64,000 nt of DNA from Desulfurivibrionaceae bacterium (GTDB lineage: Bacteria; Desulfobacterota; Desulfobulbia; Desulfobulbales; UBA5123). Position numbers and translations under genes: made by a program. The notes below the pieces were generated by a model. That model was not told the origin of the DNA, did no database searches, and saw only the letters and a list, made by a program, of their open reading frames with translations. Of this stretch, positions 1-64,000 are shown one piece after another (positions within the stretch are counted from its first letter, which is position 1; every line of letters starts with the position of its first letter). Location of the stretch: contig JAQYVW010000003.1 of assembly GCA_030145325.1 (NCBI GenBank), positions 1-64,000 on the forward strand, in the 5' to 3' direction.

Positions 1-2
1 AG

Positions 3-68
3 GCTGAGTTTAGTCATAGTATTTGCCCTGGTTGTTTGGCTGAACATTATCCTGAGATCAAAACATAA
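3..68 (+). CDS. 3' end of a CDS, probably a PAS/histidine kinase-type signalling protein (partial)
   Basis: Frame 3 reads AEFSHSICPGCLAEHYPEIKT* ; the SHSICPxCxxxxYPE tail is typical of the C-terminus of PAS/sensor proteins. Truncated by the window edge. Confidence 0.45.
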   Translation, partial: AEFSHSICPGCLAEHYPEIKT

Positions 69-238
69 AAAATGTAACCTTTCTCAGCGTTTCCTTCATA
101 ACTTCTGCTGCATACTTCAAGATTTCCGTCCTTCCGCATTTTCGCCTTGTTGACTTCGCTATCGTATCCTCTGCCAGCATATTATTGACTCTGTAGTCAA
201 TTTCAGCCCCTCTTTGATTTGAGTAGGTTGAATAAAAA

Positions 239-273
239 AACCGAAGTCGCCGGATAATTACGGCGACTTCGGT
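239..273 (-). terminator. Rho-independent terminator of the rhodanese/cytochrome operon
   Basis: ACCGAAGTCGCCG-n-CGGCGACTTCGGT perfect hairpin followed on the minus strand by a T-run. Confidence 0.8.
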
Positions 274-335
274 AGTTGTACATTGATGCTAGTCAGCTTG
301 CCGACGATTTTGCTGTCGCCAAGGCTGTTTTGCTC

Positions 336-1280
336 TTACTTCATGAATCCCCAAGCAAACTGCTCCAATTTGACCTTCTTGTTTGGAGCGGCTTCCAGAA
401 TGGATCCGTCGTAAACCTTGACATTTGTATAACCCAACAGGTCGTGGAGAACAAAATAACCCATTGCGGCTTGCAGGCCATGGTTGCTGTAGGTGATGAT
501 TTCGGCGTTCTTATTAGCCGGGATACCAACTCCAGCGGCCATCTGGCTCAGAACCTTGGTGTCCTTCATGAAAGCAGGAGACATCTCGATACCTGCATTG
601 GACATGTAGTTTGCTGGCCACGTCCGAGCGTTGGGCAGATGACCATAACGCTTGATGTGGCTTTTCTTCTCATGTCCGAAGAACTCGGTGGAGACCCGGT
701 CGTCAAGAAAGACCGTTTTTGAGCCGATTTTTTTCTGTACCTCAGCCATGGTCGCAACCTTGCTATTGTCAAGCTTGGCTGTGAAATTACCGGCATTCAC
801 GGGAGTGACTGCCTTTTTTGAAACAGCTTTGTCTGCCTGCTCCCAAGCGGCGAAACCACCATCAAGGATGGCTACGTCGTTGTGACCAAGTACTTGCAGG
901 GTCCACAGGGCACGGGCACTCCGAGCGGTATCCATGGCGGTGATTCCTTCGTCATAAACAATGATTTTGGAATTGTTGTTAACACCGTAACCACGAAGCA
1001 TTGTTACCAGAGCGTCGGTTTTAGGCATCATGAAGCCGACAAACTGGTCATTCATGGTTTGCCAAGGGCCGAAGGCTTTGACCGCCCCCGGGATATGGTT
1101 TTTTTCGTAATGGGTGAAGTCGCCAACAGCTAGAACCACCACATTGCTCTTGTTGAGGTTCTTAGCCATCCAGTCAATACTGACCAGTGACTTGCTGCCC
1201 GCCAGGGCCGACCCCGCCGTGGTGGCGAGGATCATCACAGCGGTTAATACTACCGCCAGTTTAGCCTTACAGGTGTTCAT
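336..1280 (-). CDS. Exported rhodanese-family (two-domain sulfurtransferase-like) protein, catalytic Cys replaced by Ser
   Basis: Start MNTCKAKLAVV preceded by AGGAGGAAC; Sec signal peptide ending AGSALA; two rhodanese-like domains; C-terminal domain reads IITYSNHGLQAAMG where the paralogue has VYCNSSQFAGLG. Confidence 0.8.
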   Translation of the reverse strand: MNTCKAKLAVVLTAVMILATTAGSALAGSKSLVSIDWMAKNLNKSNVVVLAVGDFTHYEKNHIPGAVKAFGPWQTMNDQFVGFMMPKTDALVTMLRGYGVNNNSKIIVYDEGITAMDTARSARALWTLQVLGHNDVAILDGGFAAWEQADKAVSKKAVTPVNAGNFTAKLDNSKVATMAEVQKKIGSKTVFLDDRVSTEFFGHEKKSHIKRYGHLPNARTWPANYMSNAGIEMSPAFMKDTKVLSQMAAGVGIPANKNAEIITYSNHGLQAAMGYFVLHDLLGYTNVKVYDGSILEAAPNKKVKLEQFAWGFMK

Positions 1281-1312
1281 TATTGTTCCTCCTGAATAGT
1301 GAAGAGAGTCTT

Positions 1313-2287
1313 CTACTTGCTCACAAAGCCCCATGAGTATTTAGCCATGGGCAGGTCTTCGTCCGCTGCGTACTCAAGCATTGAGCCGTCGTAAACGCTT
1401 ACATTCTTGTACCCCAAGACATCATGAAGCACAAAGTAGCCCAATCCAGCGAACTGGGAGGAATTACAGTAAACAATGATGTTTTCACTCTTGCTCCAAG
1501 ACCAGGGCAGTCCAACACCCTTGGCCATGGCTTTCAGATCATCCTTGTCCAGCACATAGGCCGGAGCACGGTTGATACCGCCATGGGTCATAAAGTCGGC
1601 GGGCCAGGCAAGTGATCCGGGGATATGGCCGAATCGCTCAACATCACCACGCTTCTTGAAACCAAAATGCTGGTCAGTGTTCCGCACGTCCAAGAGGATC
1701 GCGGTTTTGTTCTTGCTGCTGTTGGTGACGTCCTTGAGGCTTGCCACTTTGCTGTTATCCGGTTTGGCGACAAAATCACCAGGTGCTGGATTGGCAGGTT
1801 TTTCACCGGTTTTGGCGCTGACGAGCACTCGACCCTCAAAGGTCCATTTGGTGAAGCCACCGTTCAGGTATGAAACGTTCTTGTGACCCATGGCTTCCAT
1901 GATCCAAACAGCAGAAGTGCCCTTGGTGGCGTCACTGGTCGTGTTGCCGTGATCGTAGATGACCACATGTGAAGAAGCGTTGACTCCTAATTTTTGCAGG
2001 AGTGTAGTCATCGCTGCCGGTGAAGGCATCAGGTGACAATCGCGATCCTCGTTCATCGGTTCCCATTGTCCGTAGGGAAGGCTGACGGCACCGGGAAGGT
2101 GGCCGACGCTATAGTTAACAGCAGTTCTGACGTCAATGAGCACAAGCCCCTTGGCGTTCAGGTTTTTGGCCATCCAGTCGGTGGTGACCAGTGGAGCGGC
2201 GTTGGCCGCGGATGGCGTTGAGACGGCAAAGCCGATCAGCGCCGCCAACAGTATATACATTATAAAACCTAACGGTCTCCTGTTCAT
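1313..2287 (-). CDS. Exported rhodanese-family sulfurtransferase with candidate catalytic Cys
   Basis: MNRRPLGFIMYILLAALIGFAVSTPSAANAAP signal peptide; two rhodanese domains; IIVYCNSSQF active-site loop in the C-terminal domain. RBS AAAAGGAGTACTTCC. Confidence 0.85.
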   Translation of the reverse strand: MNRRPLGFIMYILLAALIGFAVSTPSAANAAPLVTTDWMAKNLNAKGLVLIDVRTAVNYSVGHLPGAVSLPYGQWEPMNEDRDCHLMPSPAAMTTLLQKLGVNASSHVVIYDHGNTTSDATKGTSAVWIMEAMGHKNVSYLNGGFTKWTFEGRVLVSAKTGEKPANPAPGDFVAKPDNSKVASLKDVTNSSKNKTAILLDVRNTDQHFGFKKRGDVERFGHIPGSLAWPADFMTHGGINRAPAYVLDKDDLKAMAKGVGLPWSWSKSENIIVYCNSSQFAGLGYFVLHDVLGYKNVSVYDGSMLEYAADEDLPMAKYSWGFVSK

Positions 2288-2344
2288 GGAAGTACTCCTT
2301 TTAGTCCTCATTGTCTCAATTTCCATTGTCATCCCCAAAGTCTA

Positions 2345-3706
2345 TTACTTTTTAACCGGGGCAGGAATCTTATTGAAGATAATCTTCTGGTTGGCCTTGG
2401 GATCTTCTGGCACCAGATCGGTTTTCGTCAGGAAGAGTTCCTTTTGTCCGTGACATGCGTTACAGGATTGGTTCTGCTTGGTCTTACGCTGGATGCTGTG
2501 AACCGAAGCGGAGTTCCAGGTAGGCAACGCGTCATAGTTGGCAATGAGGTCTTTTGGACCAGGGCTTCCGGTCAATACGGCCTGGAAGTAGGTCAACGAG
2601 GCCAGGGAGTCTTTCTTCGCCGGAGTGTGGCGAACCAGATTGTACTTGTATGGGTTGTTGGGGGTGATATCGATGTTCTTGCCGATCTTGAAGGTAACAA
2701 GCGGATCGGACGGGAAGATCACCTTAATCTTGCCAGCTTCCTTGATATCAAGGGAGACGTGACAGTTGGCACAGTTAAAGTACTCGTTAGCATGGCAAAC
2801 CGCGCAGGCCAAGGTGCCATCTGGATGGGCATTATGCATGGCGATTCTGGATTTGCCGGATTTGGCAGCATCGGGATGACAACTTTCGCAACGAGCGGTT
2901 TCGGTGTCATAATAACGTTTGCTGTCGGCTGGTTTGGTACCGTGAAGCTGATTAGCGGTATGGCAATCAGCACAGACCATCTGTAGCTTCTCGTAATGAA
3001 CATCGGCAGTGGCGCCGAGCAGACCCCGATATTCGCCGCCGAAACGGGAACCATGGCAAGCATAACAGGTCTTCTCCATGGGTGGAGTCTTCAGAAAGCG
3101 ATGCCGGTCTAGCAGGCCACCTTTGGCTACTTCCGGCCAGGCGACATGACAGCTGCCGCAAGAGGCATGGCAGTCGTTACAGTCAAGTTTCCAGGCTGCA
3201 GGCAACAGGGTGTCACCCATTTTGTGTGGTTGGGTGATGGTGCCGACGATATCAAGGATGCCAGTCAGTTTGTAATGCATGGCATTCTTGTAAGAGGCGG
3301 CTGTATCTTCATGACATTCAGCGCAGACGCCGCCGCCACCCTCATCCGAGGGATCTTTGGTCATGTCTTTATGTGCTTCGTCCTTATCGCCGACGTTATG
3401 TCCTTTGTGGCAATTTACACAACCGATCTGGCCGTGCTCGGATTCAACGAAGTCTTTTGCTACACCGTACGTATCCCGGCCCCTCACCTGAGGGGCAGAA
3501 ACGCCTCAACCGGCGATCCCGGCCGAACTACTGGCGGCTGCGGCGCCGAAGGCGTCCATTTGGTCAAGGTCGGTGTGACACTTGATACACTCACTGCTGG
3601 ATGCTGCTTCTGCCTGGGCGGAAACCGTTCCGGCGATGCCGAACGTACACGCCAACCCAAGCAAAGCTGCACTGGTCAGAGTGAGTTTCTTTTTGCCAAT
3701 CATCAT
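2345..3706 (-). CDS. Secreted 11-heme c-type cytochrome with an in-frame UGA (predicted selenocysteine) at 3506-3508
   Basis: ORF 3506..3706 (signal peptide plus CIKCH) and ORF 2345..3487 (CVNCH, CAECH, CNDCH, CGSCH, CYACH, CADCH, CESCH, CAVCH, CANCH, CNACH) are in the same frame, separated by one TGA and 6 sense codons. SECIS-like hairpin follows immediately. RBS AAGGAGGAACAG before ATGATG. Confidence 0.75.
3479..3496 (-). promoter_or_regulatory. Candidate bacterial SECIS element
   Basis: RNA: UGA-GGCGUUUCU-GCCCCUC[AGGU]GAGGGGC. Perfect 7-bp stem, AGGU loop, 16 nt between the UGA and the loop. This resembles E. coli fdhF, which has 17 nt and an AGGUCU loop. Confidence 0.75.
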
Positions 3707-4308
3707 CTCTGTTCCTCCTTAAAGGTTTTGAGAAATTTGAAATCCAGTATCGTCTCCGTCGGTGCTGGATTCCTGCCATGTTACGTTAGTACTTCTGTTC
3801 ATCACCCGACCCCGTTTTGTGGACGCGGTAGGGGTTTGAGTGGTTGTTAGGTCAATCTGGCCAAGAAGATTCGGTGCACCTCCTTGTTTCAGGTTGAAAC
3901 AAAAAAAGAGAGAATTTATCGTCAATGTTATCAAGCATTTAATGTATCGTCGAAATAGATAACTAGTTTTTAAAAGAGCTTTTAGTTTCTACCACCAATG
4001 GGTGAAGGGCGCCTGTGGCAAATTGTCGCAGCTGGTGATTTTTTATAAAGTTCGGGGGGACATGATGCAGTACTTGGGTTGTTTTTTTGACTGTAGGGAT
4101 GGGGATATTTTTTAACAGAGGAATGGGGTAATAATTCACAGAGATTGTATTCTTGTTGAAAATTGCTCCCCTATATAATGATAAGGGTATCAATGGCGCA
4201 AGACTTCATGATTTCCCTAAGTACATTGAAATTTCAACGAGAGCCTATTACCCGTTAGGTGTTGCAGCCGGATCGTAGGGGGAATGTAAAATATGTCATG
4301 GGAGTGGG

Positions 4309-4983
4309 TCAGGCGTGATAGAAACGGCCACTGGGTAATTCCACGGCGGTGAGTAAATTACCGTAAACGGCGCCGGTGTCGATGCCGATTCTGGTGGGGG
4401 TAACCAGAGGGGTCGCGAAAGGGGTATGACCGAAAATTACCAATTTGCCAAAATCATGTTCTTCACTGAGAAAAATATCCCTAACCCAGCAAAAGGTGTC
4501 CTGATCCTGTTCGGACAAGAGGCGGTGGGGTTGCAGGCCGGCATGGACGAAGATATAGTGCTCTGTTTGCCAGATGGGCAAAAGATTATCGAGAAAATCG
4601 CGATGGGGGGCAGGCAAAAAGGAAAGGCTACGCAGGTCGGCAACGTTTTCACGGCCGTAACTGCTCATGGTCTCTTCTGCCCCGTTGCGGCGCATTACCT
4701 CCAGCAGATTGCGGTCACCATGACGATGGTACTCAAAGAGCATCAATTCATGATTGCCCATTAGGGTTATAGTCTGCGGGTTTTTCTGCTGGAGTTGGCA
4801 AAGATATTCCACTACTTGTCGTGACTGGCTACCCCGGCCAATATAATCACCGAGAAAAACCAAGGTGTCGCGTTCCGGTTCATATGGTAGGCGATCAAGC
4901 AGGGTGATGAGTTTGTCGAAACATCCGTGGATATCGCCGATGGCGAAGATTCGGTTTTCGGGGTGGGGGGCAGTGAGCGACAT
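4309..4983 (-). CDS. Serine/threonine protein phosphatase / ApaH-like metallophosphoesterase
   Basis: FAIGDIHGCFDKL, FLGDYIGRG, GNHE, GHTPF metallophosphoesterase motifs. Confidence 0.88.
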   Translation of the reverse strand: MSLTAPHPENRIFAIGDIHGCFDKLITLLDRLPYEPERDTLVFLGDYIGRGSQSRQVVEYLCQLQQKNPQTITLMGNHELMLFEYHRHGDRNLLEVMRRNGAEETMSSYGRENVADLRSLSFLPAPHRDFLDNLLPIWQTEHYIFVHAGLQPHRLLSEQDQDTFCWVRDIFLSEEHDFGKLVIFGHTPFATPLVTPTRIGIDTGAVYGNLLTAVELPSGRFYHA

Positions 4984-5065
4984 GTTTATTTCCGGGTGAA
5001 AATATTTTGAGACGGAAGGATGCCCTTCAGATTACGTCACTTGCCGGAAAAGCTCAAGAAATTGT

Positions 5066-5932
5066 CTACTTGGTGCTTAAGTTATCGTAGCCCACTCGGT
5101 TCAGGATATCGCCGAACCGTTCCTTACCTTGAAATTGGGCCATGAAGAGTTTGAGGCATTCTTTTATCACCGTTAAGGCCTGCTTTGCTGAAAAAATGCC
5201 GGGTAGTTGCAGGCCAAGTTGCGGGTGGCGACCGAGTTTGCCGCCCAGAAGAATCCGGTAGCCATGTTTACCTGCCACCAAGGTGTTGGTGGGGCAATCG
5301 CGGTGACAGTGACCGCAGTAGAGGCATTTGTTGAAATCAATAACCGGCCCACGGGCAGTGAGGGTGACTGCTTCCTCGCGGCAGCTATCGACGCAACTGT
5401 TGCACTGACTGCATGGCTCGTCAGTTATGGAGGGCGGGCTTGCACCCAGAAGGCCGACGTCAACAATCTGTGGTCGTGAGCATCCATTGGGACAGTCGGA
5501 GATTGAGATGCGGAACTCATGGTGCATCTTTAGTGGCCCCTTGACCTTTGTTTGCAGAAATCTTTTGAGATCAAGGGCGTTGAGGTGTTCTTCGATGCGA
5601 GCAGCAAGACCGTCGTCGTCACCGATGCGGTTGGGACAGCCGGAAGGGCCGAAACAGTTGTCCACCTGGTACCCCTTGACCTCGGCTTCCATGTTGCCTA
5701 AGTAGCGGGCTTGGGCGCTGTGTAGATGGGCGATCGATACCTTGTTGCTGCCGCTTTTACGTGCTTCCGCCTCTACTTTTTTTCGTACTCGTGAGCGAAC
5801 AAAAAAAGGCACCTTGCCAATGGCCGCGCTTGCGTCTTCACTCCATTCCATGCCCAAAACCTCCATTGTTAAGCAAAAGTTTCCAAGATGAAGATAGCAA
5901 AGCGGTTCTCGGCGCGCCTTGACCCAGGTCAA
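5066..5932 (-). CDS. 4Fe-4S nitrite/sulfite reductase-like protein with ferredoxin domain
   Basis: DCPNGCSRP siroheme/4Fe-4S motif and two ferredoxin clusters CSQCNSCVDSC and CLYCGHCHRDCP. The start may be internal. Confidence 0.82.
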   Translation of the reverse strand: MTWVKARREPLCYLHLGNFCLTMEVLGMEWSEDASAAIGKVPFFVRSRVRKKVEAEARKSGSNKVSIAHLHSAQARYLGNMEAEVKGYQVDNCFGPSGCPNRIGDDDGLAARIEEHLNALDLKRFLQTKVKGPLKMHHEFRISISDCPNGCSRPQIVDVGLLGASPPSITDEPCSQCNSCVDSCREEAVTLTARGPVIDFNKCLYCGHCHRDCPTNTLVAGKHGYRILLGGKLGRHPQLGLQLPGIFSAKQALTVIKECLKLFMAQFQGKERFGDILNRVGYDNLSTK

Positions 5933-5946
5933 GGAAGAGGAAATCC

Positions 5947-7317
5947 TCAGCCCGGCGAGGGGGTGGTGCGAAGCACATCTTTAAAGAGGTGCAGTTCTCG
6001 TTTGGCGGTGGATTCCCAGGTGTAAAGTTCCTTGGTTCTGGGGATCCCGTTTGCAGAAAATTCCTCCCAGATCGGGCGGTTGGCGATGATCTTTTTGCAG
6101 CTGTCGGCTATGGACTTGGTGTCTCGGGGTTCAACCAATAGCCCACAATGACAGTTTTTTAGAATCTCCACTGGGCCGCCGTTATTGGTCGCCACCACCG
6201 GCACCCCGGTTGCCGCCGCCTCGATAACCGTGATGCCGAAGGGCTCATGGAAGGCAGGGTTGACAAATACGCCTTGGTTTTCGTAAACGATTCGGTATAT
6301 TTCGCCGCCCTCGGTTTTATATTCAAGATGTTTGACAATACAAACCTTGTTCTCAAGAGCATGGTTCTTGATGATCTCCTCCATCTCGTCCATGAGGATT
6401 TGTTCGTTATCGCCCATCTTGCCGAGACTGCCGGTGACCAGCACCAGGTTGGCCATTTGCTGGAGTTCTTGGTCAAAGGCAAAGGCCTTGACCAGGCCGA
6501 TTAGGTTTTTGCGATAATCCAAGCGGCTAATGGTGAAGACCATTGGTTTTTGCGGCTCATCTAATTCTTCGTTAAAGAGATTAAGCAATCGCTGCCGGGC
6601 TGTTTCATCCCATTCGGTGCGACCAGTGATGCCGGGAGGATAAAATTTATTGAGATTAACGCCGGGGGTAATGACATTAAAGCGGCTGTCGTTGACATCG
6701 ACATCGTACATATTGTACTGCTCCAGCCGTTCTTCATCGGTGCTCACCACAATGGCGGCAGCGTTGTTGATCCCCTCCTGTTCGGCCATAAATCGTTCGC
6801 TGAAGTGGTACACCTTATCCATCTTGGGGAAATCGCCGTTCTTGATCCCCAGTCTGCTCATCTTTGGTTTGCCCAGGGAGTGGCCGGTATGAACTTGAGG
6901 AATAGACAACTCTTTGGAAAGCCGAGCGCAGACCAGGCCGGAATCGGCATAGTTGCTGTGCAGGATGTCCGGTTTTCGATCTGTTTGGTCAATGTACTTC
7001 TTGCAGTTATCGGTGAACTCGTCTAGGTGGGGCCAGAGATCCACCTTCATGATGTAGCCAGCTGGGCCACATTCAATGCGCACGATGTCAACTCCATCCG
7101 CTACCGGTTCGATTAGGTCGGAATAGCCTGGGTAATCAGCATCAACGATGCGCCGGACGATGATGTCAACTTTGTCCACCTCCGGCAACTTGGCTAGTTC
7201 TATGGCCAGATAGCGGACATAGAGGATCTGGCCGCCGGTATCCTCGTCGCGGCCCAGTTCAAGGTTGTCGGCCCGAAACAAGCCGTGCATGCTGTGCATC
7301 TGAATGTATAAACCCAA
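5947..7317 (-). CDS. Sucrose-phosphate synthase-type glycosyltransferase (GT4)
   Basis: N-terminus MHGLFRADNLELGRDEDTGGQILYVRYLAIEL; C-terminal EPFGITVIEAAATGVPVVATNNGGP is the GT-B donor site. Confidence 0.85.
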   Translation of the reverse strand: MGLYIQMHSMHGLFRADNLELGRDEDTGGQILYVRYLAIELAKLPEVDKVDIIVRRIVDADYPGYSDLIEPVADGVDIVRIECGPAGYIMKVDLWPHLDEFTDNCKKYIDQTDRKPDILHSNYADSGLVCARLSKELSIPQVHTGHSLGKPKMSRLGIKNGDFPKMDKVYHFSERFMAEQEGINNAAAIVVSTDEERLEQYNMYDVDVNDSRFNVITPGVNLNKFYPPGITGRTEWDETARQRLLNLFNEELDEPQKPMVFTISRLDYRKNLIGLVKAFAFDQELQQMANLVLVTGSLGKMGDNEQILMDEMEEIIKNHALENKVCIVKHLEYKTEGGEIYRIVYENQGVFVNPAFHEPFGITVIEAAATGVPVVATNNGGPVEILKNCHCGLLVEPRDTKSIADSCKKIIANRPIWEEFSANGIPRTKELYTWESTAKRELHLFKDVLRTTPSPG

Positions 7318-7322
7318 AGCGA

Positions 7323-8267
7323 TTAACCTCCCGTGAATAGATTAAAGTGCTCGCACCCCTCCATAACCCCTTGTACAAAGCGTTTCGAGGCAAAAAATAT
7401 GTGTTCCTCTATTTTCTTGTCGCGGGCCTGCTGCCGAACCTCATCCTTAACCGACTCCGCTGTGTTGCTAACGATGATGGCGTTAAAGCCGCTGACAAAG
7501 GCGAGCAGGTCGTTACCGGAGTCACCGGCGTAAACGACCATTTCCTTTGCCAGGGTCAACTTCCGGTAGAGGTAGTGGAGGGCGTAGTCTTTGGCGGCAA
7601 TGCGGGGCAGGACATCGATCAGGCCGAGATCCTGGTGCGAATCGACACTGTAAATGACGTTGGCGATTATCTGCTGGTGGGCAAGCCGGGCGTGGATAGC
7701 GGCCAGGGTTGCTTCTGTATCATGGTGGCGGTGAAGGTAGTAGCTCTGCTTGAATTCCTTTTGCTTTGCCGTTTCCTGGGGTTCCAAATTGGGTAAACCA
7801 GCCAGGATTACGGCGATATCAGCGCCGGTGTGGTCATGCCAGGATTTTTGTAATTCGGCGCGATACTCATCATCACGTTGCCAAAGGCCTTGATCATCAC
7901 GGAAGTAGATGGTGGTGCCCACATCGCAGACAAAGATGTCGGGGAGGGGAAGGTCGTGCTGGTGTACCCCGGCAACTCCCAATTCAAGATGGCGACCGGT
8001 GACGTAGGCCAGAGCCACCTGCGGGTTCTCAGCCATTAGCTGTCCGAATTGGGCGATTTCGGCATTTCGCTCTGCTCCCGTTGTCAGGGGAATGACGGTG
8101 CCATCCATGTCACTGGCGAGAAGCGCAGTTTTTTGCATATGATTACCCCGAACCAATCTATTGATACTGCTGATTACCACCGAATATCCACTTCTTCCCC
8201 GTAAATAATAACAGAAGTGAGGGAAATTTTCATCCGCGCGGATGATTTGATTGGTGAGGTTGTTCAT
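7323..8267 (-). CDS. HAD-family hydrolase, sucrose-phosphate phosphatase-like
   Basis: LLASDMDGTVIPL (motif I) and VYAGDSGNDLLAF (motif IV); adjacent to the sucrose-phosphate synthase-like gene. Likely starts internally at MQKTALLASDMDG. Confidence 0.82.
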   Translation of the reverse strand: MNNLTNQIIRADENFPHFCYYLRGRSGYSVVISSINRLVRGNHMQKTALLASDMDGTVIPLTTGAERNAEIAQFGQLMAENPQVALAYVTGRHLELGVAGVHQHDLPLPDIFVCDVGTTIYFRDDQGLWQRDDEYRAELQKSWHDHTGADIAVILAGLPNLEPQETAKQKEFKQSYYLHRHHDTEATLAAIHARLAHQQIIANVIYSVDSHQDLGLIDVLPRIAAKDYALHYLYRKLTLAKEMVVYAGDSGNDLLAFVSGFNAIIVSNTAESVKDEVRQQARDKKIEEHIFFASKRFVQGVMEGCEHFNLFTGG

Positions 8268-8423
8268 CCCTAGGGGGTGGGGAGGCTTGAATGTTAATCG
8301 GTATTTCTGGGGGCAGGTGGGCTGAACGAAGTTTGTTGGTTGGTGCCGTGGTTATTGGGAGCCCTTCCGCGGAGGCTAATGGATAACAACCAGTCACCCG
8401 GGAAACCTGGTCTGGAGAAGATT

Positions 8424-8450
8424 AGGCAGGCCTTAGGTGAAGGCCTGCCT
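8424..8450 (-). terminator. Strong hairpin downstream of the MltB-like gene (possible terminator)
   Basis: AGGCAGGCCTT-AGGTG-AAGGCCTGCCT perfect 11-bp stem; no clear T-tract. Confidence 0.45.
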
Positions 8451-8470
8451 TGCGGATTATTTAAAAATGC

Positions 8471-9499
8471 TTATTTGAGCCGGGCGGCTAGTTCGGTTAC
8501 CGCCATGGCGTAGCGGTTGGAATGGTTCCAGGCGGTGATAGCCTGGAAATTCGGATAGCCAGCCACATAACGTGTTGAACCGTTCTCTCGTTCCAGGCCG
8601 ACGATGGTGATCTTTTTCCCTTTGGGTGGTTTGGGTAACTTAATCCCTTGTGCTTTCGCCACCGTCTGCCATTCGATCAGTCCTTTCCTGCCCTTTTTGT
8701 AGGCAGCAGTCAGTCGTGCATCCCGCAAGTAGGGGCCCAGTTCCTGATAGATTGGGGTGCCCTGCACCCAGCCATAGCGGTGCAGGTAGTTGGCAATACT
8801 GGCCAGCACATCGGGGATGGAATTCCAGACATCACGGCGACCGTCTTTGTCGAAATCAACAGCATATTCGCGGAAGCTGGAAGGGATAAACTGGGTCTGG
8901 CCAAAAGCGCCGCCGTAGGAGCCTTTGATGGTCAAGGGGTCAACCTTGTTATCACGACAGAGGAGGAGGAAATGGATTAGTTGTTTGCGGTAAAAAGTTC
9001 TGCGGCGGGGATAGGCGTCAAACATGGTGTTAAGGGTCTTGAACATGCCAAAAGAGCCGGTGTGGCTACCGTAACGGGTTTCAATGCCCCAGATGGCGAT
9101 GACAACCTCTCGCTCTACCCCAAGTTGTTCTTCAACTTGATCAAGTAATACCTTGTGTTTTCGAAGCATTTTCTTGCCATGGCGGATGGCCTTGGCGGTG
9201 ACAAAGCGAGGGGAGTATTGATAGTACGGTTTGGCTTCCCATTGTTTGTCCATTAATTCCAGAACTCGTTTGCTGATCGTGACCCCGGTGAAGATATGAT
9301 TCAGTTCGGGTTGTTTGAAGCCGTGCTTCTTGCGGAGCTCGGTGAATAATTTTTGGTAGCGGGTGCTGCTGAGATCTATTTTTTGACCATCTTTTACCAG
9401 CTCCGCAGCAAGTGGTTTATCCTTAGCTGTGGCCATGGCGGTGGTAAGAAGAAGAAACAGGCAGATGGTGGATAATATCCGGTGCCAGAAGGAGATCAT
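8471..9499 (-). CDS. Lytic murein transglycosylase, MltB family
   Basis: IWGIETRYGSHTGSF, GSYGGAFGQTQFIPSSF, DGRRDVWNSIPDVLASIANYL motifs. Confidence 0.92.
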   Translation of the reverse strand: MISFWHRILSTICLFLLLTTAMATAKDKPLAAELVKDGQKIDLSSTRYQKLFTELRKKHGFKQPELNHIFTGVTISKRVLELMDKQWEAKPYYQYSPRFVTAKAIRHGKKMLRKHKVLLDQVEEQLGVEREVVIAIWGIETRYGSHTGSFGMFKTLNTMFDAYPRRRTFYRKQLIHFLLLCRDNKVDPLTIKGSYGGAFGQTQFIPSSFREYAVDFDKDGRRDVWNSIPDVLASIANYLHRYGWVQGTPIYQELGPYLRDARLTAAYKKGRKGLIEWQTVAKAQGIKLPKPPKGKKITIVGLERENGSTRYVAGYPNFQAITAWNHSNRYAMAVTELAARLK

Positions 9500-10458
9500 G
9501 ATGCAAATACCTCGTTGAAATCGCGAATAAAGGTGTCAACCAGCTCGGCTGCTAATTGGTTGATCCCTGCGGCCCCGGCCCGCCCCCCGCCGTTGGGAAA
9601 GCGGCGGCAGAGGGTGTCGGCCTTCGTTTTGTTCGTAAGTGGCGCGCGCACGCTAACGGTAAAGGTGTTGTCGCCGTTATCCACCAGCAGGGCGTGGGCG
9701 AGATTTGTTTTCTCGCGGGCCTTTTCGTTGCTGAAAACTCCGGCCACTCGGCGCGACCAGGTGGCGGCGGGAAAACGAAAGATACGGCCCACCGTACCAA
9801 CGCTTAATGGTTCGCTTTCACGAGCCTTGCTCATGTCATCGGCAAATCCTTGCCGCAACATGGAGAGAATCTTCGATTGTCGGCAAAAGGCAAAGGGGTC
9901 TTCATAATCGTGAACAGCTCGATAGAGGTCGGCTGGCGCCACATGCAGATCGTCAATGGTGCCACCGTAGCCGTTGTAATTAAGCAGTTCTCCCAGCTCG
10001 CAGAGGGCGGTCAGCTGTTCTTCGCTCAAAGCCAGAGAGGTTGCAGCCTGTCGCGCTGCGTCATGAAGGTTGTCACCAAAAGCGGCGGCAATTGCCCATG
10101 GTCGGTAGCGGCCAGCCAGCAAGCGGTCGATGATCAACGAGGTGCATACCTCCGGGCTGGGGTCGATGTGGGCGGTGAGCGCTTTCGTGGTTGGGATCTC
10201 GCCGGCAAAGTGGTGGTCGGCGTAGAAAATCGTGCAGCCGTTGGTGAGCAGGGAGTCTAACTCTTGTCGGTTGCTGTCCATGGAGATGTCCAGCACCGTA
10301 ATCTGAGCTTGGTGGGCATCTTGTACCTTGGTCAGGAGCTTAATGTCACGTTTGACGCCGGTTATCAGGGTGGCGTCCGGGCGCGGTTCCGCCATTCTGA
10401 GTTGATGAAGGGCGCAGATGCCGTCGGCGTCGCCATTAAATATGTCAAAAGAGGTCAT
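9496..10458 (-). CDS. DHH-superfamily phosphoesterase-like protein
   Basis: FDIFNGDADGICALHQLR N-terminal motif, YADHHFAGEIP, GGGRAGAAGIN C-terminal DHHA1-like. Confidence 0.78.
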   Translation of the reverse strand: MTSFDIFNGDADGICALHQLRMAEPRPDATLITGVKRDIKLLTKVQDAHQAQITVLDISMDSNRQELDSLLTNGCTIFYADHHFAGEIPTTKALTAHIDPSPEVCTSLIIDRLLAGRYRPWAIAAAFGDNLHDAARQAATSLALSEEQLTALCELGELLNYNGYGGTIDDLHVAPADLYRAVHDYEDPFAFCRQSKILSMLRQGFADDMSKARESEPLSVGTVGRIFRFPAATWSRRVAGVFSNEKAREKTNLAHALLVDNGDNTFTVSVRAPLTNKTKADTLCRRFPNGGGRAGAAGINQLAAELVDTFIRDFNEVFAS

Positions 10459-12787
10459 AGTTCATTCCATTATCGTCGGCAAACCCTAGGCCCACAAAGT
10501 TGCCGATGCCGGTGAGTGAGAACATCAAGGCCATGCGCTGGTCATTGTCGGTGTTGTTCCAGAGGAGTGTCGCCCCCCAGCAGGATGGTTGATAGGTGAG
10601 TTCCAAGGTTTGGTCAAGGTGGTTGTTGTTGCTCTGGCGGCGTTGGTCAATGATGCCGCGCAGGGAGATGGTGTCAGTTAGCTTTGTGTCAAGGGCGGCG
10701 GTAAGTTTACGCTGGGAGTCCGGGGTGGTGGCGGAATAGAAGAAAGGTTTGCGCTGGGCGGGGTTTTTCTGAAAGGTGTAGCTGGCTGAAAGGTGGTTCT
10801 GGTCGGCAAAGTTGTAGTTGGCTAGGATCTGGTGGTAGGTGTTGCCCTGATCATACATGGACCAGGCGCTATCGTAAGAAAGGTTCAGATTGGCCCAGGG
10901 AGAAAGCTCAGTCTCTAGCAGAATGTCTGAATAGGGCCGGTTTTCATCGCCCAGCGAGGTGAGATTGCGATTTGCTTCCCGGAGATTATATGTTTGTTGC
11001 AGGTTGAATTGACCCAGTGAGCGGTGATGGCTCCCTTCTTCATCTGTGACTTTGAAGTAATTGCTCCAGATATAGGTGATCTGGTTGCGGGCATTAATTC
11101 GGTCTATGCCGTCAATGTATGGAAGGGTGTCCTGGTCCACTTCCGGGGTATAGGCGTAAAGCACTTGTGGGCGCATGGTATGGTTGAGAGCAGTGATGTT
11201 GTCGCTAAGGTGGAAAGCAAAATCACGCATCCAGGGACTGGCGAGGTTGATTTCGTAATCCTGTACGGTGCGATTTTGCTGGTGGCTGAAAGTCCATGCT
11301 GACAGGGCGGGATCGCCATGGGTTTCAATCATATACATGGTTTCACGCAGGCCGCCGCTAACCGTTCCTTCAAGATAGCCACGCGGGATCGACCACACCA
11401 GCTTGGGGAAGATGTCGGCACGGTGGTAACCAAGGCCCTGTTGGCGATAATAGTATAGGTATTCCGAATTCCAAACCGCGCTGGCCCGGCTGTGACCAAG
11501 TTGTTGGCGACCGTTGAACTGGATGCGGGGTAGGGTCTGCACCGGGGTAATGGCGCTGTGGATCTCTTGGGCATCTTGCAGAACGGCCAAGCCGCCGAGG
11601 ATATTCATCGATGACCAGCTTTTGGTGACTTGGATGGTGGATTTTCGTTGGCTGATGGTTTCTTCCTGGTAGCCACGGTGAAAGTTCTTTTGTGCCTGAT
11701 GATCGTTGAAGTCAAAGCCACTCATTCCTTTGCGGAATTCTTGCAGATAATCCTGATCCGAGACAAAATCCAGATCCAGTTTGCCGGTGATTAACTTTCC
11801 GAAATCATGGTCGGCTTTGCCGCGCAGCCAGTAGCGGTTTTTTTCCTCTCGGAGGATGCCGTCGTCGTTGAATTCGTCGTCGGCGGTTTCCTTCTTCTTG
11901 TCGTGCAGATAGTTGAGGGCAAAGGTACCCCGGGAGCGGTCGCTGGCCACATAGCGAAATTCGCTGCCCGCGACAATACCGCGTTCGGCGAGGTAGCCAG
12001 GGTAAAGGGTGGCGTCAATGTTGGGTGAGATGTTGATGAAGTAAGGGGCCACTATCCCGAAGCCATCGCGGGTGCCGCTGGACAGTTCCGGGGTGAGAAA
12101 TCCGCTTTCGCGTTTGGTTTTGGCCGGGAAAGTCAGGTAGGGGGTGTATAGGGCCGGTTTTTCACGGATCATCAAGATAGCGGGTTTGAGCACTGCCATG
12201 CCGTTTTTTCTGACCCGAACATCCTTACTTTTCACCACCCAGGGTAAGGTTTTTCCTGGAATGGATGGGCAGCTGGTGATGCGGCTATCTTTGATCTCGT
12301 AAGTATCTTCGCCGGTTTTATTTAGTTGTTTGCCGGCAATGCGAATTTTGTATTCGCCGTGGTTAAGGATCAGGGTGCCGTCATTGAGGGTGCCGGTCTG
12401 GTCATTAAGGTCCAGGCGGGCTGAGTTGGCAAGGACTTGTTCGGTGGGCGAGGTAAGTGATAGATTGCCGCGAGCTTTGACCCTGCCCACGCTAACATCG
12501 TAGCGCATCCAGTCGGCCTTGATTACCGTCAGGCTCCCAGGGGCGGTCTTGCTCCGGTGCAGAACCACGTTTCCTTCGGCAATGACGATGGCGGGATTCT
12601 TGAAGCGGGTGATGCGGTCGGCGGTAATCTCCCATGGTTTTTCGGTGGGGGCGGCGATGGCGTTGCCAGCAAAGGCGACCAGACAAAAGAAACCTAGCCC
12701 GAGCGCGGAGCGGTATTGTTTGCCCTTTTGCTGGTCATTTCTTGCCGTCATCTTATTTCCTTGAGATCTGTTGTGGAAAGAGGTCAC
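10445..12787 (-). CDS. lptD: LPS-assembly protein LptD
   Basis: N-terminal OstA-like domain (WEITADRITRFKNPAIVIAEGNVVLHR), followed by a long beta-barrel region; PYFINISPNIDATLYPGYLAERG. Confidence 0.88.
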   Translation of the reverse strand: MTSFHNRSQGNKMTARNDQQKGKQYRSALGLGFFCLVAFAGNAIAAPTEKPWEITADRITRFKNPAIVIAEGNVVLHRSKTAPGSLTVIKADWMRYDVSVGRVKARGNLSLTSPTEQVLANSARLDLNDQTGTLNDGTLILNHGEYKIRIAGKQLNKTGEDTYEIKDSRITSCPSIPGKTLPWVVKSKDVRVRKNGMAVLKPAILMIREKPALYTPYLTFPAKTKRESGFLTPELSSGTRDGFGIVAPYFINISPNIDATLYPGYLAERGIVAGSEFRYVASDRSRGTFALNYLHDKKKETADDEFNDDGILREEKNRYWLRGKADHDFGKLITGKLDLDFVSDQDYLQEFRKGMSGFDFNDHQAQKNFHRGYQEETISQRKSTIQVTKSWSSMNILGGLAVLQDAQEIHSAITPVQTLPRIQFNGRQQLGHSRASAVWNSEYLYYYRQQGLGYHRADIFPKLVWSIPRGYLEGTVSGGLRETMYMIETHGDPALSAWTFSHQQNRTVQDYEINLASPWMRDFAFHLSDNITALNHTMRPQVLYAYTPEVDQDTLPYIDGIDRINARNQITYIWSNYFKVTDEEGSHHRSLGQFNLQQTYNLREANRNLTSLGDENRPYSDILLETELSPWANLNLSYDSAWSMYDQGNTYHQILANYNFADQNHLSASYTFQKNPAQRKPFFYSATTPDSQRKLTAALDTKLTDTISLRGIIDQRRQSNNNHLDQTLELTYQPSCWGATLLWNNTDNDQRMALMFSLTGIGNFVGLGFADDNGMNYDLF

Positions 12788-12795
12788 AGATCTTC

Positions 12796-14451
12796 TTATT
12801 TGTCTTTGAGGACAGCGCCGGTGCTGCCGGAGGTGACCTGTCGGGCATAACGGGCCACGTAGCCGGTGGTGATCTTAGGGGCTGGCGGCTGCCAGTTTGC
12901 GCGCCGTTTTTCCAGTTCGTCATCGGTGACTTCGAGCTGGAGGGATTGATTGGGGATGTCGATGATGATGCGGTCGCCTTCCTCCACCAAGCCAATGGGG
13001 CCACACTCGGCAGCTTCCGGCGAGACGTGGCCGATGCAGGCGCCCTGGGTGCCGCCGCTAAATCGACCATCGGTGATCAGGGCAACGCTTTTGCCTAACC
13101 CCATGCCGATGATTGCCGAGGTGGGAGAGAGCATCTCCGGCATCCCGGGGCCACCTTTGGGGCCGCAGTAGCGAATAATCACCACGTCACCGGCATTGAT
13201 ATTGCCAGCAAGGATTGCTTCCTGGGCCTCTTCTTCGGAGTTGAAGACCCGGGCTGGGCCAGCATGTTTGAGCATCTCATCAGCCACCGCCGATTGCTTG
13301 ATGGCCGCGCCATCAGGGGCCAGGTTGCCATAGAGGATGGCGATGCCGCCCACCTTGTGATAGGGATTGGTCAAGGGCCGAATCACCTCGGCGTTGCGGG
13401 AAGCCACTCCCTCAAGGTTTTCGCGCAGACTTTTGCCGGTGACGGTCATTACTTCTGGGTGGAGTCCGTCCATCTCACTCATTACGGCGGCCACGCCGCC
13501 TGCCTCATCCAGTTGCTGCATGCTATGCGGACCACCGGGGATCAGGCTGCAAAGATGGGGGGTGCGGACGCTGACCTCATTGAAGGTTGTTAAGGGCAGG
13601 TCGACCCCAGCCTCGCGAGCCACCGCCGGCACATGGAGAACCGTATTGGTGGAACAACCCAAAGCCATATCCACCGCCATGGCATTTTCAAAGGCGTCGC
13701 GGGTGGCGATATCGCGGGGTCTGATGTCTTCGGCCAACAGATTCATTACCGACATCCCAGCCTGTTTAGCCAGGCGGATGCGGGCGGAGGAAACTGCTGG
13801 GATGGTGCCGTTGCCGGGCAGTCCTAGCCCCAGCGCCTCGGTGAGGCAGTTCATGGAGTTGGCGGTGAACATGCCGGCGCAAGAGCCGCAGCCGGGGCAG
13901 GCCGCCTCTTCCAATTCATTTAATTCTTCCATGGTCATGGTGTTAGCCTTGACGCGGCCCACGCCCTCGAAGACGCTGACCAGGTGCACGTCCTTGCCAC
14001 GATAACGGCCGGTGAGCATGGGCCCGCCGCTGACCATAATTGCCGGGATGTTCACCCGGAGCATGGCCATCAGCATTCCCGGCACCACCTTGTCGCAGTT
14101 GGGGATTAGTACCAGAGCGTCAAAAGGATGGGCGTTGGCCATGATCTCCACCGAATCAGCGACAATTTCCCGGCTGGCCAGTGAATATTTCATGCCGCTA
14201 TGGTTCATGGCAATGCCATCGCAAACGCCGATGGTAGCGAAGGCGATCGGGGTGCCACCAGCGATGCGCACCCCGGTTTTTACTGCTTCGCAGATCTTGT
14301 CAAGATGGATATGGCCGGGGATGATTTCATTGTGGGCATGAACCACGCCCACCAATGGTCGACGGATCTCTTCGTTGGTGTAACCCATGGCTTTTAACAG
14401 AGACCGATGGGGCGCCCTTTCCAATCCTTTCTTGATCGCATCGCTACGCAT
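12796..14451 (-). CDS. ilvD: Dihydroxy-acid dehydratase
   Basis: [84 protein letters not shown]. Confidence 0.97.
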
Positions 14452-14892
14452 GACTTATTGTTCCTTTCTGTTGATTAGCTTGAAATCTGTACCGTAAAAC
14501 CGGAGCCTGTAAGGGATTCCGGATGTTTGCAGATGAGGTTGAGGAAAATTTATCTAAAAGTGTAGAATCTACGCGCGCAGGCGAGTGGTGTCAAGGCAAA
14601 ATGCTTTTCTGCCCGGCAGGGAGATGTATTGGGCGAGACGCTTTTTGGGGCTGTGGGGCGATGGTAATTGGTCCGTATCCTGTTTGTTTGGCAAAGTATT
14701 GAATTTGCGGAAGGGGTGGCACCGGGGGCACCGATTTTTGGGTTTGCGTATATTTGCCTTGCCAAATACTGTAAATTGTTTAAATTAGGCTAGTTTTATG
14801 GTTTGTTTCATTTAGATTACCATGCCGGATGCATTGGTCGATGTTGTTTAAATTAGCCGTCGCGATTTGTCATCGGACTTTAATATTGCCTC

Positions 14893-15819
14893 ATGAAATA
14901 TCTCTTCGGCCCTGTTAACTCCCGTCGTCTGGGGCTTTCCCAGGGCATAGATCTCATTCCTTGCAAGATTTGCAATTATAATTGCATCTACTGTGAAGTG
15001 GGTCCCAACGTTCGCTTGACCTGTGAGCGACGGGAGTATTACCCCACCGGGGAGATTGTCGCCGAGATAGATACCCTGCTTGCCGATCCCGGCGCCGCTG
15101 CTCTGGATGTCTTTACCGTTACCGCCAGTGGTGAGCCGACTTTGCACAGTGGGATGGGAAGGGTGATTCGCCATATCAAGGCAGAAACAACGAAGCCGGT
15201 GGCGGTCTTGACCAACGGTTCCACCTTTCATCTGGCCGAGGTGCGGCAGGAATTGCTGGCCGCCGATCTGGTTATCCCTTCCCTTGATTCAGCCCGGTCT
15301 GAAAGTTTTCGGCGGATTAATCGTCCGGCCGTTGGTGTTGACCTTGAGGATATTATTTCCGGCCTCATCCGGTTTGTGGACGAATTTGCCGGTGAGGTCT
15401 GGCTTGAGATTTTGTTGGCTAGGGGAGTCAACGACAGTGAAGAGGATATCGTTGCCCTGGTTGAGGCGGTGGCAAAGATTAAGCCGGCCCGGGTGCAGTT
15501 GAACACGGTGGCCCGGCCGCCCCTTGAATCCTTTGCGCATCCTTTGGCACGAGCAGAAATGGAAGCAATTGCCGGCAGATTTACAGGCCGGGTAGAGATT
15601 ATCGCTGATTTCAGCAGGCAGGAGCGGTTTGCCTTTCGACCATTGGTCGAGGCGGAGATTTTGGAGATGCTCAAACGCCGTCCCTGTACCGCTGTTGATG
15701 TTGGCGAAGCATTACATTTCGATCCGGTACTGACTGCCGAGTCTTTGGTGAGAATGGTTGGCAACGATTCGGTTCGTTGCTCCGAGCATCTTGGCAAAAC
15801 ATATTACCAGACGAACTGA
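14893..15819 (+). CDS. Radical SAM protein
   Basis: FGPVNSRRLGLSQGIDLIPCKICNYNCIYCE (CxxxCxxC-type cluster), followed by TVTASGEPTLH. Confidence 0.85.
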   Translation: MKYLFGPVNSRRLGLSQGIDLIPCKICNYNCIYCEVGPNVRLTCERREYYPTGEIVAEIDTLLADPGAAALDVFTVTASGEPTLHSGMGRVIRHIKAETTKPVAVLTNGSTFHLAEVRQELLAADLVIPSLDSARSESFRRINRPAVGVDLEDIISGLIRFVDEFAGEVWLEILLARGVNDSEEDIVALVEAVAKIKPARVQLNTVARPPLESFAHPLARAEMEAIAGRFTGRVEIIADFSRQERFAFRPLVEAEILEMLKRRPCTAVDVGEALHFDPVLTAESLVRMVGNDSVRCSEHLGKTYYQTN

Positions 15820-15903
15820 AAAGATACTCTCGACGATGTGTTGTGCCGAGGTTTGCGGCCCGTCATCGGGAATTATAAATCATCGCCATCTTTCATTATG
15901 TAA

Positions 15904-18024
15904 ATGGAAGAGACGGAAAACAGAATAATGGCCAAGAACCCAGATCAACCCGACGATATCGATGAATCTCCCTCTATCCTGGGGCGGTTTGGGCGCTGGC
16001 TGTCAACGAAAAGGCAGACAATGAACGAAGAAGAACAGAAGGAAAATGTTGCGGTTACTGAAGAAACTGAATCGAAAGTAACAAAAGAGGACGCTGAGGC
16101 GAAGCCAAAGCGTTCGTCTACTTCCGGGGCGGCTCGTCGTCGTCGACGTACCATCGCGGCAAAAAAGAAAGCGGTTGAGGGGGCGAGCGCAGATGGGGCC
16201 CCTGCCGTTGTTGAAGGGGCGGAACCGGTTGTGGAGCAAAAAGATTCCACCGAGGAAGTTCCGACCCCGGAGAAGAAAACCAGTTCCCCGAAAAGAAGAA
16301 GCCGAGGCAGTCGGGGTAGAACTCCGGCCGCCCGCAAGAGTGCTGCCGTCGAGAATGGTGACGTGGTCGAAGAAGCAGGATCAGCACCGGAGCTTGCTGA
16401 GTCGGAGGCGGTTAATGACGCTGAGAAACCAAGCCGCTCGCGGGGGCGTAGAGGTCGGGGGGGGCGTGGCAGGGCACAGACCGCCGACAAAAGTACTGAT
16501 GTCGCTGAAGTTGAAGAGAATGAATCTGCCAACGCCGCCACTCGTAAGCTGCTCATCAACAGCGAGGAGCCGGAGGAGTGTCGGGTTGTCTTGTTGGAAA
16601 ATGGCAAGGTCGAGTCTTTTCATATCGAGACCATGGTTCTTGCCCAGCAAAAAGGCAACATCTATAAGGGTAAGATTGCGGCAGTGGAGCCCAACCTGCA
16701 GGCGGCTTTTGTGGAGATCGGCACTGGTAAGAACGGTTTCCTGCCCTTCGGAGATATTCATCCGGAATATTATTGTAAAGACGTCGATCCCGGCACCCAT
16801 TGGAAGGATCTCAATATCCAGGACGTGGTTCGTAAGGGCACTGAGGTAATGGTTGAGGTGGTCAAGGAGGCCACCGGCAACAAAGGTGCCAATATGACTA
16901 CCTATCTCTCTTTGCCAGGCCGTTATTTGGTCTTGATGCCGGGCAGCGATTCGGCTGGCATCTCCCGCAAAATAGACAACGAGGAGCAGCGGCGTCGCTT
17001 ACGGGACACCATGAACAGTCTTAAAATCCCTGAGGGGATTGGTTATATTGTCCGTACCGCCAGCAATGAGATCACCAAGACCGCTCTTTCCCAGGATCTG
17101 AAATATCTCCTCAATCTCTGGGCCGAGATCAAGATGCGGGGGATTAGTGAGCCCTCCCCATCCTTGATTTACAAGGAGCAAAATGTCATCTCCCGATTTT
17201 TGCGCGATCATTTCACCTCGGATATCTTAGAGATCTTGGTGGATACCGAGGAATCGTACGAGCAGGTAAACACGTTCATGCAGTTGTTGCCGGCCAAGCA
17301 GCGTAGCTCCACCAAGGTTAGGCAGCACCGAGGCTCGCGGCCGATCTTCAACCTCTATCAGGTGGAAGAACAGATTGAGCAGATTTACCAGCCCACAGTC
17401 AAGTTGCCAGCGGGTGGTTCCATCGTCATCAGTCCCACCGAGGCGCTGGTGGCCATTGATGTCAACTCCGGGCGTACTGCCAAAGATAAGAACTTCGAAG
17501 AGACCATCTTCCTTGCCAATATGGAAGCAGCCGATGAAATCGGTCGCCAGTTGCAATTGCGTGATTTGGGTGGGCTTATTGTTGTGGACTTCATTGATAT
17601 GCGGGAGTCTAAGCATATCCGTGAGGTGGAGAAGAAGCTGAAGGCCAGTATGAAACGCGATAAGGCCAAGGTTGATTTTTCCCGGATCTCCAAATTTGGC
17701 TTGATGCAGATTTCCCGGCAGAAGATGGCGGCACCGGTGCAGCAGGGGAGCTACCGGTTATGTCAGCACTGCCAGGGGCGCGGCTTAATCCGTTCGGTGG
17801 AGGCGCAGGCGCTGGTTTTTCTGCGTCGTATTCAGACCAGTATTACCCAAAAGAATGCCGTGCGGGTTGAATGTACTTTCCCGCTGGATGTGGCCCAGTA
17901 CCTCCTTAACAAGAAGCGGGAAGATCTGGCGGAGATGGAGAAGCGTTACAAGGTTGTCGTAAGTATTGTTCCTGACCCAATGATGTCACCTGCCGATCAG
18001 CGTATCGAAGTCGTAAAGGGTTAG
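15904..18024 (+). CDS. Ribonuclease E/G family protein with long basic N-terminal extension
   Basis: S1-like domain, DVNSGRTAKDKNFEETIFLANMEAADEIGRQLQLRDLGGLIVVDFIDM, CQHCQGRG Zn-link. Alternative ATG at 15928. Confidence 0.93.
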   Translation: MEETENRIMAKNPDQPDDIDESPSILGRFGRWLSTKRQTMNEEEQKENVAVTEETESKVTKEDAEAKPKRSSTSGAARRRRRTIAAKKKAVEGASADGAPAVVEGAEPVVEQKDSTEEVPTPEKKTSSPKRRSRGSRGRTPAARKSAAVENGDVVEEAGSAPELAESEAVNDAEKPSRSRGRRGRGGRGRAQTADKSTDVAEVEENESANAATRKLLINSEEPEECRVVLLENGKVESFHIETMVLAQQKGNIYKGKIAAVEPNLQAAFVEIGTGKNGFLPFGDIHPEYYCKDVDPGTHWKDLNIQDVVRKGTEVMVEVVKEATGNKGANMTTYLSLPGRYLVLMPGSDSAGISRKIDNEEQRRRLRDTMNSLKIPEGIGYIVRTASNEITKTALSQDLKYLLNLWAEIKMRGISEPSPSLIYKEQNVISRFLRDHFTSDILEILVDTEESYEQVNTFMQLLPAKQRSSTKVRQHRGSRPIFNLYQVEEQIEQIYQPTVKLPAGGSIVISPTEALVAIDVNSGRTAKDKNFEETIFLANMEAADEIGRQLQLRDLGGLIVVDFIDMRESKHIREVEKKLKASMKRDKAKVDFSRISKFGLMQISRQKMAAPVQQGSYRLCQHCQGRGLIRSVEAQALVFLRRIQTSITQKNAVRVECTFPLDVAQYLLNKKREDLAEMEKRYKVVVSIVPDPMMSPADQRIEVVKG

Positions 18025-18112
18025 GTTCGGAACGGGGAAATGTTTCGAACCAGAGAACGGCAAATACCGCCAGATAGTTTGGCGGTTGGTAGGTGTGTGG
18101 GGAAGATGAGTT

Positions 18113-20656
18113 ATGCGATTTTGTAAATATTGTCTTTGCTTGTTGTTGTTTTTAGCCTTCCTGCCTCGTCCTTGTGCAGGGGAAAGTGTCGATACCTCTT
18201 GGCCTGCCGAGGGGGGGGGCGCCCAGCAGCCTCCGCCTGGGATCAGCTATATCCTGCGCGGTGAGGCCATGGCGCGAAGCGGTGATCCCTTTGCTGCCAT
18301 TAACGAATATCGCAAGGCCATTGCGGCGGGGTATAGTGGTTCCGATGTTTTTCGCAGTCTTTCCACGGTTCTCTATCTGGCCGGGTTTACCAATGAAGCC
18401 ATTGATGCTCTGAAGGAGGCGGTTCGCCTTCACCCCAAGGAAGTGTTTCCACGCCAGGAATTGGCTGTTCTTTACTTTGCCGCCGGGAGGAATGATGAGG
18501 CAAAGGATACTTTCCGAAGTGTTCTTGCCGAGAATCCCACTCTGGCAAATCCCTACTATTACCTCGGCCTTATCGCTTTTCAGCAAGATGACTTTGACGA
18601 CGCCTGGTTGTTTGCCCGGCGCGCGCAGTTACTTGGTCATAAGGCGCATTCATTGTTGGATAAATTGGTGGCAGAGGGCAATGAGCCGTTGGTTGACCAA
18701 CAAGAACCCATTGGTGACGATCTTTGTTTTAGGCAGATCCTGGTTTCTTCCTTTGAGGAGGCCGAAGGCCTTCTCTCTCGAATCAAGCGTGGCGAGATGT
18801 TTGAGGTTTTGGCCTCTTTGTCATCCATGGATCCTTCAGCTGAAAACGGTGGTTTTGTCGGCTGCCTTTTCCCTGATGAAATTGATCCGGTGTTGGGGGC
18901 GGCATTATGGCAAAAGAAGGCCTATGCCGAACCGACTATAGTTGAAACTACTCGCGGAAGTCATCTGATGCAACGGGTGCAGTCTTTTGATCCGGAACTT
19001 TGGCGGATTCAGATTGCGGCCTTGAAACATCCCAAACCGGTGCGATCAGCCTCCCTTGTGCAGAGAGATGACGGTGGCGAAGGTCGATACGTTGTCCATG
19101 CCGGAACCTATAATGGCCCGTTGTTGGCAGCATCAATGGTTTCCAGGTTGCGTGATACTAAGTTCCCAGCCTATTTCTATACCTCTCCCGGCAAGAAGGG
19201 TGGTTTGATTTATCAGGTGGTAGCAGGCCGTTTTGCCGGTAAAGCTGATGCCAAGGCGGCGGCTAAGCGTCTTAATGCCATTGGGGTTAAGAATTTTATT
19301 GTTACCGCCGCAGAAGAATCCCAGCAGAAATCAGATAAGGACGTAAATAAAGCAAAGGTAGCGAAGGCTGCGGCCGAAGCGAAGAAACTCGAGGTTGCTA
19401 GGGCCGCGCAGGCCGCCAAGGAAGCAAAGGCGGCGAAGGCTGTGGCAGAAGCGAAGAAAGTCGAGGTTGCTAGAGCGGCGCAGGCTGCCAAGGAAGCAGA
19501 GGCGGCGAAGGCTGTGGCCGAAGCGAAGAAAGTCGAGGTTGCCAGGGCCGCGCAGGCTGCCAAGGAAGCAAAGGCGGCGAAGGCTGTGGCAGAAGCGAAG
19601 GAGGCCGAGGTTGCCAGGGCCGCGCAGGCCGTCAAGGAAGCAGAGGCGGCGAAGGCTGTGGCAGAAGCGAAGGAAGCCGAGGTTGCCAAGGAAGCAAAGG
19701 CGGCGAAGGCTGTGGCCGAAGCGAAGAAAGTCGAGGTTGCCAGGGCTGCGCAGGCCGCCAAGGAAGTAGAGGCGGCGAAGGCTGCGGCCGAAGCGAAGAA
19801 AGTCGAGGTTGCTAGAGCGGCGCAGGCTGCCAAGGAAGCAGGGGTAGCGAAGGCTGCGGCAGAAGCGAAGGAAGCCGAGGTTGCCAGAGCAGCGCAGGTT
19901 GCCAATGAAGCAGAGGCAGCGAAGGTTGCGGCAGAGACGACTATAGCCAATGTTCTCCAAGAAGTGCAGGCTGCCTGGGAAATTAGGATCGCAGGAGACG
20001 GGCAGGCTGCCAAGGAAGCTAAGGCGGCAAAGGTAGAGGCCGAGGCCAAGGGGGCAAAGGCCGAAGGGGTACCGGCAGGGGCGAGGAAAGTGAATGTTGC
20101 CAGAGAAGCGCTCGCTGCCTGGGAAGCAAGGGTAGAGGCAGAGTCGAAGAAAGCCACGGCTGCCCATGTTGTGCCGGTGGTCAAGAGTGTAAAGGGCGAG
20201 GTTGAGGCTAAGGAAGCCAAGGCCACCCGAGTACCGCCGGTTGTCAAGGAGGCAAAGGCCGGAAAGGTCGTGGCTGCAGCGAGGAAAGTCAAGGTTCCCC
20301 CTGTTGTGCCGGTGGCCAAGAAAGCAAAGGCGGCTAAGGGGGGCGAGGTTGTAAAACCTGAGGCTCAGCCCGTTTCACCGCTTGGTGCCTTAATTATTGA
20401 AGTGAAGAAGAATGAGCCGGTTGGCAAATACACCGTCCATGCCGGAACCTCCAATAATCGGGGCAAGACGGAGGAGATTATCACCCGCATGCGCAAGGCT
20501 GGATTGCCTGCCTTTTCCTATCGCTCTAAAACCAACAAAGGGGCGCCTGTTTACCGACTGGTGGGAGGTCGCTACAATAAGATGAAAGAGGCCAGGGCTG
20601 CCCATCGCCATCTTGCCGAAATCGGGATTAAAACCTTTATTGCCAACACCAAATAA
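18113..20656 (+). CDS. TPR / parvulin-like / SPOR-domain protein with long Ala-Lys-Glu repeat region
   Basis: Signal peptide; TPR-like helices; ILVSSFEEAEGLLSRIKRGEMFEVLASLSS (PpiC-like); two SPOR-like segments (YVVHAGTYNGPLLAASMVSRL and YTVHAGTSNNRGKTEEIITRM); AKAVAEAKKVEVARAAQAAKEA repeats. Confidence 0.78.
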   Translation: MRFCKYCLCLLLFLAFLPRPCAGESVDTSWPAEGGGAQQPPPGISYILRGEAMARSGDPFAAINEYRKAIAAGYSGSDVFRSLSTVLYLAGFTNEAIDALKEAVRLHPKEVFPRQELAVLYFAAGRNDEAKDTFRSVLAENPTLANPYYYLGLIAFQQDDFDDAWLFARRAQLLGHKAHSLLDKLVAEGNEPLVDQQEPIGDDLCFRQILVSSFEEAEGLLSRIKRGEMFEVLASLSSMDPSAENGGFVGCLFPDEIDPVLGAALWQKKAYAEPTIVETTRGSHLMQRVQSFDPELWRIQIAALKHPKPVRSASLVQRDDGGEGRYVVHAGTYNGPLLAASMVSRLRDTKFPAYFYTSPGKKGGLIYQVVAGRFAGKADAKAAAKRLNAIGVKNFIVTAAEESQQKSDKDVNKAKVAKAAAEAKKLEVARAAQAAKEAKAAKAVAEAKKVEVARAAQAAKEAEAAKAVAEAKKVEVARAAQAAKEAKAAKAVAEAKEAEVARAAQAVKEAEAAKAVAEAKEAEVAKEAKAAKAVAEAKKVEVARAAQAAKEVEAAKAAAEAKKVEVARAAQAAKEAGVAKAAAEAKEAEVARAAQVANEAEAAKVAAETTIANVLQEVQAAWEIRIAGDGQAAKEAKAAKVEAEAKGAKAEGVPAGARKVNVAREALAAWEARVEAESKKATAAHVVPVVKSVKGEVEAKEAKATRVPPVVKEAKAGKVVAAARKVKVPPVVPVAKKAKAAKGGEVVKPEAQPVSPLGALIIEVKKNEPVGKYTVHAGTSNNRGKTEEIITRMRKAGLPAFSYRSKTNKGAPVYRLVGGRYNKMKEARAAHRHLAEIGIKTFIANTK
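19355..19930 (+). repeat. ~72-bp (24-aa) coding minisatellite, about 8 units
   Basis: Repeated AAKAVAEAKKVEVARAAQAAKEAE unit, conserved at DNA level; one unit is shortened in frame (EVAKEAK). Confidence 0.85.
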
Positions 20657-20729
20657 GGAGTGGAGAGTGGCCTGTTTTTCATCGGTGCCCATTGTCACTT
20701 ACTTTGTGATGAGGATGGACAATGGTGGA

Positions 20730-20791
20730 GAGCCTATGCATTTCTGCTCGCCATGGTGGTGAGCCTATGCATTTCTGCTCGCCATGGTGGT
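20730..20791. repeat. Perfect tandem duplication of a 31-bp unit
   Basis: GAGCCTATGCATTTCTGCTCGCCATGGTGGT occurs twice back to back. Confidence 0.9.
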
Positions 20792-20827
20792 GAGGCTTTT
20801 TTCTGTGATAGTTGAGGAGATAAATTC

Positions 20828-21280
20828 GTGCAAATATGGGTCGATGCTGATGCCTGTCCTAACCAGATCAAGGAACTGCTTTATCGTGCTGCTGATCGGC
20901 GGCAGGTATTGATAACCCTGGTTGCCAATCAGTTTTTGCGGGTGCCGTCTTCTCCGTACATTAAGACCATGCGGGTGGCAGCAGGTTTCAATGTTGCCGA
21001 TGATAAAATAGTGGCCTGTATTGACAAGGGTGATCTGGTCATCACCGCTGATATCCCCTTGGCCGCCGAGGCTATCGGCAAGGGGGCGCAGGCCCTTAAT
21101 CCGCGCGGCGACCTCTATAGCGAGGAAACCATTGCTGAGCGGTTGAGTATGCGTAACTTTATGGATGAGTTACGTTCCGGTGGTATTGAAGCTGGCGGCC
21201 CGGCCCCCATGACTCCCCGGCATCGGCAAAATTTTGCCAACCAGTTGGATCGTATTCTCGCTGCTAATGGTAAATCTTAG
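20828..21280 (+). CDS. YaiI/YqxD (UPF0178) family protein
   Basis: [51 protein letters not shown]. Confidence 0.9.
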
Positions 21281-23274
21281 GCTAATTCGTGAACCAGGAT
21301 GCCGCTTAAGGCCGCGCGCAGTTCTTGTAAGTTGTACGGTTTAGGGGCCACCCCGCAGAAGCCGTACTTGCGGAAGTCTGCCATGATCGGGTCGTTGGCG
21401 TAGCCGCTTGAAACCACGGCTTTGACGGTGGGATCGATGGCGCTCAATCGTTTTATGGTCTCCTTGCCGCCCATCCCGCCCCGAATGGTCAGATCCATCA
21501 ACACCGCTTCGAATGGCTCGTCAGTCATTAAAGCCTGCCGATATAGATCAATTGCTTCGCGTCCATCTCTGGCGATTTCGGATGCACAGCCGAGGTGGCT
21601 AAGCATCTCGCAGGCTATTCGTTGCACCATTTCATCGTCATCCATTACCAGGATCTTGCCCCCGCCCATGGGTTCCGTGTCGTTGGCCTGTTCTTTTTCG
21701 GGGGTTTTGTGGGTGGTGGCCGGCAGATAGATTGAAAAAGTGGTGCCACCGCTAACCTTGGAACTGACGGTGATGAGGCCGTCATGTTTTTTGATGATGG
21801 AGTAACAGATGGCTAAGCCCAAGCCGCTGCCCGTTTCTTTGCTGGAAAAATAGGGATCGAAAATCTTGCTCAGATCCTCTTCGGAAATGCCGATGCCTTG
21901 GTCTGCCACAGTTATTTGGACATATTCGCCAGCGGGGAGGGCAGAGAATTCCTGCTTGGAGAGGGTAATGTTATTTGCCGAAACAGAGGTGATGCCGCCA
22001 GTGGGCATGGCTTCGGCACCATTGATGACCAAATTCTGAATTACTTGGCTCAGCTGTCCTTCGTCTACCTCAATGGGGCGAAGGTCGTCGGCCAGTCTGA
22101 ATTCGCATTTGACGTTGGAGCCCCGTAGCGGAAAGGAGCTGGAGTCTCGGATCAGCTCGGTGATGCTGGTCTTTTTCTTGATTGGGGCGCCGCCCTTGGC
22201 AAAGGTAAGTAGTTGCTGGGTAAGTCCTCTTGCTCGCAAGGTTGCCTTTTCGGTGTCATTGAGACGATTTAAGACCTTGTCCTTGGGGTTAAGGTACAGC
22301 TTGGCCACCGAGATATTGCCCAGGATGGCCGTGAGCAGGTTGTTGAAATCATGGGCGATGCCGCCGGCGAAAACCCCCACCGACTCCAACTTCTGGGCCT
22401 TCAGTAGTTCCTCTTCCATCTTCTTCTTGTCGGTGACGTCACGGAAAATGCACTGGGTGTAGAGTGGAGCGCCGTCCTGGAATTTGCAGATCGCATTGCC
22501 CTCAATAAGAATATTTCTGCCGTCCTTGGCCACAAAGGTGGTGTCGATGTAGTTTACCTTCTCTGCGGCCAAAACCCGTTTGAAGGTTTGTTGGCAGTGC
22601 TTCTGGCATTCCGGTGAGATGAGATCGAAGATGGAGAGCTGGCGGGTTTCTTCTTTGCTGTAGCCAAAGGTGTGCCGCCAGGCCCGATTAACGTACAACA
22701 GGGTGCCGTCAGGCTGGACGATTTGGATCAGGTCATGGGCGTTTTCAAAGAGATCGCGGTACCGTTTTTCGCTTTCCCGTAGAGCCTGTTCGTTTTTTGA
22801 ACGATCGGTGATGTCGCGGAAAAAACCCACCATGGCGATGGTTTTGCCGTCCTTTTGCTTGGTGCTACACCTCCCTTCAACCATAATTCGACGGCCATCC
22901 TTGGCCACAAAGATTGTTTCATTACGGTCGAGTTCTTCGCCCTTCAACAAGCTGATAAAGATGGTGCGGCATTTGTTTCGGCAGCTTTGGTCAACAATGT
23001 CCATCAGGGATATTTCTTTGAGGTCTTCGTCGCTGTAGCCCAATGTTTGCCGCCAAGCCCGATTGACGTAGAGAAAGGTGCCGTCAGGACTGACGCTGTG
23101 GATCAGGTCGTGGGCCTCGTCAACCAGAGAGCTGTAACGAGTGACTTTTTCCTCCATTCCCGCCATTGCTTCCTGGTGGGTGGTGACTTCCTTCTCCAAC
23201 TGGATAAGTTTCAGATGCAACTCTTCGTAAGTCGGTTCTGTAGCCATCAATACGTTCTCCGAGAAAAGGTTCAA
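21277..23274 (-). CDS. Hybrid sensor histidine kinase (two PAS domains, HisKA/HATPase, C-terminal receiver)
   Basis: PAS repeats ([26 protein letters not shown] / [26 protein letters not shown]), [42 protein letters not shown]. Confidence 0.93.
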
Positions 23275-23539
23275 ATAATTGGCAAAAAATGAACTTTTGT
23301 TTCTGTTTTTGGGGAAGCACGTTCTGTTTAGCTAGGAAGCAATATTACTAAATGCTTATCTTAGCGCATAAAAACGCATGCTGCAACTTTGATTTGGCAG
23401 GTTGGGTGGTAATTGTAAGGTTGTGCTTTCCTGTCAAGGCCGGTAATGCAAAAAGCTGCTTGCTGTGGATGGTAAATCGGCTAAAGTTATTATTCGTGGC
23501 TGAGAGCTGAGGAGATTTGTTTGTCTGAAGGAGGATAAG

Positions 23540-23863
23540 ATGCAGTGTGAGCGGTGTGGGGTATTGATGGAGTTGGGCAAGGAAACCGCTCATAATGGTC
23601 GTTTTTTGTGCCGGAACTGTTTTATGGAGGTGTTAGCTCCGTCCGGGGTCTGTGAAGCGGTAATCCAGCGTGGTATTATTACCTCTCAGCAGAGGCGAGT
23701 ATTGGCGATGCTCAGCGATAATCATGGGCTTGATCTTGATGCCTTGTCGGCAGTTCTAGATCTGCCGCAGGCGGATCTAGAACGAGAGTTGTTTGCTCTG
23801 GTAAGGAGGGAAAAGGTGCGTGACGTGCGCAAAGATGGTAAGAAAGTCTTCTTGCTATGTTGA
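23540..23863 (+). CDS. Small protein with N-terminal Zn-ribbon-like Cys pairs and a wHTH-like C-terminus
   Basis: MQCERCG...FLCRNCF Cys pairs; AGGAGGATAAG RBS upstream. Confidence 0.6.
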   Translation: MQCERCGVLMELGKETAHNGRFLCRNCFMEVLAPSGVCEAVIQRGIITSQQRRVLAMLSDNHGLDLDALSAVLDLPQADLERELFALVRREKVRDVRKDGKKVFLLC

Positions 23864-24022
23864 TTAAAGGGCAATTTATTAATGAAAGTACTCCGTTGAA
23901 GATGGCTAAACCAAAAGTTTGATATCCAGGTAAGCGCCCCGCAGGAAGTGCCCTTGGGGGACAACGCAGTAGATCGGACTTTTCGCAGTCTTCGCTAGCT
24001 GTGACGGCATCAAGGTTGAAGA

Positions 24023-24520
24023 ATGATGAGCGACCATAAAGAAGCGCCAAAAGAATTCGACAGTAAACTCCTGCCCATCCTCCGCGAGGCGGTGGAGGTG
24101 GTGAGGATGATCGTTTTCAAGGAGTTAAAAGATCACTTTCTGGCCATTTGCCCCGAGCAAGCTGATGATGCCGGACGGTTGGCGGCAGGGGTGTTGAACG
24201 ACCTCTTCGGGGTGATTAACCCTGATCCCGCCTATGCTGATTTCATGACTCGAAACCGTACTGTCATTGATCAGGTTCTGGCTGATTTCCCCACTCGCTT
24301 CGAAAAACTGCTCATTCCCCTAACTGACACCTTGCGGATGCAGTTTCTTTGCGATTCACGGGAGGGGCTTGGTGAGAGTACCGAATTTCTTGCCCAGGCC
24401 AAAGAGCGAGGATTGCTCCTTGATCAACGCGAAATGCCCATGCCCAATAATTTTCTGGAGTTGATTCGCCGACTGGGTACGGCCTATGGTCTGGTTTCAC
24501 CACCACCTCCTGCGGCCTGA
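24023..24520 (+). CDS. Hypothetical protein
   Basis: 165-aa ORF, plausible start and composition; no recognised family. Confidence 0.6.
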   Translation: MMSDHKEAPKEFDSKLLPILREAVEVVRMIVFKELKDHFLAICPEQADDAGRLAAGVLNDLFGVINPDPAYADFMTRNRTVIDQVLADFPTRFEKLLIPLTDTLRMQFLCDSREGLGESTEFLAQAKERGLLLDQREMPMPNNFLELIRRLGTAYGLVSPPPPAA

Positions 24521-24794
24521 TTGGTCACTCTCTTTTTCGCTTCTTCTTCGGTTGCGTCGGGGGTGTTGCCAGGCTGGTCACCATTGTCTCTTGCCGGTAA
24601 CAAGTTGCTGGTTCACCTCCAGTTCGCTCCCCAGATAGTTTTCCTGCCTAAAATTTTTTCGTAAGGCGGTGGCAAATCCATCGCTAATGCCGCGATAGGG
24701 ATAGTTGCGCCGTAACCGCAGGTGCGCAAGGTGAGAGCTGCGCGGTATTGACAAAGAGGCTTTGTTTTGCGATGACTTGCGGTAAGAAAAGTTT

Positions 24795-26552
24795 TTGGTG
24801 TCTCGATATTTAAGAAAAGAAGTGGTTGGCTGGGGATTTCTCCCGCCATCTGGGAAGGAGCCTGTTTTGGTAAAGAAAGGGATTATTTTTCATCTCTGTA
24901 GTGTGGCGGTATTGGCCTTGGCGGTTATGGCCGTTTACGCCAACAGTCTCAACGGGCAGTTTGTTTTTGATGACTCAAGAATTTATAATAATGTCCATCT
25001 GCGCATTACCTCCCTTGACTGGGCATCACTGCAGCAGGTGGTGCTGAAAAGTGAGCCCGCCACCAGGCCGGTGGCTAATCTCAGCTTTGCTCTCAACTAC
25101 TATCTGCACGGGTATGAGGTGCAGGGGTATCACTTGCTCAATCTCCTGATCCACCTGCTCACAGGGATACTGCTCTATTGGTTGGTGCTGGTCACCCTCC
25201 CCCTTCTGCCGCCCCGACAAGGATGGCCGGAGAACGGCAACAAGCAGCAGTCCTATGGTTGGTTAGCGTTTTTTGCTGCCTTACTCTGGCTCCTCAATCC
25301 GGTTCAGACCCAGTCGGTTAGCTATGTGGTGCAACGAATGAACAGCCTGGCGGCGATGTTCTATCTCCTGTCGCTGTTGCTGTACATCAAGGGGAGGCTG
25401 CAGGCGCACCGCCCTAAGAGTATGTTCCTCTTCGCGGCAAGCCTCCTAGCCGGACTGCTGGCCTTGGCCAGCAAGGAGACCAGCGCCACCCTGCCGTTGT
25501 TTATTTTCCTCTATGAATGGTATTTCCTCCAGGATCTCAAGCTGGCTTGGCTGCGGCGCAATCTGCCGCTGGTGGCCGGGGTTGCGGTGGTACTGGCCTT
25601 GCTCGGGCTGTTTTTCCTCGGTGGCAAACCGCTGACCAACATCCTTGCCGGCTATGGTGGGCGGGAATTTACCCTTCCCCAGCGTTTGCTCACGGAACTG
25701 CGGGTGGTTTTTTTCTATCTGGGACTGCTCCTCTTGCCCTCTCCCGGTCGGTTAAATCTGGATCACGATTTTCTCGTCTCCACCTCCCTTGTGCAACCCT
25801 TGACCACGTTGTTTGCCGCCATGGGCCTTCTTGCCCTGCTGGGGCTCGCCTGCTGGTCGGCTCGGCGCCACCGGTTGTTGTCCTTTGCCATTCTCTGGTT
25901 TCTGGGCAACCTGTTGATCGAATCTTCGCTGCTTGGGCTGGAGCTTGTTTTTGAGCACCGGCTCTATCTGCCCTCAATGCTGCTGTTTGTGGTGGTGGTT
26001 TTTGAACTCAGTCACCTCTTGCAGCCCCGGTTTCTGAAGGCTGGTATTTGTCTTGGGGTTGCCTTGGTGATGTTTTCAGGTTTTTGGACCTTTGAGAGAA
26101 ATAAGATCTGGCATGATCGTATCAGCCTGTGGAGTGACTGTGCGGCAAAATCACCGGCCAAGGCTCGGCCCAAGAATAATCTTGGCGTCGCTCTGAAAAA
26201 GGCGGGACGTTTGCAGGAAGCAGCCCAGCAGTTTAAGGGGGTGATAGCCCTTGATCCCAAGTTCATTGAGGCTTATAACAACCTGGCCAACATCATGGTT
26301 ACTTTGGGTCACCGGGATGAGGCCTTAGCATTATATTATCAGGCCCTGGATATTGACCGCCATCGCCCGGTTATTCACAATAATATCGGTAGATTAATGA
26401 TGGATAGGCAGAGGTATGACCGGGCCCTGATGCATTTTTCTGAAGCGTTGCGCTTGCGGCCCGATTTTCAGGAAGCGCGGACCAATCTGTTGTCTGCCCA
26501 GTGGCTGTGGCGGAACCGTTCTGCGTCGGGGAAGGTAAGTGATCGTCAATAA
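24795..26552 (+). CDS. TPR-containing multi-pass membrane protein, TMTC/PMT-like glycosyltransferase
   Basis: FDDSRIYNN acidic loop after TM1, multiple TM helices, C-terminal TPRs (NNLGVALKKAGRLQEAAQQFKGVIALDP...). Confidence 0.75.
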   Translation: MVSRYLRKEVVGWGFLPPSGKEPVLVKKGIIFHLCSVAVLALAVMAVYANSLNGQFVFDDSRIYNNVHLRITSLDWASLQQVVLKSEPATRPVANLSFALNYYLHGYEVQGYHLLNLLIHLLTGILLYWLVLVTLPLLPPRQGWPENGNKQQSYGWLAFFAALLWLLNPVQTQSVSYVVQRMNSLAAMFYLLSLLLYIKGRLQAHRPKSMFLFAASLLAGLLALASKETSATLPLFIFLYEWYFLQDLKLAWLRRNLPLVAGVAVVLALLGLFFLGGKPLTNILAGYGGREFTLPQRLLTELRVVFFYLGLLLLPSPGRLNLDHDFLVSTSLVQPLTTLFAAMGLLALLGLACWSARRHRLLSFAILWFLGNLLIESSLLGLELVFEHRLYLPSMLLFVVVVFELSHLLQPRFLKAGICLGVALVMFSGFWTFERNKIWHDRISLWSDCAAKSPAKARPKNNLGVALKKAGRLQEAAQQFKGVIALDPKFIEAYNNLANIMVTLGHRDEALALYYQALDIDRHRPVIHNNIGRLMMDRQRYDRALMHFSEALRLRPDFQEARTNLLSAQWLWRNRSASGKVSDRQ

Positions 26553-26611
26553 AGGTGATTTTGTTTTGGGTGACCGCCGGGGTGGAAACCCTTTGGCTTG
26601 TCGGTTAACTA

Positions 26612-28366
26612 GTGGTTGGAGATCTGTTAATGCCTCGGAATAATTATAGTTTTGGTTTCGATTGTTACGGCAATACTAGCCAGTTAATGGTGGTGGGGCG
26701 GGGTATCGAGGTGTATGACAACAGCTTTACCAATAAGGGAACATCCTTTACCGATCAGGAACGGCAGGAGCTGGAATTGGAAGGGGCGTTGCCACCGGCA
26801 ATTCGCTCTTTGGCCAGTCAGGTTGAGAATTGTCGCCGCTTAGTGGCTGAGAAGGAGAGCGATACCGAAAAATTTATCTATATTCGGGAGTTGTTTGATC
26901 GTAATGTCACCTTGGCACATGCCTTGATCGCCAGCGATATCAGCAGTTATCTGCCCATCATCTATACCCCCACGGTGGGCCTTGCCTGCCGTTATTATTC
27001 CTCCATGTTCCGGAAGGCCAACGGCCTTCATTTTTATCCCGGCAATATCGATCAGGCCGAGGACATTTTGAGCAGGTTCCGTAACCGGCAGATCCGGGTG
27101 GCGGTGGTCACCGATAATCAGGGGATTCTTGGCATCGGTGATCAGGGGGCGGGCGGGATTGCCATCTGTCTCGGCAAATTGATGCTTTATACCTTGGGGG
27201 CAGGGATTGCGCCATGGCATTGCCTGCCGGTATCTTTGGATGTGGGCACCGATAACCCTGAGTTGCTGGCCGATCCTGATTACCTTGGCTGGCGGCAACA
27301 GCGGTTGCGTGGTCAGGATTATCTTGACTTTGTGCAGCGATTCGCCCGAGCTTTCAAAACTGTCTTTCCTCAGGCCCTCTGTCAGTGGGAGGATTTTTCC
27401 AAGCAGAATGCTTTTGCCACCAGGGATGCTTATCTTCATGACCTGATCTCCTTTAATGATGATATCCAAGGCACCGGCGCGGTCGCTTTGGCGGCGATCC
27501 TGGCGGCCATGCGCTGCAAGGGGGAGTCGCTCTCCGAGCAGGTTTTTCTGGTCCATGGCGCTGGGGCCGGTGGTGTCGGTATCGGCGAGCAGTTGGCGGC
27601 AGCCCTTGTTGAGGATGGTCTTACCGTCAGCGCGGCCAGGGCCAGGATCTATACCGTCGATAGCCAAGGGTTGGTTAGCAATGAACGCCCCCTTGAGCCC
27701 TATAAAAAAACCTTTGCCAAGGATTCATCTTCGCTGCCATGGTGTAAGGGCGGGGTGGAAATGGGATTACTGGAGGTGATCCAGAATGGGAAGGTGACGG
27801 TGCTGATTGGCACCTCCGGTCAGGGCGGTTGTTTCACCCGTGAAATTGTGGCGGCGATGCAGAAAAATAGTGCGCGACCGGTGATTCTGCCTTTAAGTAA
27901 CCCCACCGATAAGGCCGAGGCTCTGCCTGCTGACATCCTGGCCTGGACCTCGGGGCGAGCGTTGGTGGCCACCGGTAGTCCTTTTGCACCGGTGAATCGG
28001 GACGGCCAGGAGGTGCGGATCGGGCAATGTAATAATGTTTTTATCTTCCCAGGGGTGGGGCTTGGCGTTTTGGCTTCGGGAGCCCGAGAGGTATTGCCGG
28101 AATTCTTTACCGCTGCCGCCAAGGCGGTGGCGGTGCAAATGTCTCCGGCGGAGTTGCGGCAAGGGGTGTTGTTGCCAGAGGTGGGGCGGTTACAGGAAAT
28201 CTGTTTACAGGTTGCCTTAGCGGTGGGTAAGGCCGCCATTGCTGCAGGGGTGTCAGCCCCTTGTGCTTTCAGTGAGTTTCAGCATGACAACGACCCGGAG
28301 CGGCTTGCCGAACTCATCGCTAAGATGCGTTGGCGCCCTGACTATTTACCCATGGTGGCCAGGTGA
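26612..28366 (+). CDS. NAD-dependent malic enzyme
   Basis: IIYTPTVGLACRYYSSMFRKANGLHFYPG, VAVVTDNQGILGIGDQGAGG, FNDDIQGTGAVALA, LIGTSGQGGCFT. Confidence 0.95.
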   Translation: MVGDLLMPRNNYSFGFDCYGNTSQLMVVGRGIEVYDNSFTNKGTSFTDQERQELELEGALPPAIRSLASQVENCRRLVAEKESDTEKFIYIRELFDRNVTLAHALIASDISSYLPIIYTPTVGLACRYYSSMFRKANGLHFYPGNIDQAEDILSRFRNRQIRVAVVTDNQGILGIGDQGAGGIAICLGKLMLYTLGAGIAPWHCLPVSLDVGTDNPELLADPDYLGWRQQRLRGQDYLDFVQRFARAFKTVFPQALCQWEDFSKQNAFATRDAYLHDLISFNDDIQGTGAVALAAILAAMRCKGESLSEQVFLVHGAGAGGVGIGEQLAAALVEDGLTVSAARARIYTVDSQGLVSNERPLEPYKKTFAKDSSSLPWCKGGVEMGLLEVIQNGKVTVLIGTSGQGGCFTREIVAAMQKNSARPVILPLSNPTDKAEALPADILAWTSGRALVATGSPFAPVNRDGQEVRIGQCNNVFIFPGVGLGVLASGAREVLPEFFTAAAKAVAVQMSPAELRQGVLLPEVGRLQEICLQVALAVGKAAIAAGVSAPCAFSEFQHDNDPERLAELIAKMRWRPDYLPMVAR

Positions 28367-28610
28367 GGATGTTTGCTGGTGTCTGCCCATAAATGGTCTT
28401 TTCGGAGTCTCACAGGTTCGCTACCTGCCGTATCTCTGCGTCATGCTCAAAAAATAATGCTCGGAATATCATGTATATGCCTGTGCTTATTTTTTTCGCA
28501 GTCCTTGATCTCCGGCAAAAATCCTCATTTATGGACAGACACTTGCTGGTGATGGGGTGGGCAATAATCGTCTATTTTGTTGGGGCAATAATTAATCGTT
28601 TTGGTGATCT

Positions 28611-28898
28611 ATGAGTATCTTTGAAGTAATTATGTTGGTTTGCTTTGGTGCTGCCTGGCCCTTTTCCCTCTATCGTTCCTATTCTTCCCGCACCAATGGT
28701 GGCAAGAGTATTTTTTTTCTCGGGGTAGTTTTTGCCGGTTATATCGCTGGCATCTTGCATAAGCTGTTTTACAGTTATGATCCGGTGATATACCTGTATG
28801 CTCTTAACGGTATGATGGTGATGGCTGATATCCTGCTCTATTTCCGCAATCAAAAGCTTGCCGAGACTACCTTGGCAGTGAATGCGGGTCTTTTCTAG
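28611..28898 (+). CDS. Small integral membrane protein, function unknown
   Basis: 95 aa, three predicted hydrophobic helices (MSIFEVIMLVCFGAAWPFSLYRSYSSRT...). Confidence 0.6.
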   Translation: MSIFEVIMLVCFGAAWPFSLYRSYSSRTNGGKSIFFLGVVFAGYIAGILHKLFYSYDPVIYLYALNGMMVMADILLYFRNQKLAETTLAVNAGLF

Positions 28899-30736
28899 CG
28901 TTTGTACTTTCCTTTTTTTCTGGCTGTCTTCGCCTCGGTGTTCTTGGCTCGTTGCTTCTTGAACGCTCCGGTTTTGCTCGGGGTGCGGGGGTGGGGGCGT
29001 GGCGATGGTCCTTGTCGCTGTTTGGGAACCAGGATATCTTCCAGGGTTTTGCGTTGGGCCAGCCGTTCGTTGGTGTTTTTTGCCACCGGGATCGGTTGCT
29101 GGTCATCGCGATCCAGGCCACTGACGTACATGGCGGTGGAGAGGGTGCCTGGCGTCGGGGTGAAATCCTGAAATTGGCGAACTTGTAAACCCAGATCCTT
29201 GAGGGTGGTCGCCATCTCTTGCATTGCCGCCACCGTGCAACCGGGATGGGAGGAGATCAGGTAAGGGCTGAGGGGGATTGGTCGCCCGGCGGCCTGTTCG
29301 ATATTACGGCAGACGGCGATAAATTCGCCGAGAACTGCAGAGCCGGGTTTGTGCATCAGCCGTAACACCTCGCCATCGGTGTGTTCCGGGGCAATCTTCA
29401 TCATGCCGGGGGTATGCTGGGTTAAGATCTCCCGCAGTAGATTGGGGGTTTGCAGTAAGAGTTCCATGCGCAAGCCGGAGGAGATAAAGAGATGTTTCAC
29501 CCCAGGGATGGTTGCTGCCTCTCTGAGGAGATCGAGGAAGGTTTTTTCGTCGATCTGAAAATGGCGGCAGAGTTGTGGGTACAGGCAATCATGGCGTTTG
29601 CAGGCTGCGGATTTTTTGCAGTAGGTGCCATAGAGATTGGCGGTGGGGCCACCCAGGTCGCTGATGGTGCCTTTGAAATCCGCCATGGCCGCGACCTTCT
29701 TGATCTCGGCCAGGATTGACTGCTGACTGCGGCAGGTGATCACTGGCCCCTGGTGGCGAGCGATGGCGCAGAAAGAGCAGTTGCCGCAGCAACCTCGGAC
29801 AATGGTCAACGAATGGCGGATCATCTCGTAGGCCGGAACCCTCCCGGCGGCGGGGTGGGGAGCACGGCAGTAAGGAAGTCCGTATAAGCGGTCAAGTTCC
29901 GTGGTCTTCAGAGGTCTGGCGGGTTGGTGTTGGAGAATCCAGACTGCTTGTTGTTGCTGTAATAGCGGCGTTGCCGAGAGGCTGCGGGATTGCCGGTCGA
30001 TGCTCTGTTCGGCTTCTAGAAAGCGGGCCGAGTTGTCTTTGATCTCCTGCCAGGTAGGTAGTTGCAGTGGTGCCGGCAAATCCCGTTCGGCCAGTTGGCG
30101 CTGGGTGAGCCGTTCACAGGTCCCGGCAATGTTGCTGATATCGCGTCCTGTGGCTAACCGTTGGGCGATCTCAACCACTGCTCGTTCACCCATCCCAAAG
30201 ATGAGTAAATCCGCCTTGGCGTCGGCCAAGGCGGACTGGCGCAATTTTTTCTGTTGATAGTCGTAGTGGATGAAGCGGCGTAGTGAGGATTCCAGCCCAC
30301 CCAAGATAATCGGGGTGTCACGGGCAACGCTACGGGCTAGGTTGGCGTAGCGGATCACCGCTCGGTCTGGTCGGCGGCGTTCTTCCTTGCTGCGGGTCTT
30401 GCCAAAGTAGGGGTTGCCGCCAGGAGAATAATCGTCCCGATCACGAACCTTGCCGTTGCCGGAATAGTTGGCAACGATGGAATCGAGATTGCCCGAGGTG
30501 ATGCCGAAAAAAAGTCGCGGCACGCCAAAACGACGGAAGTCGTCGGCCCGGTCATGACGCGGCTGGGCGAGGATCGCCACTCGATAGCCGTGTGCTTCCA
30601 GCCAACGACCGATGAGGGCAACACCAAAGGAGGGGTGGTCGATATAGGCATCGCCGGTGACGAGGACGATGTCCACAACCTCCCAGCCGAGCTGATCCAT
30701 CTCTTTGCGGGTGGCGGGTAGAAAAGTCGTGGTCAT
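28895..30736 (-). CDS. YgiQ family radical SAM protein
   Basis: TGDAYIDHPSFGVALIGRWLEAHGYRVAILAQPR, TIVRGCCGNCSFCAIARHQG, PGMMKIAPEHTDGEVLRLMHKPG. Confidence 0.93.
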   Translation of the reverse strand: MTTTFLPATRKEMDQLGWEVVDIVLVTGDAYIDHPSFGVALIGRWLEAHGYRVAILAQPRHDRADDFRRFGVPRLFFGITSGNLDSIVANYSGNGKVRDRDDYSPGGNPYFGKTRSKEERRRPDRAVIRYANLARSVARDTPIILGGLESSLRRFIHYDYQQKKLRQSALADAKADLLIFGMGERAVVEIAQRLATGRDISNIAGTCERLTQRQLAERDLPAPLQLPTWQEIKDNSARFLEAEQSIDRQSRSLSATPLLQQQQAVWILQHQPARPLKTTELDRLYGLPYCRAPHPAAGRVPAYEMIRHSLTIVRGCCGNCSFCAIARHQGPVITCRSQQSILAEIKKVAAMADFKGTISDLGGPTANLYGTYCKKSAACKRHDCLYPQLCRHFQIDEKTFLDLLREAATIPGVKHLFISSGLRMELLLQTPNLLREILTQHTPGMMKIAPEHTDGEVLRLMHKPGSAVLGEFIAVCRNIEQAAGRPIPLSPYLISSHPGCTVAAMQEMATTLKDLGLQVRQFQDFTPTPGTLSTAMYVSGLDRDDQQPIPVAKNTNERLAQRKTLEDILVPKQRQGPSPRPHPRTPSKTGAFKKQRAKNTEAKTARKKGKYKR

Positions 30737-31045
30737 GGGCGGCGTTGTTTTGCTGAATTGATTGTCTGCATGCTCACACCATAGTCAAAAGCAAGCTTTG
30801 CGGCAACAACGCTTTGCCTTGGCTGGTTGTGGCTGTGGAAACAAAAAAATGTTCCCCGATATAAAATATGGGCAAAAAACCCTTGCTTTTGTTTTGGGTT
30901 GATGGTTCAAATGATTCATTGCATTATAGTTTGTGTAGTACTTGAGTATGGCTGACTAGTTCAGGTTGTTGGCAACGTCCAGAGCTACACAGGAAAGTCT
31001 CCGTGTCGGGGGCAAAAGAAACACAGAAACATTGAGGATTAGAAC

Positions 31046-31249
31046 ATGGCAGAAGGTACAGTTAAGTGGTTCAATGACGGCAAGGGTTTTGGTTTCATCG
31101 CGCAGGAAGATGGACCGGATGTTTTTGTACATTTCTCCGCGATATCTGGCGATGGCTTCAAGTCTCTCGCCGAGGGTGATAAAGTTCAGTTTGATGTAAC
31201 CGATGGCGCTAAAGGCCCTCAGGCTTCTAACGTTGTTCGGGTATCTTAA
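31046..31249 (+). CDS. Cold-shock protein (CspA family)
   Basis: [33 protein letters not shown]. Confidence 0.97.
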
Positions 31250-31285
31250 TCTGGTCTGACTAGATTAGTAGGATTTGATGTCTAA

Positions 31286-31320
31286 GCGCCCCGCAGTTTT
31301 CTGCGGGGCGCTTTTCTTTT
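31286..31320 (+). terminator. Rho-independent terminator of csp
   Basis: AGCGCCCCGCAG-TTTT-CTGCGGGGCGCT followed by a T-rich tract. Confidence 0.92.
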
Positions 31321-31459
31321 GCTCTGGAATCAGACCACCTTTCCCGAATAAAACTTTCCCTATCTCCCAGGTTTTTCGCCTTATTGTTGAGCTCTTACGC
31401 AAGGCTTGGGGCCAGGCTTAAGGTGATCATTCTTTCACCTCCTGGATTATATACCGCTA

Positions 31460-34400
31460 CTATTCGCCTTGCCTACTGCCACCAAGGATTCCCTTGATAT
31501 CCTCAAGGGTCATGTAGAGGGTGGGAATCAGGATCAGGGTAACACCGGTGGCGAACATGATGCCGAAGCCCAGGCTGATGGCCATGGGGATCAGGAAGCG
31601 AGCCTGGACGCTGGTCTCGAGGATCATTGGGGTCAGCCCGAAGAAGGTGGTCAGAGAGGTGAGGAGGATGGGGCGGAAGCGGCGGCAGCCTGCATCCACC
31701 ACCGCCTGGGTGGGATCAAGGCCTTCCTGGCGATCCCGGTTGATCTTGTCGATGAGGAGCAGGGAGTCGTTAACCACCACCCCGGAGAGGGCGACGATGC
31801 CGAAAATACTCATGATGCTTAAGTTGTAGCCCATCAATAGGTGACCGGCCAGGGCGCCGACGATGCCGAAGGGGATCGCGGTCATGATCAGCAGGGGCTG
31901 CGAATAGCTGCGGAAGGGGATGGCCAGTAGCGCATAGATGGCAAAGAGGGCGAGGAGGAAGCCCTTGCCCATGCTGGCCATGGACTCGCGTCGTTCTTTC
32001 TGTTCACCTTCCATGTTGTAGGTAAGGCTCGGATAATCGTTGACCAGATCGGCAAGAACCGTGTTTTTAAGATCCTTGAGGATGTCGGTGGAGTTGGCCA
32101 CGGCACTGTCAACGGTGGCGGTGACGTCCAGAACTCGTTTGCGGTCGTGGCGAGTGATGGTGCTGAAGCCGTGCCCGTCTATAATAGTCGCTGCTTGGGC
32201 CAGGGGGATCTCATGGCCGTCCGGGGTTCTGATGCGCATATTCTCAAAGGTTTGCAACTGGGCACGGTCTGCCTTGGGGTAACGAACCATTACCTTCACT
32301 TCATTTCGTCCCCGTTGGATGCGCAGGGCTTCGGCGCCATAGAACGCGCCGCGTAGTTGTTTGCCTAACTCTTCCTCGGTGACGCCCAGGGTGCGGGCAG
32401 CTGGTTTCAGGCTTAGCTTTAACTCCATTTTTCCTTCTGGATGGCTGTCGGCAATGTCGCCCACCCCTGGATACTCAGCCAGAGCATCTTTCAGTCGTTG
32501 GGCGCTGGCGTTGAGAATGGTAAAGGAGTTGTCAGCCAGCTGGATGTCAATGTTTGCGCCCACGTGCATGAGGTTGGAGGTGAAGGAGAGGGAGTCGACG
32601 CCGGGGATCTCGCCCACCGCCTTCCGTAGTCGGGTGGTGATCTCTTGGGCTGGGAAATCCCGCTCCTCGCTGGGGGTTAAGCGTAAGTTGACCCCGGCTA
32701 AATGTGAACCGCCGACACTGCTGCCGTCACCTCCGGGGCCGCCCTTGGTCAGCCCCGAGCCGACCACAGCGTATAGTTGTCGCAGACTAGACCCATTTGT
32801 GCCCCGTTGTTGGTCAAAGTCGGCAATGACCTTTCTGGCCGTCTGGGCGATATGTTCCTGAACGGCGATGGTTTCGGTTACCGGTGTCCCCAGCGGCATG
32901 GTGATGTTGACCTTGACTTGGTCGCTGTCCACCACCGGCATGAAGTGAAACTGGATTATTCCACCCTTGACCATCCCCACTGAAATCATAAGGACGGCGG
33001 CGGCAATGGCCAGAGTCAGGTAGCGATGGCTCAGACAAAATGAAAGGGTGGAGCGGTAGGGGCCGTTGATAAATCGTTGCAGAGCCTTGGCAAAACGGCG
33101 GCGGAATCGTTCAAAAAGGTTGTACTGTTCCCTCTCGCGTTGGCGACCGAGGCTTAAATGGGCTGGCAGTACATACAGCGATTCCACCAGCGAGACCAGC
33201 AAAATCGAGATTACCACTAATGGGATGACCCGGATGAACTTGCCCATGGTGCCGGTGACCGCCAGCAGCGGCAGGAAGGCCGCCACCGAGGTGAGGATGG
33301 AGAAGAATACCGGCATCGCTACTTCGCGGGCGCCGTCAACCGCAGCTTGGAGATGGGATTTGCCTTGCTGGCGGTGTTCATAAATGTTCTCGCCGATGAC
33401 GATGGCGTCATCAACCACTATCCCTAAGGCCATGATAAAGGCAAAGAGGGAAATCATGTTGATGGAGACACCTAGAGCCGGCATCAGAAAAAGGGCGCCG
33501 AGAAAGGAGATGGGGATGCCCAGCATTACCCACAGGGCCAAGCGGATTTGGAGAAATAGGCTCAGGGTGATCAAAACTAGAATCAACCCCAGGGCCGCAT
33601 TCTTGATTAGCAGCTGCATCCGGCTTTGCAGTAGTTCGGAGCGGTCGTGCCAGACGGCCAGATGGAGAGAATCGGGCAGGGTCGGTTCTTTTTTGCTGAC
33701 GTATTGTCTGATTAAGTCGGCGATTTCGATGGGTTTCTGTTCGCCCACCCGATAAACGGCGATGCTGGCGGCGGGCATGTCGTTAAAACGGGCGAAGGTA
33801 TCGGTTTCGGCAAAATCGTCGCGGATGGTGGCGATATCCTGTAAACGTACCTGCATGCCGTCCGGGGTGGTGATGATAACGATGTTGCCGTATTCGTGGC
33901 CGAGGTATCTTTTTGCCTTGGTGCGGATGAGGATTTCGCCGCCGCTGGCCTTCACCGTCCCGCCGGGCATATCCAAAGACGCCTTGCCGATCCGTTTTGC
34001 CACCTCGTTTAAGGTCAGGTTGTAAGCGCGCAAGTTGGCTTCGCTGATCTCAATGGAGATCTCATAGGGGCGGACACCATTTAGTTCTGCCTGGGTGATC
34101 CCCTTCATATCCAGCAACTCGTCGCGGATCGCTTCGGCTTGTTCCCTTAAGGCCCGTTCTGATACCTGCCCGTAAACCACCAGGGATGCTACCTCGCGGC
34201 GGTTGACCATCTTGGCGATCACCGGTTTCTCTGCTTCCTTGGGGAAGGTGATGATCCGGTCAACCTCAGCTTTGATATCCTGTAAAAAGAGATCGGGGTC
34301 CACATCTTGTTGGATGATCGCGGTTACGGTACCCACCCCCTCACGGGCGGAGGCGGTCATCTCCTTCAAGCCGTCAACGCCGCTGATGTTGTCTTCAATG

Positions 34401-34600
34401 GGCAGGATGATCCCCTCTTCCACCTCATCGGGGCTGGCGCCGGGGTAGGCCACGGTGATCTGCACCTGATCAAGCACCACCTCGGGAAAGACCTCTTGTT
34501 TGACCTGGAGGCCTAAGATCAGGCCGCCGACCACAAACAGCATCATGAGTAGATTGGCGGCCACATGATTTTTGGCCATCCAGCCGATGGAGTCTTTCAC
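31460..34600 (-). CDS. RND-family efflux transporter permease
   Basis: 1046 aa; AYPGASPDEVEEGIILPIE, FAFIMALGIVVDDAIVIGENI, GIVALSGVVVNDSLLLIDKIN. Confidence 0.95.
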   Translation of the reverse strand: MKDSIGWMAKNHVAANLLMMLFVVGGLILGLQVKQEVFPEVVLDQVQITVAYPGASPDEVEEGIILPIEDNISGVDGLKEMTASAREGVGTVTAIIQQDVDPDLFLQDIKAEVDRIITFPKEAEKPVIAKMVNRREVASLVVYGQVSERALREQAEAIRDELLDMKGITQAELNGVRPYEISIEISEANLRAYNLTLNEVAKRIGKASLDMPGGTVKASGGEILIRTKAKRYLGHEYGNIVIITTPDGMQVRLQDIATIRDDFAETDTFARFNDMPAASIAVYRVGEQKPIEIADLIRQYVSKKEPTLPDSLHLAVWHDRSELLQSRMQLLIKNAALGLILVLITLSLFLQIRLALWVMLGIPISFLGALFLMPALGVSINMISLFAFIMALGIVVDDAIVIGENIYEHRQQGKSHLQAAVDGAREVAMPVFFSILTSVAAFLPLLAVTGTMGKFIRVIPLVVISILLVSLVESLYVLPAHLSLGRQREREQYNLFERFRRRFAKALQRFINGPYRSTLSFCLSHRYLTLAIAAAVLMISVGMVKGGIIQFHFMPVVDSDQVKVNITMPLGTPVTETIAVQEHIAQTARKVIADFDQQRGTNGSSLRQLYAVVGSGLTKGGPGGDGSSVGGSHLAGVNLRLTPSEERDFPAQEITTRLRKAVGEIPGVDSLSFTSNLMHVGANIDIQLADNSFTILNASAQRLKDALAEYPGVGDIADSHPEGKMELKLSLKPAARTLGVTEEELGKQLRGAFYGAEALRIQRGRNEVKVMVRYPKADRAQLQTFENMRIRTPDGHEIPLAQAATIIDGHGFSTITRHDRKRVLDVTATVDSAVANSTDILKDLKNTVLADLVNDYPSLTYNMEGEQKERRESMASMGKGFLLALFAIYALLAIPFRSYSQPLLIMTAIPFGIVGALAGHLLMGYNLSIMSIFGIVALSGVVVNDSLLLIDKINRDRQEGLDPTQAVVDAGCRRFRPILLTSLTTFFGLTPMILETSVQARFLIPMAISLGFGIMFATGVTLILIPTLYMTLEDIKGILGGSRQGE

Positions 34601-35778
34601 GGTTTCTCTCCCTCGTTCTGCGCCCGTAGGGCCATGCCGTCAGCGGCGCCGTTTAGGGGGGTCAGGACTACCTTTTCGCCAGGGGCTAACCCCTTGCTAA
34701 TCAGCGCTTCGGTGTCGGTGAACCGTGCCACCTGTACTGGGCGCAGGCGCAGCTTCTGTTCATTGTCCATTAACCAGACCGTGGAGTCGGGGCGCATCGC
34801 TTTCCGGGGTAAGGCCACAATCTTATTGAGAGCTTCGCCGTGGATGGTGACCTCCACAAACATGCCCATGGTGAGATCAAGGGGGAGGTTCTTGCTGTTT
34901 TTAAGCCGGTAAGGATCTTCTACCCGGATGGCCAGTCGGGCCATGCGTCCTTTGGGATCGATCTCGCCCAAACTACGTAATATTTTCCCCTGCCACTGGA
35001 ATTTGCGGTTGCCGATGGTGGCGGAAAGGGTGGCCGGTGAGCCGGGAGTATTAACGCTGAGGCGAGGGATGACGCACCACGGCAGTTCGGCAAGGGGCAA
35101 GGGAACAATCACTTCTGCATCATCGGTGCCGACAATTCTTGCCACTGGGCTGCCCACCCGGACAGTGAGGCCGATCCCCAATTCTTCGCTGAGAACCAGA
35201 CAGTTAAAGGGGGCGCGAACCTCGGTGCGGGTGAGGTTTAGTTGGGCTTTGGTCTGGCTGGCTTGGGCGGCGGCCAGGTTTGCCGCAGCGGTTTTAAGCT
35301 GTGGCTGGTGGAGAACCAGAGGATTTACCGCCGGGGTCTCACCGCCGAAGCGTTCCCAGGCCATGCGGGCAACCTCAGCCTTGCCACGGGCGGTGGCCAG
35401 GTCTGCTTCTGCTTTGGCCACCGTGGCTTTTGCTTGGGCGGCGGCCAGCCGGTAGTCGGCGTCGTCGATGGCAAAGAGCAGCTCGCCAGCCTTGATGAAG
35501 CCCCCGGCCACGCATTGAGGTGACAAGCGGCTTATTTGGCCACCGACCTGGGTAATGATGGCGATTTGGCGGCTGGGTTGGACTGTGCCGGTGGAGTGGA
35601 TTTCGGCGCGGCGATTTTCCGTGCTCACGGTGATGAGCTGCACCAGAGCGCCCTTGTTCGGCAAGGCTTGTTTCTTTGGGGCTGGGCGACTTTTAGCCAG
35701 AAGGATCATGGCCCCGATGCCGACCAGGATAACAATTACCGGCAGAGCGGTGGTAAAAATTTTGTTTTTATTCTTCAT
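34597..35778 (-). CDS. RND efflux periplasmic adaptor subunit (membrane fusion protein)
   Basis: Biotinyl-lipoyl-like hairpin region (GGFIKAGELLFAIDDADYRLAAAQAKATVAKAEADLATA), RAPFNCLV; overlaps the RND permease gene. Confidence 0.92.
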   Translation of the reverse strand: MKNKNKIFTTALPVIVILVGIGAMILLAKSRPAPKKQALPNKGALVQLITVSTENRRAEIHSTGTVQPSRQIAIITQVGGQISRLSPQCVAGGFIKAGELLFAIDDADYRLAAAQAKATVAKAEADLATARGKAEVARMAWERFGGETPAVNPLVLHQPQLKTAAANLAAAQASQTKAQLNLTRTEVRAPFNCLVLSEELGIGLTVRVGSPVARIVGTDDAEVIVPLPLAELPWCVIPRLSVNTPGSPATLSATIGNRKFQWQGKILRSLGEIDPKGRMARLAIRVEDPYRLKNSKNLPLDLTMGMFVEVTIHGEALNKIVALPRKAMRPDSTVWLMDNEQKLRLRPVQVARFTDTEALISKGLAPGEKVVLTPLNGAADGMALRAQNEGEKP

Positions 35779-37204
35779 GGTCGATGTCCTTGTTGGTCAG
35801 CAATGAGAGGTTGTGGTGCAAGCTCGTTTCTAGCCAGTTCCCGCCCAGTGCCCGCCATAAAGTAATGCGGGCGGCCAGGAGCTGGCGGCGGCTGGAGAGG
35901 AGTTGGCGTTCCACCTCGTGGTGTTGGCGTTGGGCATTTAAAACAACCAGATAGTTGTTGAGTCCTTGCCGATAGCCGTTGTTGGCCTGGTGCATGGTGG
36001 CGTTGGCGGCGGCTAGCTCCAGATCTTTCAGCGCCAGTTGCTGGGCGGCGCTCTGATTGCTGACCAGACCGTTTTCCACCTCCTGAAACGCTTTGAGGAC
36101 CACTTCCTGGTAGCGGGCCAGGGCCTCGGCGGTTATAGCTTGCCGCCGCGCAACTTCCCCTTGGCGACGACCGCCGTCGATGATTGGCTGGGTGAGGCCG
36201 ACAATCAGGTTCCAGAAGGTGGCGTGAATGATCGACAGGCCCGAATCGGTGCGGCCAATGCCCAGGGAAGCGCTCAGGTTGAGGGCCGGAAAGCGGTCTG
36301 CGATGGCGGCGGCGGTTCTGGCATCGTTGCTCTGGACCCGCAGGAAAGCGCTTTGGACATCAGGCCGTTGCTGGAGAAGGGTGGCCGGGATGCCGCAAGC
36401 AGGAGCCGGCGGTGGTGCCGGTAGTTGTCGGCGTTGATCCAGCGTGTTGTTTTCTGGGTAGTGGCCGAGGAGGATGGCTAAGCTATTCTCGGTGGCGGTC
36501 AGCATGGCCTCCTGGGCGGGTTTTTTAGCTTTCGCTGCCGCCAGACTTTGCTTGGCCTGATAGAGGTCAAGGCTGGGGACTAGTCCTTGTCGATAGCGAA
36601 GTTCTACCTGCGCACAGGCGGTGCGCAAGTTAGCGATGATGGTGTCGGTAAGGTTGAGCTGGGCTCGTTGTTCAATGGCGAGAAAGTAGAGGTCGGCCGC
36701 CTGGCTGGTGAGGGTGAGATAGAGGGTCTTGATATCTTCGCGGGAGGCGGAAAGATCAAGATCAGCGGCCTGGCGCTGCGATTTGAGTTTTTGCCAGAGG
36801 TCAAGCTCGTAACCGGCGGCCAGGGAGATGCTTTGCCCGTTACTGGCAAGGTTGGCGGTGTTGTTTTTTTGTTCACCGGTATTTGCTGTGCCGACAAGAT
36901 TGAGAGAGGGGGAGAGTGAGCTGTTGGTGGTGCGGCGCGCTGCGTCCAGTTGCTTGAGACGGGCGTAAGCTTGTTTGATGGCGAGGTTGTTGGTCAGGAG
37001 TGTCTCCTCCAACTGGTTCAGGGCAGGATCGTTAAATTGTTGCCACCATGGCGCAATGACCGGGTTGTGAAGCTGTTTTCCCGTGGCCTGGCTGAAGGTA
37101 TTGGGTGGCGGGGACAGCGGGGCAATGTGCAGCGGCGCATGCAGCCTGCAACCGGAGAGGAGGACAACGACAAACAACGCTGAGATCTGTAAGCACGATT
37201 TCAT
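35768..37204 (-). CDS. TolC-like outer-membrane efflux lipoprotein (NodT family)
   Basis: Lipobox LLSGC, WWQQFNDPALNQLEETLLTNNLAIKQAYARL. Confidence 0.93.
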   Translation of the reverse strand: MKSCLQISALFVVVLLSGCRLHAPLHIAPLSPPPNTFSQATGKQLHNPVIAPWWQQFNDPALNQLEETLLTNNLAIKQAYARLKQLDAARRTTNSSLSPSLNLVGTANTGEQKNNTANLASNGQSISLAAGYELDLWQKLKSQRQAADLDLSASREDIKTLYLTLTSQAADLYFLAIEQRAQLNLTDTIIANLRTACAQVELRYRQGLVPSLDLYQAKQSLAAAKAKKPAQEAMLTATENSLAILLGHYPENNTLDQRRQLPAPPPAPACGIPATLLQQRPDVQSAFLRVQSNDARTAAAIADRFPALNLSASLGIGRTDSGLSIIHATFWNLIVGLTQPIIDGGRRQGEVARRQAITAEALARYQEVVLKAFQEVENGLVSNQSAAQQLALKDLELAAANATMHQANNGYRQGLNNYLVVLNAQRQHHEVERQLLSSRRQLLAARITLWRALGGNWLETSLHHNLSLLTNKDIDHEE

Positions 37205-37836
37205 TGCGGAGCCTCCATGCCGGTGGTGATAAAGGTGAGCAGCATCTCGGTTATCTCCTGAAAGGAGTTATCGGTTGGCATCATTTCGGTGGGGATGGGA
37301 AGCTTGTCTAGATTGTGCATGATGTGAGTCAAGGAGCCAATCATAAAATGGAGTCGCCAAAAGATGGTTTGGGGGTCGATCTGCGGCAGTGCCTCGGCAA
37401 GGCATTGGTGTAAAAGGTCAAGAACCGGCTTGATTCGGTTGATAAAGACGCTGCGGGCGGTATCGTTAGGGTCGGCCAGGGCGCGAGCGACCAGGGCGAT
37501 AAAGTCTTGGGCGCCAGGGCCAGAATTACGAAAGGAGAGGGTCGGTTCAATGAAAGCCGCCAAGGTCTGCCGGACATCAGGGGCACGGTCATTGCGGCGG
37601 GCTTCGTCTCGGACAGCTTTCAGTTGTTTGGTGCGGAGTTGGTTGAGGGGCAGCAGCCTGCGCTCGATCACGGCCTCAATCAAGGATTCTTTGGAGCCGA
37701 AATGGTAGTTCACCGCCGCCAAATTGACCGTAGCCTCGGTGGTGATCATGCGCAGGGAGGTGCCGTGGTAGCCCTTTTCGGCAAAGAGATGTTCGGCGGC
37801 ATCAAGGATGCGGTTTTTGGTCTCTTTTGGTTCCAT
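37201..37836 (-). CDS. TetR/AcrR family regulator of the efflux operon
   Basis: RILDAAEHLFAEKGYHGTSLRMITTEATVNLAAVNYHFGSKESLIEAVIERR. Confidence 0.94.
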   Translation of the reverse strand: MEPKETKNRILDAAEHLFAEKGYHGTSLRMITTEATVNLAAVNYHFGSKESLIEAVIERRLLPLNQLRTKQLKAVRDEARRNDRAPDVRQTLAAFIEPTLSFRNSGPGAQDFIALVARALADPNDTARSVFINRIKPVLDLLHQCLAEALPQIDPQTIFWRLHFMIGSLTHIMHNLDKLPIPTEMMPTDNSFQEITEMLLTFITTGMEAPQ

Positions 37837-38101
37837 ACCGATTTCTCAGTGTTAGGTTTTGGAAAGCTGTTACCAGCCAGGGTGCCGTTAAGGTCATCTT
37901 GGAGTTGATTGCGGCTGAAAAGAGATTGTATTTCAAACGTTCGTTTTAATCAATCGTTTCTTTTGCGTTTGCGCTGTTTTTTTTTACCACGGAGCGGCGT
38001 TGACTTTGCCAGTGGCGTACGGTAGGTTCTTGATGTTGGCTATGAGAAGGATTGCTGACACGATAAAATATGAATTGTAATCAATTTGGTGAGGTAGTTT
38101 T

Positions 38102-38773
38102 ATGGCCCTGATAACCGACCTGTTCGGTAAGTCTCCCTTTGGCCCCTTGGTCGAACACACCAAGAAGGTTCATGAGTGTGTGGAGATGATGTGGCCGCTG
38201 ATGGAAGCGGCGGTCAACGAGGAGTATGAGCTTCTCCCCGATCTGCTCGATAAGGTGTCCCGCCTTGAGTATGAATCTGACAAGCTTAAACATGCCATCC
38301 GCGACAGCCTGACCCGCCGCTTTTTTATGCCCGTTTCCCGGGAGGATCTGGAAAGTTACCTCCGTCGTCAGGATCGGATTGCTGACAGTGTTGAGGACTT
38401 TGCGGTAATTCTCACCATCCGCAACACCAGGATTCACCCCCATCTTGCCGAGCGTTTCACCAATTTCGTTAACCAGATCTTCCAGGTCACCGGTACCTTG
38501 CTCACCGCGGCGGTGGAACTGCATAACCTCGCCGAGGTTTCCTTTACTGGTGCTGAGTCGAAGGTGGTTTTGGAGCTTCTTGAGGGGCTAGGGAAGGAAG
38601 AATGGCGTGCTGATCGAATGGCTCGGGCCTTGAGTCGTGAGATCTACAGTCTTGAAAAAGAGCTTGATCCCATCACCATCATATTCTATGAAAAGATGCT
38701 CCTGAAGATTGGTGAGATTGCCAACGAAGCTGAAAATGCTGGCGATCTGTTACGAACGATGATTATTAAATAG
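38102..38773 (+). CDS. DUF47/TIGR00153 PhoU-like phosphate transport accessory protein
   Basis: LFGKSPFGPLVEHTKKVHECVEMMWPL; directly upstream of pit. Confidence 0.9.
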   Translation: MALITDLFGKSPFGPLVEHTKKVHECVEMMWPLMEAAVNEEYELLPDLLDKVSRLEYESDKLKHAIRDSLTRRFFMPVSREDLESYLRRQDRIADSVEDFAVILTIRNTRIHPHLAERFTNFVNQIFQVTGTLLTAAVELHNLAEVSFTGAESKVVLELLEGLGKEEWRADRMARALSREIYSLEKELDPITIIFYEKMLLKIGEIANEAENAGDLLRTMIIK

Positions 38774-38811
38774 GTTTCCCTCCCTCCAACATTTCTTGGC
38801 AGAGTCAAACT

Positions 38812-40128
38812 ATGGATATAGGTATACTGGCGGTTACGGCCATACTGGGATTGTACATGGCGTGGAATATCGGCGCCAATGATGTTGCCAATTCCATGGC
38901 TGATGCGGTGGGCTCCAAGGCCCTTTCCATCCGTAATGCGGTTATTTTGGCCGGGATCTGTGAGTTTGCCGGCGCGGTGCTGGTGGGCTCCCATGTCACT
39001 GACACTATTCGCAAAGGTATCGTCAGTCCTGAAGCCATTGCTTCCATCCCTGGGCTGATGCCGGGTGATGCTGCCACCCTGATGGTTCTGGGGATGACCG
39101 CCGCCTTGCTCTCTGCTGCTCTCTGGCTGCACCTTGCTTCCTGGACCGGCATGCCGGTTTCCACTACCCATTCCATCGTTGGCGCCGTGGCTGGTTTCGG
39201 CATTGTCGCGGCGGGTTGGCATTGCGTTGATTGGGGGAAAATGGGGCAGATCGTGGCCAGCTGGTTTATCTCGCCGCTGGTTGGTGGCTTGCTCGGTTAT
39301 ATCTTCTTTACCTTTATCAGTATGACTATTTTGCGGCGCGAAAAACCGGCCCAAGCGGCCATGGTGGTCATGCCGATCATTGCTTTTGTTCTTGCCATGG
39401 TGGTGGCTCTCGGCACCATCTATAAGGGCTTGAAGCATGTTAGCAAGGGGGCGGCCTGGGCGTCGGATACCAACTCCTTATTCATTTCCCTTGGCGTTGG
39501 TCTTCTGGCGGCGCTGGTTGCCGCAGTCTGGGTGCGATTCAAGTTGCATGGCAAGGGAGATCTGCCCATCGGCAAGCAGCTGGAGCTGGTGGAGCGCAAT
39601 TTCATGCCGTTGGTGGTGATCAGTTCCTGTGCGGTTGCCTTTGCCCATGGTTCCAATGACGTTGCCAATGCCGTCGGCCCTTTGGCGGCGGTGGCGCATA
39701 TCTTTACCACCGGCGCGGTGGAAATGAAGGTGGGGGTGCCCATGTGGATCCTGTGCCTGGGAGGCGGTGGTATTGTTCTTGGTCTTGGTACCTATGGCTA
39801 CCGGGTGATGCAGACGGTTGGCACCGATATCACCGAGATCACCCCTTCACGTGGGGTTGCCGCTGATATCGCTGCCACCGCCACCGTCTTGATTTGTACC
39901 CGGATGAAGTTGCCGGTTTCCACCACCCATACCCTGGTGGGGGCAATTCTCGGCATCGGCATGGCGCGAGGCTTGGGCGGTATTAACAGCGCTATCACCG
40001 GCAAGATCTTTTCTTCCTGGTTGATTACGGTGCCAGCTGCCGCGCTGTTAAGTGCGGGGCTCTTCTTGATTGGTCGTCTCTTCATGTTTGATTTTGTCCG
40101 GGAGTTGGTGCTTGCCGCTGCTGGCTGA
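38812..40128 (+). CDS. PiT-family inorganic phosphate transporter
   Basis: NIGANDVANSMADAVGSKALS and AHGSNDVANAVGPLAA duplicated signature. Confidence 0.96.
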   Translation: MDIGILAVTAILGLYMAWNIGANDVANSMADAVGSKALSIRNAVILAGICEFAGAVLVGSHVTDTIRKGIVSPEAIASIPGLMPGDAATLMVLGMTAALLSAALWLHLASWTGMPVSTTHSIVGAVAGFGIVAAGWHCVDWGKMGQIVASWFISPLVGGLLGYIFFTFISMTILRREKPAQAAMVVMPIIAFVLAMVVALGTIYKGLKHVSKGAAWASDTNSLFISLGVGLLAALVAAVWVRFKLHGKGDLPIGKQLELVERNFMPLVVISSCAVAFAHGSNDVANAVGPLAAVAHIFTTGAVEMKVGVPMWILCLGGGGIVLGLGTYGYRVMQTVGTDITEITPSRGVAADIAATATVLICTRMKLPVSTTHTLVGAILGIGMARGLGGINSAITGKIFSSWLITVPAAALLSAGLFLIGRLFMFDFVRELVLAAAG

Positions 40129-40147
40129 TTTTTTACGCTGAAAGAAT

Positions 40148-40188
40148 ATAAAAGGCCGCGCCATTTCTCCATGGCGCGGCCTTTGTTC
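40148..40188. terminator. Bidirectional terminator between pit and ddl
   Basis: AAAGGCCGCGCCAT-TTCTCC-ATGGCGCGGCCTTT hairpin between convergent genes. Confidence 0.85.
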
Positions 40189-40213
40189 GTTTGGGTTGTT
40201 GCTGGCTAAAGGG

Positions 40214-41149
40214 TTATTTTGCTAGGGCCAGCTCCAGCAAGCGATCCAAGAGCTGAGGGAAGCTGTAGCCTGCGGTTTGGGCCGCCAAGGGCAGGAGGCT
40301 GGTGGGGGTCATGCCGGGGATGGTGTTGGTTTCGATGACCGAGATGCGGCCATCTTCGGCAACAATCATGTCGGTGCGGCTGTACCCTTCTAGATGTAGC
40401 GCTTGGTGGGCTCTTATCGCATACTCCTGGGCTTTGCAGGTAGTTTCGGCGGGGAGATCGGCAGGGCATATCTCTTGGCTGGCCCCAATCTGATATTTAG
40501 CCTCGTAATCAAAAAATGGGTGTTCTGAGCCAGGAATTATCTCCACCAGCGGCAAGGCCTCCAGGGTCTCGTTGCCGATTACGCCAACGGTAATTTCTCG
40601 TCCTTGCAGGAACTCTTCCACCATCACTTCCCGATCAAAGACAAAGGCTTTTCGTAAACCCTCGCGAAGGCTGGCATCATCGTGGGCAATGCTCATCCCC
40701 AGGCTGGAGCCTTGGTTCACCGGTTTAATCACCAAGGGGAATTGCAGGGCAGCGGAGATTCTTGTCGGCTCGTTGATATCCTCTGCGGTGGCCATCAGCC
40801 AGTCGGCCACCGGCAATCCCGCCTGCCGGTAATGCATCTTTGAAAAATTCTTGTTCATCGCCACGGCACTGCCTAGGAGCCCGGAGCATTGGTAGGGCAA
40901 CCCCAGCAGGTCAAGTAAGCCCGGCATGGCGCCGTCTTCACCCAGGGGGCCGTGGAGGAGGATGAAGGCCACGTCCAGTTCTGCGGCCTCGGCGGTGAGT
41001 TTGGGCAGCTCATGGGCGGGGTCGTATTGATGAACCAGATATTTTTTCGGGTCCAGGGCGGCCAAGACTCCCTTGGCCCCGGCCAGTGAAACTTCCCGTT
41101 CTCCAGATTTGCCGCCGGCGATGAGGGCGACTTGAATCTTTTTAGCCAT
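40214..41149 (-). CDS. ddl: D-alanine--D-alanine ligase
   Basis: LLHGPLGEDGAMPGLLDLLGLPYQCSGLLGSAVAMNKNFSK, VIKPVNQGSSLGMSIA, VIETNTIPGMTPTSLLP. Confidence 0.95.
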   Translation of the reverse strand: MAKKIQVALIAGGKSGEREVSLAGAKGVLAALDPKKYLVHQYDPAHELPKLTAEAAELDVAFILLHGPLGEDGAMPGLLDLLGLPYQCSGLLGSAVAMNKNFSKMHYRQAGLPVADWLMATAEDINEPTRISAALQFPLVIKPVNQGSSLGMSIAHDDASLREGLRKAFVFDREVMVEEFLQGREITVGVIGNETLEALPLVEIIPGSEHPFFDYEAKYQIGASQEICPADLPAETTCKAQEYAIRAHQALHLEGYSRTDMIVAEDGRISVIETNTIPGMTPTSLLPLAAQTAGYSFPQLLDRLLELALAK

Positions 41150-41161
41150 GATTGTTCCCTG

Positions 41162-42532
41162 TTATGCTTCTATTTCCCGGAGTACTGCGATCATTGCTTC
41201 TGTGAGCTGTTTTAGGTCTTCGGTGTTGATGATGTAAGGCGGCATTAGGTAGACCAGTTTGCCAAAGGGGCGGATCCAGACCCCGCGCTCTACAAACTTC
41301 CGTTGTAGTTTGGCGACATCAACGGGTTTTTTCATCTCCACCACCCCGATGGCCCCCAAGGTGCGAACAGTAGCAACACTGGGGAAATCTCCACAGAGCG
41401 CAAGTTCCGTTTGCAAGACCTTGGCAATGGTATCTACCCGCTCCTGCCACGGTGAGTCTTGCAGCAGTTGCAGTGAGGCCTCGGCCACGGCACAGGCCAG
41501 GGGGTTGGCCATGAAGGTTGGACCATGCATGAACAGGCCGGGGTCGGCGGTGGAGATCGTCGTCGCTATTTTCTCGGTGGTCAGGGTGGCGGCTAGGGTC
41601 AGGTAGCCACCGGTGAGCGCTTTCCCTACGCACATAATGTCTGGAGAGATGTGGGCATGCTCGCAGCCGAACAGTTTGCCGGTTCTGCCGAAGCCGGTGG
41701 CAATTTCATCCACAATCAGCAGGATTTTGTGCTGGTCGCAGAGTGCTCTGGCCTCAGTGAGGAACTGGGGATGGTAAAAGCGCATCCCTCCAGCCCCTTG
41801 CACAATGGGCTCCAGGATGACGGCGGCGATGCGGTGATGATTTTCTTCCAGCAAGGATCGAAAGGGGGCGAGGCAGCGTTGATCCCAGGGGTCGCTAAAG
41901 CCGCAGTTGACCAGCGGGGCAAAAAGATGCTCTGCCAGCACCCCTTTGAAGAGATGGTGCATGCCGTTTTCCGGGTCGCAGACCGCCATGGCCCCAAAGG
42001 TGTCGCCGTGGTAGCCGCCGCGAATGGTGAGGAGTTTTGTTTTCTTTTCCTTTCCCGCTGCCTGCCAATACTGGATGGCCATTTTAATGGCGGCTTCAAC
42101 GGCCACCGAGCCGGAGTCACAGAGGAAGACCCGCTGTAGGGGGGGCGGGGTCATCGCCAGCAGCCTCTGGGCCAGGTTCACCGCCGGTTGATGGGTGATG
42201 CCCCCGAACATCACGTGGGCCATCTTGGCCAGCTGTTCGGTGGCCGCCTGATTTAGGGCCGGGTGATTGTACCCGTGGATAGCCGCCCACCAGGAGGACA
42301 TGCCGTCAATGAGCTCTCTGCCGTCGGCTAACCGCAGCCGCACGCCTTGGGCAGAGGCAACTTCGTACACCGGCAGAGGATCAGTCATGGAGGTGTAGGG
42401 GTGCCAGAGGTGGGTGCGATCAAATTCGAGCAGGGAGGTCATTCTTGTTGCTTTACCCTTGCTGGCTGCGGATTTCGGCCAGTAAATCCTTGCCTCCATC
42501 CGCGATAATTTTGTTGCCCAACTGGTTGCCAA
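41162..42532 (-). CDS. bioA: Adenosylmethionine--8-amino-7-oxononanoate transaminase
   Basis: [56 protein letters not shown]. Probable start [13 protein letters not shown]. Confidence 0.94.
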
Positions 42533-43382
42533 GGTCGATGGCGTCTTTGCCGGGGCCGGTAATGGTGTGTCTGATCTGCCGCTGGCCGTCCAGGCTGACC
42601 AGGCCGCCGCTCAAGGTAATGGTATCGTTGTCCAGGGTGGCCAGGGCAAAGGCGGGAATGGAGCAGCCGCCCTCAAGGGTTTTCAGGAAGGCACGTTCCG
42701 CCAGCAGGCAGGTTTCACTTTCCAGATTGTTGAGGCAGTCGCGTACCAGCTTCTTCTTTTCTTCCGGGATCTTACCCGCCTCAATGGCAATACAGCCTTG
42801 TCCCACCGGCGGCACGAATTTATCCACCGGAAAGGTGGCAACGATCAGCTCGCTGTATTCCATCCGAAAGACCCCAGCATAGGCCAGCATCAGGGCGTCG
42901 CAGTCGCCATTTTGCATTTTTTTGATTCTGGTCTGCAGGTTGCCGCGCATGTCAACGGTTTCCACATGGGGATAAAAATGTTTGAGTAGCGAGACCCGCC
43001 GCACCGAGGAGGTGCCGATCTTGAGTTTACGGGAGGTGTCATTGAGGTCAATGGACTTATCGTCACTGACCAGAACATCGTAGGCCTTTTCTCTTTTGGA
43101 AAAGGCGATCAGGCTGAACCCTTCCGGTAGTTGCGAGGGCATATCCTTGGCGCTGTGGACGGCAATATCGATGGCTCCTGCCGCCAGCATATCTTCCAGC
43201 TCTTCGGTGAAAACCCCTTTGCTGCCGATCTTGGCGATGGAGGTGTCGAGGATTTTATCCCCCTTGGTTTCCATGGTGATGATTTCGGTGGCGATACCTT
43301 GCTCGTTGAGCATCCGGGCCACGGTTTCAGTTTGCCACATGGCCAGTTTACTTTTTCGAGACCCGATCTTTACGGTCGTCAT
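42453..43382 (-). CDS. hemC: Hydroxymethylbilane synthase
   Basis: [36 protein letters not shown]. Confidence 0.96.
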
Positions 43383-43627
43383 TACGGCACTCCTTTGGGC
43401 GATGAGATGAAGTTTGTTGTAGGGGCGGTCGGGTCTCTCGCGCTTTTATTCTGTGAGAGGTGAGAGTTGTCGCCGAACTTGCCACTGCGCAAAACTACCA
43501 AGGGTATGGCTGCAAGTCAAGAACGCCCCGCAGATCCTGCCCGTAATTTATTACCTTTGTCTGGGGTGAGAGCTTTAGGTGGGATCTTTATTGGGATGGG
43601 ATGCGGAGGATGGGCAGCAATACAAAA

Positions 43628-43660
43628 AAAAGGTTTACGACAAATGCCGTAAACCTTTTG
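43628..43660 (-). terminator. Terminator of tRNA-Asn
   Basis: AAAAGGTTTACG-n-CGTAAACCTTTTTTTT on the minus strand. Confidence 0.85.
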
Positions 43661-43671
43661 AATTTTTTTGG

Positions 43672-43744
43672 CTCCTGGGGAGGGATTCGAACCCCCGACA
43701 AGGTGATTAACAGTCACCCGCTCTACCGACTGAGCTACCCAGGA
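43672..43744 (-). tRNA. tRNA-Asn (GTT)
   Basis: TCCTGGG/CCCAGGA acceptor, GACTGTTAATCAC anticodon loop, GGTTCGAATCC T-arm. Confidence 0.95.
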
Positions 43745-43905
43745 TTGTACGTCAAAATCGGGGCCACTATAGCAACTGGGATAGGTGTCGTCAATAGTTT
43801 TGCGCGCCTTGTTTTGTTTTTCTGTTAATGGGCGATATTGCCGCTTTTTCCTTGACGGCCCGGCAACATGTTGCTATGTAGTCACCTCAACTTGTTTGAT
43901 TGTGT

Positions 43906-43983
43906 CGGGGCGTAGCGCAGCCTGGTTAGCGCGCCTGCCTTGGGAGCAGGAGGCCGCAGGTTCGAATCCTGCCGCCCCGACCA
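43906..43983 (+). tRNA. tRNA-Pro (TGG), CCA encoded
   Basis: CGGGGCG/CGCCCCG acceptor plus ACCA; CCTGC-CTTGGGA-GCAGG anticodon arm. Confidence 0.95.
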
Positions 43984-44005
43984 TTTTGTTTTCCTGTAAT
44001 ATCAA

Positions 44006-44040
44006 CGGGGTGTCGTGATACAACGACACCCCGTTTTCTT
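44006..44040 (+). terminator. Terminator downstream of tRNA-Pro
   Basis: ACGGGGTGTCG-n-CGACACCCCGTTTTC. Confidence 0.8.
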
Positions 44041-44195
44041 TTTGCACCTCTCGAAAATGGTTCTGGTGGCAAACGCGGAGGCTAGCGTTTGCGCGGGGAC
44101 TGCTACTCTGCTGCAATCTTCTCCTCTCAATTTCTTTATCTATTCAACGAAACGAACCTCTATGAGTTGTTTTGTGGGGCTTGCTTTCTTCTTCC

Positions 44196-44325
44196 TCGCC
44201 GACTTGGATTCCCAGATGGATGTGGTTGGTCATAAGGCCGAAGGCGTGGATACGATGACCGAATCTCTTCATACCTTCATCAAGAAGCTGCTAGAAACGG
44301 CCCCGGTCAGTCTTGCGAGTACTGG
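44196..44325 (-). pseudogene. Decayed fragment of the IS200/RAYT-type Y1 transposase
   Basis: DNA (cgacttggattcccagatggatgtggttggtcataaggccgaaggcgtggatacgatgaccgaatctcttca...) closely matches the complement of the intact transposase at 54.9-55.02 kb. Confidence 0.8.
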
Positions 44326-44340
44326 CCAATTTTCAGCAAG

Positions 44341-44620
44341 TTAAGTCAACCCGGAAAGTTGAGCAGTTAACTCTTTTAATCTTTTGAAATCTTGATTTTT
44401 AATATTGTGAACTTCCACCGCTCCGCGATTTATCCACTCCATAAAGTCGATTTGAGCATCTCTGTTGAAATCTAACAGATGTAGGGTTTCTGTAATCAAG
44501 GCAAGGGTTGTAATGAGTGGGAATTTGTTTTTTTTATAAATTTTACGGCTTCTTGGTGGTATTTGTCCGATGCATCGAAAAGAGCTATTAGTGGACCAGA
44601 ATCAAAAAGAATTTTTTCAT
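44341..44620 (-). pseudogene. PIN-domain (VapC-like toxin) gene with frameshifts and 3' truncation
   Basis: Conceptual joined translation ILFDSGPLIALFDASDKYHQEAVKFIKK + NKFPLITTLALITETLHLLDFNRDAQIDFMEWINRGAVEVHNIKNQDFKRLKELTAQLSGL. Frame changes coincide with A-homopolymers. A RAYT fragment abuts the 3' end. Confidence 0.65.
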
Positions 44621-44825
44621 TTTCTCTTGGCTCTAATCTTGTTTTTTAATAATTCTTTCCGGTCTGTCGATAGGTTTGACATGCCGCTGATATTTATAGA
44701 TAGCAGCAGATCTTGCTTGTACCAGTAAAAACAGCCAGAAATTTTTAGGCTGGCTATGTTCTAAAATTTAGCATGGGCCTCACCACCGCACAATTCTCAT
44801 CCAGGCGTTGATCAGTTCCTCAATA

Positions 44826-46367
44826 TCAGGGAACGGATTTGCCGTCAATTCGGCCTTGCACCAATTCGGAAATGAATTCAGTAAAGGGGATGATGTCCTG
44901 TCGGACACTGGCAGCCTCCAGCGCCTTGAGATACCGGTTCCGCTCCCCCACCGGCACCACAGTCCATGGATATCCACCGGCGGCCAACATCACGTTCATC
45001 ATAAAACGTCCGATCCGGCCATTGCCATCCATGTACGGATGGATATAGACGAAAAAGAAGTGGCTGAGGACAACCCGCACCGCTGGTGCCGACTCTTCGC
45101 GCAGCAGTTCGAAGAAAACCGGCATGGCATCTCGGACAGCGTTGCTGTTCGGTGGCACGTGCATGGAGTGGCGGATATAGACCTGCCCGCTTCGGTAACC
45201 GGCCAGCTCGGCAGGTTGCAATAAGCCGATGCCCACCAACGGGGCTAACATCTCCCGAAACCACCGGTTATGCTCTTCCTCCACAACAGTGCCGGGGTTT
45301 TCGCCTGCCAGCACCCGGTGCACCCCTTTCTTCACCTCTTGAAAGGCCTGCCAGTAGCCACGCGCCGTTAAGGCGTTCAGATGGTCCTGATCCGCGCCAT
45401 TTCCGGCCGGGTTCCATTCCCCGCTCCGTACCTGCTCGATCAACTCGTGGCTGATGCTATAACCTTCAATGGACAAGGAATGATAGGCATCGGAGAGATA
45501 CGATTCTTCGATTCGCTGCAGAAAGGCGTCGATATCCAGCGGCGGGCCGGGGGGAGCAGGGAAACGTTCAATAACCGAACCACGCATTTGTTCCCAAAGC
45601 AGACGAATGCGGTTGACGTATGGCGAGTTCTCCCGGGTTGGCAAGGGATGAGCGAGATGATCCTGAAACGGATCCGACTCCCGGACATCGTAGCCTGCCG
45701 CCTGCATGGTTTCGAAGATTTCATCGGCGAACCGATCGCGGCCGATGTTGCGCAGAGCGCCAGCCAGTCTTCCGGCGACGGTGCTGTGCCCACCCGCCAA
45801 GAGCCGGGTGAGGAGGCTGGAGGCATCATGGAGGGCCGATAACGCGGCCCTGGTATCAGTGGGGTTTTGACTGAAGAATCTTGGTGAGCAGGCAACCAGG
45901 GCGGCTTCAAGAGAGAAGAGCTGTAGCCCTTCCCGTTGAAAGATTTCATCAGGGGCGGGCAGGGCGGCCCGGATATCGAGCAGGGAGGTGCCGTGCAGGA
46001 GATTCGTGACCTTGTTGCGGGCCTTTGGGGCTCTCACCAAGAGTTGTGTCGGCACCGTCCAATTATCACCATGCAACAACAGGGATTGCCCTGGAGCCAG
46101 GCACCAGTCGGTACCGAAGCGACTGGCAAGATAAACCGCACAGAACCGCCAAAACGAAGCGTACCAGGCCGTGCTCTCCCCTGGCATTTCGTCCGGCCGG
46201 GCGGGGATATACCACCCCTTCATGACCTCCCGAAGAAAGCCGTTTCGGAACAACCGTTCCCGATGGGTACGGGAAAGATCCCTGGCACGGATGGCTCCAG
46301 AGCCGGTCTGTTGCAGACGTCTCAATATCTCCAGAGATTCCGCGAGTTTTTTTGAAGGGGTGCTCAC
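44826..46367 (-). CDS. Fic-domain protein with N-terminal wHTH/AbiEi-antitoxin-like region
   Basis: Fic core HPYMDGNGRIGRFMMN; inhibitory motif SLSIEG ([S/T]xxxE[G/N]); N-terminus LEILRRLQQTGSGAIRARDLSRTHRERLFRNGFLREVMKGWYIPA resembles AbiEi-type N-terminal domains. Confidence 0.85.
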   Translation of the reverse strand: MSTPSKKLAESLEILRRLQQTGSGAIRARDLSRTHRERLFRNGFLREVMKGWYIPARPDEMPGESTAWYASFWRFCAVYLASRFGTDWCLAPGQSLLLHGDNWTVPTQLLVRAPKARNKVTNLLHGTSLLDIRAALPAPDEIFQREGLQLFSLEAALVACSPRFFSQNPTDTRAALSALHDASSLLTRLLAGGHSTVAGRLAGALRNIGRDRFADEIFETMQAAGYDVRESDPFQDHLAHPLPTRENSPYVNRIRLLWEQMRGSVIERFPAPPGPPLDIDAFLQRIEESYLSDAYHSLSIEGYSISHELIEQVRSGEWNPAGNGADQDHLNALTARGYWQAFQEVKKGVHRVLAGENPGTVVEEEHNRWFREMLAPLVGIGLLQPAELAGYRSGQVYIRHSMHVPPNSNAVRDAMPVFFELLREESAPAVRVVLSHFFFVYIHPYMDGNGRIGRFMMNVMLAAGGYPWTVVPVGERNRYLKALEAASVRQDIIPFTEFISELVQGRIDGKSVP

Positions 46368-46374
46368 ATTAGTT

Positions 46375-46430
46375 TTTAGCTTTTAATGTTGTGTGGTTTT
46401 TAGCTTATGGTGATGTTTTATCTTTAGCTT
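46375..46430. promoter_or_regulatory. Three TTTAGCTT direct repeats with exact 24-bp period upstream of the Fic gene
   Basis: TTTAGCTT at 46375, 46399 and 46423, directly 5' of the Fic start at 46367. Confidence 0.55.
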
Positions 46431-46547
46431 TTTGTGTTGGATTGTAAAGCGCTTTTTGTGTTGAGGCCATGAAACATGGTTGCATCCCCGAAGGAGTGTG
46501 GTGCGGGCTGGCCGCCAACACCTGCGCCCTTAATGCCTTCTGCCCCA

Positions 46548-46658
46548 TCTGATATCCCTTCGTAATCAGGTCATTGCTTCAGACTTTTTAGTTCGCAGGA
46601 GATGGCGATAGGGGTGCCAATGTCTCAATCCCTTCAGTATCAGGTCAATGTCTCTGAC
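46548..46658. repeat. Two degenerate ~37-bp repeats with a 37-bp intervening unit (possible CRISPR relic)
   Basis: tctgatATCCCTTCgtaATCAGGTCAttgcttcaGAC and gtctcaATCCCTTCagtATCAGGTCAatgtctctGAC; spacer 46585-46621; no cas genes in the window. Confidence 0.3.
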
Positions 46659-47012
46659 CGTACCCTCTTTTTCGCCATACAGGACAAGGCTTTGCAAGGC
46701 GGTTTCCTGTAATCTCCTTTTTTTCTGTCCGTTTTGTTCTTTTTTGTCTGCGAAATAAGGTCGTTAGTAAAAACCTGCCTCCCCCCCCTGTTTTCAGCCT
46801 CTTTGGGAAATCTGGAATTAGAAGGGTAAATTGACCACAGAGAGTGATTTGTGTTTGCGATATGCTCTTTGCATGCGGACAGGGGGCTTGGGTCGACTTG
46901 GATTGCCAGATGGATGTGGTTGCTCATCAGGCCGAAGGCATGGATACGATGACCGAATCTCTTCACGCCTTCATCAAGAAGCTGCTAGAAAAGGCCCCGG
47001 TCTCTGACACCC
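46640..47012 (-). pseudogene. Second decayed fragment of the IS200/RAYT-type Y1 transposase
   Basis: ORF MKRFGHRIHAFGLMSNHIHLAIQVDPSPLS matches the intact enzyme's VKRFGHRIHAFCLMTNHIHLAIQVGPIPLS, then diverges. Confidence 0.8.
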
Positions 47013-47197
47013 TCTTCCCGGCAGGTGTAGCTGGTATCCTCATAGCGGATTCTGGAACGTTTCAAGATCAACCGGGAAAGCAAAGATTGATCGGGCAGGT
47101 TACGATAAACGTGCTTTCGGGGCTACTCCTCAGCAGCTTGCGGCGAGGATCTTCATTGGTATTGATGTGGTTAGATTTTAGCAATCGGTTCGCCCAT

Positions 47198-48418
47198 TCA
47201 AGTATACATGGAATCATCCGGGAGCCAGCTTTCCTGTTCAAGCCAGCCATGATTGAGGGTAAAAGAAAGCTCTAAAGCAAATGGAAAATCCGGATCATTT
47301 TTGAGGAGAGAAAAGGCAGCTGGGACCAGACTTTTTGCAACAGGCAGCAACGTTTTCTGGTGTCGTTCGAGGGTGGCAAGATCACATCTCCACAACGCCA
47401 GCGGATGAATGCGATGGAGGATGGCAGCAATGCGCAAACCAGCAGGATCACTATCTCCCCAGTGGCGACAACAGGTAACCTGTGGGGCAATAATCTGATA
47501 AAGTTTTCGCACCGCCCGGTTTGGAAAACCGCCGGTAAAGAGCAGCAGGCTTTCTCCTTTTTCCCGCAGCAGCTGGCTGAAAGGAGCCTCGTTTTCACAG
47601 GTAACCAGCGTGCCCACATCACTGTTCTCTCCCGCCAGGCGACAGGAGGTTACTCCTTCCAGGTGGAACCAACTTACCACCGCAGGCTCCCCGGCCAGAT
47701 ACAACTGGTTTATCCAATCATACTCCCGGCCATCTTTTTGATAAATGATCGGTGCAAAGATAAGGGCGGTGATGGTAAGACGATCACGGATGACCAGAAA
47801 TTCCTCCCACACCCCTTCTTCTTCTGGTAAATCGGGCCGCAACAGGCGCAACCACTGTTCCACCATCTTTTTTGGTTCGCCCTGCCGCAAACTTTTGCTA
47901 TTGGCCCAGAAACGTGCCCCCAGTTCAGACAGGGTTATTTCCTTTTGATTATCCAGCAGAAAATCAACAATCTTCCCGGTGGTAAAAAAAAGCTCCCGAA
48001 CTTGGCTTGACTGTCGGCTAAGCTTACGACCAAGGGCTTCTCTGTTCCGGCGCAGAGAATGGTGGATCGGGCCAAGGCGGGGAAAGGCCAGCTGCAACTG
48101 ATCCAGCAACCGGGTGGCATCATCATCCACAGAAATTGGTGTTGGATGTTTTCGATCCGCCAACGGGTAGATGCGCTCAAGCCAGGCGTCAATTTTCGTG
48201 GCACTTTTATTCGCCAGCAAACGGTCAAAGGAGAGCTTGAGCTCGTTTTGGGAGGTCTGGACCAGAGGGGCAAGGCCAAAGAAGTTTTCAATGGCCATCC
48301 GCTGGGCGGGCTCCAAATCCCGGCCCAATGTCATCATCCCGGTCAGGGCGCCCCGTTTTTCGTAGCGTTGACATATTTTCACCAGGATCTGGCGGAGATG
48401 TACAGTGACAGCGGCCAT
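47198..48418 (-). CDS. Wadjet JetD-like (TOPRIM-type nuclease subunit, MksG-like)
   Basis: Fourth gene of a JetABCD-type operon; CCRHWGDSDPAGLRIAAILHRIHP is a TOPRIM-like DxD segment. Confidence 0.85.
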   Translation of the reverse strand: MAAVTVHLRQILVKICQRYEKRGALTGMMTLGRDLEPAQRMAIENFFGLAPLVQTSQNELKLSFDRLLANKSATKIDAWLERIYPLADRKHPTPISVDDDATRLLDQLQLAFPRLGPIHHSLRRNREALGRKLSRQSSQVRELFFTTGKIVDFLLDNQKEITLSELGARFWANSKSLRQGEPKKMVEQWLRLLRPDLPEEEGVWEEFLVIRDRLTITALIFAPIIYQKDGREYDWINQLYLAGEPAVVSWFHLEGVTSCRLAGENSDVGTLVTCENEAPFSQLLREKGESLLLFTGGFPNRAVRKLYQIIAPQVTCCRHWGDSDPAGLRIAAILHRIHPLALWRCDLATLERHQKTLLPVAKSLVPAAFSLLKNDPDFPFALELSFTLNHGWLEQESWLPDDSMYT

Positions 48419-48421
48419 TAT

Positions 48422-51400
48422 TTACAACTCTTCCCCGAAAACGATGGGTTTTTCTTCGCTTGGCTTATCAAACAGGCCGACCTGTTTGACAATATTGGGA
48501 TTTTGCCAATGGAAATCGCGCAGGTGTACATTAAAATCTTTATCCTTAACCACAAAAAGGGTGGTGGAATGACTGATCTCCCGGCGCACCCCGTCTTGGT
48601 CGGGTGAGGCCACAAAGAGCTGCAGGTCAAGGTCGGTGGCAAAACCTAAAAGCTGATCCCGTCGTCCGGCATCAATGCCGTAAAAGGCTTCATCAAAGAG
48701 CAGGGTGTGTAGCCGAACCTTCTTGCCGCGATAGAGGAAGTGGGCAATGGTGAGGATGAGCAGGTAGTTTGGCACCGCCTGCTCACCGCCGGAGCCGATG
48801 CTCTTGGTGGTTCTGTCCATCACCACCCCCTGTTCTCCCAATGAAGATACTTCCAGCTCGTAGCGATACCAGTTTCGATAGTCAAGCTCATCAGGAACCA
48901 CACCCACCTCGGCGGCCATGATATCCTCTCGGTGATCCTCGAAGAAATTACGCACTTCTCTGTCCGCCTCTGGATCAAAGGGGCTGTATTTCTTCACCAC
49001 CTCCACCAGACGCCGATAATTATCCAGTGGCCGCACCTTGAACTGATAACGCTGGCCACCAAAAGATCGTTGTGCCAGTAGGCCGTTAATGCGACGCATC
49101 ATCTGTCCCAGACTGCTGACATGGTTGCGCAGGTAGTTCATCAGATCGGTCATGATGATCTTGGTGAACAGTTCCCGGGTGCGATCGTTGATCAACTCTT
49201 GTTGCTCCCGAACCGCCAGCTCCTGCTCCGGCAGAATCTCGGATAACAGGCGAGCCCGGAAATCCTGTACCTGATTGGTCGCCTCGTCATAGGAGAAACG
49301 GAAGGTGGCGCCAAACTCCGCATCGTTGAGCCGAACCTTTTTCAGTTCCAGGATCAGGCTGATTGAATCACGTTCGGCCTCTTCCTTTTTCCGGGTAATG
49401 GCTTCAGCGGAGGTAAACTGCTGGCCGGTCTTTGTTTTCAGAACGTAGTAGGCAATGTCGGTTATCTCTGGTAGCCGGGAGGCAAGCGCAGCGGTTTTTT
49501 GGCTCAACGCAAGTCGGAGTTTGTCGGCATCGTTTACAAGCCAGGCCTGCTTTTCCTTATTTTTTTCAATGTCGCTGTTAATCGCCCCGATCTGCTGATT
49601 TTCCTTGCCGATTTTGCTCTGATTGGTGCGCCACTGAGCTTCCAGTCGACTGATCCGCTGATCGAGCCCAGCCAGCCCTTCTTTGGCAATCAACGCCGCC
49701 AGTTCCTGATAACGAACAGTGAGAAGTTCTACCTCCTCGTGCAGCTCATCATGCAGCTCTTTTTGCTGCTGGTAAAGGTTTCGGCAATGATCGGTTTCCT
49801 TTTGGGACTCGGCCACCAGATAAGCCTGCCGACGTACTTTATTAAGCAGCTCAACGAGGTTAATACGAAAAGCCCCCAGCGTTTCCTTTTGCCGCTCAAT
49901 GAGGCTGCGTTCTTTCTGTAGTTTTTGTTGTTGTTGGGCAATTTGGCCGAGCTTTAATTCCAACAAGCGGATCTCTTCCGCCAGGGCCTTTCTGCGGCTT
50001 TCGGCACCGATCAGGCGAGGGCTGTTACCCAAAAGCGTTCTTTCATGACTGCGAAAGGCGAGCAGATCTTTGCCGTTTGCCTTGCTGACCACCGGTTCCC
50101 GGCTGCTCTCCATTTCGGCGGCAAGACAACGCAGGGCGTCCGGGTCGCTGTTCTGGATATCAAAAACAGACCGCATCCACTGGGGCAGGTCTTCTGCCCC
50201 GTGCGCCTTGCAACTGAGCCTGACTCCTGGCCAATTTGTAATCAGATTACGAGCAGGCTGATATTCACTATCCCGGAAAATAAGAGTCGCCAGCACCTCT
50301 TCACCAATAACTTCTTCAATCCTTCCCTGCTCAACCTGACTTAAACCCGGAATCCACTCCAGGCCGAGATAGAGTGGTCTGGGGCTTAGCATCTCACCTT
50401 GCATGGCGAGGATGCACAAGGAAATATCCTGTCGCGGCTGCGGATTCTGCTGCTTTTGCAGGGTGGCCAGGCTCTGTTCCTGTTCGGCAAGCTCGGCTGT
50501 GCCTTGGTCGATATCGTGGCTCAACCTGCTTATCTGTTCATTCAGACCTTGTAGGTGTTCTTCGACCTGGGCTAGGACATCCTGTCCTTCCCAATGGCGG
50601 CATCGTTCAAGATCAGGATTACGGAACAACGCATCCGCCTCTTGCTGGAGGGGGGTGATGGAAAAGGGCAAGTTGCGCGCCCGACGTCCGCATTCACTGA
50701 GCACCGTCCCCAGCCGGGCAGTCAACTCCTTTTGCTGCCGAGCCAACTCCTGCTCAGCCAGCCGTAACGACTTTTTTTCTTCTTGCAGGCGGGAATCCCG
50801 AACCACAAGTTTGCCCTTTTTCTCCTTAAGTTCCGCCTTACAGCTTTTTTCCTGACGGACAAGGCCGCTGCTGTCTTTAGCCTTGAGATCGGCCAAGCGA
50901 TCATGGAGTTGCTGGTCCTGCCGTTGCAGGGCCTGCAGTCTCACCTCACCCTCTTGCAGGCTTCGGATCAGGTTAGCCAGTTCGGTTTCGTTTTTACCCT
51001 GTTCCGTCTGGTTTTTATCGAGATTCCAGTGGCAGAGGAGCCAGTCGTAGCGACAGCTTGTTTCCTGCCCAGCGCCGATCTCATTTACCATCTCCTGCAA
51101 GGAGCGGACATAGCCAACCTTGCGCTCCAGATCGTCCAACAGGCTGCGGGAGCTATCCAGGGTGCGCAGGCCGTCAATGATCTGCTCAAAGATGATGGTA
51201 TGGGGTTCCGGCAGGAGTTGTTTGAATAGTTCGTGGTAATCCGCCGCCCCGGCGGCAATTTCGCGGTAGGCCTTGCCCATGCGAAGGAAGCGGCATATCT
51301 CCTGATAACTGTCCGCGCCGCCGAATAGTCGTCCGGCCAGTTCCCGGCGAAAGCTGGTCGCATCCTGATAGAATCCCCGGCTGCTGCCCAGCCCCTGCTT

Positions 51401-51880
51401 GAACTCACGACGGGAAGCGGGCCGCCGCCCAAGTTCATCATCAATGAGAAAAGGGATCTCCTCAAGGGAGCACTCTCGAATCACCCCCCAGGGATTGACC
51501 TTTTCATCCATGGCCGTCACTGACATCCCTAGGCCGATGGTCAGCGGCTGCCCATTGCGCCCGGCGATCTCAACTGCGGCATAGGTGATGGAGCCTTCCC
51601 GGTTCATCACCCCGGTTTCCATATTGTAGCGCAGGATAACCCCCTGCAACCGCCGACCGCCATCCTTGCGACCGGTTACCCGGGCTGCGGAATTCCATTC
51701 CATGGCTCGACCAGCGGTGAGCACATAATGGATGGCATCCAGAACGGTGGTTTTGCCGCAGCCGTTATCGCCCAGCAGAAAAAGGTGCCCGTTGTCGGGA
51801 ATGGTAATGGTTTCATCCACAAAATTATGAAAGTTGATCAAGCGAATCCGGGTGATGGCAAAGGGAGGCTGTTGTTTCAT
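48422..51880 (-). CDS. Wadjet JetC-like SMC ATPase (MksB-like)
   Basis: Walker A LFLLGDNGCGKTTVLDAIHYVL, long coiled coils, ABC signature SIGSGGEQAVPNYLLI, Walker B TLLFDEAFYGID. Confidence 0.92.
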   Translation of the reverse strand: MKQQPPFAITRIRLINFHNFVDETITIPDNGHLFLLGDNGCGKTTVLDAIHYVLTAGRAMEWNSAARVTGRKDGGRRLQGVILRYNMETGVMNREGSITYAAVEIAGRNGQPLTIGLGMSVTAMDEKVNPWGVIRECSLEEIPFLIDDELGRRPASRREFKQGLGSSRGFYQDATSFRRELAGRLFGGADSYQEICRFLRMGKAYREIAAGAADYHELFKQLLPEPHTIIFEQIIDGLRTLDSSRSLLDDLERKVGYVRSLQEMVNEIGAGQETSCRYDWLLCHWNLDKNQTEQGKNETELANLIRSLQEGEVRLQALQRQDQQLHDRLADLKAKDSSGLVRQEKSCKAELKEKKGKLVVRDSRLQEEKKSLRLAEQELARQQKELTARLGTVLSECGRRARNLPFSITPLQQEADALFRNPDLERCRHWEGQDVLAQVEEHLQGLNEQISRLSHDIDQGTAELAEQEQSLATLQKQQNPQPRQDISLCILAMQGEMLSPRPLYLGLEWIPGLSQVEQGRIEEVIGEEVLATLIFRDSEYQPARNLITNWPGVRLSCKAHGAEDLPQWMRSVFDIQNSDPDALRCLAAEMESSREPVVSKANGKDLLAFRSHERTLLGNSPRLIGAESRRKALAEEIRLLELKLGQIAQQQQKLQKERSLIERQKETLGAFRINLVELLNKVRRQAYLVAESQKETDHCRNLYQQQKELHDELHEEVELLTVRYQELAALIAKEGLAGLDQRISRLEAQWRTNQSKIGKENQQIGAINSDIEKNKEKQAWLVNDADKLRLALSQKTAALASRLPEITDIAYYVLKTKTGQQFTSAEAITRKKEEAERDSISLILELKKVRLNDAEFGATFRFSYDEATNQVQDFRARLLSEILPEQELAVREQQELINDRTRELFTKIIMTDLMNYLRNHVSSLGQMMRRINGLLAQRSFGGQRYQFKVRPLDNYRRLVEVVKKYSPFDPEADREVRNFFEDHREDIMAAEVGVVPDELDYRNWYRYELEVSSLGEQGVVMDRTTKSIGSGGEQAVPNYLLILTIAHFLYRGKKVRLHTLLFDEAFYGIDAGRRDQLLGFATDLDLQLFVASPDQDGVRREISHSTTLFVVKDKDFNVHLRDFHWQNPNIVKQVGLFDKPSEEKPIVFGEEL

Positions 51881-52527
51881 GATTTTTCTTCCCCTTGCAA
51901 CTCAGGCAGAATCCGGCTCAGGGCGGCGGTATTATAATGATAGAGGGCGGGCAGGGCCTCGTAGATTACCTCATCGGTGGCTGCAACCAGATCCTCCGGT
52001 GGCTTGATTCGTTTGAGAAAACGATATTTCTCAAGCTCCGGCATGATGGGTTTTACCGCCTTGGCCCGGACATACTCTTCACTGTATCGCTCAGCCTCAT
52101 CGGGAAAAAGCTCTTGAAAACGGCGGTGGATGTGCTGCAGCAAATCACCAAAATGAAAGCGTAGATTATGGCGATCCTCCACGGTCATGGTATTTTCCTC
52201 CAGCTGTTGCTCAAAGAATTCCAGCAGGATCATAAAGGCCAGACATTCATCCCGCCGACTGAAGTTGAACATGGCCCGGTTGCCCGGCGTAATGGCCGGA
52301 TTATGCCACTCGCCTTTATAGACCCTGGCGCATTTGGCATCCATCAACAGCTGCCAGCCATACATCTTCTCAAAGAATTCACTGAACTCGCGGCGATGAC
52401 GACGGAGGAAATAAAAGAGATCTTGGCGATCGGTGGCATAAAAGCAGGGGCTTTCGATGAGGATATTTAATACCGCCCGGACCTTGTCACCGCTGCGATC
52501 AAGCATCTTGGTCAATTCAATGTTCAC
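51877..52527 (-). CDS. Wadjet JetB-like (MksE/kite-type subunit)
   Basis: 216 aa, overlaps jetC by 4 bp, operon position and size fit JetB. Confidence 0.82.
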   Translation of the reverse strand: MNIELTKMLDRSGDKVRAVLNILIESPCFYATDRQDLFYFLRRHRREFSEFFEKMYGWQLLMDAKCARVYKGEWHNPAITPGNRAMFNFSRRDECLAFMILLEFFEQQLEENTMTVEDRHNLRFHFGDLLQHIHRRFQELFPDEAERYSEEYVRAKAVKPIMPELEKYRFLKRIKPPEDLVAATDEVIYEALPALYHYNTAALSRILPELQGEEKS

Positions 52528-54068
52528 TTCTTTTCACCAGCCTTTTCGATGCTGAGCGTTGGCAAATCAAGCCGACAGGCAGCAAAAGAAAGTTCTTCAG
52601 ATTGTTCTTCTGCCCGGAGAAGCAGGTTAATCCTCGCCAACCTCTTGCCATCGTCAAAGATTCCTGCCTTGGCAAGCTCCATGATCCGGGGGAAGTCGGC
52701 AAATTCGCTAAAGTCGCCTTTGCCAACCTGGCCCGTCGCCGGTGGTTTCAGCACCTTTGCGGTTATCCATTCTTCCAGATCAGCCAGCCTGGCCTCGTCC
52801 ATACTCTGGATGGGTCCGGTTGTTTTTTTCTTAGGCTTGAGATAGGCGCGGAGAACTTTCTCCTTTTTACTAACTCTTCGAGTCGGTTGAGGCGGGTCAG
52901 CCTTTTCCAGGTTATCCCAATAGTTCTTGTCAAAATATCCTTGGCCGCAAGAGAACAGCTTTTCAAAAAAATGCACCGGAACAACGGATTCGTCAAGACC
53001 GGCAATCTCACCGATTCTGTTCCGTAAATCCTCCAGCCGGTGGTTTTTTCGTTCCAACTCCTGAAGATGGCTACGCAGTTTCTGCCAAACCTGCAAAGAG
53101 GCTTCATTGATCCGCTGCAAGAGGTGATCAAGGCCGCCATGGTCTGCAAAGAAACGGTTCAGCCGCTCCGGGATCGCCAGGCCGGAACTCTCCCGGCGCA
53201 CTTGCAGGAGATGGGGCGCAAGAAGCCGCTCTTTTTTCATCACTGTAAAGGCAAAGGCCAACCTCTCCTGCATGGTATTTCTTTGCAAGCGATGCAGCAG
53301 GGGCACGATTTCCTGGCGCAGACTGAAGGCCTGCTTGAGAAAGACATCCACATAGTTCTGCAACTCGTTCAGGATGATCCGCACCTCAGCCGCCTCATAG
53401 CGCCGCAATAAGAAGGCCAGTAACCGACCATTGAGATCGATCAGTCCTTCGGTGATGGCCTGGCTGAGATCATCAGCCTTGCCAAGTTGAAAGATGATCC
53501 GCCGGGCGCTATCTTCCTGCCCCTCTTCTTTGAGGCGCAAACCGTGCAGCAGGCGAAGCAATTCGGCCAGGGTGCCGCGCACCTCTCCCAGCAGATCCCT
53601 GGCATCGTTGCTTCGTTCTTCAAGATCGTCCTGCAATTTTTCTTCAAGCCAGTGCAAGAGGCTGGCGGCCTCATCACTGAGGCGAAAGCGAAATTTACGT
53701 TTGCGATTATCCCGATAGCCGCGCAAGCGCTGTTTTTCAATCCGGGAGGAGACAAGATTCCAGTTGGCCAACTGATCAAGATCACTACGAAAGCGATCGG
53801 CGCTGTACTCAACATCCCCTCTTAGCCCCAAGGGTTGCAGCACCGCCTGATGGATATCTTCATAAAGAGGCTCTAGTTCATGATCCCGCTTGAACAGCAG
53901 CATTCGGTACAGAATAGTCACATAAAAGGAAGCGCGTTCAGAGGTAAAGAGACTGCCAAGATTGTGATTACGACGCTCAATCAATTCGGCGGCCATCCCC
54001 TGCTCAAATGAGAGAAGAGGATGATCGGAAAAAAGGGAGAGAGGCTGGGCGGTTGGAGAGGAAGACAT
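52524..54068 (-). CDS. Wadjet JetA-like (MksF/kleisin-type subunit)
   Basis: 514 aa; first gene of the operon; overlaps jetB by 4 bp; wHTH-like N-terminus then helical region. Confidence 0.82.
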   Translation of the reverse strand: MSSSPTAQPLSLFSDHPLLSFEQGMAAELIERRNHNLGSLFTSERASFYVTILYRMLLFKRDHELEPLYEDIHQAVLQPLGLRGDVEYSADRFRSDLDQLANWNLVSSRIEKQRLRGYRDNRKRKFRFRLSDEAASLLHWLEEKLQDDLEERSNDARDLLGEVRGTLAELLRLLHGLRLKEEGQEDSARRIIFQLGKADDLSQAITEGLIDLNGRLLAFLLRRYEAAEVRIILNELQNYVDVFLKQAFSLRQEIVPLLHRLQRNTMQERLAFAFTVMKKERLLAPHLLQVRRESSGLAIPERLNRFFADHGGLDHLLQRINEASLQVWQKLRSHLQELERKNHRLEDLRNRIGEIAGLDESVVPVHFFEKLFSCGQGYFDKNYWDNLEKADPPQPTRRVSKKEKVLRAYLKPKKKTTGPIQSMDEARLADLEEWITAKVLKPPATGQVGKGDFSEFADFPRIMELAKAGIFDDGKRLARINLLLRAEEQSEELSFAACRLDLPTLSIEKAGEKK

Positions 54069-54156
54069 CTTTTTTAATTACTACTTTCCAGTGTTTCATG
54101 CAAATGCATGTGAACTATTCTGCAAGAAGTTGTGAGGGGTTACCTTTTATAAGCGT

Positions 54157-55160
54157 AGGGTCAGGCTTAACTTATGGGTGTTTGTCGAGCTGTTTTCTGA
54201 TTTCGCCCAACATTCTCACCGCTGTTACATCATTTTTCATCCGTTCCCGCAGCCTTCTTGCTGCCTGGCTCAAGGCAGAGATGTCACGCTGCAAGATTCT
54301 CCCCAGATTCACCAGGGTTAACTCGTCATGCTCCAGCACCAGCAGGGTTGCCATGGCCCTGGCCTCAGACTCCCGTCGCGCTCTTTTTTTGTCGGCAAGA
54401 TCTTTTTCCATAAGGCCGTAAACCATGCAGACCGCCGCGACAATATCTCTTTCGGCAAGTCTCCGGGCATATTTCTCTTCCGCCTGCTGCAACGCCTGCT
54501 CGGCAAAACGATCATCCCCGAGAATCCGCCCTTCGATGTTGCCGCAGTGAAACTCCTGCCGCCGCCCTTCACTAACACCGTCCGCCACAAATGATCCATA
54601 CCTTTCCCGAGCCGTGTTATTCCGCCGGGCAAACTGTGCCAGAACCCAGTCGGTGTCAAGCCACGGAAGTTGTTGTTTACCGAGATAGCTCTTGTGGCCT
54701 GACCATCTGTAGGCAAGCGGATCTTTTTCGATTCCGGCACGAACAGGATTGAGATGAATGTAGCGGACGAGCTCCAGGAGGTGGCTGTCGGCATTAATCA
54801 GGATAGCTTTGTAGCGGCCCTGAAAGAGATGGCCTATTCGTTTTTTGCGATGATTGATGTAGCGGGTGTAGCGAAAGCTGAGATTCTGGATAATGCGGGA
54901 CAGGGGGATTGGGCCGACTTGGATTGCCAGATGGATGTGGTTGGTCATCAGGCAGAAGGCGTGGATACGATGACCGAATCTCTTCACGCCTTCATCAAGA
55001 AGCTGATAGAAACGGCCCCGGTCTGCCTGGCTGAAAAAGACATTCTGACCATCGTTGCCGCGCAGGACCACATGGTAGACAGCGCCGGGATAATGGATGC
55101 GAGGTTTTCGTGCCATGTGAAAAGTTTACTTAGTAAACACCCATAAGTCAAGCCTGACCC
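54157..55160 (-). mobile_element. RAYT/IS200-like element with ~26-bp inverted ends
   Basis: Left end AGGGTCAGGCTTAACTTATGGGTGTTT (54157-54183) is the inverted complement of right end AAACACCCATAAGTCAAGCCTGACCC (55135-55160), with one mismatch. Confidence 0.75.
54172..55116 (-). CDS. REP-associated-type Y1 (HUH) transposase, intact
   Basis: MARKPRIHYPGAVYHVVLRGNDGQNVFF, MTNHIHLAIQ (HUH), RYTRYINHRKKRIGHLFQGRYKAILI, YIHLNPVRAGI. Confidence 0.94.
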   Translation of the reverse strand: MARKPRIHYPGAVYHVVLRGNDGQNVFFSQADRGRFYQLLDEGVKRFGHRIHAFCLMTNHIHLAIQVGPIPLSRIIQNLSFRYTRYINHRKKRIGHLFQGRYKAILINADSHLLELVRYIHLNPVRAGIEKDPLAYRWSGHKSYLGKQQLPWLDTDWVLAQFARRNNTARERYGSFVADGVSEGRRQEFHCGNIEGRILGDDRFAEQALQQAEEKYARRLAERDIVAAVCMVYGLMEKDLADKKRARRESEARAMATLLVLEHDELTLVNLGRILQRDISALSQAARRLRERMKNDVTAVRMLGEIRKQLDKHP

Positions 55161-55222
55161 CGGTCTGCCATAAGTCAAGCCTGACCCCGGTCTGCCGTAA
55201 GTCAAGCCTGACCCCGGTCTGC
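55142..55222. repeat. Three tandem copies of a 27-bp unit derived from the transposase right end
   Basis: CATAAGTCAAGCCTGACCCCGGTCTGC x3 (third copy has one change). Confidence 0.9.
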
Positions 55223-55471
55223 CGGTCTGTTAACAGGAAAACCTGGGGAAGTAAAGGGAGTTGGCTACCCGCCCCTGAACCAAAAAAGCTATCCCGCTTT
55301 CGAAAACAATAAAGTAACGAGGAGGAGGGGCGGAGAATTCCCAATCTACGCCAGGACGCGGCGGTTCCGAAATCGACAGAATCGGCCCAATATTCCAGGA
55401 TTTTTCGTTGCGAACGATAATTCCCCGATACGTTCCTAGCCCGTGGTTTCAAGATCAAATGCTGTGGTGGG

Positions 55472-56614
55472 CTAAACAATATCCCCTTCTTTTATGTAGT
55501 GGTCATAATTGGTCAGATAGATATCTGCCAGGGTGAGAAAGGCGGTAATGATTAATGGCCCGTAGATAATCCCCATGAAGCCGAAAACATTCAGGCCGCC
55601 GAGAATGGCGAGGAAGACCAGCAGGGTGTGCATCTTGACCTGGGTGCCCACCATCTTCGGCTTGAGTATATATTCCACCGCAAAGGAAAGAACCATATAG
55701 AACAGTAGCATCATCATCCCGCCCATGACTTGCCCCTTGATAAAGAGGAGAAGGGCGGTGGGGATCAGGATCAGGCCGATGCCAAAGATGGGTAGAAAGG
55801 CGAGAATGGCCATCATCCCGCCCCAGAGAACCGGCGAACCAAGGCCGAAGATGGCGAAGACCAGGCCGCCAATAACGCCCTGAAAGAGACCACAGACACC
55901 GTTGCCCAGTAAAACTGCCCAAGCGATCTCTTCGAATTTCGTGATCAGACGTCGTTCTTGGTCATCGGGTAGGGGGGAGAGGCGTAAGACGAAATCCACC
56001 AGGCGGTCATGATCAATGAGTAGAAAAAAGATGATTAGGATCATGATCATGAATTGAAATACGAAAACCATAACATTGGCCGCCCAGGAGCTGGCCTGGT
56101 TGTATAAGAAAAGGCCGACCTCCTTGGCCAGATCGGAAAGAACCTTGCTGATCCCGTCTGGGGCCAAAGTGATCCCGAAACCGTCCAAAAAATCGCGAAC
56201 CCGCCCCAGCAAGGTGCTGCCATGGAGCAGATCCTTGAATTTCATTCCCAGATTGGCGCCTTTGCCCAGCAGGTAGAGGGCATACGCTTCCTGCGAAAGA
56301 GCGCCGACAAAAAAGATCAGGGGCAGGAAGACCAGGAAGATAATCAGCAGGCAGGTGATCAGCGAGGATAATCTTTCGGAAAAAAAATGTCGTAAAAAGG
56401 CATAAACCGGTTTGAAGATCCCGGCCAGCAGATAGGAAAGGACAAGGATGGCAAGAAAAGGCCAGAGTAGCCGTCCCACCAGCAGAACGGAGAGCAGGAA
56501 GATAAACATAAAATAACGGATAACCATGGGGCTTGGCGGCTGTTTTTCCATTTGTGAACTCGTTCGTTTAGTTAGGGGGTGGCGGGAGGCTCTGGGCCAC
56601 TGGTTATAATCCAT
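55472..56614 (-). CDS. AI-2E family (PerM-like) transporter
   Basis: Multi-pass membrane protein; GLVFAIFGLGSPVLWGGMMAILAFLPIFG, GIIYGPLIITAFLTLADIY. Confidence 0.9.
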   Translation of the reverse strand: MDYNQWPRASRHPLTKRTSSQMEKQPPSPMVIRYFMFIFLLSVLLVGRLLWPFLAILVLSYLLAGIFKPVYAFLRHFFSERLSSLITCLLIIFLVFLPLIFFVGALSQEAYALYLLGKGANLGMKFKDLLHGSTLLGRVRDFLDGFGITLAPDGISKVLSDLAKEVGLFLYNQASSWAANVMVFVFQFMIMILIIFFLLIDHDRLVDFVLRLSPLPDDQERRLITKFEEIAWAVLLGNGVCGLFQGVIGGLVFAIFGLGSPVLWGGMMAILAFLPIFGIGLILIPTALLLFIKGQVMGGMMMLLFYMVLSFAVEYILKPKMVGTQVKMHTLLVFLAILGGLNVFGFMGIIYGPLIITAFLTLADIYLTNYDHYIKEGDIV

Positions 56615-56806
56615 TTTAAACTAACATAGATAAGGATTTTTTCTCCATGATGTTTTTAGCAAACTCGCCTTGGGGTCGGGAAAAAACTATTTCAAAGGTA
56701 TCTGTTTTCGGCTATAAAAAATTTGCTAGGCGAATATGAATCCACGCGGACAGATCACCGATCCTTATTGGCATGGGTTCGTCTGTTTGTTTTGTAAGGA
56801 GAAAGT

Positions 56807-57871
56807 ATGGAGATCCAATTAGAAATCGTACCAGAGAGCGAACGGAAGGCAAAACCGGATGCCGCCTTGGGATTTGGTCGGCATATGGCGGACCATATGT
56901 TCGTGATGAGCTGGGATGAGGCGCAGGGGTGGCATGATGCGGCGATCAAGAAATATGCCGATTTTTCCCTAGACCCTGCCGCCATGGTTCTTCATTACGG
57001 GCAGGCAATATTTGAAGGGATGAAAGCTTTTCGCGGTCGCGATGGCCGTATTCATCTGTTTAGGCCCACCGCCAATTTTGCGCGGATGAATAAATCTGCG
57101 CAGCGGATGTGTATGCCGCAGATTCCAGAAGATGAGGTCATGAAAGGGTTACGGATGCTCCTTGAGGCCGACGCTGACTGGATTCCTGACGAGCATGGCT
57201 CATCACTATATATCCGCCCAACCATGATCGCTACTGAGGCCGGGCTGGGGGTGCGTCCCTCTAATCAGTATCTCTTCTACATTATAACTTGTCCGGTGGG
57301 TGCCTATTACCCTGAAGGATTTGATCCGGTAAAGATATTTGTCACTGATAAATATGTGCGGGCGGTGCCCGGTGGGGTGGGGGCGGCCAAAACTGCCGGT
57401 AACTATGCCGCCAGTATTATGGCGGCGGTGGAGGCCCAAAAGGCTGGCTACACGCAGGTCCTCTGGCTGGACGCAGTGGAACGTAAGTATGTCGAAGAAG
57501 TGGGAACCATGAACATCTTCTTCGTTATTGGTGACGAGGTGGTAACCCCGCCCCTTACCGGCTCTATCCTGCCTGGGATTACCCGGCAGTCGGTGATGCA
57601 GATCCTCGAAGATTGGGGGCTGCGGGTGGTGGAGCGACCAATCGCCATCGAAGAGGTGTTTGCCGCCACCGAGAATGGTCAGCTTTCCGAGATCTTCGGA
57701 ACCGGCACCGCCGCCGGAATTTCCCCGGTGGGCGCCCTGCACTATAATGACCGTGATTGCACCATTAACGGTGGTTGTACTGGCCAGTTATCGCAGCGGT
57801 TGTTTGATCATCTGCAAGGCATTCAGTACGGAGAGATGGAAGATTCGCACGGTTGGGTGGAAAACATATAG
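56807..57871 (+). CDS. ilvE: Branched-chain amino acid aminotransferase
   Basis: HYGQAIFEGMKAFRGRDGRIHLFRP, KTAGNYAASIMAAVEAQKAGYTQVLWLDAVERKYVEEVGTMNIFFV. Confidence 0.95.
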   Translation: MEIQLEIVPESERKAKPDAALGFGRHMADHMFVMSWDEAQGWHDAAIKKYADFSLDPAAMVLHYGQAIFEGMKAFRGRDGRIHLFRPTANFARMNKSAQRMCMPQIPEDEVMKGLRMLLEADADWIPDEHGSSLYIRPTMIATEAGLGVRPSNQYLFYIITCPVGAYYPEGFDPVKIFVTDKYVRAVPGGVGAAKTAGNYAASIMAAVEAQKAGYTQVLWLDAVERKYVEEVGTMNIFFVIGDEVVTPPLTGSILPGITRQSVMQILEDWGLRVVERPIAIEEVFAATENGQLSEIFGTGTAAGISPVGALHYNDRDCTINGGCTGQLSQRLFDHLQGIQYGEMEDSHGWVENI

Positions 57872-58178
57872 GTTCTCCCAGCGGAAAAAATCATCATTGG
57901 GCAGCAGTTTCCGCCTCCCCGGTGGTTGCCGTGAAGTTAATTTACGGTAGCGGGCAAGGGAGGTTGGCGCTGTTGCCCTTGTTTTTTTTATCCATCGCCT
58001 TGATTTTTTAAAATGCCGTCACTATTGTTTTGCGCAGTCGACATTCAAGGCGGTTCAGTCTTGAATTTCCAACAAGTTATTTATGGACAGTAGACAAGGT
58101 GGTGGACCTTGGGACAATTATTTGTTGCCAGGGCCGATTGCTTAAACGAAACATTTACTTAGAAGATGGAGGCAGTAC

Positions 58179-58466
58179 ATGAACATTCGTCCGTTGAATG
58201 ACCGTATCCTGGTCAAAAGGATTGAAGAGGAAACAACCAGCAAGGGCGGCATCATCATCCCTGACTCGGCCAAAGAAAAACCTGCTGAGGGCAAGATTGT
58301 TGCCGTGGGTAAAGGTCGGACCAGTGATCGTGGAGACTTGATCCCCATGCAGGTAAAAGTTGGCGATCTCGTTCTGTTCAGCAAATACGGCGGCAGCGAC
58401 GTTAAACTTGACGGCGAAGACTTCCTGATCATGCGTGAGGATGATATCCTCGGCGTTCTTGAATAG
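58179..58466 (+). CDS. groES: Co-chaperonin GroES
   Basis: [35 protein letters not shown]. Confidence 0.98.
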
Positions 58467-58537
58467 ACATACGTAAAATATAACTACGGATAGCCTGGTC
58501 GCTGCAAGGTGGCGGCTCTCTTTGTCATTTAAGCTAA

Positions 58538-60226
<1,689 letters not shown>

Positions 60227-60401
60227 TAAAAGCCCCCGGCCCTGCGCCGAGTGTTGTGGTGTAAAAAAGAGGGGTTTGCGTGATATCGCAAACCCCTCTT
60301 TCTTGTAAGGCATGGTTGGTCTGCTGATATGTTGGTTAATTTGCCAATTTTCTGTTGACAAGGAGCGCAAAATTTAACATATAAAGCTCTCATTTTCCAA
60401 T

Positions 60402-60478
60402 GGCGATGTAGCTCAGCTGGTTAGAGCATACGGCTCATATCCGTAGTGTCCGGGGTTCAAGTCCCTGCATCGCCACCA
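60402..60478 (+). tRNA. tRNA-Met (CAT), CCA encoded
   Basis: GGCGATG/CATCGCC acceptor plus ACCA; TACGG-CTCATAT-CCGTA anticodon arm. The subtype (elongator vs Ile2-CAU) is not resolved. Confidence 0.92.
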
Positions 60479-60559
60479 GATTACAATCCGGCCTTTGTCC
60501 GGTTTATATATTAAGCCCGCTTTCCTTTATGGATTGCGGGCTTTTTTTGCGTTTGGGGT
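60479..60559 (+). repeat. Left ~81-bp direct repeat (att-like), contains the tRNA-Met terminator
   Basis: GATTACAATCCGGCCTTTGTCCGGTTTATATATTAAGCCCGCTTTCCTTTATGGATTGCGGGCTTTTTTTGCG..., near-identical to 62784-62865. Confidence 0.92.
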
Positions 60560-60938
60560 AGTCCGAGGAAATGTGTTGTAATCCGGGGGTAACAGGAGGA
60601 ACGCGTTCGGAAGTTACCCCCAATGTGGTGGTTTCTTAGCTCTGACGTGGCTTCCCGCCTTATCCTTTACTTGCATTGCGTTGGTGACTGGCATACAGTA
60701 AGTTGTCTGCAACGTCTCAGCGGAGGAAATTGGCAATATTCCGTTGGTATTGGCAGAAAAGTGGTGAAAATAATATGACTTTGGTGTAGCTTTTCTTGCA
60801 TTCATGTGCAAGTGAGTGGTCATTCATTTGCTATAATATTAGGTGCGTCTTAAGGTTTAGCGGTGCTTTCGTCGTATAACGTATGTTTTTTATTATGCAG
60901 CGCGCGATAATAATATAGTTAGCACCAAGGGGGGCGGA

Positions 60939-61223
60939 ATGGAACTTATTAAAGCTGTTTTGGTTTGTGCGGTTGGGGTCATAACTGTTACCTCTATCGC
61001 TGTTGGGTTAAAGATTCTTTTTTCCGACACAAACGAATACAATAGAAATAAGCGTAAAACGGGTAGTTGGTTAAACCCCATCATGGGAACCGTGCGGACG
61101 TCTCCCGAGGGGATTGGGAGAGACCATAGCATTTCGGCTGGTTTGGCTGTGAATGTAAGAACTGATACTTGGGTTGAGCAAGGTAAGCTTAGCGACGAGG
61201 CTATTGACGCAATTCTTACATGA
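60939..61223 (+). CDS. Small membrane-anchored hypothetical protein
   Basis: 94 aa; N-terminal TM helix MELIKAVLVCAVGVITVTSIAVGLKI; located between direct repeats. Confidence 0.6.
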   Translation: MELIKAVLVCAVGVITVTSIAVGLKILFSDTNEYNRNKRKTGSWLNPIMGTVRTSPEGIGRDHSISAGLAVNVRTDTWVEQGKLSDEAIDAILT

Positions 61224-61298
61224 GTTGAGCTGCAGCCACGGTGTTTTCTATTGCACATGCGCGTTTTTGTCGCATGTGCTTTTTTTTGTCTTTTGTAG

Positions 61299-62570
61299 GT
61301 GAAGGTTTCTCGAATGGCTATTGTGTATAAGGGTTGGATGCCGACCGTTGCGGGCAAGTTGTCGTTTAGCCTAATTGGTGAAACTACGGAAAATGGGCCT
61401 GCGGTATCAGTAAACAGAGCAGATGCCGCCCATAGGTATATTGTAAGTTACCAAAATAGAAATTTGAATGATTCAGTATTGCCAAGATGGCTTTCTAGGG
61501 TTCTCGTCAAATATCGTGGTTCGTTTAATTTTGTGTGCGTGGGGAGGTCATCTAATGCCATAGATGACCCTGGTGAATTATCAGGAAGCCTGATGGTTTT
61601 CAGGGTGAGAGGGGGTTGGCTAAAAGCAGAGCGGGAAATTAGGTATTCTCAACAAATGCTAGCTGGAATAGACATATCTCAATTTGGTTTGTTTCCAAGA
61701 TTTGATTGTTGTTTTGGGTCTGCCATAGATAAGATAAAGAGAGAGGCACCTTTCTGGGTTGATTTTAAACTGCACCGTGATGGAGTTGTTGAGATTTACT
61801 TGCATGATGATATTGAGAAGTCTTCAGGAGGTGTCAATTATCCACCTTCTCCTGTTCAAGTGGAAAGAATAAAAGATACAATCGCAGCGCAATGTTTTTA
61901 TTTTCTAAGGGACTTGACTCACCGGCATCAACATCATTCTCCAAAAACTGATACGCTTATGGACTTGTATCGGTGCGACAATGAGATTGACTGGAGAAGT
62001 GAGTCTTTGCGCGTATTGTATAGAAAGATATTAGATTTCAAGAGGATCAGAAAGGATGAGGTGTATTGCTCGTCACTTGGGTTGTTGATTTATGCGAAAT
62101 CGTTCAGGTATATATCGAAAGATTTGCTTGGTAAGACTATTTTTCCATCTATAAACGACAAGTTGTTAGAGGAGTCAATAAAGGCTTCGCAGGTGTCTAC
62201 AAACAATAGTCTCCAACAGAGTATTAAGAATTACGACAGGACAAGGAACGTTACTATAGGTGTTCTCGGGTTGTATTTGTCGCTCACAAGTTTGGTAAAG
62301 TTGACCGACAAAAAAATTCCCATAGCAGATGACAGCATGCTTTTGTGGCTTGCTGAAATAACAGTCAGGAACCCTTTTATTTCAATAGCCTTTGCGGTGT
62401 GTGGTATTTATTCATACCTTACCGCTAAAGATGTTGTTTCTTACGGTCGCTTTAAAATAGTTCGGAGCCTCCTGAGATTTTTGCAGCCATTGCCGAAGGT
62501 GTGGAACGTTTTTTTTTGGTTCTTCGCGGCGACTGCTGGGGGAGTTGTAATTGCTCATTTAATTAAATAG
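61299..62570 (+). CDS. Hypothetical protein with C-terminal TM helices
   Basis: 423 aa; C-terminal VTIGVLGLYLSLTSLVKL / FISIAFAVCGIYSYL / VFFWFFAATAGGVVIAHLI; no recognised family. Confidence 0.7.
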   Translation: MKVSRMAIVYKGWMPTVAGKLSFSLIGETTENGPAVSVNRADAAHRYIVSYQNRNLNDSVLPRWLSRVLVKYRGSFNFVCVGRSSNAIDDPGELSGSLMVFRVRGGWLKAEREIRYSQQMLAGIDISQFGLFPRFDCCFGSAIDKIKREAPFWVDFKLHRDGVVEIYLHDDIEKSSGGVNYPPSPVQVERIKDTIAAQCFYFLRDLTHRHQHHSPKTDTLMDLYRCDNEIDWRSESLRVLYRKILDFKRIRKDEVYCSSLGLLIYAKSFRYISKDLLGKTIFPSINDKLLEESIKASQVSTNNSLQQSIKNYDRTRNVTIGVLGLYLSLTSLVKLTDKKIPIADDSMLLWLAEITVRNPFISIAFAVCGIYSYLTAKDVVSYGRFKIVRSLLRFLQPLPKVWNVFFWFFAATAGGVVIAHLIK

Positions 62571-62783
62571 TTTGTTTGGTTGCAGTCGTAAGGTTCTAGC
62601 GAAATCAGAGACGGAATATTTTCAACATTAAAGGTCAGCAAGCGCCGATTTCCCGAGGTAGTTTAAGTTTGTCCAGCAATAAAAATTGGGGATAACTTTG
62701 GGGGTAACCGAGTTTTTTGAATATTGAAATATCGTTTTGTTTCGACCCGTTGACCTAATGATTCAAGGGACTGCAGCCCACTA

Positions 62784-62865
62784 GATAACAATCCGGTCTT
62801 TGTCCGGTTTATATATTAAGCCCGCTTTCCTTTATGGATTGCGTGCTTTTTTTGCGTTCTGGGGT
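62784..62865 (+). repeat. Right ~82-bp direct repeat (att-like)
   Basis: GATAACAATCCGGTCTTTGTCCGGTTTATATATTAAGCCCGCTTTCCTTTATGGATTGCGTGC..., only a few differences from 60479-60559. Confidence 0.92.
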
Positions 62866-63002
62866 TCGGGTAAGCAGATTTGATCCTTCATTAGAAGGAG
62901 CTCCGCAGGCTCTACCCAAAGAGCCGTTGACATCGCCAATAGATGAATAATTAGGGTGATTGCCGGTACTTCTAGTCGATAAAGTGTTGATGGAGCAATT
63001 GT

Positions 63003-63185
63003 TTATCTTGAACGTTCCAGGTGATCCTTTTTTTTCAGTAATACCCAGAAAGCATGTGCCATGCCTGGCAACCATCCCAGCAGGGTAAGAATTATATTGA
63101 GCATTAATTTCCAACCGAATCCTACTTCCATGAAGACGACTAGGGGTGGGAGGATGATGGCGAGTAAGACACGAAGCAAGGTCAT
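63003..63185 (-). CDS. YqaE/Pmp3 family small membrane protein
   Basis: LLRVLLAIILPPLVVFMEVGFGWKLMLNIILTLLGWLPGMAHAFWVLLK. Confidence 0.9.
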   Translation of the reverse strand: MTLLRVLLAIILPPLVVFMEVGFGWKLMLNIILTLLGWLPGMAHAFWVLLKKKDHLERSR

Positions 63186-63368
63186 GGTAATGGTTTCCTT
63201 ATGGGCTATGGGACTGTAAAGTTAGTGGTACCAGCACATATATTCTTCAAAAAGAATGGCATGGTTGGCGGTGAAAAGCAATGGGATTTCGGGGTTGGCG
63301 GTAGAGACAAAAAAGGCCATCTCGCGTATTTTAGCAGCCAACCTCTCCTCGGGACTGGGCCACCTCTT

Positions 63369-64000
63369 TCAGCGATGGGAGCGGATAGGTAAACGAATGA
63401 TGAAGGTGGAGCCCTGCCCCTTTTTGCTTTCCACCGCGATCATGCCGTTATGGTTCTGGACGGTGCGTAGGGCGAAGGTGAGGCCAAGACCTGGGCCATG
63501 GGTCTTGGAGGTGAAGAAGGGATCGTAGATGCTCTTGATCTTTTCGTGGCTGATCCCGCAGCCGCTGTCGGTGATCCTGATTTCCAGGAAGTCGTTATTG
63601 CTGACCCTGGTTTTCACGGTCAGGTGTTGGGGTGGTTCGGTCATGGCTTCCATACCGTTTTCGATGATGTTGAAAAGGGCGCGGGAGAAGTTTTCTCGAT
63701 CCACGGCGATGGGGGGCGGATTTTCCATCAGGTCGAGGTTTATCATCACCTCATGGGTATGGATCTTCTCGGTAAACAGGGCAATGGTTTCTTTGATTAG
63801 TTGGTGCAGGTCAAGGGGTTGCTGGAAGGCCAAAGAGGCCCCCTTTAATTGGAGGAGTTCGGTGACCATTCGTTCCAGGGTGGCGACGTTTTGTAAGATG
63901 ATTTCCATGGCGGGGCGGTTGGGATCATCATCGGCCATATTCTTGACCACCCGCCGGGCAAAGCCGCCGATGGCCACCAAGGGATTGCGTACCTCGTGGG
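63369..64000 (-). CDS. Histidine kinase, C-terminal part (HisKA/HATPase), continues beyond window
   Basis: NIIENGMEAMTEPPQHLTVKTRV, ITDSGCGISHEKIKSIYDPFFTSKTHGPGLGLTFALRTVQNHNGMI. Confidence 0.92.
   Translation of the reverse strand, partial: HEVRNPLVAIGGFARRVVKNMADDDPNRPAMEIILQNVATLERMVTELLQLKGASLAFQQPLDLHQLIKETIALFTEKIHTHEVMINLDLMENPPPIAVDRENFSRALFNIIENGMEAMTEPPQHLTVKTRVSNNDFLEIRITDSGCGISHEKIKSIYDPFFTSKTHGPGLGLTFALRTVQNHNGMIAVESKKGQGSTFIIRLPIRSHR

Follow-up and report, generated by a model that had tools for sequence, protein, structure and literature searches.

The window, meaning the whole stretch of 64,000 nucleotides that was analysed, carries on its minus strand a gene for a predicted selenocysteine (Sec)-containing 11-heme c-type cytochrome, located at positions 2345–3706 (453 codons plus a stop codon, with one in-frame TGA) and matched by the Pfam families Cytochrome_C7 and Cytochrom_c3_2. 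A preliminary description of this DNA had read the ORFs at 3506–3706 and 2345–3487 as one frame broken by a single TGA, and their coordinates and frame could be verified: both ORFs share the same frame and are separated by the TGA at 3506–3508 (–) alone, which falls at residue 67 in the motif A-G-U-G. The part 5′ of this codon provides, as first described, a Shine-Dalgarno sequence (AAGGAGGA; 3713–3720 (–)), a signal peptide recognised by inspection (3617–3706 (–), with likely cleavage after VSA) and the heme 1 motif CIKCH (3575–3589 (–)), which is the sole heme motif upstream of the UGA. The part after the TGA was likewise seen to hold the ten further CxxCH motifs attributed to it, bringing the total to 11, while having neither a signal peptide nor a Shine-Dalgarno sequence at its possible GTG start (position 3487). 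Judged from the sequence, the product would be a c-type cytochrome that is exported, binds 11 hemes and has a single Sec residue, located in a Gly-rich segment that separates heme 1 from heme 2. Searches of PDB sequences and of a plasmid collection gave no match, and an AlphaFold2 model built with eight close sequences was set aside at a pLDDT of 29.

On the same strand, the two genes that directly follow the cytochrome gene encode exported tandem rhodaneses. The first (1313–2287 (–), likely start ATG at 2287) matches the Pfam Rhodanese family in two stretches and retains the active-site Cys (CNSSQ, in the context YCNSSQFAG), i.e. it has two domains and a catalytic Cys, and it scored below the equivalog cut-offs of NF008557 (107 of 250 bits) and ExtH (49 of 200 bits). 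In the second (336–1280 (–), likely start ATG at 1280), the active-site Cys has been replaced (TYSNHG), and this protein is perhaps a structural or regulatory partner. Because the window begins at base 1 of its contig (C88), 335 nt beyond the second rhodanese gene, any continuation of the operon lies outside the assembly. On the other side of the cytochrome gene, the protein encoded at 5066–5932 (–) has a PCP_red domain, after which come a 4Fe-4S domain of the nitrite/sulfite reductase type and a ferredoxin-like segment.

Homologues were searched for in the order (261 genomes) and in a sample of the phylum (396 genomes), which yielded 98 distinct usable sequences from this one phylum; the distant matches L012–L014 were discarded as lying outside the cytochrome family and having no recognisable Sec region. 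The check proposed in the preliminary description, namely an alignment of homologues at the TGA position, revealed TGA in 86 sequences, Tyr in 11 and Cys in one. An invariant Gly precedes this column, and Gly or Ala follows it in the Sec forms (G-U-[G/A]). The frames of the Tyr and Cys homologues run uninterrupted through the column, which identifies the read-through product as the functional form. The 11 heme motifs are conserved across the homologues, with heme 1 present in 96 of the 98 and the alignment gapped at this position in the remaining two. On either side of the TGA, dN is well below dS, which indicates purifying selection on both parts. In a maximum-likelihood tree, the Tyr and Cys forms together constitute one nested clade, so that Sec is ancestral and was replaced once. 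Moreover, one genome (G021) holds both a TGA copy and a Tyr copy, and SelB has been retained in nine of the ten other Tyr-form genomes, so that the replacement of Sec cannot be put down to a loss of the machinery for its insertion.

Next to the UGA, the preliminary description had reported the hairpin GCCCCUC-AGGU-GAGGGGC (3479–3496 (–)), and both its 7-bp stem and the start of its loop after 16 nt proved exact. The stem begins 9 nt past the UGA and the loop G residues are located 18–19 nt after it (the first at nt 18), in keeping with bacterial SECIS (bSECIS) elements, in which a hairpin just 3′ of the UGA presents a loop G at a distance of about 16–37 nt. Taken alone, the hairpin of the window is of modest significance (z of –1.8 versus dinucleotide shuffles, and a score reached by 1% of synonymous recodings), so that the case for it rests on the homologues, including covariation in a related subfamily, and on the genome. 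An Rfam scan of positions 3000–4200 of the window returned no match, although no Rfam family for bacterial SECIS elements is known to us from which one could have been expected.

Across the homologues, the hairpin signal far exceeds chance. In most TGA forms a hairpin with a loop-start G at about nt 17–19 after the UGA is possible, although the stems differ, as illustrated by GUGGCUCC-GUU-GGAGCCAC, GUGGAGCC-GUU-GGCUCCGC, GUGGUUCC-GUU-GGAACCAU and CUCCGCC-GGUCAA-GGCGGAG. When folding was compared with that of synonymous recodings, 73% of the 86 TGA forms did better than 95% of their recodings, whereas none of the Tyr forms did, and the hairpin was absent from the latter. Within the subgroup with a GUU loop (31 sequences), 94.8% of the cells were paired and 15 cells were doubly changed, as opposed to a mean of 2.1 after shuffling (0 of 500 shuffles reaching the observed value), and the signal was lost upon sliding the pairing partner. 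The A3 subfamily (mostly GEGUAG) also possesses the hairpin, with 85.7% of cells paired versus 28.6–51.9% when slid; its stems are conserved and nearly invariant, and its covariation was not significant.

The genome of the window was further inspected for selA, selB, selC and selD, as the preliminary description had advised, and all four are present: selA (626 bits), selB (382 bits), a tRNA-Sec with UCA anticodon (74.9 bits) and selD (337 bits; L161). This selD gene has a TGA of its own (RTCG-U-AAKIGP) at the place of Cys17 of Escherichia coli SelD and probably encodes a selenoprotein itself, which is a hint from within the genome that Sec is in use there. Among the other genomes, selB was not found at E ≤ 1e-60 in four drafts of one genus (G194, G195, G196 and G198; 90–94% complete and each with a TGA-form cytochrome), of which two did yield a tRNA-Sec, and this might indicate either assembly gaps or an unusual SelB. 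The Sec insertion originally proposed is thus supported by the homologue column, by the covarying hairpin and by the presence of selA, selB, selC and selD, and the cytochrome gene is almost certainly a genuine selenoprotein gene in which Sec is inserted at the UGA at 3506–3508.

The association with a rhodanese extends well beyond the window. In 90 of the 95 informative loci a rhodanese is either fused to the cytochrome or encoded at most 600 nt downstream of it, with an upstream rhodanese in two loci and none nearby in the remaining three. Several families of the same order have proteins of some 710 residues in which the rhodanese is fused to the C-terminal end (L021–L028, L039 and L040), and an N-terminal fusion was found at L124. 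The catalytic Cys is retained by the first rhodanese in the window and in most neighbourhoods examined, while no catalytic Cys motif was seen in the second rhodanese of most loci that have two. At a single locus (L139), the rhodanese gene is followed by genes for the selenium transporter YedE (480 bits) and for a Se/S carrier protein, and in one distant branch the operon additionally contains a further multiheme cytochrome, a further rhodanese and a membrane protein in which a b561-like part is combined with a multiheme one. This conserved partner was evidence that the preliminary description did not mention. Together with the fusions in both orders, it strengthens the earlier suggestion that Sec has a redox or chalcogen-binding role; the accompanying notion of a multiheme wire fared less well, as the rhodanese pairing and the selenium or sulfur genes near some members speak for a reaction of chalcogen at the Sec residue rather than for mere conduction of electrons. 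A functional link between the Sec cytochrome and the exported rhodanese encoded beside it, and fused to it elsewhere, is very probable.

As a whole, we find it fairly likely that the locus is explained by recoding of the Sec cytochrome combined with a rhodanese-linked chalcogen mechanism. SelB and tRNA-Sec would insert Sec at the UGA at 3506–3508, directed by the adjoining hairpin, and the catalytic Cys of the rhodanese would hold sulfane sulfur (from thiosulfate, polysulfide or persulfide) or its selenium equivalent. The Sec selenolate would then contact or take up the rhodanese-bound chalcogen while the heme chain gives or withdraws electrons, so that cytochrome and rhodanese would jointly form a periplasmic oxidoreductase for sulfane sulfur (or selenium) that is connected to the respiratory chain. 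Gene context connects the cytochrome with sulfane-sulfur or selenium chemistry. The simplest scheme for this, a passage of chalcogen between the Cys-persulfide of the rhodanese and the Sec selenolate with electrons travelling via the hemes, has about an even chance of being correct; the chalcogen would probably be sulfane sulfur and possibly selenium, and reduction is a more likely direction than oxidation. No second conserved Cys was found beside Sec among the homologues. The Tyr clade indicates that a related job is feasible without selenium or sulfur at the Sec position and, being found in genomes that mostly have SelB, suggests that Sec may tune the activity rather than enable it. The Sec loop of fused forms (SGAG-U-GGKVAP; L021–L025 and L039) resembles that of E. 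coli SelD (SHGAG-C-GCKISP; L162), a likeness that is short, complete in part of the family and no evidence of homology, and that is probably convergent and possibly a shared chalcogen-handling loop.

The likeliest alternative holds that Sec is the axial ligand or redox switch of a special heme, which itself performs the sulfur chemistry with the rhodanese as supplier or acceptor. Cys is a heme ligand in the catalytic hemes of SoxA and TsdA, and Sec, Cys and Tyr would all be able to serve as anionic heme ligands. The family has nine invariant or near-invariant His residues outside the CxxCH motifs for 11 hemes, which leaves about two hemes without a conserved His as sixth ligand, although Met, Lys, a non-conserved His or no ligand at all are also possible there. 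The Gly-rich flanks of Sec rather suggest a mobile loop, and the AlphaFold2 model mentioned above was unusable on this point. We consider this ligand role credible but unlikely, while noting that sulfur or selenium transfer and Sec ligation of a heme need not exclude each other.

A selenite or tellurite reductase, or a selenium-supply system like the Geobacter ext cluster, that would act on selenium oxyanions or feed selenophosphate synthesis, seems doubtful. The ext cluster does combine a rhodanese (ExtH) with a Sec cytochrome (ExtKL), and deletion of its porin gene extI impairs selenite and tellurite reduction (PMC5877670, PMC6148476). Yet the cytochrome of the window falls below the cut-off for ExtKL and its rhodaneses fall below that for ExtH, and no ExtI-like porin was recognised in the adjoining sequence, which ends 335 nt past the second rhodanese. 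The YedE and Se/S carrier genes of L139 and the local resemblance to the SelD loop would fit such a system, but YedE accompanies the family at that one locus alone.

Finally, mechanical gene calling does report two ORFs here and the GTG at 3487 does exist, but it is highly improbable that the TGA is a true stop between a one-heme peptide and a ten-heme protein, or that the gene is a pseudogene or sequencing artefact, given a TGA at one column in 86 homologues with a sense codon and continuous frame in 12 others, a covarying hairpin, dN well below dS on both sides, a GTG that sits inside the hairpin without a Shine-Dalgarno sequence, and a second part without signal peptide. In particular, both a decaying gene and the sequencing error against which the preliminary description had cautioned are excluded by the distinctness of these 86 TGA sequences and by their dN/dS pattern.

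Neither NCBIfam nor Pfam contains a model for this cytochrome family, and for four further members from distinct subfamilies (including a fused Tyr form) no cytochrome model came near its cut-off. A table of prokaryotic selenoproteins in a 2026 review, which puts its total at more than 110 families, has ExtKL, GSU2204 and TIGR04315 as heme or CXXCH entries and, in the portion of it available to us, nothing like an 11-heme rhodanese-linked cytochrome (PMC13188914). The openly accessible journal literature that was searched likewise did not describe any selenocytochrome with 11 hemes or with a link to a rhodanese. Since the family belongs to neither ExtKL nor TIGR04315 (see below) and is absent from that portion of the table, we regard it, on the strength of sequence comparison, as a new and widespread selenoprotein family among the predicted selenocytochromes. 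Few selenocytochromes are on record, and no established role for Sec was found for the best studied of them, ExtKL. With an ancestral Sec, one documented loss, a near-constant partner and natural fusions, the present family would make the role of Sec in a multiheme cytochrome directly testable. Standard ORF calling breaks the TGA forms into two pieces and leaves the main ORF without signal peptide and heme 1, so that genome annotations are likely to overlook what is probably a periplasmic chalcogen enzyme or to give it the wrong start. It may tentatively be proposed, at somewhat short of even confidence, that an undescribed respiratory system is at hand, in which Sec takes sulfane sulfur or selenium from a dedicated or covalently fused rhodanese and redox proceeds through an 11-heme chain; if true, many lineages of the phylum that was sampled would use selenolate-heme chemistry for the periplasmic oxidation or reduction of sulfur (or selenium).

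Among known systems, ExtKL (NF040886; Geobacter extHIJKLMNOPQS) is a predicted selenocytochrome that likewise has several c-type hemes, a single Sec encoded by UGA and a rhodanese-like protein, ExtH, in its cluster. However, the hemes of ExtKL number five and its Sec lies beyond them, in a C-terminal part free of hemes (context GH-x-[IVL]-PDG-U), whereas the cytochrome of the window has 11 hemes and carries Sec in a Gly-rich loop between hemes 1 and 2. NF040886 (cut-off 250 bits) did not match it up to E = 10, a profile-profile comparison revealed no convincing match (9% identity over 93 columns, away from Sec), and a search of genome G000 with the ExtKL family found only a 20.8-bit match in another gene. 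Membership of ExtKL was rejected on the score and on the differing heme number and Sec place and context.

The octaheme tetrathionate reductase family TIGR04315 is also multiheme, and some of its members are listed as selenoproteins, including the GenBank-annotated WP_331457571.1 in the portion of the table available to us (PMC13188914). Its similarity to the window cytochrome is weak and covers about 95 residues (29.9 bits over residues 233–327, against a cut-off of 375), and with 11 hemes rather than eight, membership of this family was rejected as well. At L106, a member of the present family occurs together with a TIGR04315-like gene that likewise contains a TGA (966–2564 (–); GNRY-U-GLPGG; 77.7 bits for the scanned part) and that is the second gene downstream of it, with a rhodanese gene in between. 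The co-occurrence of both genes indicates that they encode separate proteins, and this cluster probably holds two selenocytochromes.

A parallel in design is offered by psr/phs operons that include a rhodanese, such as that of Desulfurivibrio alkaliphilus, in which the rhodanese beside psrA was proposed to pass sulfur to PsrA (PMC5016858). There, a respiratory reductase would receive its sulfane sulfur from a rhodanese, as we infer for the cytochrome family, although the partner would here be an 11-heme selenocytochrome instead of a molybdopterin enzyme, so that the two systems would share a design and no homology is claimed.
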